Part shown: one piece after another, positions 1-64,000 of the stretch
Layout of the letters: each line of letters begins with the position of its first letter
Numbering within the stretch: position 1 is the first letter of the stretch
DNA from: Gordius sp. MW1
Taxonomy: Eukaryota; Nematomorpha; Gordioida; Gordea; Gordiidae
Assembly (NCBI GenBank): GCA_964036665.1
Contig: OZ038532.1
Location: 22,533,037 to 22,597,036, forward strand
Reading direction: 5' to 3'
Length of the DNA stretch: 64,000 bases
The notes under the pieces: generated by a model
Told to the model about the DNA's origin: nothing
The model's database searches: none
Seen by the model: only the letters and a program-made list of their open reading frames with translations
Made by a program: the position numbers and the translations under genes

Positions 1-930
1 CCAGCGACATCATTAAGTGTAAAAATTGTCAACAGACGTATCTCGCATCAAATGCAACTCCGTCTACCATAAACACCTGAGAGCAATGAACTCCAAAACG
101 GTAACCTTGGACCTGACTACGATGGTATTACCTTTTATCATATTACATGCGACGTTCCGGTACTAACCAAAAAATGTAACTAAATCATGCGCAGGGGGGA
201 AAAAATATTTGCCCAACTAGGAAACTCGACATCATTAAACCTAATTAAAGGTGATAGGGCATATAGCCAAAAAAACAGGTCATTAAGGACCTAATCAAAC
301 CTAATTAAAGGTGATACGGGATTAAGCCAAAAAAACAGGTTATAACAGGCTTTAAGCCCTCGAAAATTATTCGGTTCTGGGTTAAACGTGCGCTCATGCA
401 ATACTAAATTTAATGTCCGAAACCTCGTCGTACACGCATTGCTCTGTACCGGCAGAATTTATTCGGGCTTGGCCCTACCGTCCCTAAGCAGGGGAGTATC
501 CTTCAGTACATATTGACCACACTGCCCTGTACATGCAACTTTCATGCATAACGTTAACCATCGCGTCATCTTTGCCTTTCCATTTAATTTTACTTACGTG
601 TGTTACTCCCCCCCCCCCCGCGTTACAAGCCCGATGGGAAAGGCGATTTAATGTTTATGGTCAACTATGAAATCAAATCGAGAAGACCAATTGGAAGACC
701 GAACCAGAAAACGATCCAGGAAACGTTCAATGCAGTTCGATTCGTACGTCCGAACAAGGGACAAGTTAAAACGTAATGCGGTCAAAAACTCACGTCTGGC
801 GACCGTGCTTTGAAGTCAACACTCGGGTCGGAGGGTTATTTTGAAGGGTAAGGTGTCGTGATTGCGCATGCACGCACAACCGCAGTCAAGTCAGGCACAG
901 GCGCACCCATGCGCTGTCTCTTATACACAG
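1..930. other. GC-richer left end, no gene seen
   Basis: No ORF of coding quality and no recognisable element. Base composition is visibly richer in G and C than the AT-rich DNA that starts right after it. It has one internal imperfect direct repeat: a roughly 45-bp unit starting CCTAATTAAAGGTGATA occurs at about 239-281 and again at about 299-341. A C tract lies at about 607-619. The stretch ends at a sequence identical to part of the Tn5 mosaic end, so it may not be contiguous with the rest of the chromosome (see findings). Confidence 0.5.
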
Positions 931-3060
931 TCTCTCATTGTTGTGCAGTATACCACAATTTCTATGTTTTTTAGACTTAAAAGTAGCGAAACTCATCAAG
1001 TTCAACAAAGCTCTAAGGATCTAACATCTTTATAAAATGCTTAAATTTAGATTCTGGTTTCTTGTATAATTTAATAAATTGTAATAAATGACAAAAAAAT
1101 TAGGCAAAATATTATAAATACGTACAAATAGTAAAAGTGAAAGCATCGTACGTACGATATGCAAAAAATAATGTAAAATAATTATTGAAAAATTTATATG
1201 TTTGAAAGAGTGATTAAATTCACAAGTAAGTTAGTTTTATAAACTAAGGTGTATCTTTACCCCTCTAGGAAATATTCGTAATTCGATTCCTTATGTGTAA
1301 GTTTCGAAGAAATATTTGTTTGCTGAGATTCGAAAATCCGAATTGTTTCATTAAAAAAGGATTTGAAAAATTATTTATTATAAATTTATATTAAATAGAC
1401 GAGGCGCATAAAATTATGCTGTTTTAACTTTCCGCATTAGTTATTTTTCCTGCTAGCATTTATTTTTGAATTTTATTAACATACAAAATCTTTTAATATT
1501 AAAAAATCATTTTTAAATATAATAATGGCTTCAACATCCAAAAGAATTTCCTATATTTTTGATAACATTTTAGGTTGATCATTTTTTAATAATTAATATT
1601 ATTTTTGTACTTATCTTATGCTTTAACATACATTATCTATTTAAATCTAAATAATTTTTTTAATATGCATTAAGCTTATATTCTCACATTTTTTTCACAT
1701 ATATATGATACTAGCTGAACCCGCTCAAACACAACAATAAGTAAACTCTAAATGCTGCCATATTAGGCAATCTTAGTTAATTTTGATATAGAAGAAGTAG
1801 AAATATGGTTTAAGACCATTTCACATATGATAAATCATCCAATAATGCTACCTTTAATCATCGTTTAAAAGTTTTGCATATCAAAACCTGGCAAAAAACA
1901 ATTTTCAATTGTTTCAGAGATATCGTTACTTTATCCTTTTGTTAGCCTTTATAATTTTTATATACAATTTTGTAATTTAATATCCCCATAACTACTTATT
2001 AAAATGTATTTTCATATTAAATATCATATAAAAGTCTATTTTTTAAGTCATTAAATTAAAAAAAAATATTCAAATCAAATTCGAATCATTAGTTTTTTGG
2101 GTATGAATCCTCATTTTAATATTTGAGAATATCAGATCGGATACTATTTTGTTAACTTTCGAATTTTAATTCAATGTCCAACAAATTCGATTCTAAATCC
2201 AGAGGCGTCGGATCTCCTATTGTAGCCAAATTTGTTTATGATTAGTCACCTCTTTAAATTCATAAAAAAAGCAAGCCTATTAAAAAACTATATCTAAAGC
2301 TAAACAAAGAACATTTGATAATATGATTTACAATTGGGAAGCTTCTATCCAAACCAATATCCTCTCTAATATATTGTCTAAGCCTTAGTTGTATTTTCCA
2401 ATATTAAACTGCTTCCTATATAGTTAGTTACAGAGTTTAATATCATATATTAAATTGCAACATGTAAATAAATATCGTTTTTAACATTTCATTTAGAAAG
2501 ATATAAATAGTATTCTTCATAGATCTAGGAAGAACATTAATTATGAGGGTCTCCTAAAATATAAATAGTAGTTAGAGGGTAAGCTCGGCTTCCCCTTTCT
2601 CAACTAATTCTTATTAATTTAACAAAATAGTGGGTAAAATTTGAATGTCATCATTTTGCCACCCTCCTAAGTCAAATATAAAACTTCTTGCCAACCCCTC
2701 TTCAATTCAAATCCTAGCTAGACCCGTTGTAAATAAAAAGGTGATCTCATAGATTTTATAATGTGATTTGAAATCCAAAAAATGGCGCTGTTTTGTAAAA
2801 TTGCATTTATTTGTTTGTCACAGGTTTATGTATCATAAAAGCCGCTCATATAGAATGCAACGTTTTATTAGTATTTTAAAGCAATCGATCGAGAACTCTT
2901 GTAAATATTTTATATTTTTTTATTTATATAAAATTTGTTATGTATATTATTTATAAAAACAATTATTTTTAAAATAAAACTTCTAGCGGTATTGCCATTA
3001 AACGCTTAATACGAATCGATATAGTAAGTTATTTTTGTTTAATACATAGTTGCTAACTAT
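931..3060. other. AT-rich intergenic DNA
   Basis: No gene found. A 14-bp perfect palindrome, ATCGTACGTACGAT, lies at about 1146-1159. At about 1711-1735 the string CTAGCTGAACCCG resembles the reversed 3' end of the Helitron family seen elsewhere in the window (terminal ...GGGTCAGCTAG), so an old Helitron end may lie here. The short ORF at 2768-2956 has simple AT-rich composition and no recognisable domain. Confidence 0.4.
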
Positions 3061-3139
3061 AGTGTTGTTAATATGCTCGAAATGGTTGTGTGTATTGTGC
3101 TAAACCTGGTAATAGGCACATACCTCCTAGTAGGAGGTC

Positions 3140-4500
3140 TCCTACCATTACCATCAGCATAACGAGCACATGCTGCTCCCGGTTACTAGCACGGCAGATT
3201 AAAGTTGCCAAGGTTGCTGGTTGAGAGAGATATAACTAACCGGGCATTTAGCAGATTTGATTGATATAAACCGTGGTATCAAGCAGGGTTGTTTGAAACT
3301 AAACATGGTTTTTAGCAAATTTAATTATAGCGTACTAGTATAGTTGGCAGCCGGCATATAATGCTAATTAATATTTTTTCAATCATATATTAATCCAAAA
3401 ATGGTGATAAAAGGATCTAAAATATATTATAAAGAACTTTGCCCCCCTCCCATTTTTGTCCCCTTGGTCTGCCCCCCACCTTATTTTTTACCCTCTTTCT
3501 CACCAGGGGCAAGGGAGGGGGGGGGGGGTTATTTGCCTCCCCCCCTCTTTCTTACCGGAAGGGGGGGGGGGGGGGGGTTAGGGGGAAAATATTTGCCCCC
3601 CCCCCCTTCCCTCTTTCTCACCAGGGGGGGGGGGGGGGTGATTTGCCCCCCCCCCCTCTTTTTCCCCTCTTTCTCCATCCCTAATCAAATAACATATAAG
3701 GAATATAAATTTTTTATTGAGAACAGGAATGAAAAAATAGAATTTTTTGGTATTTTTAAATGTATTTCTATTTAAAACATAATTTACGCAACATTTTTCA
3801 AAATTATTTGATAAAAGAATTAGGCCCAACTGTGTTTAAAAAAACAAGATTTTTTCATCTTAAATCAATTGATTAGGCTTTTAATCAGCCCCCTAGTTAT
3901 ATTTTTTCTATTGTTTTTAGAAACTCATTCCCCCTTCCCCTCCTTTATCTCTTACACTTCATGAGTCTAGTTATATTTTTCCCTATTGTTTCTAAAAGCT
4001 CCTTCCCCTCCCCTACTTCATCTCATACGTGGGGGTGAAAAAGGGGGGTGGCAAATCCCCCCCTACCCCGCCCCCCCCCCGTGAGAGGGTAAAAAGGGGG
4101 GGGGGGCAAATCACCCTCTTCCCCCCTCGCCTCTGGTGAGGGTAAAAAATAAGGGGGGGGGGCAGACCAACGGGACAAAAAAAGGGAGGGGGGGGCAAGA
4201 TTCTTAATTTATTATATATTTTTAATTTTTTTATCACCACTTTTGGATAAAAATAATTGAAAAAATATTGATTAGCATTATGCCAGCTGCCAACTAACGC
4301 TATAATTAAATTTGCTTAAATCCTTGTTTAGTTTCAAACAACCCTGCTTGATACCACGGTTTATAACAATCCACTCTGCTAAATGCCCGGTTAGTTATAT
4401 CTCTCTCAACCAGCAGCCATGGCAACTTTAATCTGCTGTGCTAGTAACCGGGTTATTAAGCATATGCTGATGGTAATGGGGGAGATGTATGCTACTACAG
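3140..4500. repeat. Long foldback (inverted-repeat) element
   Basis: The left arm (about 3140-3530) reappears reverse-complemented as the right arm (about 4115-4495). Both contain the strings TTGAGAGAGATATAACTAAC, ACCGTGGTATCAAGCAGGG and TTTAATTATAGCG in the same order when read outward. The inner parts of the arms carry long G and C runs. The centre (about 3540-4110) holds more homopolymer tracts and a short tandem duplication starting CTAGTTATATTTTT at about 3894 and 3967. No transposase ORF is present. The organisation is that of a foldback-type or long-TIR non-autonomous DNA transposon. The short ORFs in this interval are poly-Pro/Gly readings of the homopolymers and are not genes. Confidence 0.8.
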
Positions 4501-4519
4501 CTACTACCATAGGTTATGG

Positions 4520-5117
4520 TTGTAGCATTTAAGCGTAAATAACACTAGCTACCTTCTATAATGGCTTTGCATATGATTTCAAATCTATTAACTCGATGGT
4601 TAATATAAGACATTTTCGCCCGAAAATGAGACTTTTGGTGCTGTAGAGCAAAATACATTTAGTTCCTCATATCTTGGTCAAATAAATAGTTAAACAACAA
4701 AAAGTTATTTAGTGTTTGGTATTTGATAATTAAGCATGCTATCATGTTATAGGCATGTATCGAAACCATAGTTTTTCAGGTGAAATCGTTTGCATTGTAG
4801 TTCTAAAATCTGAAGAAAATTATTTGGGAAAATTGTATTGATTATATGGCCATAAAAAAGCAAGAATCCAATTTTTAGGAAAGAAACCAATCACGTAGAA
4901 TAAAGGCTTCAAGTTAGTAAAACATTACATTTTATTTTACTCTACATTTGCTTTTCCCACAAATTTTTATCGATTTGAGAATTTAACCTCTACCTCTCCC
5001 TTAAAACTGTATATTAATATAGATTATATCGGTAATTAGACATAGGTAGTTTAACCAAAACTTTTTTTAAGTATTTTATGGTACAAATTCAGGCAGTCAT
5101 ATACAACAGTTCAACCT
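4520..5117. other. Intergenic, nothing recognised
   Basis: AT-rich DNA between the foldback element and the 3' end of the LITAF-like gene. No ORF or repeat with support was seen; it should include that gene's 3' UTR. Confidence 0.4.
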
Positions 5118-5771
5118 TCACTTCCACCTTACATACGTTCCAATGTATGAGTTACAGTAAGGACAATAGTGTTCAATATCGTGTAAATCGGTTAGACAAA
5201 ATGGGAGCAATCCACAAAAATATGTGCAACCAATTAGTGGACATAGCAGGCAACATGGGACAGCCATCATCCAGGTACACAAGCCGGTACGTGCTTTTAT
5301 ATCGGTAACGACCTTTTAATAAAATTTGGACAAACTATTTCATGCATCTCAAATATTTTATCATACATGCCCAGTGGCACTTGATTATCATAAATTTTAA
5401 TATGAAAACAGCATAACAAATTTTATATCAATAACTAACAGCTAAGCTAAATTATAAATACATATACTAAAGAGCTAAAGCTAACTACTAAAGGTCGAGC
5501 AAAATTGATATTTTTAAAATCAAATTACCATAGTCTTAAAATTCAATCTAAGGTAAATCAAGATATATGAGAGTACTTGTGTTCGACACAATGGACATGT
5601 GAGTATACAAGGCTTTGGTCCTAGCTTAACAGTAGTGACCAATGTAAGGCCTGGACTTATTTTGTTAGCCGAGGAGAGAATATGATCCGGTTTAGCCTTT
5701 ACTTCTTTCTCTTTCACATTCTCCAAATCGTGGTCAACTGGGGGATCTTCAATTATAAATGAATTACGCAT
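5118..5771 (-). CDS. LITAF-domain protein, two exons
   Basis: Exon 1 is 5771-5577 and exon 2 is 5312-5118, with a 264-bp GT-AG intron in phase 0; the product is 129 residues. The LITAF domain occupies roughly residues 50-129. A first zinc knuckle CPLC (59-62) is followed across the splice by VVTDIKARTGLCTW, a Cys-rich hydrophobic stretch (about 76-104), then HYCPYC (113-118) and the typical ending IGTYVRW. Family knowledge: LITAF proteins bind zinc through the two CxxC halves, insert the hydrophobic segment in the cytosolic face of late endosome/lysosome membranes and act in endosomal trafficking. The N-terminal 45 residues are polar; I see no PPxY motif. Length is typical for the family. The start is the first Met of the open frame. 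Neighbours are repeats, so there is no functional context. Confidence 0.85.
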
Positions 5772-6424
5772 GGCACCCCTTTAATTAGTCTTCGCTAAAA
5801 AACGCTGCATTTCCTACATTTGTGCTACAACAATAAAGCTTTAGGTAATAGTACTCGATTCGATTGTTAAAACAACTTGAACTAAAAGACATCATTTATA
5901 AGACAATGATTTCAACGCACGTTAAAATAATAATAATTACTAATTTATGTAATTTTGCTTATTGAACCATATGTAGATAATTGTGAGTTTTAACGCTGCT
6001 AATTTTTTTGACTCCCTAACAAGTGGAGATTTATAAATAGTTTTATTTGACTCTGTATAATATTTTCTTTTTGGGGCGGAGACAGGTTTAAGATATATAT
6101 TAAATGACATTTAATAACACTTTTTAAAACAAATTAATGACGTATTTTATTCTATTAATAATAAATCAATTTTCTTTAATTCTTCTAGAATAATCTGACT
6201 GTGATCTAACAGCAAATTATTTGTGATCTTACAAGAATTCATGAGGCCTTTGAAACTTTATAAATAGATGAACAATAATAGCTCATAATAATTAAATATG
6301 TATTTTTACATTTCCTATCATTAAAGCCTTAAATAGCATTACTCAATATATCAAAAACGATTAATTGGTCCTGAGAACTTAACATTAAATTATTTTGAAA
6401 TCACTTAACGTTTATTTTAAATAT
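5772..6424. other. Intergenic upstream of LITAF-like gene
   Basis: AT-rich, no ORF or repeat recognised. It should contain the promoter of the minus-strand LITAF-like gene, but no motif stands out. Confidence 0.3.
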
Positions 6425-6543
6425 CATGGGCGTAGCCAGGGGGGCGGCAGGGAGATTATGGCCAAAATTTGAAAAAATAATTATTTTGCCCCTCCCTAAA
6501 CCATTATTGCCCCCCTTTATTTCCAATGCTGGCTACGACCATG
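6425..6543. mobile_element. Short MITE, CATGGGCGTAGCC family
   Basis: About 119 bp bounded by CATGGGCGTAGCCAG and the near-complement CTGGCTACGACCATG, with C/G-rich tracts inside. The same termini bound elements at 46130-46293 and 57603-59019, where the flanks carry 8-bp duplications. Here I cannot find a clear duplication, so this is probably an older copy. Confidence 0.7.
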
Positions 6544-6641
6544 TCAAAGGGTTTATTTATAACATTTATTGACACATTTCTATGCTTTTTATAAAGTTTT
6601 GTAAAGACAATTAATTGTTTAGACTTTGTCTTATTGTAAAC

Positions 6642-6978
6642 TAGATGAACCCGGCAAACGTTGTTTTGCCATTTACCCCGGGTGTATTAAATTATGTTGG
6701 AATTTTAGGGCATATATGATGATAAAGCGGTTATTGAAGTAAAAAATAAAGTTTGATGTCTATATGTTCTACTTCTATAGTTCTATTTCAGTATACAGTG
6801 CAACGCGTACGAATACTCGAAAACTACTGGATCGATTTGGCTCGAACAAATCTTAGAACATGCTCCGGAGTGTCAGGAATAAACTGTGAAATTTTGAGCC
6901 AAATCGGTTGGTAGTTTTTTAAAATTGGTGGTGGCATATATACACTCACACACATATAGTTTCATTTTTATATATAAG
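6642..6978 (-). mobile_element. Non-autonomous Helitron copy
   Basis: Read on the minus strand the segment begins near CTTATATATAAAAATGAAAC and ends ...AACGTTTGCCGGGTTCATCTAG, matching the ends of the Helitron at 10708-13221 (TCTATATATATAAAG ... GTTTGCCGGGTGAGCTAG). CTAG at the 3' end is the CTRR terminus expected of Helitrons. The inside has the common non-autonomous Helitron text (TCGATTTGGCTCGAAC). No Rep/helicase ORF is present. Confidence 0.65.
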
Positions 6979-7251
6979 GGCCCGTCTTAATATACGATTC
7001 AACTGCTTGGCGCCATATTTTTGTTTGTCTAAACTAAATATGCGATATACATATCGTGGAATCAACAATTTTAGTTTAGTTACCATATGAATATGCATTA
7101 ATAAGCGTAATTAAAGGATAAATATTTGTTTTATGAGCAAAACCACAAAAATAGAACAAAAATTACGTGACGCTCGTATTAAGACGCGGCTATGTTTAAC
7201 ATGCATTCGCTTTTTGAATCTAGATTCAAAATCGCGTATTAAGACGCACCC
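6978..7251. mobile_element. PIF/Harbinger-like MITE with TAA target duplication
   Basis: 274 bp. The left end GGGCCCGTCTTAATATACGA pairs with the reverse complement of the right end TCGCGTATTAAGACGCACCC. Both sides are flanked by TAA (6975-6977 and 7252-7254), as expected for a 3-bp TWA duplication. No coding capacity. Confidence 0.75.
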
Positions 7252-7468
7252 TAAGATGTATAAATGAGCAATTATATTAGGCCCCTGTAAGCACAAACAT
7301 TGTTTTTATTTATAAAATCAAAATATTATTATCAAGAGTAATCACATCTATATTTATGTGATATAATTTGGTATTTATCGTCTCTTGCAACTAAAATAAA
7401 ACAGTTTGTCAAATGTACATAAGGTGTTTGAACTAAAAAATGGTAATGTTCCTGCAAAGATTAATAAA

Positions 7469-7744
7469 TTAATTTGAGAAGGAACAGGTTGCTATCGCAA
7501 TATTGTTTGCATTGCATATGAGTAAGTGGCTAATATCAAATGAGCTATCGACGATGAATGTTAAAATATCGAGATCATCAAATAAAGGGACCGGCACAAT
7601 TGACAATGAGTCCACTAGAGGACAGTTTGCACCGGTTAATGTGGTTTCGTTCCTCAGTTTATACTTTAAATTTTGTACGTCTTTTAAGTTGTGTTGCAGA
7701 GCGCTTGTGATATAATTAATCAATAAGAGGTAGGTCGTGCTCAT
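7469..7744 (-). CDS. Doubtful ORF, possibly an exon fragment
   Basis: Open minus-strand frame of about 91 codons, less AT-biased than its surroundings, with a plausible acceptor (ATCACAAG) before the segment starting ALQHNLKDVQ. I recognise no domain. The Met at 7744 is formed by the terminal bases of the MITE inserted at 7742, so the real 5' end, if this was ever a gene, lies on the far side of that MITE (8054 onward). It could equally be chance. Confidence 0.2.
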   Translation of the reverse strand: MSTTYLLLINYITSALQHNLKDVQNLKYKLRNETTLTGANCPLVDSLSIVPVPLFDDLDILTFIVDSSFDISHLLICNANNIAIATCSFSN

Positions 7745-8053
7745 AGACTAATAAAACCATAGACTGCCGAACAGCTGATAATTTTACAGCAAATATAGCA
7801 ACCGCCATATTGTGGGAAATTGTAACCAAACAATAGAATTCAGCAAAATTTATTGTTCTAATCTACTATTTTTTTTTTAATTTATGAATAAGCTATTAGT
7901 CTTATTTATTTTCTTCAATATTTATCCTGGAGAAGTATAAACATACCTGTTATTGAGTTTTTCCTACAAAATGGCAGCTATTTTGGTGTCTGACTGATTT
8001 CAATAGCAAAAATCAGCTGTTCGGCAGTCTATGGTTTTATTAATTAGTCTATG
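7742..8053. mobile_element. hAT-like MITE with perfect 8-bp TSD
   Basis: 312 bp with nearly perfect terminal inverted repeats of about 38 bp: CATAGACTAATAAAACCATA on the left, continuing with CTGCCGAACAGCTGAT, mirrored on the right. The insertion is flanked by the identical octamer GTCGTGCT at 7734-7741 and 8054-8061. The terminal CATAGACTA is shared with the larger MITE family at 10543, 55054 and 57583. No coding capacity. An 8-bp duplication suggests hAT-type mobilisation. Confidence 0.9.
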
Positions 8054-8061
8054 GTCGTGCT

Positions 8062-9480
8062 GCCATTTTGTGTATAAAACAATTGCCCTAATGTTTGATT
8101 ATGGATACGATTATAATAAACCACGTTGCAACCTATATGGGATGGCCAGCTAACCCTCAAATTGATTGATCCTTTAAACAGCAAAATAAAGGTGTAACTA
8201 TAGAGTCATTTAAATTGAAGCTATTAGAAATGAACTCAGCAAAATACAAATAAACTATTTAAAATGCATTGTTTCCTTAAATGGAATTATATATTTCTTA
8301 AAAAATTAATTTTATAAAGGACATTTTATAAATTCGTAGAATGTTTTAAAAGTGGGTAATAAATAAAAATTATTAAAATTATATGAAAATTGGAGAAAAA
8401 AAGTTTTGTTATAATTTAAGTTATACCTGTATGCCAATACAAATACTGTCACCATGGTTACAATCATAATAGAAACTTTAGGCATAATAAAATGAAGTTA
8501 TAATGGTAAAACTTTATGCTGATCATTTGTATATATCCAATTTAATAAACAATAGCAATGCACTTTAATTCTCATAATAACACATAGTTAATACACAGTC
8601 TTTTTATTGAAAAATTAATAATTTTGTATAATACCAAACTTTAAAAATTATTTTTTGAATAATTAAATAATAGATGCCTTGTTGGTGTTAATATTAGCCG
8701 TATTTAGATTTGCTAATTTATCTAAAACGAACTTTGCTCCTTTTTAATTTTTCGACAATATTTCAAGTCTACACTTGATTTTACAACGTTTCCCCGCCTT
8801 ATTGCGTGTATATTTAAATCAATAAAAATTAAATGATTAATTAACATTTCCCTAAAAAATTTACAAACGAACTTCTAGTGATGCGTTGTAGGAATATAAT
8901 AATAATGTTCACTTAATAATCGGCACTCAATGTAATTGATAATTTTAAATACTTTCCAAATTTCAAATGTTTTCTTATACACGACTTAGTTATAAATTTT
9001 AGCCTGTATTTATCTAAGGATTTGTAAGAGCGTATTTGAAAAATGTAAATAAACTGTTTTATATGTTATAAACATTTAAAATCTTGTATTCTTATTGCTT
9101 ACGCTTTGATATATGAAATTTTAAATATTAATTTATAATTACTTATGCTTAGTTATTAAGTGAGGTTAATAATTTTTAAAACAAATGTCCTCCTGATGAT
9201 TTCATAAAGAAAGGTATTTATTATAGTATTTATGAAACTTAATATTTTATCTTTAATTTAAGTTATCTTAGACTTAAAACGTAAAAAAGAGATAATATTT
9301 CTGTCCTTTTGATTTCAACAAATATGCTTAATAATGCTATTTTTATACTAATACTTAAATTAAAACTATTATGAAAAATGAAATTTGAATCAAGTCCCAA
9401 GTCTCAATAAAGTCTATTCGCATTTCAAACTCTATTTACCTTTCAAAAATAGATATTAAGAGTTTGAAAAGGACCTTTTT
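8062..9480. other. AT-rich intergenic DNA
   Basis: No gene, RNA gene or repeat that I can support; long A/T runs throughout. Confidence 0.4.
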
Positions 9481-9489
9481 CACAATAAA

Positions 9490-10480
9490 AAACTTTTGAA
9501 TTAATTCGACCGTTAGTATACAATATTTGGTCCTAGCGGTCTTAGGAGATAAAAGATCTTATAAACCATTCATTGAAAATGCACAAAAAGTTGCAGGGGT
9601 TGTTTCATCATTTTTGTCAAGCTATCAAAAACTTAACATTCCTACACTAAATATCTTTCATTGTTTCAAAAATGTCGTGTTAATGTAATTCCAGAAACCT
9701 CCTATCCACAAACATCAATTCAAAAGGATTGGGATGCTTGTTTGGTTTCGCGCTCAGTTGCTCACCTACTTACGAGCAGCGATACCAAACAACATTACAA
9801 CTTTAGATCTTTGGTGTTTGATAAATTTGGTCATGAATGGCTAGAGGCTTTTCCTAGCAAGTTCTCCAATATGATGTTAGAGGATTGCGAGCTATCCTAC
9901 AATATAGCACTACGCCTTGGAATTAAATACACCAAGGCATATGCCTGCAAAAATTGCAACCTGCCAGTGGATGAAGAAGCACGCCACCCGTAACACTGCA
10001 GACTAAATAAATTTAGACACTTGCGACACTCTAAAATCAATTCTATTATCCAGTTAGCCCTTAGGTATTCCATCCATATGCATAGACCTATTTGCCCCCT
10101 CTTATCTTAATTATGACCCCATGGCTCTCGCTGAAGATCGCAAGCTCCAAAAATATAAGGCCCTTTTGGACTCTAGTTTTTTATTCTAATAGTTTCCTCC
10201 TGTTCAGGATCCTATGGAAAAATGGCGTTAATTTTATTCAAAGAAATAGGCAGGCGATCCCCTCCTCCAATCCCCCCGCATTTTTATTAAAACAATCAAT
10301 AGCTATCTTAATTGCAAAATTTAATTTCAAATCTTTTTTACATTCCTGGCCTCTTCTAAAAGAGGAAGTGAAGACATATTACTCATTGATGTTTTTTTTA
10401 AAATATAATTATTATATATTTGTATCATTTAATATTATGTTTAGATATATATCAATAAACTTCAATTAAATAAAAAAAAA
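9490..10480 (+). pseudogene. LINE 3' fragment (restriction-like endonuclease family)
   Basis: Frame-disrupted copy of the 3' part of the LINE at 35730-38690. Recognisable pieces in order: KDWDACLVSRSVAHLL, the zinc-knuckle segment ending CKNCNLPVDEEARHP (followed by a stop), and a C-terminal CSGSYGKMALILFKEIG corresponding to CSGSFGKQAMGFFKEVG of the fuller copy. It ends with AATAAA-like text and an A tract at about 10469-10479, as expected of a 5'-truncated LINE insertion. No reverse transcriptase core remains. Confidence 0.8.
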
Positions 10481-10707
10481 CTAAAAATAATATTGGCATC
10501 GAAATAATCAAATTTGCAAGTCTGAAAGGACTTGTTTGTATGCATAGACAAGATAGACTGCTCATGCCATATGTTAACTATGGTAAATTGTGTGTCAAAT
10601 TTTTCTCCATTTTGAAGGGAACAACTGGTGTATTTTAACCATGTAATTTTGCCCTATAACAGTCAATTTACCTTCCTCACTAGTTTATAAATTAAAACGA
10701 ACGTCAA

Positions 10708-13221
10708 TCTATATATATAAAGTAAAATGTATGTGTGTATGTATGTGTGTAATGTGGATAAGGGCTAAACTCTGAAACTACAGGCCCCATTCACGCGAAA
10801 ATTTAGCCATAGATGCCCAGGGCAGCCAGGGGTAAAATAGTTTTTAGAATAAATTGCTTTTAGTTTTAAAAATATCGGACATTACGTTTTAAAAAAGGGT
10901 TAAAGTCTGAAACTACCGGCCCGATTCGCGCGAAATTTTAGCCATAGATGCCCAGGGCGGCCAGGGGTAAAATAGCTTTTTCAGAATCCTAAAATTCCTT
11001 TTAGTTTTATAATATCGGACATTTCCCAGCCAGTTTCATTTATAGCATCATATACAATACGCCCTTCGGGCGTAACTGGGGGCTTCACCCCCAGATCCCC
11101 TTGGGGGTTTCGCCCCCAAACCCTCTCCTGGGGGCTCCTCCCCCAGTCCCCCGCTGGAGGCTCCGCCCCCAGACCCCCGTTTAGCCAAGGACAGTCCCTG
11201 TTTCACATACCTTTGCTTAAAATCCTCATACACATCTATTACTCTTTTATACTACGTGTAAACAAAGCATATTTGCTATGCAATTTATGTTGGAGAGCTA
11301 TTGCCCGTTACTACTCCGCATCTAAAAATGTCACAAGTATCGTAAGTAGATCTCAAAAAACTTAGAGATGCTAAATTGTTCCATTGGTCAGTACCAAGAG
11401 ACAGTCTATTAATACATAAGAGTCTAAAAAACGCATAGGCCTTTGTAGGGGGTGGGGGGGGGGCACAGAGTAATTATCAATGTCAGCAAAAAAAAACTTT
11501 GAGAATATAAAAAAGGCTTGCGACGAAACGAGCAGCGATATGCAATAGCTCCGCTATTGCCCGTTACGACCGCGCATCACAAAATGTCACAATGAGCAGC
11601 GACATCGCAAAAAATTTACAGAGGCTAAATTGTTCCATTGGTCAGTACCAATAGACAGTCTACTAATACATAAGAGTCAAAAAAACGCATAAACCTTTGT
11701 AGGGGGGGGGGTACAGAGTAATTATCAATGTTAGTCAAAAAAGCGGGAAAAAAAATTCGATTCACAATTTAGCCAATGGTAATTTTTTTCATTGGTCAGC
11801 AGTCAGGACACGGTAAAAGTGGATATAAATACATAAGAGTCAAAAAAAACGAAAAAAAAATTTTCGATTCACATTTTGGCCAATAATCATTTTTTTCATT
11901 GGTCAGTACCAAGAGATGGTTTTAAATACATAAGAGATAAGAGTCAAAAAAACGAACAAAAAAATTTTAATTTACAATTCGGCCAAAGGTCATTTTTTCC
12001 ATTAGTCAGCAGCCAGGACACGGTAAAAGTGGATATAAATACATAAAAGTCAGAAAAAACGAAATATAAAATTTTGATTCACAATTTGGCCAATGGTCAT
12101 TTTTTTCCATTGGTCAGCAGCCAGCGGAAAGCCAAAGAGTCATATTAGCAATGGTAGTAACAAGAACAATCACAAGAATCAAAAAAAACGAAAAAAATAA
12201 TATCGATTCACATTTTGACCAATGGTCATTTTATTCCATTGGTCAGCAGCCAACGCACGGCAAAAGTCATATTAGCAATGGTAGTAACAAGAACAATACA
12301 TTAATTTAAAAAAAAAATAAAAAAAAATTTGGCCTCTCCGGGATTCGAACCCACAACAGGAGAGGCATAGGCTTTTGTAGGGGGGGGGGCACAGGGATCC
12401 ATATCACTAGAGGCATAGGCTTTTTTAAGGGGGGCACAGGTTATTATTATTTTCAACCAAAAAAAAAATAAAAAAAAATTTTGATTCACAATTTGGCCAA
12501 TGGTCATTTTTTCCGATGGTCAGCAGCCAGCGGACGACCAAAAAGTCATATTATCAATGGTAGTAACAAGAACAATCATAAGAGTCAAAAAAAAACGAAA
12601 AATATAATTTCGATTCACATTTTGACAATTGGCACTTTATTCCATTGGTCAGCAGCCAACGGACGGCTAAAAAGTCAAATTATCAATGGTAGTAACAAGA
12701 ACAATATATTAATAAAAAACAAAATAAAAAAAATTTGGCCTCTCCGGGATTCGAACCCATAAACTAGTTAAATTAATAAAAATTAAAAATAAACAACGTG
12801 ACAAGACATTAGGTGCAAGACAAGACATTCGGTGCAAGACAAGACATTCCGAGCGTGACATAAACAAATCGAAAGTGAGCCCATAAATTGCATAGCAATT
12901 AATAATGACGTCATACATACAAGGCTGAATTAGATATCTAAAAGTATAATAAAAATTTTATGTATGTAAGGGCTAAATTCTGTACCGGCCCGATTCGCGC
13001 GAAAAATTAGCCATAGATGCCCAGGGCGGCCAGGGGTAAAATAGCTTTTTTAGAATCCTAAAATTCCTTTTAGTTTTAAAAATATCGGACATTTCCCGGC
13101 CAGTTTCATTTATAGCATCATATACAATAATGACGTCATACATGCAAGGCTGAAGTTTTCTCGAATTTTATTATATTAAAGAAAATTTATTTTTAGCAAC
13201 AACGTTTGCCGGGTGAGCTAG
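10708..13221 (+). mobile_element. Non-autonomous Helitron inserted in the MITE
   Basis: Starts TCTATATATATAAAG and ends GTTTGCCGGGTGAGCTAG. It sits exactly between A (10707) and T (13222), the canonical Helitron A|T target, and the MITE copy at about 55213 gives the empty site (GTCAATAAATTAAT). Inside are two copies of the family's head text (GGCCCGATTCGCGCGAAA ... CCCAGGGCGGCCAGGGG) at about 10750-11058 and 12955-13130, plus the composite repeat at 11059-12903. No Rep/helicase coding sequence, so it depended on a helper elsewhere. Confidence 0.85.
11059..12903 (+). mobile_element. Composite repeat family X, copy A
   Basis: Begins with a GC hairpin (ACGCCCTTCGGGCGT), followed by about 120 bp of stacked GC hairpins of the GGGGGCTCCGCCCCC kind. 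Next comes the inverted-repeat unit TTTGCTATGCAATTTATG (about 11270), then a tandem array whose units contain TTGGCCAATGGTCATTTTTT, GGTCAGCAGCC, AAAGTCATATTA and GTAGTAACAAGAACAAT. Two minus-strand tRNA-like B boxes (GGGTTCGAATCCCGGAGAGG) lie at about 12331-12350 and 12736-12756. It ends with CCCATAAATTGCATAGCAATT. The insertion point inside the Helitron is clear from the uninterrupted text at about 25886 (TATACAATAATGACG). I know no named family with this layout. Confidence 0.7.
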
Positions 13222-13524
13222 TAAATTAATATTATACAAAATAGCAATTAATATTGATGGCGCTATATTATTAAACAAACTTTAATGGCATTCTTTACAT
13301 TTTTAATATTTATGTATGGTGTAAATGATATTTATTTTAAAATGCTATTTTGACATCTACCCAATTCAATATTTTTTTTTAGTTACCTTTTTAATATTAT
13401 TTAATTTGCGAAAATTACGAATTTCTATATGATCACCACTTTACAATGTGCCTTTCAAAATGGTGGGAAAAAGAATACACATTTTGTGCGTTGATGAGCA
13501 GTCTATCTAGTCTATGTTTGTATT

Positions 13525-13985
13525 GTATGCTCTCAATTTCCTATAAAACTTTAAAGATTTTCATATTTGGAATTATTTTAAATATAATTTGTTTGGCACT
13601 TTTACATATTAATAAAAAAATTGTTCCTTGCCAAATTTAAACTATATTTAACATTTCTAATGTTATGGAATTAGATTAACCCCAATTAAGCAGGAGTCCT
13701 ACTTAGTCTATTTTCATTTTCAATATAAATTTTAATCCATTACTTCTACCTGAAATAACCAAGTAACGAATTTAAGATGAGAAACATGTTAAACATTGCA
13801 GCATTATTTGAATACTTTAGTATCTTTTCTTTGAATAACTTATTATTAAAAATATGAAAAATGCATCAAAGCGTTCAGCAAAATCAAAGTGTCTCAACGT
13901 CTCAACGCACCTAACCTAATCTACTAAACTATTTCGATTCATGAAACACAAATATATTGGCGCCTTATTTTTTCGAAAGGAAGAA
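13525..13985. other. Intergenic between two repeat nests
   Basis: AT-rich; no gene or repeat recognised. Confidence 0.35.
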
Positions 13986-13987
13986 TA

Positions 13988-15653
13988 TTAAACTCGGGCC
14001 TTCGGCCCTCGTGGGAAGGGGGAGAAGGGAAGGGGAAGGAGAAGGGGAAGGGGAGGGGAAGGGGAGGGGAAGGGGAGGAAGGGAAGGGGGACGACTCATC
14101 TATACTCCGTATAAACGTAGCATATTTGCTATGCAATTTATGGGCGAGAAAGGAGGGAAGGGGCGAGAATGCCTATAGGGGGTATTAAATGCAAAATTAT
14201 TAGTTAATTAATAATATACAAATATTTAAAAAGTTAAATGGTATTAACAAGAACAATATATTAATTTAAAAAAATAAAAAAATTTGCCCTCGCCGGGATT
14301 TGAACCCACATCAGTAGAGGCATAGGCTTTTGTAGGGGCACAGGGACCCATATCAGTAGAGGCATAGGCCCTTGTAGAAAAGGGCATAGGGTAATTAACA
14401 ATGTTTACCTAATAAAAGACGAAAAAGTAAAATTTCGATTTATTTGGCCAATGGTCATTTTTTTCATTGGTCAGTAGCCAGCGGACGGTCAAAAATTCAT
14501 ATTATCAATGGTATTAACAAGAACAAAATATTAATTTAATTTCAAAAAAAAATAAAAAAAAAATTGTCCTCTCCTGGGATTGAACTTGAACGTCCTGTTT
14601 ACAAACCGTTCGCTCTAACCACTCAAACCATGTTGGTATCAAAATCTTATAGTATTTATGTTATTTATATAGATAATGAAATAAAAAAGTTGTGTTTTAT
14701 GTTTATTATATAATAAAATGAAACAATAATAGAAAATCAATATATTATAGATAATTTAACAAATATAAATTATTATGAAAAATTAGAGGGGGGGGCTACT
14801 TCAGCAATAGGCGTTTTTTGATCATCAAATTAATAACTAATTCAAGAATTTGTTTCAGTATTTTATAAAGATTTTGGGAGGAGCATTTTGAAATTTTACC
14901 CTTTACTTAAAAACAATTTGGCCAATGGTCATTTTTTTTATTGGTCAGTACCAAGAGACGGTCTATAAATACATACGAGCCAAAAAAAACGAAAAAAAAT
15001 TCACAATTTGGCCAATGGTGATTTTTTTCATTGGTCAGTAGCCAGCGGACGGCCAAAAAGCCATATTATCAATGGTATTAACAAAAACAATATATTAATT
15101 TGAAAAAAAAACGAAACAAAAAATTTCGATTTATTTGGCCAATGGTGATTTTTTTCATTGGTCACTAGCCAGCGGACGGTTGAAAAGTCATATTATCAAG
15201 GGTATTAACAAGTACAAATATTAATTTAATTTAAAAAAAAAAATTTGCCCTCTCCGGGATTCGAACCCACATCAGTAGAGGCATAGGCTTTTGTAGGGGC
15301 ACAGGGACCCATATCAGTAGAGGCGTAGACCCTTGTAGGAAAGGGCATAGGGTAATTATCAATGTTAACCTAATATATACCCAATTCAAAAACGAAAAAA
15401 TAAAATTAAGATTTATTTGGCCAATGGTCATTTTTTCATTGGTCAGTCAGCGGACGGTCAAAAATTCATATTATCAATGGTATTAACAAGAACAAAATAT
15501 AAATTTAATTTAAAAAAAAATAAAAAAAATTCGTCTTCTTTTGGGATTGAACACGAGCCTCCAGGTCATAAAGCTGTCGCCAATAACTTGGTAGACATCA
15601 ACGGACGGACAACGGACAACCAAAAACGAGCCCATAAATTGCATAGCAATTAA
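13988..15653 (+). mobile_element. Composite repeat family X, copy B
   Basis: Same order as copy A. A GC hairpin head (CTCGGGCCTTCGGCCCTCG) is followed by a purine-rich GGGAAGGGGAAGG tract and GCATATTTGCTATGCAATTT (about 14110-14135). The tandem array follows, with units starting TTTGGCCAATGGTCATTTTT. tRNA-like B boxes lie at about 14286-14306 and 15246-15266, and two longer tRNA-like segments at 14564-14636 and about 15528-15597. It ends CCCATAAATTGCATAGCAATT. The ORFs in the purine tract and the array are simple-sequence readings. Confidence 0.68.
14564..14636 (-). pseudogene. tRNA-Thr(UGU)-like pseudogene
   Basis: On the minus strand the order of a tRNA can be read: an A-box-like region (TGGTTTGAGTGGTTAGAGC), an anticodon loop TTTGTAAA with TGT in anticodon position, and a B-box-like GTTCAATCC. 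The acceptor stem does not pair (the 3' side is GGAGAGGACA while the 5' side is ACCAACA-like), so a functional tRNA is unlikely. It lies inside composite repeat copy B and is probably tRNA-derived repeat material. Confidence 0.5.
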
Positions 15654-16090
15654 AATCTGTATATTATTTTCACTACCCCCACTACCTGAATTGCTTAGCA
15701 AATAGCTTTTGCTTCTCTACGTTGTATAGGGATCATGATAATTAAAAATTTCAAAAGCGTGTTAATTACTTATGACATTTTAAAGAGTTTTGTGTAAAAT
15801 ATACTTTTTAGACATAGATACACATATCCATTAATTTAGAATTTGAAGACAAATGTACAAATAGATTCTTCCTAAACCAACTAGACTATACATTTTTTTT
15901 AAAATTATAATTTTATGGATATATACAGCATTTAACAGTATTTTATTGTAATATACATACATAAACGGCAAAGCATATTTAATAAACACCATAAAACGAA
16001 GAATAATAGTCTAGGAGACGAATAAAGTTAGAATTTACATTTACAGTGGGGTACAATAATTTAAAGCGAAAGCATTGAAATATAGATTAT
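15654..16090. other. Downstream region of RTF1
   Basis: AT-rich DNA between composite repeat B and the RTF1 stop codon; it should hold the RTF1 3' UTR. No ORF or repeat recognised. Confidence 0.35.
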
Positions 16091-19000
16091 TCACATAAGA
16101 CCGCGACGTTTTTTGTAATCTTCAAGGTTGAGGGATTTTTTACAAAGTTGTTGGGCGTTGGAAGTGGTATTGGATGTAGGAGGTGGCGCCATTTTAATTC
16201 CCATCCCCTTGCCATTGTAAAAGGAAGAGGAGGCAATGGAAGAAACACCGCTACACAAGGAACCAACTGTGAACGAAAAAGTATCATTTTATAAATAATA
16301 TTTATTTATGGCATAATGCTTAATCAATAACAGTATGTACGTATTGCCCCGATGACATTTCGGCTAAATTAAGCTAAGATTGAGTCCCATCTGACACCTT
16401 GCATCTCGTAAAACTAAGAATAAAGCCCATTAACAATAATGGAATTTGGGCCCGGGCGAGGTCGAAAAAATTAAAGCCAACCAGCGGTCATTAGCTAGTC
16501 TATTTGCGAAAAATAAAAGTTTTTACAGAAGCATAAGTGTCCACAGCCATTAAAACCCGTATAAGTTACCACAGCAAAAAAATTACAAGTTGGACAGGAC
16601 CAAAAAGGAGCCATTAATTGCATAGCAATAATTAAATTAATCTCAAATCTAAATTTTTCGACAAAAGCAAGATTTTAAAATATAATCAATTGGAAGTGAA
16701 GAAGATGTACGAGGGAGGGAAGGAATGTCCAAATCTAATTTGATGTCGAAATTGTGGACTTCGAATAGATCCTGTGTTGTGACAGTTCCAGTTTGTTTGC
16801 CCCCTTTCGAGGGCTGAGTCGTGGGTAATGCTTTCATCGGTGTCGCCAATTTATGGCCTAAACCATCGTTCGGCTTAACAACGCCCAAAAATAATTAGAA
16901 TTATTTAGGTAAGTGTACAAAATATCAAAAAAACAATTAATGTAGATAAATGATCAATCGATCTCACTTTCACCAAGGGCAACCGTTGTGCTAAAGGAGT
17001 CGCCGTGTTGACCGAAGGAAGAGTCTCTCTAAAAGAATAAAAATTTACCACACATTTAAAGATAACTGAAAAATATCAAAAACACAGCTCAAAATCTTAT
17101 AAAATTCCCTAATTTTAAATGTATAAGCCGTCACTGAAAGGAGAAAAGGTAAAAATCACGAGTTAGAGGAGTTTAAGTTAACCTGTTAAGGGAAGGAGTC
17201 ATGGGGGAAGCATTAAATTTGGCGTGGATGTCGATTGTGGTTTCAGTTGTGGTTTGGGATGAGTAAATTTGGTAAGCGGGATTGGGAGTATCGAGATGAC
17301 TGCTCTCATCCCGTTTCTTGTGCACCAAGGCTGTCGGTTGACATTTGCGACGGGTGAAAGGATCATTTTCTTCCGTCAAGCACAAATTCCTTTCCTTCGT
17401 TTCTTCCTGAAACCATACATGTGAGGAATATAAAGATATAATTCCGAGCTAAGTAGAGGGTTGATCACAATATTGTCAGACTCAGACGAGGTCATGTTGC
17501 CCGATTTAATGATATGATACTTTGACTAAAGGTTAACTTACCTAAGTCGCTTATATCAAAAAAGGAATTAGGCTACCAGGCAACACTGTTTAATTATAAG
17601 GGCGGTAGAGGGTATAAATGCGTGCTATGGCAGAATTAATAAGTCGTGACAGAGAATTCATATTAATGAAAGAACCAACATACCATGATAGCCTTTTCGG
17701 CTTGAATGATATTCTGCTTGCGATTGCGTTGGTTGATGTAACTAAAACGCGTTGTTACAACATACAATAATATATCAAAAATGAATTATGTAATGTACAT
17801 ATAAAATGAGTGAAATAATTATTGTGTGGGGTTGCATTTTTACTTTACAGCGTTGAGACTACTACTCCTCAGTCGATCTAATTCCGTAGCTCGTATTTCT
17901 AATTCCTCCAACTGTTTCTTAATCTCGATTACTTTGTCTTCGTCCCCCAACATCTCCGCTTCTTCCTAACAACAACCAATAATCACTCAATAACGTAAAT
18001 ATGCAAAATATTTGCAGACTTTTCGTAATTATTTTTCTGGGCTTTATTCTAATGTGTTCATCACAAATGAAAGGTATATATTAACCTTAGCCTTCAGCAA
18101 GAGCGTTTTCCTCATGGCATAGTTGTGGGGATTCTTCTTGAACCGCGACTTTTCGCTTATAATCTAAATCACAAAAATTATCACTTTTACAAAATGTAAA
18201 TTTGCAAAACAAGCACACGTAAATCGTGAAACAATTAAAATCATTCCATTCCAATATATACATATGGCTATAATCATATACATACCCGGTCCACGTCTTC
18301 GTCCTTGAAGCTGTAATTCAGAGCGGCTCCAATCTTTTTTTCCCTCACAGCCACTTGGTCTAGGGTGGGGAGGGTGATATTTCCTTGTCTCATTGTCTCT
18401 TTCCACTTCAGAAATTCGGAGTCGGTAAAATCACTGTTGGAAACGAATTCCAACCTAAATACTTTACTCTCCGCCCCGTGCCTACACAACACAAATAAGA
18501 AGAGTTAATTCCTTTATGAAACAACTCTTTAAACTATTCACCAATTTAATAAAGATTTTACGTTCATTTAATGATAAACGGGAGGTGTAAAGTTTAGAAA
18601 TTTACCTATAGGAGGTTCATTATTAACATTATGCTGATTGATATTTAGGGAACTTGATGTCCTAACCTAACTTTAAGGCCTTTGTTGGTTCGGGTAGTGC
18701 CGAGTTGGTAGACTTTACCAGTTTCTACGACGCCCACAATTTCAACCACCTGCAAATATTAGCAAAGGTTTATAAAATTTTTGAAAGAAAGCTCTAAATA
18801 AACTGACACATTCGGTATTGCAAATTCAGAATAAAGAGGTGCTATTAGTATACCCTATAAACGGGTCGACCTTCGTTTTGTCCTATGCCCACGCGTAGAA
18901 AGCAGCCTTGCACCGTCTCTTCGAAGAAGGGCATGTGAACCCATCTGAGCAAAAAGGAAAAGAGGAAAATACACGTGTATGAGGAGGGCAGGATGAAGGG

Positions 19001-21216
19001 GAAAACAAACAAATAGCTTGTACATATTTCATTACTTTTCCAACTTGTTCCGAGACAGCCGTATTTTACTAATATCTTCTCGCTTGGAAACGTATTCAGG
19101 TTCTTTGTAACCTTGCCTACAACACACAAAACATCAGAAAATAATCTCACTTTCAAGTATTGTAAAAAAACTGGGTATAAATCATACCAAAAAGTTTTTA
19201 TCTTTTTTTCCTACGACCTCAATGTTTAGTCGAAATTTAAAAAACAAACGAGGATTTTGGTCTGATTTTTGTTAAGTCAACCATTAGTCTTAGTTGAAAT
19301 AAATATCGACTAAATCCAACACTAACACATCCAAGAGTCGGAAATAGTAAAACAATTCTGAGAGAAGTAATTGCTTATTAGGAGATTGATTACCTTTTAT
19401 CGTAATCGTCGTCGTAATCATCAGAGTATTGGTCAGATGAATTGAAATTGTTGTTGGGGTGAGTGTCTGTCTTCTGTTTGCTCTTTGAGATGGAAGATGA
19501 AACCGAACTAGAATCATCGTCCGAGTATATATCGCTAGGTCTGAGGTGTTGCCCCGTTGAGCTACCCTTGGTCTGAGCACCAACACCCAGGGCGTTGTTA
19601 GATGAGTTGGTCTTCTTCTTTTGCATCTGCTCCATAGCTGAGGATACAAGTACAAATTTATATATAGATGCTACTGAATTAGCAAGCTAATTATGTTTGG
19701 AAGCTTGAATAAAAAGAGAACAAGTGGCATAACTGCATGTTATCTGAAGAAGGGGGGTTATATGATATAAATTTACCTCGTTTTTTCTCTTCCCTTTTTG
19801 CTCTGAGATTTTGCATGGCTTGGTGTTTTTTGTTTTGCTTGTCAGTTTTATTTTGCTCCAAGATACGTCTCCTATCGCTAACTCTTTGCGAATTATCATT
19901 GGGGTCCATGTCGTCTAAACATCACAATTTATCGTAATTTAGAAAGGATTATTCAAAAATGTAGTAGCTTAAACGCCTTACCTTGGAATTGTGGTGCCTT
20001 TGTCTTATTTTTGCCATCCTCATCAAAGGCCAAGGAACTATCTGAATCGTCGGAGGTCGAAAATATTTCAGCCAAAGATTTGCCTTCTCTAGAACCACCA
20101 CCACCACCAACTCCTTGAGCTTCGTGTTCACCTGTTTGCATTAGTTTCAGGCGTTCCTTTTCCTTCATCTTTCCCACTTTACGCAATCTTTTCTCAATTT
20201 CAAACCTAATTAAATAACCCATGCACAAATTATAATATATTAACTGATTAAAAAAAGTAAAAGAAGTCATGATATAATAGAATTATTTTAGATAAATATA
20301 TACAATTACTGATAGAAAACCAATTTAAACAAGTGTATCTATCATAAGGTTTATATCAAGTTAAATTACATTTAAAAAAATTAAATCAAATTAAAAAATG
20401 AAATTTTAATTGCAGTAACAAAAAAACCTAGCTTAAATTTGTTTTTAAAATTCAACATTTTTGAAACAAATTGGCTTTAACTTATAAAATTGAATGACAT
20501 CAAGGAAATATTTATAAGTAAAAACATTAATAAGGCATTGCTACCAAAAATGATGAATTCTCATGTATTATTGCAACATTTTAATGGCATAAAATCACAC
20601 AATATAGATTTTTAACAAAATTTAATTGGCAGACTATATATTATCAAATAAACATCCTAGACAGCAGTTTATAATTTTATGTAAAATGAATATAATTCAG
20701 AATAAATATTGTATAAGTTTGTTAAAAATTTAACCTTGCTTTAAGCACCTCTCTTTTTTCTAGTCGATTAAATATTTCTTGTTCTCTTTCTTTCTCCGTC
20801 ATTTGTTCCAATTGCAACCTATCTTCCTCATCACCAATTAAGTTTTCATCATAACCATCATCAAAATTGTCATCATCATCACTGCTAGATTCAGATGCAT
20901 CTAAAATGAGTTTTATTTCAAATAGTTGCATAAATATACCTTGAGTAGTTTTTTGAAATTTTATTGGTCTTTTTTTATGGGCTTTTTGCTTTTTAGGTTT
21001 GCCCCACTTAATAAAATGAAAAATAAATATATTTGGAAATATACTTCTTCTTCACTTTCAGTTGAAGAAAATTCAGAATCGACACAAGTTTTATTCTTTG
21101 TCGGGACATTATCCTGTACAGAATAATCCTAAAATATATATTATGATATGCCAAAAAATCACTACTTCATTCAAGCTGCTATCACTGTCAGATATTATGG
21201 CTTTTCTTTTTTCCAT
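16091..21216 (-). CDS. RTF1: RTF1, Paf1/RNA polymerase II complex component
   Basis: Eighteen exons, all GT-AG and phase-consistent: 21216-21166, 21128-21045, 21006-20940, 20900-20735, 20205-19982, 19914-19777, 19637-19394, 19116-19036, 18944-18854, 18749-18667, 18481-18286, 18163-18086, 17965-17844, 17741-17684, 17406-17183, 17028-16974, 16873-16711, 16266-16091; 766 residues. The acidic N-terminus ([14 protein letters not shown]) leads to the histone-modification-domain helix [19 protein letters not shown] (about 100-120). The Plus3 domain spans about 335-475 ([41 protein letters not shown]). [35 protein letters not shown] and the closing [14 protein letters not shown] follow. Family role: nuclear elongation factor; Plus3 binds phosphorylated SPT5 and the HMD stimulates H2B ubiquitylation. 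Exon 16/17 junctions are the least certain. Introns run from 37 to 529 bp; intron 17 contains a TTGCATAGCAA motif. Confidence 0.93.
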
Positions 21217-21439
21217 TATTTTAGAAAGCCGCAAAAATGTGATCGGCAAAATGTTACATTCGCCTAAATTTTTTTTAATGGGCATTATTTTGTGACATTT
21301 AAAATATAACAATATATCATTTTAAACTTTGCAAATATATGTTTTCTAAATATATGACGGTACTCTTAATATAGTAGATGAATACAACAATTACAACTTA
21401 TAAATAACACTACCTACGACGGTCCGAAGTCCGTGTGGT

Positions 21440-23365
21440 GGAAAGAATGTGAATAACGTGATGGAATATGGGAACGTTGAGAAGGAGCATCTAGGTCCAA
21501 ATGATTTAAAGAAGAAAGATACACATTGTTTGCCTAAAAAAGACGATGTGAGAGGGAACAAAAGCTCAGGAGTTAGGATATGGATACAAACTATTCAACA
21601 GTATGTCACCAAATAACAGAAACGGGGTCGTTAACGTTCTAACCGATTCGTTCAAAGACACGGTGATGGAGGTCAAGCGTTGTTCCGACAAGTTAATGTG
21701 GGTGAAGATTGCAGATCAAGGGGGCCTCTTAACCGTTATGTGCGCGTATGCTCCCTAGATTGGGTGTATGGAATCAGAAAAAGACATATTCTTCGATTCA
21801 TTGAAAAAGAAATTACAAGGAAGACAGGAAGAAAGGATAATTTTTGGGGCCTATTTAAGCGCTCACCTAGGGAACGATCGTCTCGGGTGCGAACAAAATA
21901 TGGGCATGGTCTGAAGAACAAAGAAGGAGAAAAACATCTCCAAGTATCCTAAGCATATCATGGCGAACACATATTTTCAAAAACGCATAGATCGGTGACT
22001 TATAGAAGTAGGAAGCATTTTATTTAAATTGACTATTTGCTCATACGGCGAAAGATTTGAGGATTAAAGATTGTAAAGGAACTCCGTGATAAGAAATCGC
22101 GAGGCAACATGGTGCCCTTGTTATGGATCTTGGCGGAAAAGTATTTCCTGAAAAAAGAAAGGTTTATGAACCTCGATTTCGATAGGAAAGGCTAGGATAC
22201 ATCGACGAACCAAAAATACCATCAAAAAGCCTCATCACTCTTGAGTGCTAGGAATTTCCGATGGAACAATGGTGGTGGGATCAGTCGGTTTGGGATTTGA
22301 TCGAATGAAAGAAAAATCTATATAGACGGTGGCATAAATCAAAACATTCGGGGATATATCAAAAGTATATGGAGGCAAAGAGTGCTGCAGAAAAGGCCTT
22401 GCAATAGCGAAGAATGCCGCGTACACCGAGATGGCAAACAAACTGCACTATAAAAGGGGAGCAGGCTTATGTAAAAATTGTGTAAGATATGGGACAAGAA
22501 ATGTCGTCATGTCGCAGTCATTAAAATAGTCAAAACCGAGAAGGGTCAAACCTTATTTAAGACAAAGGATGTGATGGAAAGGTGGTAAGGATATTTCAAG
22601 GAACTTATGAAAAATGCAATGACAAAGATTCCCTTCCCGATATTGGGCCAAGCATAAATATGGTCGAACTCTTTCAGGAGGATGAAGTTAGGGCAGAATA
22701 AGATGCAAAAAGGAAAAGCTTATGACCTAGTAATACCTATGGAAGCATTGCTGGGATGCCGTGAAGAGGGAGTCACGACCATGCGATCTTTAACAAGATA
22801 TTGGTAGAAGAGCGAATTCCTAATCAATGAAAAGCAACCACGATTATACCCTTATTTAAAGGCAAGGGAGACCCCTAAGACTTTGGCAATAGAGGTATCA
22901 AGCTAACTTGCTACTCCTTGAAACTTATGGAAATGATCTTAGTAATAAGGATAAAAAACTAGGTGGAAATATTGGCTAACTAATTCGGATTTGTGGCCGG
23001 CAAATTCACACCGACCCAATCTTCGCGCTAAGACAAATGATGGAAAAGAGAAGGGACCTACATAAGGTCTCTATCGACTTGGAAAAATTTTATGACACGG
23101 TCCCACGCGATTCAATAGGTGGTGCTCGAGGAAACAAAATATCCTTGACGCATTTATAGGACTTATGAAAAATATTTAAGAGGCCTCAAATTCGTGATAC
23201 GATAGTTGGAGACTCTAAACCTTTTCAGGTTGTAATTGGGTTACATCAAGCATCTGCTCTAGTCCCTTTTCATTTATTATACTCATGGACACAATAACGA
23301 GAGACATTCAAAAGCCATCGCCATGATGTCTGCTATATGCCGATGATATAGTATTATGCAAACTC
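21440..23365 (+). pseudogene. Decayed RTE-type LINE, copy 1
   Basis: Translated in shifting frames it shows an endonuclease/exonuclease/phosphatase region: GYKLFNSMSPNN, LMWVKIADQGGLLTVMCAYAP and a GAYLSAHLGNDRLG-like block, about 21560-21970. The reverse transcriptase region follows (about 22800-23350), ending shortly after the polymerase motif read as YADDIVLC. Many stops and frameshifts break it. The same family supplies 28170-29480, whose text overlaps this copy from about 22812 on, so these are two insertions and not one split element. The clade call (RTE, APE endonuclease plus RT) is from motif wording and is inference. Confidence 0.75.
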
Positions 23366-23686
23366 TCTATCTTGATAACTATTTTTGGTATAATCCTAAA
23401 TAATCTCTTTACATATTTATTTTTTTCCTAAATCGCAAAAGTATTCTTTCGTCGCCATAAAAATAAATTAATATCATCTTGAGCGATAATTTACAAAGCC
23501 TATACTTTAAATATTAATAATTCTTTTACAAATCGTAAGCATTGGATTTTATGTAATTGCAACCATCATTAACAATTTCTTGATATATTCACCTAAAACA
23601 TTTTTAAAAGCTAGGGCTTGGATTTTATCTTCATCCAAAATAGTTCTTATCTTACCATTATTTGACATACCACAGTGAAAAAATAG

Positions 23687-25570
23687 TTTGTTTGTTTGTT
23701 TGTTTGTTTGTTTGTTTGTTTGTTTGTTTGTTTGTATGTATGTATGTATGTATGTATGTATGTATGTATGTATGTATGTATGTATGTATGTATGTATGTA
23801 TGTATGTATGTATGTATGTATGTATGTATGTATGTATGTATGTATGTATGTATGTATGTATGTATGTATGTATGTATGTATGTATGTATGTATGTATGTA
23901 TGTATGTATGTATGTATGTATGTATGTATGTATGTATGTATGTATGTATGTATGTATGTATGTATGTATGTATGTATGTATGTATGTATGTATGTATGTA
24001 TGTATGTATGTATGTATGTATGTATGTATGTATGTATGTATGTATGTATGTATGTATGTATGTATGTATGTATGTATGTATGTATGTATGTATGTATGTA
24101 TGTATGTATGTATGTATGTATGTATGTATGTATGTATGTATGTATGTATGTATGTATGTATGTATGTATGTATGTATGTATGTATGTATGTATGTATGTA
24201 TGTATGTATGTATGTATGTATGTATGTATGTATGTATGTATGTATGTATGTATGTATGTATGTATGTATGTATGTATGTATGTATGTATGTATGTATGTA
24301 TGTATGTATGTATGTATGTATGTATGTATGTATGTATGTATGTATGTATGTATGTATGTATGTATGTATGTATGTATGTATGTATGTATGTATGTATGTA
24401 TGTATGTATGTATGTATGTATGTATGTATGTATGTATGTATGTATGTATGTATGTATGTATGTATGTATGTATGTATGTATGTATGTATGTATGTATGTA
24501 TGTATGTATGTATGTATGTATGTATGTATGTATGTATGTATGTATGTATGTATGTATGTATGTATGTATGTATGTATGTATGTATGTATGTATGTATGTA
24601 TGTATGTATGTATGTATGTATGTATGTATGTATGTATGTATGTATGTATGTATGTATGTATGTATGTATGTATGTATGTATGTATGTATGTATGTATGTA
24701 TGTATGTATGTATGTATGTATGTATGTATGTATGTATGTATGTATGTATGTATGTATGTATGTATGTATGTATGTATGTATGTATGTATGTATGTATGTA
24801 TGTATGTATGTATGTATGTATGTATGTATGTATGTATGTATGTATGTATGTATGTATGTATGTATGTATGTATGTATGTATGTATGTATGTATGTATGTA
24901 TGTATGTATGTATGTATGTATGTATGTATGTATGTATGTATGTATGTATGTATGTATGTATGTATGTATGTATGTATGTATGTATGTATGTATGTATGTA
25001 TGTATGTATGTATGTATGTATGTATGTATGTATGTATGTATGTATGTATGTATGTATGTATGTATGTATGTATGTATGTATGTATGTATGTATGTATGTA
25101 TGTATGTATGTATGTATGTATGTATGTATGTATGTATGTATGTATGTATGTATGTATGTATGTATGTATGTATGTATGTATGTATGTATGTATGTATGTA
25201 TGTATGTATGTATGTATGTATGTATGTATGTATGTATGTATGTATGTATGTATGTATGTATGTATGTATGTATGTATGTATGTATGTATGTATGTATGTA
25301 TGTATGTATGTATGTATGTATGTATGTATGTATGTATGTATGTATGTATGTATGTATGTATGTATGTATGTATGTATGTATGTATGTATGTATGTATGTA
25401 TGTATGTATGTATGTATGTATGTATGTATGTATGTATGTATGTATGTATGTATGTATGTATGTATGTATGTATGTATGTATGTATGTATGTATGTATGTA
25501 TGTATGTATGTATGTATGTATGTATGTATGTATGTATGTATGTATGTATGTATGTATGTATGTATGTATG

Positions 25571-25600
<30 letters not shown>
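23687..25600. repeat. Microsatellite (TTTG)12 (TATG)466
   Basis: (TTTG)n runs from 23687 to 23734, then an uninterrupted (TATG)n from 23735 to 25598, which is 466 perfect units, plus a final TA. I see no single interruption. The repeat has no stop in any frame (Tyr-Val-Cys-Met on plus, His-Thr-Tyr-Ile on minus), so the 636-652-codon ORFs here are artefacts. It abuts Helitron head text at 25601. Confidence 0.98.
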
Positions 25601-25601
<1 letters not shown>

Positions 25602-26181
25602 TGTAAGAGCTAAATTCTGAAACTAACGGCCCGATTCGCGCGAAACTTTACCCGTAGGTACCCAGGGCGGCCAGGGGTAAAATAGCTTTTGCAGAATCCT
25701 AAAACTCCTTTTAGTTTTAAAAAAAGGGCTAAATTCTGAAACTACCGGCCCTATTCGCGCGAAAATTTAGGAGTAGATGCCCAGGGCGGTCAGGGGTAAA
25801 ATAGCTTTTTCAGATTCCTAAAATACCCTTTCGTTTTAAAAATATCGGACATTTCCCGGCCAGTTGTTTCATTTATAGCATCATATACAATAATGACGTC
25901 ATATATACAAGGCTGAAGTTTTCTCGAATTAGATATTTAAAAGTATAATAAAAATGTTACAGTATACTGTCAAAATTATTGGGGTTTAACAAACTATTTA
26001 AAATAAAATTTAAATTATGCAATTTTTGCCATTATTATCACATGGTTGATGATAGAAGCATATTTTTAATAATTATCCATCCTTCAATTAATTGTTTAAT
26101 TATTCATAACCAACCCATACACTTATAGTATTAGCTAGAAATAATGTATATAACAAAACAATGTTTGCCGGGTCAGCTAGT
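25601..26181 (+). mobile_element. Helitron copy following the microsatellite
   Basis: Two tandem copies of the head text (GGCCCGATTCGCGCGAAA, CCCAGGGCGGCCAGGGG) at about 25625-25690 and 25740-25800, then CATTTCCCGGCCAG, the uninterrupted TATACAATAATGACGTCAT and the 3' end GTTTGCCGGGTCAGCTAG at 26164-26181. The microsatellite lies where related copies have a short GTATGTATG run (about 10735 and 12961), so it is an expansion within this element. The normal TCTATATATA start is not present left of the microsatellite. Confidence 0.7.
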
Positions 26182-26575
26182 TTTTAATAAAAGTGTTTTT
26201 TGACTCTTGCATTGTACAATTTTAATTGTGCAACATGCCTTGTCTGAAAATTATTGGTTAATGTGTTTTTAATTTTGTAATTTAGAGTCAGCCTGCTTTA
26301 CAATCTTGCCCATTACCCATTTAACTTATTTTAAATAATTTATATGCCAATGAGAAAATTTCTTGTTCAACTTAAATTTGAAACACTAGACTTAGGTAAT
26401 TTCGGGTGTTTGAGGCCTTAAGTTTCTTTTAAATATGCGATTTGGGCCGTATTATGATATAATCCTAATAGCCATGTGCGCCCCTTCGTCTTAGCCACTA
26501 TTAACAAACTATTCCTACATACCTTTCTGCCTGCCCATTTGAGCTAGGTTGATAAAAAAATTTAAATTAAAACTA
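26182..26575. other. Intergenic, nothing recognised
   Basis: AT-rich interval between the Helitron end and a LINE tail; no ORF or repeat supported. Confidence 0.3.
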
Positions 26576-26579
26576 GAAA

Positions 26580-26885
26580 TTTAAAAACAAAATTTTTTTA
26601 ATGCTTTTATTAGGTAAAATTGATACATAAAATATACAATAAACGAGCATAAAATAATATTATAAATAAAAAATCATTCATCAGATTCGTCAATAGACAA
26701 CACGGGCCATATGTCGGATAAAGATTTGTAATTATATTTAGCTATCAAAATGCCGATTTTTTGGCGTAAAATAAAGCTGGTTGAGTATATAGCTTTGGGG
26801 GATCTGTTTCATATCGATTTAAAAAACGCTAATGCTTTCTTGCCAAAAGTAGCGGAGGAAGCTCCTATTGGAATAAAAAATTTAG
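26580..26885 (-). pseudogene. LINE 3' tail (restriction-like endonuclease family)
   Basis: The plus-strand text ACGGGCCATATGTCGGATAA and what follows parallels the 3' region of the LINE at 35848 (ACGGGCCATGAGTCGGCGAA). The plus-strand run ATTTTTTTAATG at about 26590 would be its poly-A side. Only the C-terminal coding tail is left. The ORF at 26750-27019 is antisense to it. Confidence 0.65.
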
Positions 26886-27510
26886 ATCGAGCAATGGATC
26901 ACAATGCCGTTCGAAAAACAAACACGCCAAACAACTATTTTAAAATTTATTGTTGCTTTATTAGACATGCTAAAAACTTTTTTAAATTCTATCCAACCGG
27001 GATAAGCATCAATAATTAATATGAAACGTTTATTGTAAAATTCAAAAAAATAAAAATGTATTATTTCCCATGGAGATTTGGAAGCCATATACCATCTTAT
27101 TTTAGTTCATGTTCGTGCCATTTAAATTACTTCATAATAATACAGCCAAAAAATTTATAGAGTGTCTTGCACCATAATTGAGGGAACTTGCAGAAACAAG
27201 ATTTTAGATTAGTTGGAGCTTGTCTTTTTATCGAAAACTGTTCATTTATTTGTATAATGAAGGATTCGATCGAGGGGATAAAATTTGTTATTTTTAAAAA
27301 ACCATAATGGATTTAGTTCAAATATGAGTAGGAAATTTGTGTCACTTGGCATCGAAATTTAGATTTAACATCTAAATCGTATAAATTAGCTTTTGCCAAT
27401 AAATAACTTCTTAGTCGACAGTGTTCCGGGTTGTTATCTGCTAATCGAATCACCTGTTGATTTCCGCAATTGTTTGCAACGTAAGAATGTATAGCTAAAA
27501 TGTACAAACA
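26882..27510 (-). pseudogene. Degenerate Ty3/gypsy-type integrase fragment
   Basis: The minus frame 27088-26882 reads SPWEIIHFYFFEFYNKRFIL then IIDAYPGWIEFKKV and NKATINFKIVVW, matching the pattern of a retroelement integrase core (PW..IHIDF, D-A-[YF]-x-W-[IL]-E). The following VCFSNGIVIH corresponds to the position before the second catalytic Asp, which is missing. A second open stretch (27507-27313) is compatible with further pol sequence, but I cannot assign it. Broken by stops, not functional. Confidence 0.5.
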
Positions 27511-27759
27511 AGTATTCAGATAGCTGAAAAAACTACCCCTATCATTTAAAATATTTGCTACTTACTAGATGTTGCCAGGTAATCTTGTGGGGAAGATGCT
27601 CAATCGAGCTTTTTTTTGGCAAATAAACAAGTCTTTTCAGATAAAGGAAATTAATAATTAAAATGCTTTATCTCGAAACTTTAATAAAAAAAACAGAACA
27701 GAAAATATACATAAACTTTTTAATATAATATTGAAATAAGGAGTTCAAACGATTCCGGT

Positions 27760-27945
27760 TTGAGTTTATGCAGAGATGGCCAGATTTGCTACTAGTGTTT
27801 CGATCTCGTCTCGTCTCGGTCTCATAAGTAAAATCTCGTCTAGGGTGCCATTATGAGAATCTCGATCTCGTCTCGATTTAGAAAAATCTCGGTCTCGTCT
27901 CGTCTCTGCAAGAAATCTCGACTTGTCTCGACTTTTATAAAAAAT
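27760..27945. repeat. TCTCG-rich simple repeat
   Basis: Irregular run of TCTCGTCTCG units, e.g. GATCTCGTCTCGTCTCGGTC at about 27800. A matching piece in inverted orientation (CTCGTAACGAGACGAGATCG) lies at about 34840-34865. Probably parts of one dispersed element whose ends I cannot define. The ORF 27766-28032 reads this repeat. Confidence 0.6.
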
Positions 27946-28169
27946 ATATACTATTTTGAATTTTTCCTTTAATTTATTTAAATTATCATGTAAATAATAA
28001 AAAAAATTAAGAAAATCAAAATGGTGCACCATTTTTTATTTAAAATCTTGTATAAACGTGCCATTTGCATATTAGAACTAGCTGGGACCCCTAGTTGGCA
28101 TTGGTTTTTAGTTAAGTCAACTTTCATCAGTTAGCTCCTAAGAATTTATTGCATGTTTATTATAATGTT

Positions 28170-29480
28170 AAAACCTATAGAGCGAATTCCTAATCAATGA
28201 AGAGCAAGCACGATTATACCCTTATTTAAAGGCAAAGGAGACCCTCAAGACTGTGGCAATTACAAAGGTATCAAGCTAACTTGCCACTCCTTGAAGCCTA
28301 TGGAAAGAATCTTAGTAACAAGGCTGAAAAACGAGGTGGAAATATCGGCCAATCAATTCGGATTTGTGGCCGGCAAATCACAATCGACCCAATCTTCGCA
28401 CTAAGACAAATGATGGATAAGTTTGGTGAAAAGAGGAAAGACCTACATATGGTCTTTATCGACTTGGAGAAAGCTTATGACACGGTCCCCCGCGATTTAA
28501 TATGGTTGTGCCTGAGAAAACAAAATATCCCTCACGCATATATACGGCTTATGAAAAATATTTATGAACTCTTGCGTTAGGACGACAGTTGGAGACTCTA
28601 AACCTTTTGGGGTTAAAATTGGATTACATCAAGGATCTGCTTTAAGTCCTTTTTTATTTAATATAATTATAGACACGATAACGAGGGACATTCAAAAGCC
28701 ATCGCCATGGTGTATGCTATATGCCAATGATATAGTACTATGCGAGGGAACGAGGGAGAAAGTATTCAAAGAAGCCGAAAAGTGGTCAAAGCGCTTAGCT
28801 AAATATGGTTTAAAGGTCAACGATCGAAAAACGGTATACATGGAAATGAACGGTACAAGGACCATAGCTGGATGACCATCTAAAGTACCCAATAGACAGG
28901 TTTACAAACCTCGGCTCGATGCTACATCAGGGAGGTTGCGCAACAGAAGCCAATGCCCGTATCCAAAAAGGATGGCTTAAATGGCGAAGTATATCCGGTG
29001 TAACGTGCGACAAGAAAATGCCAATATGGTTGAAGAGCATAGCTTACAAATCCATCGTAAGAACGGTGTTACTCTATGGAAGTGAAACATGGGCATTAAA
29101 CACCACGGAAGGAAAGCTATTACAAGTTACAAAGATGAGAACGATACGGTGGAGCTGGGGTATACTTAGCTCGACCATATGACGAATGACTTTTTCATGA
29201 CAAACATTGGTATTCAACCTGAAAATGGGCTAAGGTGGTATGGGCATATACTAAGAAGGAATACGGATGACGTAAATCGAAAAGTACTGGACATGGGGGT
29301 ACCGGGGAAGAGTGGAAGAGGACGATCCCGTGTCACGTGGAAAGGGCAAGTCGATAAAGTTATGAAAACTAAATAGATTACTCAAGACATGGCACTCACC
29401 CGGTCAAGATGGAAGAAACTTACCAAAACAAACCCCACGAATGTGGGACCAAATAGCTGATAAAGAAGAGAGAAGAGAAA
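28170..29480 (+). pseudogene. Decayed RTE-type LINE, copy 2 (RT domain)
   Basis: Reverse transcriptase blocks across three frames: [20 protein letters not shown] then [13 protein letters not shown] (motif A, catalytic Asp present), IGLHQGSALSPFLFN (motif B), and LYANDIVLCEG, in which the catalytic pair reads AND in place of the usual ADD. Then AYKSIVRTVLLYGSETWAL and the C-terminal WYGHILRR / VTWKGQVDKVMK text. Closely related to 22800-23350. Frameshifts near 28575, 28880 and 29180, together with the changed motif C, make it inactive. Confidence 0.82.
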
Positions 29481-29522
29481 CCTAAAAGGTACGAGGGGAT
29501 ACTTTTTATCAATATTCATATC

Positions 29523-29636
29523 AATTAGTTGCACACATTACAACGTTGTATAAACAACACCAAAAATAGGATTGTTTTGAGGTTTTCAATAAATTGCACA
29601 TATATAATATTATAGCAATTACTTTTACATTCAAAA
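29523..29636. repeat. 114-bp direct repeat, left copy
   Basis: AATTAGTTGCACACATTACA to ...TTACATTCAAAA; repeated with a few mismatches at 30506-30619. The pair brackets a LINE tail and looks like an unusually long target-site duplication. Confidence 0.9.
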
Positions 29637-30505
29637 GTTTTTTTTAGATAAAGTAAGTTTATTGATATATATCTAAACATAATATTAAATAGTACAATTA
29701 TATAATATTAATAATAATTGTGGTATACGTGTATACCGCGTTACCATATGTTAGTATACTACGTTTTAATGTACGCGGTATACTCTTTGAACTTAGTTAG
29801 ATTTATTTTATTAATATTAATGTAAAAGGATTAAAGAACAGTTGATCCTTATAATTAAAAAAAAGGAATTGGTCAAAGGAAGGCACTTTTACCGCGAGTT
29901 AACCTAGACGCGGAAGTGGCTAAGTTTCTTTGACGCTCTCTTTTTTACTTTTTATTTTTAAATCAGCCACATCTGGTTCTCATTTTCGCAGCCCCGTCTG
30001 AAAATTTCCCGTACGTTGCTCGTTCAATCCAGCCCACCACCCTGGGAAGATTCAACAATATTATTTAAAAAAAACATTATATGAGTAATATGTCTTCATC
30101 TTCCTCTATTAGAGGAGGCCAGGAATCCAAAAATATTTGAAATTAAATTTAGCACTTATGAGAGCTATTGATTGTTTAAATTAAAATGCGGGGGAATATT
30201 TAGAGGAAGGGGATCGCCTGCCTATTTCTTTAAATAAAGCCAAAGCCATTTTTCCATAGAATCCTGAACAAGAGGAAACTATTGGGATAAAAATATTAGA
30301 TTCCAAGAGGGCCTTGCATTTTTGGAGCTTACGTCCTTCAGCGAGGGCCGAGGGGTCATAAGATTAGAGGGGGCAAATAGGTCTATGCATGTAAAATCCC
30401 ATTTAAAAAGGAGACCATTTTTCCATGGGACTAGTGAGGAACCGTCAGGACGCATTCAACCATCAAGGGAAGGATCTGAAGGTTTACGTATGGATGGAAA
30501 ACAAG
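29637..30505 (-). pseudogene. LINE 3' fragment with long flanking duplication
   Basis: Minus-strand, 5'-truncated copy of the restriction-like-endonuclease LINE. A plus-strand T run at 29637 marks the poly-A end, and TATCTAAACATAATATTAAA matches (inverted) the tail of the copy at 10440. The coding tail at about 30100-30500 parallels 35848-36230. It is split at 29719-30057 by an apparent solo LTR. The ORF 30322-30534 is antisense. Confidence 0.78.
29719..30057. mobile_element. Apparent solo LTR within the LINE tail
   Basis: 339 bp that interrupts LINE text continuous in the 10360-10440 copy. It begins TGTGGTATACGTGTATACC and ends GGAAGATTCAACA, i.e. TG...CA. Flanking pentamers ATAAT and ATATT agree in 4 of 5 positions. 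A segment (TTACCGCGAGTTAACC...GCGGAAGTGGCTAA) recurs inverted at about 60180-60240. No coding sequence. Confidence 0.6.
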
Positions 30506-30619
30506 AATTAGTTGCATACATTACAACGTTGTAAAAACAACACTAAAAGTAGGATTGTTTTGAGGTTTTAAATAAATTGCACATATATAATATTATAGCA
30601 ATTACTTTTACATTCAAAA
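30506..30619. repeat. 114-bp direct repeat, right copy
   Basis: Second copy of 29523-29636, same length, same orientation, few substitutions. Confidence 0.9.
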
Positions 30620-31205
30620 ATTATCCCATTCCAGTATAGTGTAAGCCCCAATGTCCCAAAATATTTATTTACTCCCTTTTTTTAATAATTCAACGACAAA
30701 TTATTTTAATAAAGCTTATGCTCCTATATTTTTATTATAGTGCAAAATCCAAAATCGCACAGAAAAGTCAGGGGATTAGAGTTCACTTGCCAATTCTACC
30801 TTTATAATGTGAAGGGAATGCAAATGGTTGAATAAATACATAATGTGATTTGTGACTTAGGAATTTCACACGTATACCATGAGTTCAGGCTAACAACTCC
30901 TTGTAGTCTCGTGATTTAATATAATGCATTTAAAAGCAATGGTTCAGCAGAGAGAGAAATCGCTGGGATGCTCTATAATATTTTAGCCTGTTGCAAATAA
31001 AAACAATAAACTTAACAAGTAAACACCAGACTTTGAGAAGTATGTAGGTATATACCACTTTATGGATATGACAGACTCATTTCTTAATATTTACAGGGGG
31101 TACATGTGGATGATTTTTAAAGGTAGGTGGTACATGCATTTTTGAAGCATTCCCCCCATGAAATCCAGGGCGAAGGGGACCATTTCGATTTGCATTCCCA
31201 AACTC
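30620..31205. other. Intergenic, nothing recognised
   Basis: No gene or repeat that I can support. Confidence 0.35.
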
Positions 31206-31209
31206 CACC

Positions 31210-31595
31210 GTTGCGGCCGTCTCCCCTTTAAATACTAGTATAATATCGTATTAAGCCAGGGAATAAATTAAGGCAACAAAATATTTTATTTAATTAAAAA
31301 AAATGGAATGTGTAGTGAATTTGGACACGAATAAACACCGAATTAATTTGTTTTATGATCGCGAGAAAAATTTAGCACACGAAAAATCCATGGGCAGAAG
31401 ATAAATATTAAACGCAGAAGATTAATATCCGCAGACGATAAATTCCGCAGAAGATAAATATTCGCAGAGGATAAATACGCAGAAGATGAATATACGCAGA
31501 CTATAAATTCATACGCAGAAGATAAATTACGCAGAAGATAAATATGCGCAGACGATAAAATCGTATTTTCAAAATAGTAAAATAAAGGATATAGG
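31210..31595. repeat. LTR-like direct repeat, left copy
   Basis: About 385 bp from GTTGCGGCCGTCTCCCCTTT to ...AAATAAAGGATATA, repeated at 32354-32720. It contains a minisatellite of CGCAGAAGATAAATAT-type units. The long minus ORF across 31343-31789 is largely the minisatellite read as protein (repeated IYLLRNLSSA) and is not a gene. Confidence 0.75.
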
Positions 31596-32353
31596 GGTAC
31601 CAAACAATTCTTTTCCCTATTTGCAAGGAGTGCTAAAAGTAGATATATTCGGCTAATTTTGCTCGCCAGTTTGGTTGTTATGGAGTTATTGTGTGCACTA
31701 GTGTTTGCGCGAGTGTGGTTGATAGTGTGGTGGCCGAGGTGTGAGTGATGAATGGAAGTTGCTGTGCTATCCAATATGTTAGTAGACATATCGGAGCAGA
31801 CAAATCTACATTAGAATCGCAGTCTTCCATCAGTTAAATCGGTCAGTGTTGGGGCAAATGCTAATAATAGCAGGTGTTTGCATTGTATTGTTTGTCCTTG
31901 CTCATTAAAAAAGGCCGTGTAAGTGTGTTGATGTTAAATTTGGCCATGAGGAAGTGGACAATTTTAGTCGGCGGCAGAACGTTGCAGAGTTTGATAGTGT
32001 AGTAAGGCGTTTAGATGGTCATCGTATTAGCAACCAGATAGGTAGGTTCGTTCCACTGTACAGGGGCACGTTTAAATCGAGATTATTTGCGAGTTTAAGG
32101 ATTAATTGTTTTGTATCTCGATCTCTTTGTCAGTGTCTTATTTGGTGAAGGCTTGAGAAAGTAGTACCCAAAAATAATCTGAATTGCATTAATTTTAACG
32201 ATGATAACCATGGCGCCGGTACTAGAGAGAGTGTTTAGGGGGAGGAAAAAAATCGACTCCCCTCAATTGCGAGGTCAGGAATGTGGACCTGGGGTTATAA
32301 GCGTTCTGGGGGGGGGAATAAAATAAATTCGGCTCCCCGCGGGCCACCATTTA
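31596..32353. mobile_element. Internal part of a non-autonomous LTR-type element
   Basis: About 760 bp between two similar direct repeats. No gag or pol motif. A purine-rich AGGGGGAGGAAAAAAATCG tract (about 32238) could be a polypurine tract. The layout resembles a TRIM/LARD-like non-autonomous LTR element, but no primer binding site was identified, so the call rests on the direct repeats. Confidence 0.45.
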
Positions 32354-32720
32354 TGTTGCGCCCGTCTTCCCTTTAAACACTAGTATAATATTGTATTAAG
32401 TTAGGGAATAAATTAAGGCAACAACATATTTTATTTAATCAAAATAAATGGAATGTGTAGTGAATTTGGACATGAATAAACACCGAATTAATTTTTTTAT
32501 AATCGCGAGTAAAAGTTAGCAAACGATAAAATCCATGCGCAGAAGATAAATATTAAACGCAGAAGATTAATATCCGCAGACGATATATTTCGCAGAAGAT
32601 AAATATTCGCAGACGAAAATCATACGCAGAAGATGAATATACGCAGGCGTTCATACGCAGAAGATAAATATGCGCAGACGATAAAATCGTATATTCAAAA
32701 TAGTAAAATAATGGGATATA
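32354..32720. repeat. LTR-like direct repeat, right copy
   Basis: Begins TGTTGCGCCCGTCTTCC and carries the same GGAATAAATTAAGGCAACAA, GGAATGTGTAGTGAATTTGG and CGCAGAAGATAAATAT blocks as the left copy. Its right end is cut by the TIR element starting at 32721. Confidence 0.75.
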
Positions 32721-34383
32721 GGCTAAATCCCGAAAAGACACAATCCCGAAGCTACGATAATGCTACTGCTACGATTTTCAAATTTCCATATGTTTTTTAA
32801 TTTTAAAGTTTTATCATATTTCCGTGTTTCAATCAATTTAAGAGCTAGAATTGGGTGCAACCTTTACAACTTTCTTATGTAAGAATCACATTTAATTTGT
32901 TAAATTTATAATTAAATATTTTTACCCACCAGGATTATAAAGATCAAAATAAGAGTTTCACATTATAAAAATATTTTCACTTTTTTGACACTTTTCATAC
33001 TTGTTTTTATCCTATATATAATTTTTATTACTTTCTATTAATTCAAGAAGCCAGATTTGGGTGCAATGTTTAATATCTACTTGTACATGAAAATTTATTA
33101 AATCTGGAACAAATTTATATATATTGTTAGCTTTATACAATAAGACATTTAATATTATTGTTTTAATATTTTATAAGACTTTGTATGCACTATGATTGAT
33201 TGAAAATCTTTTAAAGATTGGTTTGTAGTGTTGCGTCAATTACTATTTTGCTAGCGGCATGTTACTTATGTCTTGAAATTTAATTGACTCATTTACATTA
33301 CCTTACTACTTCGCGACGTTAATTGACCAATCACATATACCTCGCATTTAACACTAAATGTAATTGATTTATTCAATTAATTCGAGAAATATATAAAGGA
33401 GTTTAAAACACTCTTTACCAATCACTTCTTTACTCTTCGAACTCTTTTCTTTTCACTCACTTTATTTATATACCTTTAATAAAGAGTGCCGCCTCCCAAT
33501 AGGTTATACTTTTAAAAAGTTAATTTAGATTCTGTTGTCTAACATTAAGGGTTTTAAAAATTTTATTATTAATTTAGGTAATCAAAATTCATTTAATTAG
33601 TTTGAGGAGTTTATATTTTATATTATTAATGCTAAGCAATTTAATACTCTAAAAAATTATAAATTAATGTACTTATCATACTAATGTGTGTTCATAAAAA
33701 CTCAATATAATTTTCTTTTCAATCTACAAGAAATTAAATTTGATACCTTATTTTATATGTTCTTATTATTACAAAGAGATTTAGTAAGCAATATATAATT
33801 AAATTGTTAATGATAATGTTTTTTATTTTTTTATAAATTAAAATGTAGGAGTGAAAAATATTCCCTTTCACTTGTTTTTTTAATGTTCATGGATGTGTTT
33901 AGCAAATCTATTTTAATGAATATTATCTTTCATTACTGATGATTTAAGTTAAAATCACTTATTAAAATATTAGTATACAAATTATTTGCCTTTTATAATT
34001 GAAATCAGTAAGAAACTTAAGAGTTATCTAAAAATCTCCTGCACTTTTACAGTCCCACTCAAATTAAAGCTGTTACATTTAAAAAGGAAATAGCTTGAGT
34101 AAGTTGTTACTTAATACGTATTTATAAAACAAGAAATAAATTTTATTTATATAGAAATCAAATCATACATTTATAAATACATGTATATGGATATTTGCAA
34201 TTACAAATATGGGATGTGGGGTGACTAAAAGGTGAGGCTGGAGTTGGGAGAGGCTTAGGATTTTTGGGAGGAACATGTTTCCTATTTCCATCTGAGTTTA
34301 GGTAAGTGAACTGTTGGCAAATGCATTGATACGGTTATAGTGTAGCATTAAAATTCGGGACTATGCGCTTTCGGGATTTAGCC
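32721..34383. mobile_element. 1.66-kb TIR element with TA target
   Basis: Left end GGCTAAATCCCGAAAAGACA and right end reverse complement GGCTAAATCCCGAAAGCGCA form imperfect inverted repeats extending about 31 bp. TA flanks both sides (32719-32720 and 34384-34385). No ORF, so non-autonomous. A TA duplication fits Tc1/mariner-type elements, although TA is too short to be proof. The core holds a promoter-like segment (separate entry). Confidence 0.75.
33290..33525 (+). promoter_or_regulatory. Promoter-like segment (CCAAT, TATA, AATAAA)
   Basis: Within the TIR element: GACCAATCACATA (about 33326), AATATATAAAGGAG (about 33388), a pyrimidine-rich stretch CACTTCTTTACTCTTCG, then AATAAAGAG (about 33478) within about 160 bp. 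This order is what an LTR (U3-R-U5) or a short polymerase II unit shows. No second LTR is present nearby, so a solo LTR nested in the TIR element is one reading; chance in AT-rich DNA is another. Confidence 0.35.
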
Positions 34384-34389
34384 TAGGAA

Positions 34390-35210
34390 CCAAATAAAGG
34401 ATATATGGGTACCATAAGCCGTTGTAGCCAAATTTATTTAATCATTTTGATTAATTGGCCACCGATTCAAATTTTAATCATCGGATGGGATGATGTAATT
34501 GTTGCGAAATTTGAATATTATTTAGAAATATTTACTACTCCATCAAAACTCATCTTGAGTCTGTGTGTTTATATTATATTTTAATGCCAAGGATATAAAT
34601 ATGCAATAAATATATTGAATAATTATTTACATGTCTTAGGGGCCACTCATATTTTATTCAACAAGCCAAAATTTTATTTAACTTTGAATTCTACGCGGCT
34701 AATCTAATATCCAAAGTGTTTGTATTATATTAATTTATATTTAAATGTGAGTTTCAAAATAAAAAATGCATAAATAAATATATTATGAATATAATAATCA
34801 GTTAAGAAATTAGAAAGCCGGGATCTTGCCGATAAAATCTCGTAACGAGACGAGATCGAGACTTTTCTTGGATTTTCCACATTACTATTTGCCACGGGTG
34901 GTAACCGCAAATCAAATGATAATAACTCCAATATATATGCCATATAAGATAAACTTTAAATTAGAGACTAATTTGGCAAATTTATCCATGTTTCTTTTAG
35001 CATGTTACTCGAAAATGATAACAAACAAAGTTGTCGCTTTTATTGGAGCTCATCATGACATAGTTAATTTTCAAGTCACATACTAATCGAGATAAATATA
35101 TATAAGGCCCATTAGACTGAGTTCACGTTTATGGTGGTCAAAAAAATACTCTAACCCCCTCCACTAATTGTGACCTAAATATTAATTATCAAGTTTTCTT
35201 TCAAGGGGGA
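34390..35210. other. Repeat-derived intergenic DNA
   Basis: Contains an inverted TCTCG-type patch (34835-34870). The text AGAGACTAATTTGGCAAATTT (about 34962) recurs at about 40315 (AAGACTAATTTGGCAAAATT), so pieces of one dispersed repeat are scattered at 27700, 34820-35000 and 40210-40350. No gene found. Confidence 0.4.
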
Positions 35211-35275
35211 GCCCGGGGGGGGTAATATCCCCCCCCCCCCGGGCAATTTCAAATACCCCCCCCCCCCCCCCCGGA
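35211..35275. repeat. G/C homopolymer patch
   Basis: Runs of G then two long runs of C (about 35212-35271) within AT-rich DNA, sharing the C-run/spacer/C-run layout with 40114-40153. Homopolymer lengths in such runs are sequencing-sensitive. Confidence 0.7.
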
Positions 35276-35725
35276 AAGTTTTGATTGAAGGAAGCATGAA
35301 CTCAAGTTCCATCATGAAGTCATAAATTATATTAATAGGCTAAAACTGTCAATAAAAAAATATAAATTGGCGAAATTAAATTTTTTTACAAATCAGGTGG
35401 AATTCATCATAGACATCATTTTTTAACATCTGTGAACCCTAATTTACAATCTTGAAAGTACAAAATATCTTTAATTAAAAAAATTTTAATTGGTAAATAA
35501 ACATACATAAATGCTTTTAGAATTATTAAATCACTATCTTACTTATAAACTTAAGAAGAATTGTTATTATTAATAGATTTTATTGTTTGTTTTTTATTGA
35601 TATAATATGCTTATTTTGAATTGCAGATGTCTGGTAATATAAAAGTACTCTTTTACACTACTTTAGTAAAAAGGAAAAGCCTAATAAAAAAGATGGTAAA
35701 TATGATTTAATTTGGAATAATTTTA
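35276..35725. other. Intergenic, nothing recognised
   Basis: AT-rich, no ORF or repeat that I can support. Confidence 0.3.
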
Positions 35726-35729
35726 ATTT

Positions 35730-38690
35730 TTTTTTTTTTTATTGGTTAAAAAGTTTATTTTCACGAAACAAAGTTACATAAATAAGCGAAGTATATTAAA
35801 GAAAGACATATTGGTTAAATACAAAGATCTATATCATTATCTTCTAAAACGGGCCATGAGTCGGCGAAGGATTTAAAGTTGTATCGTACAACAAGAATCC
35901 CTAGTTGTTGCCTGAGTAAAAAGGATGCAGAAATTTTAGATTTTGGTGAGCGTTTTCCGACTTCTTTAAAAAACCCCATTGCCTGTTTACCGAAGGAACC
36001 GGAGCACGAGGCAACGACAGGGATAAAAATATTGGATGCCAAAAGGGCAGAGTACTTGGTAGTTTTACGCCCTTCTGCTGTAGCGATAGGGTCGTAATTA
36101 AAATGGGAAGGGGCAAATAGGTCAATACAAGTAAAATCCCATTTGAGGGATAGGCCATTTTGCCAGGGGACTAGAGAAGAGCCGTCAGGGCGCATCCTAC
36201 CCTCGAGAGAGGGATCTGACGGCTCAAGAATTGAGAGGATTTTTTGAGGGCAGCTTGAATTAATAAATTCGCTTTAGTGTGCCTAACATATTTATATTTG
36301 TTTGCTAGGCAGTGTAGAGGGTGCCTAGCATATTCGTCTACAGTGGAAAGACAGTTTCGACAATTGAATTCTCTGCTATAGCTGATCCCCAACCTTAAAG
36401 CTATGGAATATGATAGCTCAAAGTCTTCAAGCAGCATTCCCATAAGTTTGCTGGGATAGGCTTCAAGCCACTCGTGACCGGAACCATCAAAAGCGAGGGA
36501 CCTAAGGTTGTAACTGGCTATCGTCGCTGCTCGATAAAAGGTTATCAACGGAGCGCGATACGAGTCCAGAATCCCAATCCTTTTGTCTCGTACTTTGAGG
36601 TTGAACGGTCTCGGGTGTGACATTCAAATTCCAAAGCTCTAAGGCTTCAGTTAGCAGAGGGTCGGAATCATGTTTTGTGAGATTAAAAATTAAGTTTTGG
36701 ACCGACTTAAAAGAGGAAATAAAAGCAACTAGCGATATGCTGCCGGGAGGACGAATTCCTAATCCTCCAGATTTGGTTGGAAGGGATGCCTGAACCCAAT
36801 TATTAGTGTTAAATTTTAAATTTTTTCTAATAAAGTTTTTAAAAAGCCTTCGTACGACTTTAAAACTTCTGGGTGTAAAAATGCACCAGATGAGCGAAAA
36901 CAATGATTAATCTTTGAAATGTTAAAATAATTTTTGATTATGTAAAAAGAATGATGTGCAGGCAAGCATTTTAAAAGTTCCATTTTAGATTTTAAAATTT
37001 CGAGGTTTTTATGAAGAAAATTTAAAAGAGATTTTTCACCGCCAATAGGTGATCCCAAAAGGGATATGTTTTCTCTATCTAAAACAAAAAAAGTTTCAAA
37101 AAAGGGAAAGTCTATAGTGTTAGGGGCCTGATAGATTTCACATTTTTTCGTGTTTAATTTAAGATTTAGAGTGGGTTCAAAATTGTTGATAATTTCTATA
37201 GCTTTACTAATCGCTTCCGGGCGGCCACATAGGGTGGCGTCATCGAGGTACCAAACATTTAAATCGAGGGTACACTGAGATGATATTGCCTTGACTAAAT
37301 TATGAATGGCCAAACAAAACAAGGGAGGGCCTAATGGATCTCCTTGTTGGATGCCTTCGGACGAATCAATGACGTATTCGCCGAATCGAAGCTTGGTTGT
37401 AGAACCATAGCTTAATAAAATGTAATTTAAAAATTGTGGGAATTCAGCTAAAAAAGTGTTAATAAGGGTTTCTCTTCGAATACTGTGAAAAGCATTGGCG
37501 AAATCTAATTTGACAAAGCAGGACTCGGTAGAAATATTTTGAAGTGTGATCCGGCCAGCCTGGCTGGCTGCCTCACAGCCGCCTTTAATTCCGAAGCCGA
37601 GTTGATGAGGGCAGAGCTTAGCGGACAAGGAGGGTTTTATGAGTTTGCAGAGTATCTTAGATATAATACGGCGAAAAAGGCTTCCAATAGCAATGGGTCT
37701 AACTGAGTTATCCGGTTTTTTGATGGCGATTAGTTTTGCACCGAATAAAATAGGGATGATTTCATGAGGAAATTTTCTATTAACGATGATATTACAAAAA
37801 AAAGTAATAGAATTTAAAAGAGGTTCAGTATTTAAATTATTTAAATTGAGTAAATCTTGTAGATATACTGGGCGCCATCCGTCAAGTCCAGCTGCGGAGT
37901 CCAAAGGAAAGTAGTTAAGGGCTTCACGGATGTCTGAAGACTCAAGCACTATTGATGATGGAGATGTGGGGTATTTACTGGCTGAGGATGCTGGTGGGTG
38001 TTTTTGATTAAGCTCTCTATAAGAGTCAGGGCAACAAGGGGCTATTGAGTTGTTATCATAAAAAGCTCTAAGGGCACTTTTTGGGTTAAAATTATGGATT
38101 TTATTTGAGATGTGCTTGGCAGTTTGGTTAATTGAGAATTCCAGTGGAAAGGGTTTTGTTTTGCTTGTGCATGTAATGGGAACATCAGTATTAAAACACA
38201 GAAGGGATTCCTTGATGAGACTTGATAAATTATGTTCATTAGGTTCCCTAACATAAAGGATATGATATGGAAATTTAAAAAGTTTGTCCCAATTAGTTAA
38301 ATTATAAGGGTTTTTGATAATAGAAGTGAATAAATTTAGCAGAGATTGTTGAATGGAAGGTCTGGCTCTTCTTGTGATTCTAGAGATAGTATTAGGAAAT
38401 GAATTTGTTAAAAAAGAATTGCTCCAAGATAAGTCAGGCGGTTGTTTAATTAGTGGGGAGCATTGTAAGGGTGGGGGGATGACAGGGCTAGGGATTGGCA
38501 ATAGGGGAGCCTCCTCAAAGTTAGAAGCCAGGGGTGGAATTGGTAAGCAAGTTGGAGGTAATTTGCCAGAAGAAGGGCACCTTGAAGACACAGGGCCATG
38601 AATCCAAAAAAAATTGTGTTTATCAAGGCATATTCGTCGCTTACAAGTTGAGCATAGGGGTTTAGAGATTAACATGTGGGATAAAAACTT
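35730..38690 (-). pseudogene. Nearly full-length LINE with RT and restriction-like endonuclease region
   Basis: The largest frame (38675-36816, 619 codons) has an N-terminal Cys-rich start (CSTCKRRICL), then reverse transcriptase blocks: AGLDGWRP (about 268), KLDFANAFHSI (about 390, motif A), GIQQGDPLGPPLF (about 440, motif B) and WYLDDATL (about 480, motif C, both Asp present). The reading then shifts frame about three times (36903-36502, 36623-36171, 36195-35815). These give a zinc knuckle CRNC...HPLHC and a C-terminal WDFTCIDLFAPSH...KTTKY...GSFGKQAMGFF region like the PD-(D/E)XK-type nuclease tail of site-selective LINEs. A plus-strand T run at about 35729-35744 is its poly-A end. RT looks recently active, but the frameshifts disable it unless they are consensus errors. 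Clade not assigned. Confidence 0.85.
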
Positions 38691-38699
38691 GATTTATAA

Positions 38700-39590
38700 G
38701 AGGATAAGTTGAACAATTGATACTAAAGTTGGGATCATTTTAAATTTTAAAGCTGTATGATTTTTAAGAATTTTGCAAGTTTAATAATACAAAAGAGTAT
38801 CTGGGAAATGTTTTATTAATTGTATGATATTGAAAAAAAATGGCTCAAAGGATTCACCAAAGGTCATATTAAAACTTGTAGGGTATATTGCTTACCTTTT
38901 ATGGAAAGCATCATAAAATGTTTGTGAACATCCTCTGATAGTAGTTAAGAGATATTAAAATATATTTCAAAGTATTTGATAATAAATATATTGTGCAAAT
39001 GTGAGGTATATCTGGAATAACTAGCATTGGTTAATGCATCCTCATGATATATAATTGTTGCTGCTGGTGGTAATTAAATAAATCCTTTTAAAATAATATG
39101 AGTTTTTGAATGAATTAATTGCAGTTGAATGGGTTTATAATTTGATTAATTGTAAAACAATTCAAAAGGCTGCACTGTACAATGTAGATAACAATTAAAC
39201 TTTTTTTTTTATTGTATTTGTTAACTTCAATACACAAGCATATAGGTGGACATTTCATAGTTTCAGATATAGAAGGACGAATTGAAGCTTTTTTTTTGTA
39301 ATTTTAGTTAAGAAAATTTGTTTAATTAATCAAGCACTACAAAGAAACACAGAGCAATTTATAGATGGTAAATACACCAGCTCAATTTTTTTCGCGCGAT
39401 CAGCTGATTAATTATTTGTGTTTATATAAAATAAGACATGAATATGTTTGTCTGTAATAGGTAAAGATGGGACTGAATTAAAAAAACTCTTGTTTTATCC
39501 CTTACTATGGGAAATTAATTATTTTTAAGCATTAGATATTTTAAATATATATAAGTTAAAGGCAGATATTATTCTGCTTCCAGCAGTGAA
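38700..39590. other. Intergenic, nothing recognised
   Basis: AT-rich; no gene, RNA gene or repeat with support. Confidence 0.35.
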
Positions 39591-39596
39591 ATTCAC

Positions 39597-39888
39597 ATGA
39601 ACTTTGAAAGAGGTAAGAAAGATTTTGGTTTTAATATAGAAGTATTATATATATCTTCATGTTTTAGGTCATGATGAAAATTGTAATTCTGCTGGAGTGG
39701 GGAAAACTGTCTCTTCTTTTTCTTATGATAAAAATGCTGGTAATTAAAATTATGCAAGTTGTTTTTATTTATTAATATATATTGATAAAGAGTGTATTGG
39801 CAGCTCTACTAATTGCTCAGTCTCTGAAAGTGATAAACATGGGCAAAATTTAAAACTTAAACCATCATATAAATTTATGATTGCATAA
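39597..39888 (+). CDS. Possible three-exon micro-gene, 61 residues
   Basis: Exons 39597-39612, 39668-39739 and 39791-39888 join in frame through two short GT-AG introns (55 and 51 bp; donors GTAAGA and GTAATT, acceptors TTTTAG and AAAG), in phases matching the splice style of DCTN1 next door. The product starts MNFERGHDENCNSAGVGKTV and is Ser/Lys/Asn-rich with four Cys; I recognise no family. The second acceptor is weak. The exons are less AT-rich than the introns, which favours a gene. It could also be the 5' end of a longer transcript. Confidence 0.3.
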
Positions 39889-39889
39889 A

Positions 39890-40560
39890 CATCATAATAC
39901 AAATGGCTAATTTTTGATGAAGCCTTAGGTGAAGCTTTATGCTATGTCTGTTCTCTTTACAACATACTTTCTTAAAAGAACACTTGCCCGTTAAAATATT
40001 ACATGTATTTATTTAATGATTATGCGTGTATGTATCTATTTATATATCACTTATATCACCAATAAAAATCAGTAAATATTACAAAATGGCTTAGCAATTA
40101 AATTTTTTTTACTCCCCCCCCCCCCGGATGTTGAAAATACCCCCCCCCCCCCGGAGCATTTTTTCTGAAAGAAACCCTGTTAATTATCTTACTTTAATAT
40201 TGAAATAAAGATTTCAAACGATTCAAGTTGGAGTTTATGCAGAATGAGCCTGACTTACAACGGGTATCAAATTAGAATAACTCTTATTTAATGCCATCTA
40301 GAATAATATTAAAGACTAATTTGGCAAAATTTATCCCTATATCTTTTAGCAATTTGTAGAGTATTTATAAGTGTCTTAGTCTTTTATACGACTATAAATA
40401 CTATTAATTTATTGAATAATTTCTTACCAATCAAAAAAAAGTTTTTGCATTTTTGCTACCCATCTTAGACACGCCCCTGCTTGAGTTTGAACCTTATTAA
40501 TCTTTAGTTTGTTTTTTCCATTAGACATTATTAGAGTCAGCTGATAATTTTTAATCAATA
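39890..40560. other. Intergenic upstream of DCTN1
   Basis: Contains two C runs (about 40116-40126 and 40140-40152) and a dispersed-repeat piece (AAACGATTCAAGTTGGAGTT, about 40217, related to 27745). The DCTN1 promoter must lie here, but no motif stands out. Confidence 0.4.
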
Positions 40561-40566
40561 ATTTGT

Positions 40567-43500
40567 ATGGACAACTATAAAATTGGTGATCGCGTAAAAT
40601 TAATTGGTAAGGACGATACAGCTACAATTGCATTTTATGGCGATACTTCATTTGCTAGTGGAAAATGGGTAAATCTATTAGTATCTTATAAAACTATTAG
40701 GTTGGCGTAATCTTGGATGAACCACATGGCAAAAATAATGGCACAGTGAATGGACTCAAATACTTTGATTGCGAATCATATTTTGGCCTGTTTGTTCGGC
40801 CTCAACAGGTAATTTAGTGATCAAGTATTAAATTATCATTACCTAAATTTGATATTCATTGAGACTAAAATTTAGATTTATGATTAAATATATAATAAAT
40901 AGGATTAAATATATAATAAATATTTATATTATATAGATTGTAATTCTGTCAGGGATCAAGGATAGAAATAATTCATTGTCTAATTTGTCCAATGTTTCAT
41001 CAACATCCTCAAAAAAATCAAGTTTAGAAGACAAAGAAGGTAGTGATAATAAGGCTACAACTTCAAAAATCTCCCACATTCCTGGTATTACATTTTAATT
41101 CCATCTTATATTTTTAGCTCCATCTAACAAAATAATAAAAAATAAGCAATTTGTTCCAAACCCTCACCCTGATATTAAGAAAGGATTAAAACCTCCAGCA
41201 AAGCTTTTATCTCCATTAAACTTATGTGTGAGCCCAAAATCTGAGTCTCCCATAATATTCAGTATTCCAGAAAAACTGAATACATCAAAGTATAATTCTC
41301 CAGATAGAACTATCAACTTAGAAACTTCAATTATTGATACACCTCATATTAAGTCGCCCACTTCATCAACACCTTCTTATACTGGTACATTTATATTTAT
41401 TAAATTATTGACTTATTAACAGAGGGAAAAATAAAAAGTCCTATTTTAAAAGAACATTTTAAAGATATACAAAAGGTTATTAATCTGTATATATAATTAA
41501 TAGAAATTTTTCAACAACCTATATATGTTACCAAGTTTTTTAATTTGAGATTTTTAAAGGAACATCAACCAAATTATAAGGATGTACCAAAAATTAATAC
41601 AGAAAATAAAGAAAAGGCACAAACCTTAGATGCTCAATCCTACCTTGAGCAAAATTTGTTACTTGTAAAAAAAGATCAGAAGATTCATGAGTTTGAAAAT
41701 CAAATAAAAGATTTAAATGAAAAATTAGAGGTTCTTAAACAAAAACGTTTAGAAGATAGGAATAAAATCAAAGAAATTGAAAAGTATAAAATACAAATAC
41801 AACAAGTAGTCTACTTTTTACAAAATATGATTTCAATTTATTAGCTGACAGAATATAAAGTTAAAATGTTAGAATCACACACAAAGCTGCAACAAGAATT
41901 GCAGGGAGTTAAAAAAGTTTAAAATGTGCATATTAAATCTATAACTTATGTAAATTTTAATAGGAATTAGATGAAACAAAAGATAAATATGAAAATTTTG
42001 ATAATGAAATACAAGAATTAACTGAAACTGTGGAAATGGCTACATTGGATAAAGAAATGGCAGAAGAGAAGGTAATAAACATCTACAAATAACATTGCAT
42101 TAAATTAGATTGATAGCTTGTTGGCTCAAATTGAACAATTGAAAGAGGAGTTGGAAGAAAAAACGTTGAAATATAATCATTTGCAAGAAGATACGCAGAA
42201 ACAATGTACAAATATTTATTTTACATATTGATACTAAATTAATTTAGTAGTGGAAGGTGAGAATAAACAAGAAGATAAAAACTCATCTACGTCCAATGTA
42301 ACCGTGTATCAGTACAAACAAATGGAACAACAAAATGTTAAAATGAAAGAAGCCGTTATAAAGTTGGTTTAAATGTGGTTATCATTTTTAATGCCACGTG
42401 GCGATATAGATTGAGAGACATAGCAGGAATCGAAAAAAATGAGCGTCTCAAAACGCTCAAGGAAAATGAAGAGTTACGAAAATCGGAGAATCAACTATTG
42501 AAAGAAAAGGAGAAATTGGCGGCCAAACTTAAAGATTCTGAAACGGCTATCATCGAAATGAGGTTATACACATCCTTCCCTAACATATTAATTTTTGTGT
42601 GCATTTTTAACATCATTTGCCTGATACTATTGCTGTAGGGAACAATTAGACGCGGCGATGGGGGCTGAGGAAATGGTAGAAGCATTGACCAACAAGTGCC
42701 TCGACATAGAACAGAAAAATGTGGATCTGCAAGAAGTGGTAGAAGATTTAGAAAAATTACAGGAAATTAACGAAGAAATTCAGGTATTTTAAGACGAATT
42801 ATTAGTAATTATGTACGACGATGATGCGTTTCTAGGAAAATTTTAAAGATTCCGAATCTGAACTGGCCCATGAGAGAGACGAAGCCTTGTCCAAAATTGT
42901 CAACTTGAATGCCAAACTTGATTCAGCCCGCGCGGCAGCCAAAGAACACGAAGGAACTATACTTAAGTATCGAGGTCTCGTTTTAAGATTGCAGGAAGAA
43001 CAACGTTCGCTTAAAGAAGAGTTGCGCGCAAATGAGGAGGAGCTCCAAAATTTGAGACGCATACCTAAAAGTTCCACCTTTACATCCCTAAGACATTTGG
43101 GTGATATTGATTCAATTAGGGAACGTCATCTGATTGAAATTTGGTACTTCGATCAAAGTGTCTTTTTACTTGGTCTTTCCCGTTTCCGAGCTGCGCTCAA
43201 GCATTTCGGTTCTGACCTGAGCATAGATATTCTATTATTAATTCTAAAGGTGTTTGGTTTACAACTATTTTGTGATCTTACTAACCCTATTCAACAGAGC
43301 GTGATTTCTAAACTTTTCAAAAATATAAAAGTAAAGATTTCGATTCAGACCTTTATAAGTGAGTGGGAAAGTCCTGTGGCTTTGATAAATCTAAAGAATT
43401 ACTTAATCCTCGAAAAAATGGTTTATGAATGTACCATAGTTCAAGAAACCTGTCCCCACGCCTATTCAAAGCTGTCTAAATTTTCACAACCTACCATTGT

Positions 43501-45919
43501 TGCCTCACAGAATGAATTTGATTCAAAAGGAGAACCCAATCCAAACTCATTATCATTTCAAGATTTTCAAATATCGCAATTATCCGTGGCTTATATATGG
43601 TACGCTGTCACCTCGATTAAAAGGTCCTTTCTTTTATTGACAAGTCTCGTTAAACAAGACTCCATCCACTTTGACTCGGAAGCGCTGTCGCGTGTTGATA
43701 ACATTTTACGCCATAACGTTAAGGCTCTGATCGATTTGTACTACAATGAAACGGCGTCTCAAGGTCTTGATGTCGAGAGTCTTTTCGATAATCATGATGC
43801 TCAGGAAATGTTTTTCCAATTAGTTTCTAATTATGAAATAGCCGATGTTATCATGACTAAAGCCTTGGAGAGCGCTTTAGATAACGAAACCATCAAGAGC
43901 TTAATTGATGAAAATACCGACTTTCGTGATGCCATTGTTTTAGGCTCCGCACAAAACTTTTACGAATATGCTGAAGTTGCTATCAAAGTTGCGCGCCAAA
44001 TTTTAAGCGCCCTAAGCACCCTTTCCAAAACCACTCCTAACCAGGAATCTGAAAATCCCGACGAAGAACAATCAAAGACAGGCGATAAGTACGCGATGTT
44101 TATCGAAGACTACCTGACTCTCATCAATGGTATAGCTAGTCAGATTAGTAAATACAAGACCACCGTCTCTTTATTACATTCGGCTTCTGGTTACGACGGG
44201 GACTACTGCAATTTACCAAAAACGTGCCCTAAAGAGATAGTATATCAACATTTGTATTATTACCAACATTATCATGGCACTACATCTGACCTTACAGCCT
44301 TTGTGAGTCTCATGGGTAACTTATTAATTAATGCTTTGTCAGTTCGCAAAACGGATGAAGGAGTTCTAAACTATTTGCATCTATTCACACAACCTGCGAT
44401 GCTGGAAAAGTTAACACAGCATCTCCCTCCGCCTGAAATCGATGTTGATCAAGCAGTCGTCAATTTAGAGAGTGTTTTCGCCCATCTATTTGAGTTGCTT
44501 TCTCGTATCGGACGTTTTGTTAACGAAGATAGCTCTTGTGCGATGCAAAAGGAAGAGACCGTGGCTATTTTGAGGTTTAACAACAAAGACGCGGTCAAAG
44601 GCGAAGACAAGAACGAAGCCATCCTTGATCATAGAGGTAAATTAGATTCGGGCCAAAAAAAGGAGATAGGTGTTAGCAGAAATGAAGTGCGAGATTTAGA
44701 TCTCATTTTCAAGAATTTACTTACAAGTGGATCACTAATTTCATCGGCTATTATCGTCGACGCTCTACCTAAAGGCGACGGCGAACCCGACGCAAATTTA
44801 GCTGCTAATGAAAATGTTCAATCAGCTGATATAACCAAAATTACATCAACCTTCGAGCGGGAGCTAATTGATTTAAGGGTTAGTCTAAAGCTAAAATCAG
44901 AAGAATGTGAAGAAACCTTGGTTAGACTGGAAATGGCTGATAAAAAGACTCGTGACGTGATTACGAGCAAGGAGAGAACGTTGAATGAAATGGAAAAGGT
45001 TATTAACGACTTGAAACAGGAATTGGCTCTGAGTAAAACTCAAATTGATGCCCACAATGTCGGTAATGGAAAAGGGGATAAGCCTAAAAAAATATCATTG
45101 GCAACGAGTAAAACGGGGCCATCAATATCTCGAGCTTCTCATATCGCCCGACCTAAAGACACCATGTCAACCATTACCACGATGACGTACAAAAATGTGG
45201 ATGACACCTCTCTTGTCGTCAGTGAAATTATGGCACAACAAGATGAATGCGAAGATGATTTTGAGTTTATACAAAGCCCTAACGCTTCACCAATAGCGCC
45301 CCACATGGATCGGGGCGTTAAAGGCCGCGAAAAACTTTATGAGCAAAAGGTGAGTCTGTTAAAACGGTACGTTAGTTATTTGAAACGGGAAAACGAGCGT
45401 TTATTAAAGGAAGCTCTAGATGCGCGTCATATAAACTACTCCATGCCAGCGAGCTATAAATATTCCACGTATAGTTCTCAAATTCAAAATCGATTTCGTG
45501 ATTGCGAACGAGACACTGATCGTTTACGCTCAGAGTTACTAAGTACCTTAGCGGGGGTTCGAGTGATTGATTTAGAAGCCAGAGGCAAAACCGACGAAGT
45601 TGCAGCAAAAGTTTCAATGGTTAATTACATGGCGCAAGTTAAGAGTTTATCTAATAAGGTAAAAACAATCCGGGAACGTATAATGAATATCGGGACAGAT
45701 TTAGATGCATCCCGTGGTTTCATTGTTCAATCCGATTTTGGTTCAAAATTTAGTACATCTTCTCCACAAAATGATTCAACCCCTAATTTACGTCAACCTC
45801 GTTTGATAGCGGAAATTACATTGAATAATATACCAAACGATATTAAGGGTGTGAATAATGACGCTTTATCTGTGATGGTTAAGCCCAATTTTATAAGAAA
45901 TTTCCTTCGCCAACTTTAA
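40567..45919 (+). CDS. DCTN1: Dynactin subunit 1 (p150Glued)
   Basis: Thirteen phase-consistent exons: 40567-40668, 40701-40808, 40937-41084, 41118-41384, 41423-41475, 41536-41805, 41845-41916, 41964-42071, 42109-42205, 42248-42362, 42410-42562, 42639-42783, 42836-45919; 1573 residues against roughly 1280 in vertebrates. Residues 1-70 are a CAP-Gly domain ([33 protein letters not shown]). A Ser/Lys/Pro-rich linker precedes coiled coil 1 (from about 230), with the p150 signatures [14 protein letters not shown] and [13 protein letters not shown] (about 503-515). A long globular intercoil region (about 600-1210), coiled coil 2 (about 1215-1285) and a C-terminal helical region follow. Role: microtubule and dynein binding subunit of dynactin, cytoplasmic retrograde transport and spindle function. 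The CAP-Gly motif reads GKNNG instead of the usual GKNDG. Introns are 32-128 bp; the last exon alone is 3.1 kb. Confidence 0.95.
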
Positions 45920-46129
45920 TTATATCGTAATCACCATATTTATTACTCGTTATTTATATTGTCTACCAATGCCCCTCAATGTAATTTTTTAATTTTTATA
46001 TTATTCTCACATTTGATTAATAGCTGTTAATAATAAGTAAATGATTAATTTTCTAAATGGGTTTTTGTTAAATTTATACTTTAGAAACCACACAAAAGTA
46101 TTTTGATGACAGATACAAACTGCTATGTG

Positions 46130-46293
46130 CATGGGCGTAGCCTGCATAGGGATTAGAGGGGGGCAATAATGTTAGGGAAGGGCAAAATGATCATTTTTTA
46201 AAAATTTTACTCATGCTTTTAATGAATTTTTGGCTTTATAGGGGAGCAGCCGCCCCCCCCCCCTGCCTCCTCCCCCTCTTGGCTACGTCCATG
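46130..46293. mobile_element. MITE, CATGGGCGTAGCC family, with 8-bp TSD
   Basis: 164 bp from CATGGGCGTAGCC to GGCTACGTCCATG, with C/G tracts inside. The perfect octamer GCTATGTG flanks it (46122-46129 and 46294-46301), fitting hAT-type insertion. No coding capacity. Confidence 0.9.
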
Positions 46294-46301
46294 GCTATGT
46301 G

Positions 46302-46725
46302 TTGTTTCCTTCCATGCGTTTTTATTTGATGTTATTATTATTGACAAAGGCCATTGTGTGAATTAAAGGGACGTTGAAAGAAGATTTTGAAAATCAGGTC
46401 TTATATTGGTGGATAAGAGTGTTCTATAATTTATAGTTAATTATATGAGTTTTCATTAAAGACGATTTTAAATAGAATGATTCACATTTTTATTTGATGA
46501 AACTCAAGGAAATTAATTTAATTCAGCGATCATGAAGTCTCTTTCTCCCCCTTCGCATTCTCGGATATTTTTTTATTTTATGTTCATTATTTTACTAATC
46601 AATATGCCCCTAATTTCTATAGTTATCACTTAAAAATACGAAGTCCTACAATTATAAATTATTTCTTATATGTTCAAGAAATTTTACCTTTTCATGGTTA
46701 TTTTGGCCCCAGATTTCCTATGTGT
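46302..46725. other. Intergenic downstream of DCTN1
   Basis: AT-rich, no ORF or repeat recognised. Confidence 0.3.
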
Positions 46726-46728
46726 TTT

Positions 46729-49103
46729 AATTGCTATGCAATTTATGGGATCACTTTCCATTTTGTTTGTCCGCCTATTCGGCGTGCGCTATTCGGCGTC
46801 CGCTATTCGGCGTGCGCACCGAATGTCACGCACCGAATGTCTTGTTTTGTTTACTTTTAATTTTTGTTAATTTAACCAGTTTTTGGGTTCGAATCCCGGG
46901 TTTTTTTTTGACTATTATGATTGTTCCTGTTACTACCAATGTTATTATGACTTTTTGGCCGTCCGTTGGGTGCTGACCGATGGAAAAAAATGACCATTGG
47001 CCAAAATGTGAATCCAAGTTTATTTTTTCGTTTTTTTTCGACTATTATGATTGTTCCTGTTACTACCAATGCTATTATGACTTTTTGGCCGTCCGTTGAT
47101 TGCTGACCGAAGGAAAACGTTTTTTTTCGACTATTATGATTGTTGACTTTTTGGCCGTCCGTTGGGTGCTGACCGATGGAAAAAAATGACCATTGGCTAA
47201 AATGTCAATCAAAATTATTTTTTTCCTTTTTTTTCGATTATTATGATTGTTCCTGTTACTACCGTTATTATGACTTTTTGGCCGTCTGTTGGGTGCTGAC
47301 GGATGGGAAAAAATGACCATTGGCCAAAATGTGGATCGGAATTATTTTTTTTCGTTTTTTTTTGATTATTATGATTGTTCCTGTTACTACCAATGTTATT
47401 ATGACTTTTTGGCCGTCCGTTGGGTGCTGACCGATGGAAAAAAATGACCATTGGCCAAAATGTGAATCCAAGTTTATTTTTTTTCTTTTTTTCGCTAACA
47501 CTGATTTATAGACCATCTGTTGGTACTGACCAATTAAAAAAATGACCATTGGCCAAAATGTGATTCAAAAATTTTTTTTCGTTTTTTTTACTCTTATGAA
47601 TTTATATCCACTTTTACCGTGTCCTGGCTGCTGACCAATGAAAAAAATGACCATTGGCCAAAATGTGATTCGAAAATTATTTTTTCGTTTTTTTGACTAT
47701 GAATTTATAACCACCTCTACTTTGTCCTGGCTGCTGACCAATGAAAAAAATGCTTTATACCATTTTTGAATATCTATACTATTTTATTTTTAGATATCTT
47801 ATTAATAAATCTAATTATTATTACATCTTATTTTTAAAAGTCATATTTTTTAATATCTAACGCATTTTTATATATTTAAATTTTATTTTCAAAAAATTTT
47901 ATTATAAGCCACAATAGGAATTACCCCAATTTAATAACATTTTACATTAACCAAAAGTAAGTTATTAAATTTTATCATTTTTAGATGTGCGGTCGTAACA
48001 GGCAATCCAATTCTCTATTATTATTAAGTGTTGATTAATTAATTTTATAATTTCTAATTTCCGCCTGTTATTACTTTAATTGAAACTATTTTCTAACACT
48101 TAAAATTAACCTAATATTGTGAAATAATCTTCATCTCCTCCACTCCCGCCCCCTAGCGGTGGGCGGATAAGAGAGGAAGATAGGGGTAGGGGTTTAACCT
48201 TGGCATAGCGCCATTGAAAAAAAAATCAATATAAAATGACGAAGGAATAATTTCCCCCTTTCCCCTTTTAATTGCTATATAATAATAATTCCAATATATT
48301 GATTATCTAGTTGTAATTTTCAATTATGACAACTGCAATTTCAAACCTAAATATGAGATAATCGTTAAATATCATTGATTAAGCCGTTAATAAGTGTAGG
48401 GACACAGGGACCCATATCAGTAAAGGCATAGGGTTCTGTAGGGGGTGGGGCACAGGGTAATTATCAATGTTAACAAATTCAAAAACGAAAATTAAAATTT
48501 AGATTCACAATTTAGTCAATGGTCATTTTTTTCATATTTTGAATTAATAATAGAATTTTTAAAGTATATTTGATTATTTTAATGTTCACATTTCATTTTA
48601 CAAAACAATCCCTTGTTACATGGCCAGCTTCTGCCAAATTAAAAAAATACTATCTTTTTCTTCTTCAAATTTTTATCACATGCAAAACATACGTTATAAA
48701 ACGGCGAGTAAAATTGAGGTTTTAAATTTAAATGAATTTTATTGTTTTTTTACAAAAAAGTAGATTTTTATGTTGTGTAACTAGCATGGGAGTAGTCAAG
48801 GGGGAAACCCTAGCAATTATCCTACCCCCTATAGGCATTCTCGCCCCTTCACACCTTTCTCGCCCATAAATTGCATAGCAAATATGCTACATTTATACGT
48901 AGAATAGATGAGTCGTCCCCTCTTCCCTTCCCCCCCCCTTCCCTTCTCCCCCTTCTCCGGGGGTCTGGGGGCGGAGCCCCAGGAGATGGGGGTTTGGGGG
49001 CGTAGCCCCAACGGGGGTTTGGGGGCAGAGCCCCCAACGGGGGACTGGGGGCGGAGCCGCCAGCAGGAAGTTTGGGGGGAAGTTACGCCCGAAGGGCGTA
49101 TTT
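46729..49103 (-). mobile_element. Composite repeat family X, copy C
   Basis: Read on the minus strand it starts at 49103 with TACGCCCTTCGGGCGTAAC and stacked GC hairpins (about 48950-49090). TTTGCTATGCAATTT-type text follows (here GCATATTTGCTATGCAATTT, about 48867-48890), then a long tandem array (about 46900-47760) whose units contain GTCAGCACCCAACGGACGG and ATGGTCATTTTTTTCC. A B box lies at about 46884-46899 (GGGTTCGAATCCCGG on plus), and it ends CCCATAAATTGCATAGCAATT at 46729. A patch at about 48395-48530 is in the opposite orientation to the rest, so the copy is rearranged or hosts a second insertion. The plus and minus ORFs at 46670-47549 are readings of the array. Confidence 0.66.
46900..47760 (-). 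repeat. Tandem array, about 130-bp units
   Basis: The landmark TGACTTTTTGGCCGTCCGTT or its variants recurs at about 46950, 47080, 47149, 47273 and 47404, and the more diverged GTCCTGGCTGCTGACCAATG at about 47623 and 47725. Units are therefore mostly 120-135 bp, with one shorter deletion unit, and about eight in all. It is the inverted counterpart of the arrays in copies A and B. Confidence 0.8.
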
Positions 49104-49109
49104 TAATAT

Positions 49110-50425
49110 ACCTTTAATTTAATGATTAAAAATAATAAACCGATAGTTGAGCGATAGACGTAGCAAAGAATGACAAACTATGGTAAAAATTGTCATAATA
49201 ATAATTAAAGCCAGACTTAGCGAGATTAGATGTCTTTAACTAGTGTGTAGGTGGAGGGAGACCGAGCATTTTTATATGATGTTGTTGAAGCATTTTATTC
49301 GATAAATACTTGATTGAAAAAATTTCATCTAGGAATAGTGGGAAAACCATTAAGCATTTGAGTAAAAAAAGTTTTGTAGTCTAGAAATACATTTGGCCGG
49401 CTCTTTGATCCACATTTTATGACAAAAATTTAAATGGCAAAGATTTAAGGAAGGCGATTAGCTGTGTTACCCGTTTCTGCGTTAATATGAAACTCTACCT
49501 CGGAAATATTTTAATGCCACCTGGTCAACGTTCGGAACTGTTTGTAATAAACTTTAAAACCTATTGGCCAACGACACAATACGTAAAATTATGGCAATTA
49601 GACACAACTTACATCTCATCAATCACGTAAATTCTCCCGATTATTAAGATGAGTCTTCCTCACAGTCTACGGATTAAAATAGAGAAAAAATGAATCAGGC
49701 AGCAATTAATTGCAAATAACGTTTATAAAACCTGTTATTATATATATACATTATAGTAAATTTTTTGATGCTTGTATTAAATACCGTTTATCGTAAAATT
49801 CTCAATAAATCTAAAGTATAAATTGGATGTTAAGTGAATATGTTTTTATGCTTATTTTAATTTACCCTACATTGGACTCTCTAAATATTTCCTCACAATT
49901 TTTTCCTATTTTACCTTTTCCCCAATGTTTGCTTTGAGGCGTAATTAGTTATACTAATTTTTTGAAAGTAACTAACATAGCTAGTTCCTATGAGGAAATA
50001 AACTTACTCATAAAATGACAAACTAAGAAATTTCTTACCTCGATAGATGTTTTTAATTAAATAGACTAAAATTATTGCAATTAATTATATGCTTAATTTG
50101 AATTTTTTATTTTAAATATCAGCACTTAAACAATCTCTTAGTAAATAAAAAACATATTGCAAAAAATGTATAATGTTATTGTCAAATCAAAAAAATTAAC
50201 TATTCACATTAGTTCATGTAAATTAAATTTCAAAGCAAAAAAACACAGACTAAACAATTAACTTTGATAATCAAAATTTATTAGATTTAAAAATTTATGG
50301 GACGTAACTGAACTGTTACTTCAATAATGTAACCAATTACAGTAACAATTCCTCTGCAATCAAAGTAATTTAATACAGTATTTTTATTAAAAAATGGAAC
50401 TTCTTCTAGGAGTTACAGTTAATTA
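49110..50425. other. AT-rich intergenic DNA left of the gypsy element
   Basis: No gene found in 1.3 kb; A/T-rich throughout with no repeat that I can support. Confidence 0.4.
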
Positions 50426-50430
50426 GTTAC

Positions 50431-50611
50431 GGTTAAGACTGGGAATATTATTTAATAAACGTTACGAAGGAATACAAAAATTGAAAAGCGATTAAATCGT
50501 GTATATCAAACGAATATATAAGTTACAACCAACTAACGGTAATTTGATTGACAACGCATCGGTAAATAACGTATCCCCGGAGGCGCTTCGCACTCCAATT
50601 ACCTCTCTACA
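50431..50611 (-). repeat. 3' LTR of the Ty3/gypsy element
   Basis: 181 bp, same length as and closely similar to 54311-54491. On the minus strand it runs TGTAGAGAGGTAATTGG ... CCCAGTCTTAACC; the terminal CA of the other copy is mutated here. The plus-strand CCCCCCTTTT (50615-50624) directly next to it is the polypurine tract on the minus strand. The flanking pentamer GTTAC (50426-50430) matches GTCAC on the other side in 4 of 5 positions. Confidence 0.9.
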
Positions 50612-53600
50612 GTTCCCCCCTTTTCACAGACAAAATTCTTAAGAAATGCTGGCGGTTTCTGACTACGCTGCGGGTATCTAGGTTCTTCTCTAGGCGTTCC
50701 TGACTGATTTTGAATCTGTTCCCTTGTAGCTTGTTCCCCGGTTTTGCATTTGTTCCCTTGGAGCACTTGTTCCCGCTTCCCTTTCTGATGATATTCTTTG
50801 CGGCCATCCGTTCTCTTGTCCCAGTGTGGTCCAATCCAGGATTTTCCGTTTCCTTACTTCATCCACCTGTCGGTGGTGCTTTCTTCCCTGTGCCCATACA
50901 TCGTAGGAACGACTACCGTGCTTGGCTTTTATCGTGCCTTCTACCCATTTGCTTGGTCCCAAAAACATGCGTACCCAAACCAAATCTCCTACGTTGAACA
51001 TCCGCGGGTTCCCGGTCTCACACCATTGTTGTAGTACGGTTTCCCTCAATACCTCCCATTCGGTTCGCATACACCTTTTTAGCATCACCTCTGCTGGGCT
51101 TTTATTGGTTGTGGGGTGTTTTGTAGATTTGTATTTTCCAATACTTAGCCCTACTTCCGACTCGTTTCTAATAATGGCTTCTTTAATTAATCGTACACCT
51201 TTCTGCCAGACCGTAAGACGCAGGATGGTAAGGGGCTGTCCATCGCTTATTAATCCCTCTCATTTTGCAAAACTTCTCTAATTCCTGCCCTTTGAATTGC
51301 GGGCCGTTATCTAATATTAACCATGGTGGATTTCCAAATCTAGCAAACGTTTCGGCAAGTTTTCTTGTAATGGTGTCGATGTGGTGTCTTCTAATTTAAA
51401 CATCTCTACCCATTTCGAGCTATTGTTCACCATCACCAGGTATGACTTACCCTTGAGAGGACCCATGATATCGATATGTACTTGAATCCACGGTCTGGCT
51501 AGGTTGACACTCTATCAACGGTGCCTTCTTCGCGCCGCGGCAGTGTAATTGCAATTCCGACACCTTTTCGCTACGCTCAATAAGTCATCGTCGAGAGTAG
51601 GCCACTATATATACTGCCACGCCACTTCTTGCATTCGCTTGATACCCACGTGGCCCCTATGTAGTCTTTAAGGTACAGCTCCTCTTGACTTAGCCGGAAT
51701 TAATATTCGTCGCCCTTTGTAAAATATTATATTTTTTGCTTCATGTAACTTTGGCAGGTGTTTTTCTTAGGAGCGTTTTAGACCATAAGTGACCATTGTG
51801 CTATGTTTACCTCTAATCCACTCTTTTAACTAACGTAGCTCCGGATCATCCTCGGTGTGTTGTCTCACTACGTCCAATGATATAAATGGATTTGTCGAGT
51901 CTTCAGGCATTTCCTCGCTAACCTGATACGCGTGTTCGTTCGGTTTTCTGGACAAGAAATCTGCCGCGTTTTAAGATCCCTTGTTGTACTCAAACTTGGT
52001 CGTGTAGCCTGATACCATGAGCGCCCACCTAATTAGACGTGGTGACCATTGTTCCTTGCCTTGCCCCTTTTGCTCTGATCAAATATATATACTAGCGTTC
52101 TATGATCCGTCATAATAGTAACGCTTCGTCCTTGTATATATTCATTAAACTTTTTTAGTCCATAAACCACCGCAAGCGCCTCTCGTTCGATTGTCGAATC
52201 CCGGCTTTCGCTATCGTTTAACGCTCTTAAAGCATAGGCCACCACTCTCCAATTCTCCCCTGGTGCTCGTTGCTGTAAGATGGCCCTTAACCCTGTACCA
52301 GAGGCGTCTACGACCAGGCCAGTCTCCCAATCTCCATTAAAGTATGTCAGTACGGGGGCTTTCGTAAGCGCGGACTTGATGGCTTCAAATGCGCCTTGTT
52401 GTTCTCCACCCCAGTGGTACGTCACGTTTTTTTCATGAGTTTCGGATCTGAATCGGGTGCATGATTTTGGCGTTGTTTTTAATGAACTTTGAAAAATATG
52501 TTGTTAACCCAAGGAACGATTTTATTTCATTTTTGTTTGCTAAATTTTTCCACTGCTTGACTAGTTCGGCTTTATTGTCGTTGATTTGAATCCCCTTGTT
52601 ACTTATTACGTATCCCAAAAATGTTACTTAGCCCACAAGATGCTCTTGAAAATATTTGGCACGAGCCCTCACTTTTGTAACGTTTCTAGTACTTTGAGTA
52701 ACCGCTCGTTGTGAATTTTTTCCGTTTCCCCTGCAATTAGTATATCGTCAATGTATACCGCTACCCCCTCCATGCCTCCTAATTTTTGATCCATAGTTTT
52801 TTGAAAAATAGCCGCGGCACAATTTAAGCCAAACATCCGGTTAACTTTAAACAAGCCCTTGTGCGTGGAGATAGTCAATCGTTGGCTCGTCTCTGAACCT
52901 AATTCAAGCTGTAGGTACGCTTTAGTTAGGTCCAGCTTAGTAAAACAACACGCGTTATCGAGTTTATTTAACAAATCGTCGATTTTGGGCAAGGGGTACA
53001 ACAAACCTTGTGCTTATTTATATATCGTAAACTGGTAATCTATGCATAATCGTAGGCTTTCATCGCCTTTTTTTTTACGGGTATCACTGGACTGGCCCAT
53101 CGTGAGAAATCGATTGGTTCTATCACCCCGTCTCTGACCCATTTATTCAGCTCTTCTTCTACTTCTTTATTCCACGCCATCGGCACCCTTCGTGTGGGGA
53201 TATACGGGATCTATGCCCTCTTTTAACGGTACTTCCACCGTTATTTCCTTGACTGCTTTTGGGAATTCGTTTAGCTTGCCCTCCCATTGCTTCATCACGT
53301 GCTGGATCGCAGACTTGGTATTCTTTGGTCTTTCCACGTAATTGACCGCGAACCGTTCCGCCGCAGCTCTCGAGTTCCAACGAATTCGTCGCCAAATTTT
53401 GGGCTCGAATTCTTGGATCCAATCGATCCCGCACAACGGCGGCCCAGCTTCGTCTGCTAACACTAACGACAGCTGTTTTCTCGTGTTACCCATTCGTACA
53501 TCGGCTTGCACCTTGGCTACGATCTTCTCTCGAGGCCGTACGCTTATACCGTCGGGACGGGCTCCTTGTTGTGTGGGATCTCCTTCGCCCATCTTCGCGC

Positions 53601-54310
53601 CGGTATTATCGATACCGTAGCGCCCGTATCGAAGATACATTGGAACAATTCGTTATTAATATATATATCTATTGTTAACACATCGAAAGCATGCTTTAAC
53701 CTGGGAATCCGGACCGTCCCAGGCCACGCTTCTCGTCTCGCCACTACGCTCCACGCCTCTTCGGATCCGTCCTGCAAGGTGTTTAGCTCCCCCCCCCCCA
53801 TTTATCGTCTCGGCCGTTAACGCCAGCTCTCATAGGCGGTCCCATTTGATGTCATTTTCTGCCAACAGCCTTGCCTGTAAGCCTTTATCGCGTAATCCTA
53901 TAATAAATTGGTCAACAATTCTGTTCTGCAATTCTTCGTTCCCGAAGTTGCAGCTGTTAGCTCCAGCCTTGAGTCTATTTGCGTACGCGCCTATCGTCTC
54001 TCCCTGGTCTTGTCGAACCTTTGAGAATTCATACCTCTTTGCCCTCGCGCATGATTTACTCTGGAATAATTTTCTTAGCCGATTTTTAGCATCTTCATAT
54101 GTAATTCCTGTCAAATCTTGAGGTCTATAGTCCTCAAATATTAATTAGAATGCCTCCCCCTCGAGACTGGTTAATAGTAGAGCCGCTTTTTGCTCGTATG
54201 TCTCAGGCCTATTGCTCCTTAAGAATAGCTCAAATTGTGTTAAAGCGTCGATGCTCTCAGTTATTTCATACTTCTGCATCTCCGCGTAGGTTTTTGCTTT
54301 ACGTCGCCAC
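50612..54310 (-). pseudogene. Decayed Ty3/gypsy (mag-like) gag-pol
   Basis: Minus-strand order: gag piece (54114-53830, QDQGETIGAYANRLKAGA), aspartic protease (53801-53544, CIFDTGATVSIIP), reverse transcriptase (53004-52669, LPKIDDLLNKL, KLDLTKAYLQLEL, VAVYIDDILIAGE), connection and RNase H (52618-52033, FLGLTTYFSKFI, VVDASGTGLRAILQQ, TDHRTLVYIFDQ), then integrase with HRGHVGIKRM-like zinc-finger remnants and WIQVHIDIMGPLKGKSY (about 51650-51440), and a C-terminal VGDLVWVRMFLGPSKW domain (about 50950). Many stops and frameshifts separate the pieces. Next to the 5' LTR the minus strand reads GTGGCGACGT, a plausible tRNA primer binding site (TGGCGAC is typical of tRNA-Arg/Ser primers). The plus-strand ORFs here are antisense. 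Confidence 0.9.
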
Positions 54311-54491
54311 TGTTACGACTGGGAATATTTTTTAATACACGTTACGAAGGGATACAAAAATTGAAAAGTAAGTAAATCGTGTATATCAAACGAATATATA
54401 AGTTTCAACCAATTAACGGTAATTTGATTGGCAACACATCGGTAAATAACGTATCCCCGGAGGCTCTTCGCACTCCAATTACCTCTCTACA
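54311..54491 (-). repeat. 5' LTR of the Ty3/gypsy element
   Basis: 181 bp; on the minus strand TGTAGAGAGGTAATTGGAGT ... CCCAGTCGTAACA, with intact TG...CA ends. Flanked on the outside by GTCAC (54492-54496). Confidence 0.92.
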
Positions 54492-54592
54492 GTCACCAAA
54501 CAGCATTACTCACTGCACTTGACAACAATAAACTCGATGTAACAATCTGACCAATGATTAAAATCATCTGTTAATTTTTAATAATATGACCT

Positions 54593-56894
54593 ATGAAAAA
54601 GAATAATCGCAAAAATGGCAAATTAAACTTAGAATCTCCTGGAAAAACCGACAATCAAAGAAAGGTTTTGCCAAATCAATTAAATCCTCAGAAATCTAAA
54701 ACTAAAATAGTGGATATTCCAGGGTTAGAATATGAGGGTATACTTAATTTTAATATAGTTGATGATTATTTAGAATCATCTCCCGTTTTTAAGGAAGCCA
54801 CCGATCCTACATTCTTAACAAACGATGATGAAATACAACAAATGGAAAATGATTTACTTATGCTTGTCAAGGAATTTAGTTCAGGAAAGCATAATGCATT
54901 TGGTAAACTTATAAATTTGTATCTATTGTATGATAATGTTATTCATATTGTATGTTATTTCAATCTAATATTAAATTATACCATGTGCACACTTTTAAAT
55001 TTTGTTATCTTATGAATTATTTGGCAGAATAGAATGGATAGAGAATATATAATCATAGACTAGATAGACTGCTCCCATATGTTGCATGTGGTTAATTGTG
55101 TGTCAAATTTTCCTCCATTTTGAAGAAAGCAACTGGTGTTTTTTAACCTTGTTATTTTGCCCTATAACAGTCAATTTACCTTCCTCACTAGTTTATAAAT
55201 TAAAACGAATGTCAATAAATTAATATTATACAAAATAGCAATTAATATTGATGGCGCTATATTATTAAACAAACTTTAATCGCATTTTTTATATTTTTAA
55301 TTTTTATGTATATTTTAAATGATATTTATTTTAAAATGCTGTTTTTGATATCTACCAAATTCAATATTTTTTTAATTACCTTTATTTAATTTGCCAAAAT
55401 TACGAATTTTTATATGATCACCACTTCACAATGTGCCTTTCATAATGGTGGAAAAAAAGGGTACACATTTTGTGTGTTGATGAGCAGTCTATCTACCTAA
55501 ATCATTTGTCTATTAATTTTTGCCTTAACTGGGTTTAAAATTTATGATTAATTGATAACAAAAATAAGTAACATGTACAATCTATATTAAATGATTGTTT
55601 AATTATATAAAATTTGTATAACTGTTTAAAATAAACTAAGGTTGTATATAAACAATATTTTATTACAGATATTATATAAGGATTACCAAAATTATTTTAA
55701 AATATGGCATGTGGTATTCAATACATTTCTTTTCTAAATTTGTTTGTTATATGTGAATTGCTTTTGAGTACCACAATGTTACAATCATACTTTATGTTTC
55801 GACGACAATTGTTTGTATTAATTACATTCATAATTATCTATTTTCTTATTCATATCTTTTGTACTAAATTGACACAAAACGTTTGATGTTTTAGTTTTCC
55901 TATTTAATATGTTGAACTTAAACCCTGATTAATAAAACCATTTCACACAATTACCATTTTTAAGAAGGCGCAGAGGCAAATTGAGCAGGGAAAATAATAC
56001 ATCCTTCCTGAGTATTTCTAATTGCTCCCCTATAGATATAAATGAGAAAACCAAATGATTAATATCCCCCTCCCCCTTCTTACTTATTATAAAAAATTGG
56101 GCAAAAAGATTTAGACCTGATTTTTTTAATATAGGCAAAGAAATGTTAAAAATATTGCATTATTATTGTTTAAATATTATATATTATAGAAATGCTTAGT
56201 CCCATTCCAAAGATATCTTTTCTAGTTGGCCATATTGTGTTGTACATATTTTTAAACATTGATTTTATCAATACCCATCTTTAAGGTTTACATTTAGATC
56301 TTTTATAACTAAGCTGAGCTTATTAAAACGATTTTTAGCATTTTTTTGAAAAAATCTAATAAATTCCTGCAGAAAATAATATTTTTATTTGAATCCAAGT
56401 ACCTAATGAGCAGTTTTGCCAAGCTTAAAGCTAAACCTAGGGGCGGATTGACATATATTTATCCTTTTCAAAAAGGTGACGTATATTTGAATTTACAATT
56501 AGATCAAACCCTATTCGAGAAGATGGATAGGATAAGGGATCAGCAAGAAGGTTTGGCTAAATTACATTTTGAACTCAACGTAAAGCGCGAAAGTAAAGAC
56601 CCAGCCGTTTCGAATGATATGGAAGCATCTCGTTCAACGGCCCAAGAAAGTATGTCTAAACTTATGGTCAGCCTCAACGATCTCAGTAATTCGTTGCATC
56701 GACTATACGAAGTTAAGGAAGAAGACCCTCTACCAGGCACTTCGGAGGGTGGGAGTGTTGGAGTAGAGACGAAGATCCAACGCCAACCACCGAGCTCACT
56801 AAATCGGGGCAAAGTAAGCAAAAGATCGTTGAACCATCAACAACAATCTACCCATTCAGATGCAGACATTCAAGGCGAAACGTTGACTCCGTAA
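54593..56894 (+). CDS. CCDC28-family coiled-coil protein, two exons
   Basis: Exon 1 is 54593-54902, exon 2 is 56503-56894; the 1600-bp GT-AG intron is phase 1 and the product is 233 residues. The CCDC28 core is split by the intron: ENDLLMLVKEFSSGKHNAF (about 85-103) ends exon 1, and DQTLFEKMDRIRDQQEGLAK then LHFELNV opens exon 2, followed by the helix SKLMVSLNDLSNSLHRLYEV (about 145-165). This parallels the vertebrate arrangement (LLNDF.SGK..AFG, then RDMQEKLARLHF, then LDQLL.NLEELSNSI). The C-terminal 65 residues are Ser/Gln-rich and probably disordered. Family knowledge: CCDC28B modifies Bardet-Biedl syndrome proteins and mTORC2/SIN1 and affects cilia; whether this copy does is inference. 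The intron hosts a MITE. Confidence 0.88.
55054..55500. mobile_element. hAT-like MITE, uninterrupted copy 2 (in CCDC28 intron)
   Basis: Starts CATAGACTAGATAGACTGCT and ends GATGAGCAGTCTATCT (the last bases have decayed). Its body GTCAATAAATTAATATTATA (about 55211) is the empty-site version of the Helitron-split copy at 10543-13516. No coding capacity. Confidence 0.88.
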
Positions 56895-57582
56895 TGATAT
56901 CGACGTCCCTAGCAAATTTATACAGACAATCGACCCTTTCTTGTTTTACTTGTGGTGCCAAAATGTTCCATCGAATCGTTGTGCAATGTTAATATATTCC
57001 TATTCTTCCTTTTAAATACTCATTCTATAAATATGTATGCTTGTTTCAAAACATTCCCGCATATTTGTATCCGCGTGTCTGTGAATTCTGATATGATAGT
57101 AAATGGTAACCCTCTAAAAGTGACAACTTTAGTTTAGTTTTAATCTTATCGTAAAATATCTATCACTCGTGAAAGAATAATCATGCGCAAACATACGAGT
57201 CCTAAAAGCTAGAATAGGTCTTGTCTTTGTTAAATAAGCGTGGATAATAGGAAATAATAATTGGTGTAAAGGCAAATATATTTTATAAAAAATTGAGGGG
57301 TTTAGTTATATATTTGTGAAAAGTAAGGCATCGACTTGATAGTTATGGAATTGCCGTATTCGTACATTTTTATTGTTCATGCTAATTTTTTCTGATAAGT
57401 TATTATATTTAATTAATTATTGATGTGTCGCTAGAAATTTGTAAAAAAGGAAAGCGTCGACTAAATAAATAGCATTGCCGTTTTTATGCTTTGCGATTCG
57501 CTATATATAATATCTGCCGAATTAATTTAAGTCATGCCACCATTCTTATAAGAAAACACCTTTTTAATATCCATATTATATC
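56895..57582. other. 3' flank of the CCDC28-like gene
   Basis: Contains the gene's presumed 3' UTR; the open frame 56952-57137 has no recognisable product. Two related pieces (GTAAGGCATCGACTTGATAG, about 57324, and GGAAAGCGTCGACTAAATAA, about 57449) suggest an old tandem duplication. Confidence 0.35.
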
Positions 57583-57602
57583 CATAGACTAGATAGACTA
57601 CT

Positions 57603-59019
57603 CATGGGCGTACCCAGGGGGGGGGGGCGGCTGCCCCCACCCTAATTTAAAAAAAAAATTCAATACAGAAACCCTTAAAAATTAAAAAAATGTTTTGCCC
57701 CCCCCCTATTTGAACTTAACTCAAATTCAGCTGCTTATTAGCAAATTTACACATAAATTTAAATTATTTTGGTAAAATTGAATTTAAATTTGAGATTAGA
57801 TTACTAGTTGCGATTAGAGATCTGCACGGCCCGCGGACGGACCTAAAAGCCCGGCCCGCGGGCCAGGCCTGGACGAGCTTCTGCTTAAAAATAAAACAAC
57901 GGGCCGGGCCTGGACGGGCCGTAATATAACTTAACGGGCTCGGGCCGTAAAAGCCCGTGACAAAAACAATTAGATATGGCATAAAGGAAGGTGCTTTTTT
58001 AATGTTCTAATTTATAATTATTTTATGTATATTAAATTAACAAGAAAAGTTAAATTTTATCTATATCTTAGTTCATTAATTCATCAATATCTCAACCCGC
58101 ATTGTAAATGTTAAAGATATTTATACACGAGATCCCATGGGCATGGCCAATTTAAATTAGAGGGCCTTTACGTAGGGAAAAAAATGTTTTTTAGATCAAG
58201 AATTTTTTGATTTAGAGGGGGGGCAGCTGCCCACCCTTGCCTCCTCCTTTATGCCCTCTAGCAATATTGAGTAAATTAATTTAATATTATGTAAGATTAT
58301 TTATATGTATACTCATTACCAAATTTAATATCCGTAAGTCGCCGAGAACTGCAAACTCACTTTTTTCAACCCAAATAACTTAATCATTTATTCAGGTGTT
58401 GCGCACATGTTCGACCCAAATTTTTTAAAAATTTTCAACCCGAACCCGACCTGAAAAGATTTTAAAATTTTCAACCCGAACCCGAGGGTCAGGTTTCGGG
58501 TCACCCGTGCAGGTCTCTAAGGTCGCCTGTTAAAAGATAGATTAGTCAGATCTGGAATTACAAATTTATTATTTTTACAATATTTTTATTAACATTTTTA
58601 ACACATACATATTGTTCACCATATAGATAAAAAAATTAAACAAAAAAATAAAAATTTTACAGGCCCGGGCCGGGCTTTGTATAAATTTAGCTGGCCGGGC
58701 CCGGGCTTATAATTTAATATTTTGACGGGCCCGGGCTGGGCTTTTAAATTTTTATTACGGGCGAGCCGACTGACCTACCTAGGCCCGTTGCAGGTCTCTA
58801 GTTGCGATTGTGTTGTGTAGTCATCATTTATTTCCTATTCCTAAGTTTTTTTTTGGTCGCAGGAAAATTTTTGAATAGTCAAGTTGTTTTTTTTGGTCGC
58901 AGGAAAATTTTTGAATAGTCAAGTTTCTTCTTTTTTTCGGTTTTAGGAAAATTTTTGAATAGTCAAGCAAAAAAATTTAATCTGCCCCCCCCCTTATTCA
59001 AAAACTGGGTACGCCCATG
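57603..59019. mobile_element. Large CATGGGCGTACCC element inside the MITE
   Basis: Bounded by CATGGGCGTACCCAGGGG and CTGGGTACGCCCATG. The flanking octamers AGACTACT (57595-57602) and AGACTGCT (59020-59027) agree in 7 of 8 positions. It is a swollen member of the family at 6425 and 46130, enlarged by a hAT-like insertion (57816-58799) and by a threefold tandem repeat of GGTCGCAGGAAAATTTTTGA-type units at about 58850-58965. Confidence 0.85.
57816..58799. mobile_element. hAT-like GC-rich element
   Basis: AGAGATCTGCACGGCCCGCG at the left and CCCGTTGCAGGTCTCT at the right are imperfect inverted repeats. The flanks share AGTTGCGATT (57806-57815 and 58800-58809). Subterminal GGCCCGGGCCGGGC-type text occurs on both sides in opposite orientation. 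An inner segment (about 58338-58522, GAGAACTGCA ... TGCAGGTCTCT, with AACCCGAACCCG runs) looks like a second related element nested within. Confidence 0.75.
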
Positions 59020-59322
59020 AGACTGCTCATTCCATTGTGTGTCAAATTTTCCTTTTGAAGACAACAACTGGTGTATTTCAACAATGCCATTTTGCGCCAC
59101 AACAGTCAATTTACCTCCCACACTAGTTTATATATTTGAACGAACGTCAATAAATGAATAATATATATATTTAACCAAACTTTTATCACAATTTTTACAT
59201 TTTTAATTTTTATGTATTGTGTAAATGATATTTACCTTAGAATGCTGTTTTTGATATCTACCCAATTCAATATATTTTTTATTTACCTTTTTAAGATTAT
59301 TTAATTTACAAAAATTACTAAT

Positions 59323-62300
59323 ATGGAAGACCTAAAGGGGAGCGATGTAAGTAAAATGAAAAAAGGACTACGAATAGCTGTTTTACCCTTTATAAATTAG
59401 GCGATTTTATTAATTCAATTACGAAAACCAATATTACAAATATTTTTTACAAATAAAAGTGGGGTTTACAATAGAGGTTCGCGATGGGGATAAGTACAAT
59501 AATTAATAACTGTTAGGGGATTTCGTATTTATACCCGTTGAATTATCCCCTGGGTGATGGGCTTGTGTGGTAATCGCCGTACGTCTATCTAATCAGTTAC
59601 TGGTGCACATTACACGTCAATCACGTCAAGTCATGTACTGGTGCGCGTTACACGTCAATCACGTCAAATCAGTTACTGGTGCGCGTTATACATCAATGGG
59701 GAAGTTATCAATATTGTTGTTTTGAAGTTGTGGTGTGTTGTGTTGGTGTGGAGAAACACGATATATAAAGACTGAAGACAACACACTCAGACTTACTTAT
59801 CACTTATCCATGTTGATCTCATTATATATAACTCTCTTCCACTCGTCAACGTACTTACACCCTCTCCTCATTTTTGCACCAATTTAAACGTAGCCATTTT
59901 CGCATGTAATACTTCCATAACTTTTGTCATTTAATTGTAAAATATTTCGTTTGTTTCTATTATCCGTGGAGATTATGTAAGCATTGATTGCTTAACGATT
60001 TTAATAAAATATTTATATAATGTTAACGTCTATTAAAACATATTCGTATATTACAGCTTGATTAAACGATCGATGTTCTGGAAATCTTGAAAAGGGCCTG
60101 CGGGATTGAAAGCAGATGTTGCTAGCATATAATAAAAAGAAAAGGTAATTAATACAAAGAACGTCAAAGACATTTAGCCACTTCCGCGTAACCCGCGGTA
60201 AAATGCCTTTCTTTGACCTATTCCTTTTTATTACAAGGATTGCAGAAGCATTCTTTAACTCAATAATATATCCTCCATAATATGGATTAAAGTATATATT
60301 GAGGTAAATTCTGTTCTATCAAATTGTATCCATAAACTAATTTATTTATTTATATATACCGCGATAAAAATATTCGCGATAAAATGAATCCGCGAAATTT
60401 CTTGGTTTTATAATACGTTACAATTTCTTTATTTAATTTCTACTACACCAAAGTAAAATAATTTTAATGATCAACGATTGATAGCGATGTAATATAATAA
60501 TCGCTAAATCATGATAATTGATAATCGCTAAAGCAGGGTAATAAAAATTATCTATTTATATCATAGCGATATTAACAATCTATTTATATCATAGAGATAT
60601 TAACAATCATGACTCATCGGTCATCCTAACTACGCGTAGAGTATAATGACACAATTAAAATCGATAAAGATGCGTAATAGAAATCGAAGCGTAGGGTGAA
60701 CACGATAAAGATGAATAATAAAAATCGCAGCGTAGGGTGAACACCACATATATAAATTTTGGAATAGCTACCGGGAGGAGTACACCACAAACTTTTTCGT
60801 ATCTTTAAAAAGAATACGATATGAATAAAAATTATTTGAAAAAGGAGGAATCATCATGGCTTGAATTGGGAGATATATTGGGCCGTAGAGGGATAAACCT
60901 TGCCCCCCCAAGGGGGGACTCACCATTTAATTCTTTCTTTAGGTCCTTTATATATTTTATTTATCTCCAAGAATAAATTAAATAATTAATAAAATCAAGC
61001 AACTCTCGAGTATGTAAAAATCAAAGATCCGTATTGATAGAAATAACAAATACGTATAAGCGCGTCGGGAGGGGGGGGATAACATACACGTACTAGAAAT
61101 TTAATGTAAAGGAATAAAGTTCTATGTATATATTAGTACACAGATGTTACAATCAATTAACCTTTTGTGTCAGGGGGCATGGGGGAAAGAAAAAGTAACA
61201 TAAGTACCACGTATAGTGAGCGGCGGCGTTTCTTTTTATAAAAGAACATGGGGGGGGGAAGATACCTCGTATCCCCGGATACGATACCTTCCCTTTTTCC
61301 AAAAAAAATTAGGACCAGGGGTAGCTAAAAGAATAATTGATATAATGCAATCGGATGGTTTTTATCAACAACGTTCTGATTATGGGTTTACATGATATTA
61401 ATAGTAACAATATAATATATCAAAAATATTATACTAACTATCCAAAAATTATTATATACGACATGTGTATCCTTCAAAGCAATCACGTGGTTTCTTCTTT
61501 TAAAGAATTAAGTATTCATGGCCAACGGGATGTAATTATAAATACCTCATCTATGGCTTGTGGGAATACTCCTGGAATAATCCAATAATAATTTTCTTCC
61601 CCGCTCTATAGATAACTGAATCCCGGCTCTATGAATTTCTTTTTATTGGATAATTCTGTTATTGTCGTTCTGAAATCCATCTAAAATGAGGAATTCTCAG
61701 CATTTTAATATGCCTTTACCTCCATACATGAGGAACTCTTGCCCTCATCTGAAAATTAAGGAGACTCCTGCTGCCTTAACAATTATGGATGTCTCAGACC
61801 CGACCTGAATTTTCCAAGTACGATCCAGTTTTCAATAAGTTTTAAAGCAATTAGTCGATAATTCATGCATTGGGTAGGGGTGATTTGTTTCGAATAACTT
61901 CTCAGCCACTTTTAATCCTGTATTCTTTACATAGAGGAAATTTATATTTGTGCAGGATGCGATTTTGGATATGATGAATAGGAATATACGAGGGTGGGAT
62001 ATTTTTTATCTTCTGGACACCATTTTATGTTGAGTTTAACGCAATTTGTAGTTTATTTCTTCATATTTTAGAAAGGTTACAAGAATTCGAGAGTGAGTAA
62101 AAACATAATACTTGAATTCAAAAGTGGAAAGTAAAGGTACCACATATGAAGTTGTAAGGCCAGGGAGGGGAGATGGTGTAGACATAAATACTTTTAAAAT
62201 CAGTACAAGTAATACCGCAGATGTTTACGAGCTATATTAATTAACGCGTCGCGTGTAAGATCAAAAGTGGTATCCGACACAAGTAAGATACGAACTTGCA

Positions 62301-62540
62301 ATTAATGTATATAGGAAGAAGGGGGGGGGGGTATGAGATAGGCAGTTTTACAACCTTTGTGAATATAAGTACGGGGGAGGGGTTTGATCGATTAAGTACG
62401 GTATTACAAACGCGTGTGCATAGCAGTGCGGTGGGGGGTGGGGGGATTTGTGTAGGAGGACACGACAGTTATATATCATTAAAAAGATCTAAGTATATCG
62501 AGCGATAATTAAAACGCCTTGGTATACACACATTTTAAAA
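59323..62540. other. 3.2-kb insertion of unknown type in the MITE
   Basis: It separates MITE text that is continuous at about 55394-55410. Contents: a threefold tandem repeat of about 45 bp (ACACGTCAATCACGTCAA, about 59600-59700); TATATAAAGACTGAAGACAA (about 59762), a TATA-like core; a segment shared, inverted, with the solo LTR at 29719 (about 60175-60240); an AGCGTAGGGTGAACAC repeat at about 60688 and 60730; and several G runs. No ORF of coding quality. A decayed LTR-type element is possible, but I find neither matching ends nor pol motifs. Confidence 0.4.
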
Positions 62541-62639
62541 AATCTATATAATCACTACTTTACCATGTTATCATTAAAATGGTGGAAAAAAGGGTACACA
62601 TTTTGTGCGTTGTAGAGCAGTCGTATGATTATATCCTTG

Positions 62640-63480
62640 TTTTACATTTTAGCGTTGTCAATTTAAAATGGATAATATGTAGCATCAAATCAACTATAAT
62701 TAATAACTAAATATACTGAAGATAAAAGATTTAAAGTACATTTCTAGGTAAAAAACGTATACCCCTCCACTTTTCTGTTTTCCATGTAGTCTTAACTGTG
62801 ATTACATAACTTTTGGGGAAAGGTAAAAAGTCCCTACTTTTTCAAAACCATTAATTTATTAATTGTTAACTCTCTTCTTTTGCCTCTTCACTGTATTTTA
62901 CTCTTATGTATAGTTCCTTCCTCCTTAAGAGCTTAATGTTCAATTAACGCATGTTAAATTAAACATGTGCCGCGAGCTATTTTTAATCACACGCGTTTAA
63001 ATATATACAATCAATTTAATTACGAACTGGGAGGTTAATTGGTCCCTAAATAACGACATATGGTTCTATGTTATTTCAACCTGACACTAAGCTAAACGTT
63101 TACCCTTCATCTGACATACCCAATTTTGACAAGTGTAAACATTAAAAACTTTTTGTAGGCCATGTATAAGTGACTGGGCGATAGGAATATAATTAGTTAT
63201 ATGATGCTGACATTCACGCTATATGTAGCGAATATGTATAAACACATGTTTGTGATCACAGATGAAAAATCGATGATATAGATGGCAACAAAAAATATTG
63301 CATGTAAGCTACCTAGCACATATCTTAAGATATTCCTTTAAGTTAATTCTAGGATTACCCAAATTGAGACATTATGTAATCGAGTATTGAATAATGTCGC
63401 ACCTATGCCAAGTGATATTGAAATTTCAAATGGGTTGAAATATTTTACTTTAACACTGAATAGGTTTTATATATAGTAAC
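62640..63480. other. Intergenic upstream of the right-edge gene
   Basis: AT-rich; no ORF, RNA gene or repeat supported. It should contain the promoter of the gene starting at 63491. Confidence 0.3.
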
Positions 63481-63490
63481 TAAAACATTC

Positions 63491-64000
63491 ATGTCATTTA
63501 GTATACTTAAAGATTTATCTGCACTTTCGTTTTCAATGTTTGAGCCAGATAATTATGGATCTAGAACAGTTTTATTCCCTAACCTAAATTACACTGGTTT
63601 TTATGAAGCTCTTGATGATGTTCTTTGCATTTATCCATTAATTGGTGATAATCATTACAGTAACCATTTTAATTTTTGATTTTATATAACTATTAAGCTC
63701 TGGGGAAAACAATTATCAATTCCTATGAATCATTGCTTGTATTTCTGGATTATGATTATTTACAGGAACTCCCCTATAAAATATCATTATTGTACACATT
63801 ATTTTCACCCAGTCTTTTTAAGGACCTATTAAATTTTCTCACTCTGAAGATCTTCCCTTTGGTTTTATGTATTAAATCTCTTACATTTTAGAATTAACTT
63901 TATATAGATAATTATGATATCGAGAAAAGCTTAACTTCATTTGCTATTCCCGCTTGTTTGTCCTCAGTATTTTCATATGTAACTGATAAAGGTATTTATT
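63491..64000 (+). CDS. Unrecognised gene, 5' part, runs off the window
   Basis: Three exons join in phase 1 through short GT-AG introns: 63491-63644, 63698-63868 and 63908-63991, with a further donor GTATTT at 63992; introns are 53 and 39 bp, in the style of DCTN1. The 136 residues so far start MSFSILKDLSALSFSMFEPD and continue with EALDDVLCIYPL, GKTIINSYESLLVFLDYDYL, LPYKISLLYTLFSPSLFKDL and SLTSFAIPACLSSVFSYVTD. They are Leu/Ser-rich with amphipathic helical character, as in helical-repeat proteins, but I cannot name a family. The exon 2/3 junction was chosen because it alone keeps the frame open; other splices end in stops. An in-frame stop shortly upstream supports the Met at 63491. Confidence 0.6.

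Follow-up and report, generated by a model that had tools for sequence, protein, structure and literature searches.

To what kind of mobile element do three composite copies in the genome of Gordius sp. MW1 belong, each uniting a hairpin, a pair of inverted repeats, a tandem array and tRNA-like B boxes? We analysed the whole stretch of 64,000 nucleotides that carries them (hereafter, the window), which lies on contig C6 of a genome of 211.8 Mb in 12 contigs. An earlier note on this DNA had stated that no transposon class with this layout was known to its author, a statement that does not stand, since published HINE/DINE-1 elements have the same layout. The repeat family very probably consists of Helentron-type elements (HINE, DINE-1 type), i.e., of rolling-circle transposons that are non-autonomous and present in high copy number. 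We assign it in this way because its palindromic subterminal inverted repeats (subTIRs), its 3′ palindrome, its central array and its T-rich sites match those of published HINEs. On this analysis, the family would be HINE-like, i.e., a new family within a known class and not a new class, and its helper is putative. The coordinates of the features are collected in Table 1.

All the parts that had been described are present in the three copies of the window, and the same order of parts is found in loci elsewhere in the genome (L006 and L008). These two belong to a set, L001 to L008, that comprises the first eight places of the family motif on contig C1 and is not a random sample; L002 overlaps L001, and L001 and L005 hold 5′ parts only. 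When both ends lie in the examined DNA (window copies 1–3, L006 and L008), the order 5′ end, array (with B box), 3′ subTIR and palindrome is respected in five copies out of five. The 17-base motif TTGCTATGCAATTTATG occupies six exact places in the window, i.e., two per copy, in inverted orientation in 3/3 copies, and the inverted pair does enclose the array, as had been proposed. With up to three mismatches, eight places are found in the window versus 0.82 expected, and none of 100 shuffles reaches eight. Genome-wide, we counted 14,008 exact places (7008 + 7000) in the 211.8 Mb, while the reversed-letter control of the motif gives 0 places. Since extra copies of the motif are present in some arrays (L001, L003 and L005), half of this number, i.e., ~7000 elements, can serve only as an upper guide.

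Table 1. Features of the repeat family in the window (positions count from the first letter of the window).
Feature	Position	Strand	Basis and remarks
HINE-like copy 1	11059..12900	-	part order and empty sister site; 5′ end 12900, 3′ end 11059; exact ends ambiguous by up to 4 nt
5′ subTIR AATTGCTATGCAATTTATG, copy 1	12882..12900	-	motif search
B-box-like motif, 5′ side of array, copy 1	12747..12757	-	motif search
B-box-like motif, copy 1	12341..12351	-	motif search
Central repeat region, copy 1	11355..12735	-	Tandem Repeats Finder and monomer spacing
3′ subTIR, copy 1	11273..11289	-	motif search
26-bp GC-rich hairpin repeats preceding 3′ palindrome, copy 1	11076..11179	-	Tandem Repeats Finder, 4.0 copies
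3′ terminal palindrome ACGCCC-GAA-GGGCGT, copy 1	11059..11073	-	7 bp stem, -7 kcal/mol as DNA
Uninterrupted sister repeat, empty site for copy 1	13020..13154	.	junction AATA at 13126-13129
HINE-like copy 2	13993..15651	-	part order
5′ subTIR, copy 2	15633..15651	-	motif search
B-box-like motif, copy 2	15257..15267	-	motif search
tRNA-Thr-like block, copy 2	14571..14631	-	local score 51 vs maximum 27 in 300 shuffles
B-box-like motif, one mismatch, copy 2	14296..14306	-	motif search
3′ subTIR, copy 2	14126..14142	-	motif search
Pyrimidine/purine-rich microsatellite adjoining 3′ palindrome, copy 2	14013..14089	-	Tandem Repeats Finder
3′ terminal palindrome GGGCC-GAA-GGCCC, copy 2	13996..14008	-	palindrome search and DNA folding
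Decayed 5′ end fragment, same family	about 16592-16629	-	87% over 39 aligned positions; motif with 1 mismatch
HINE-like copy 3	46729..49099	+	part order
5′ subTIR, copy 3	46729..46747	+	motif search
B-box-like motif, copy 3	46886..46896	+	motif search
Central array, copy 3	46900..47752	+	Tandem Repeats Finder and monomer spacing
3′ subTIR, copy 3	48865..48881	+	motif search
26-bp GC-rich hairpin repeats preceding 3′ palindrome, copy 3	48958..49078	+	Tandem Repeats Finder, 4.6 copies
3′ terminal palindrome, copy 3	49085..49099	+	palindrome search and DNA folding

Outside the copies (56.5 kb, plus positions 13101-13900), no B box, array monomer or palindrome was detected by the patterns used. 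The strays of the family are a decayed 5′ end (Table 1), a motif with three mismatches just outside copy 2 (15685-15701) and, at 33815-33842, 28 nt that match a stretch of copy 2. Chance clustering of the parts was rejected on the grounds of the shuffle controls (0/100) and of the small number of strays outside the copies. The window also contains a reverse transcriptase open frame (RVT_1, 36816-38693, minus strand), an open frame with a CCDC28 domain (56313-56894, plus strand), and stretches of G and C runs at 3508-3662 and 4043-4164, the first of which draws many weak Rfam matches below gathering scores.

The surroundings of the motif in the window copies and in L001–L008 give two main contexts, plus a third, rarer one. 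In the first, AATTGCTATGCAATTTATG comes after unrelated outer DNA, the last bases of which are mostly TATT or TTTT, and the outer flanks differ between copies; this context is the true end of the element, 5′ in Helentron terms. In the second, the motif is followed outward by a conserved sequence, by C/T-rich or GC-hairpin repeats, by a palindrome (GGGCCGAAGGCCC or ACGCCCGAAGGGCGT) and by T-rich host DNA. The third lies within arrays (L001, L003, L004 and L005), where extra segments resembling the 5′ subTIR are present, several of them with a B box behind; they may reflect tandem or nested elements. The palindrome ends 92-216 bp beyond the 3′ subTIR in 8/8 copies (window copies 1–3, L003, L004, L006, L007 and L008), a count that excludes the rows in which the 3′-subTIR pattern matched 5′ ends on the other strand, and in which L003 and L004 may not count as independent because two of their monomers are near-identical (0.976 and 0.990). 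The terminal hairpin of the earlier note is recovered, and in these eight copies the 3′ end does coincide with it. Its drawing as the head of the element has to be reversed, because the hairpin marks the 3′ end.

These ends are able to fold. DNA folding of four 3′ end pieces gave z values of -3.6, -2.2, -3.2 and -5.1. The 5′ subTIR is itself palindromic (AATTGC-TAT-GCAATT, 6 bp stem, z of -2.0), and the 3′ subTIR piece (z of -1.6) pairs with neighbouring bases instead. In L006 (minus strand from 1501), GC hairpin repeats and then a second palindrome come after a first palindrome region that is altered, an arrangement which, at this one locus, suggests that the 3′ end was extended past an older terminator.

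The dinucleotide TT is typical of both borders of the element. It directly precedes AATTGC in 9/10 5′ ends (at most one mismatch), the exception being L008; the ten ends include one array-internal motif of L001 and leave out the two-mismatch array-internal motifs of L003, L004 and L005, as well as the decayed end at 16592. In 8/8 3′ ends, TT also follows the palindrome core at a constant offset; these ends read ...GGGCGTA, ...CCCGAG or ...CCCTCG before it, and the frequency of TT in the window is 0.12 per position. Copy 1 moreover possesses an empty site, since it interrupts a repeat of which an uninterrupted sister lies ~225 bp away. The flanks of copy 1 and this sister are identical at 106/110 and 28/29 bases, and 4 nt are common to the two flank matches (AATA as read on the plus strand, TATT on the other). 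Target duplications had been called ambiguous, and they are: this overlap may correspond to no duplication with shared T-rich ends (element ends or variable Ts) or to a 4-nt target duplication. Published HINE work likewise leaves the ownership of the flanking Ts undecided (PMC4067079). The interrupted repeat is a member of a second dispersed family with units of 119-135 bp (..CCGGCCCGATTCGCGCGAAA..GCCCAGGGCGGCCAGGGGTAAAATAGC..), partly in tandem, present at 10760-11003, 12983-13081 and 25605-25842. A (TGTA)n microsatellite of 1.9 kb (23689-25605, 99% matches) has 119-bp units directly after it.

With a 4-nt overlap that is compatible with a 4-nt target duplication, and a perfect 17-bp inverted pair that encloses the array in 3/3 window copies, one could think of a MITE or a foldback element, moved by a cut-and-paste transposase via its paired inverted repeats. 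We regard this origin as extremely improbable: a MITE has terminal inverted repeats at both ends, and here the repeat is subterminal on one side only, where the interval ending in the palindrome extends beyond it in all eight copies. The rolling-circle assignment keeps our preference, and the question becomes which rolling-circle class is involved. Canonical Helitrons have a 3′ hairpin, 5′-TC...CTRR-3′ ends and an AT target. The family could be a canonical Helitron (Helitron1) of the non-autonomous sort, for which the many Helitron-type Rep genes of the genome would provide mobility, and its 3′ hairpin is indeed shared with that class; but its ends are not of the 5′-TC...CTRR-3′ form (at the 5′ end, TT is followed by AATTGC), and its site is TT, not AT.

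The Rep genes themselves were searched with the Helitron_like_N profile, which returned 714 first-look candidates, of which 150 were scored as matches; 30 loci were read, and two of the 150 matches are located in open frames of 1046 and 1441 codons. QKRGLPHAH is carried by 30/30 of the Rep loci read (of 150 scored), and the RGLPHAH motif is described as the canonical Helitron signature (PMC4067079), so that all the Rep genes read are of the Helitron type, a point in favor of canonical mobilisation. Against it, paired subterminal inverted repeats are reported as a HINE trait (PMC4067079), and, considering also the ends and the site, a canonical Helitron appears quite unlikely. A Helentron-type helper would be a Rep with RGSPH and a C-terminal endonuclease that shares the ends of the family. 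None was found among the 30 Rep loci read, and the family subTIR (at most two mismatches) lies within about 1.5 kb on each side of the Rep in 0/30 loci. The coding relative with the same ends that the earlier note had proposed to look for did not come to light in these 30 loci and their flanks of about 1.5 kb.

If the family is of the Helentron kind, its transposition might proceed as follows. The 5′ end is set between TT and AATTGCTATGCAATTTATG, and the 3′ end consists of CATAAATTGCATAGCAAATAT..., then of a C/T-rich or GC-hairpin spacer and the terminal palindrome, followed by T-rich host DNA. A Rep/helicase, presumably provided in trans, would nick the 5′ end, and replication would then peel off one strand until the 3′ palindrome signals the end. 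The released single strand would be joined into a T-rich site, perhaps without target duplication. During this process, the central array and its tRNA-derived pieces would be passengers travelling with the element.

We then considered how the array itself is built. Window copies 1 and 3 and five loci together yielded 17 monomers of 98-131 bp, whereas the cutting rule gave none in copy 2. A tandem array of about 130-bp units had been announced: the array is real, but its units are not uniform, as 13 of the 17 monomer spacings measure 98-110 bp and only 4 measure 128-131 bp. Three types of monomers can be distinguished, of about 128 bp (4 monomers), about 107 bp (9) and about 100 bp (4). Monomers of the same type in different copies have an identity of 0.876 (45 pairs), versus 0.760 for different types within a copy (13 pairs) and 0.752 for different types between copies (75 pairs). 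Same-type monomers are therefore closer across copies than different types are within a copy, from which it follows that the array, in its order, predates the copies and has been propagated as a unit. Local duplication may have occurred later in some arrays, given three within-copy pairs of the same type with an identity of 0.918. When the window copies are compared with one another, matches of at least 60 nt show 75-88% identity in the arrays; around the 3′ subTIR, copies 2 and 3 share 91% identity over 133 nt.

The B boxes are the other component of the array region. The B-box motif GGTTCGAATCC (at most one mismatch) occurs at five places in the window versus 0.50 expected, and 0/100 shuffles reach five. 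Copy 1 contains two exact motifs, copy 2 one exact and one mismatched, and copy 3 one, which bears out the tRNA-like B boxes previously noticed in 3/3 copies. The B boxes are repeatedly met in one of two surroundings: TTTAACTAGTTTTTGGGTTCGAATCCCGG, close to the 5′ end, or CCTATGCCTCTACTGATGTGGGTTCGAATCCCGGAGAGGGCAAATTTT, within the array. With up to two mismatches, the motif is found in 5/7 other loci (L001, L003, L005, L006 and L008) and is absent from L004 and L007; a T-run follows within about 30 nt behind 17/18 of the listed B-box blocks. Six blocks were aligned with yardstick tRNA sequences (including Thr and Ser). In only one of them (14571-14631, tRNA-Thr-like) does the alignment with a tRNA cover most of the block. 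With tRNA-Thr, blocks c1_174 (32 vs 27) and c1_580 (32 vs 30) beat all shuffles and c2_424 equals the best one (34), while c3_187 scores below the best shuffle with Thr (29 vs 36) and above it with Ser (28 vs 26); c2_139 beats the best shuffle with none of the yardstick tRNAs. No tRNA was called by ARAGORN at default or by Rfam. Relaxed ARAGORN settings return hundreds of cloverleafs over the window, some of them in three of the six blocks, which we take as chance. An Rfam RUF6-5 match at 12306-12367 (matches up to E = 5) was set aside, its 23.0 bits standing against a gathering score of 70. Judging from their letters, the B boxes look tRNA-derived, and mostly reduced to the T-arm side.

Could the whole family be a tRNA-derived SINE, or another retroelement driven by pol III from promoters inside its units? 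The recurrence of the B boxes in window copies and other loci, the tRNA-Thr-like block and the T-runs point in this direction. However, the copies are bounded by the subTIR and the palindrome and not by a tRNA part; the B boxes lie inside the element in varying numbers, and the tRNA-like head with A and B boxes with which a tRNA-derived SINE starts is not seen; and neither ARAGORN at default nor Rfam identified a tRNA. This makes a SINE very improbable, and we retain the Helentron-kind assignment, within which the tRNA-derived pieces are the unusual part of the family. They might also have been kept for a function. According to this proposal, a rolling-circle element took tRNA-Thr-derived pol III promoter pieces into its array, its thousands of scattered copies produce small RNAs or bind TFIIIC, and the B boxes are maintained for expression, chromatin insulation or host tolerance instead of being carried along. 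We consider it decidedly unlikely, and favor the passenger status of the array within a rolling-circle element. The presence of such pieces nevertheless makes the recruitment of pol III factors by such arrays testable.

The family is notable for both its copy number and its tRNA-derived pieces, and we did not find it described in the literature searched by motif letters and by topic, a search that did not extend to Repbase or supplementary files. Judged by title, none of the listed papers holding strings of the family motif concerns transposons, and none of the papers on Helitrons with B-box, tRNA-derived, pol III or tandem-repeat content concerns HINEs. A near-match search of copy 1 in phage records and a search of IMG/VR contigs with one 24-base pattern of the family gave no match.

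Its relatives are found among published HINEs. Like the HINEs of the mite Metaseiulus occidentalis and of Culex, which are described with T-rich sites and no target modification, the family displays palindromic subTIRs, a palindrome near the 3′ end and T-rich/TT sites, with tandem repeats or microsatellites in some copies (PMC4067079). It differs from the mite HINEs by the distance from the 3′ subTIR to the end, i.e., 92-216 bp to the palindrome end here versus 38-60 bp to the 3′ terminus there, the latter being treated as a description of those families and not as a class rule. Unlike what the consulted part of the same source reports for mite and Culex HINEs, C/T-rich or GC-hairpin repeats fill the spacer, and tRNA-derived blocks are present in the array (PMC4067079). 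A second relative is Cg_HINE of Crassostrea gigas, in which satellite-like arrays lie between conserved modules, and with which the family shares subTIRs, a 3′ palindrome, a satellite-like central array, a microsatellite and T-rich insertion; compared by description only, the oyster microsatellite is situated in the left module, whereas the repeats are here in the right (3′) one (PMC7492417). In Drosophila DINE-TR1, as in the present family, tandem repeats, in that case of about 150 bp, occupy the centre between two conserved blocks; unlike in our family, tRNA-derived pieces are unmentioned in the consulted parts of these sources, again compared by description only (PMC9957191, PMC6947457 and PMC9659126). 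If our assignment is right, the Gordius family would represent another case of Helentrons spreading satellite-like arrays, in this instance with very many copies for a genome of 212 Mb, and with the array copied as an ordered unit.
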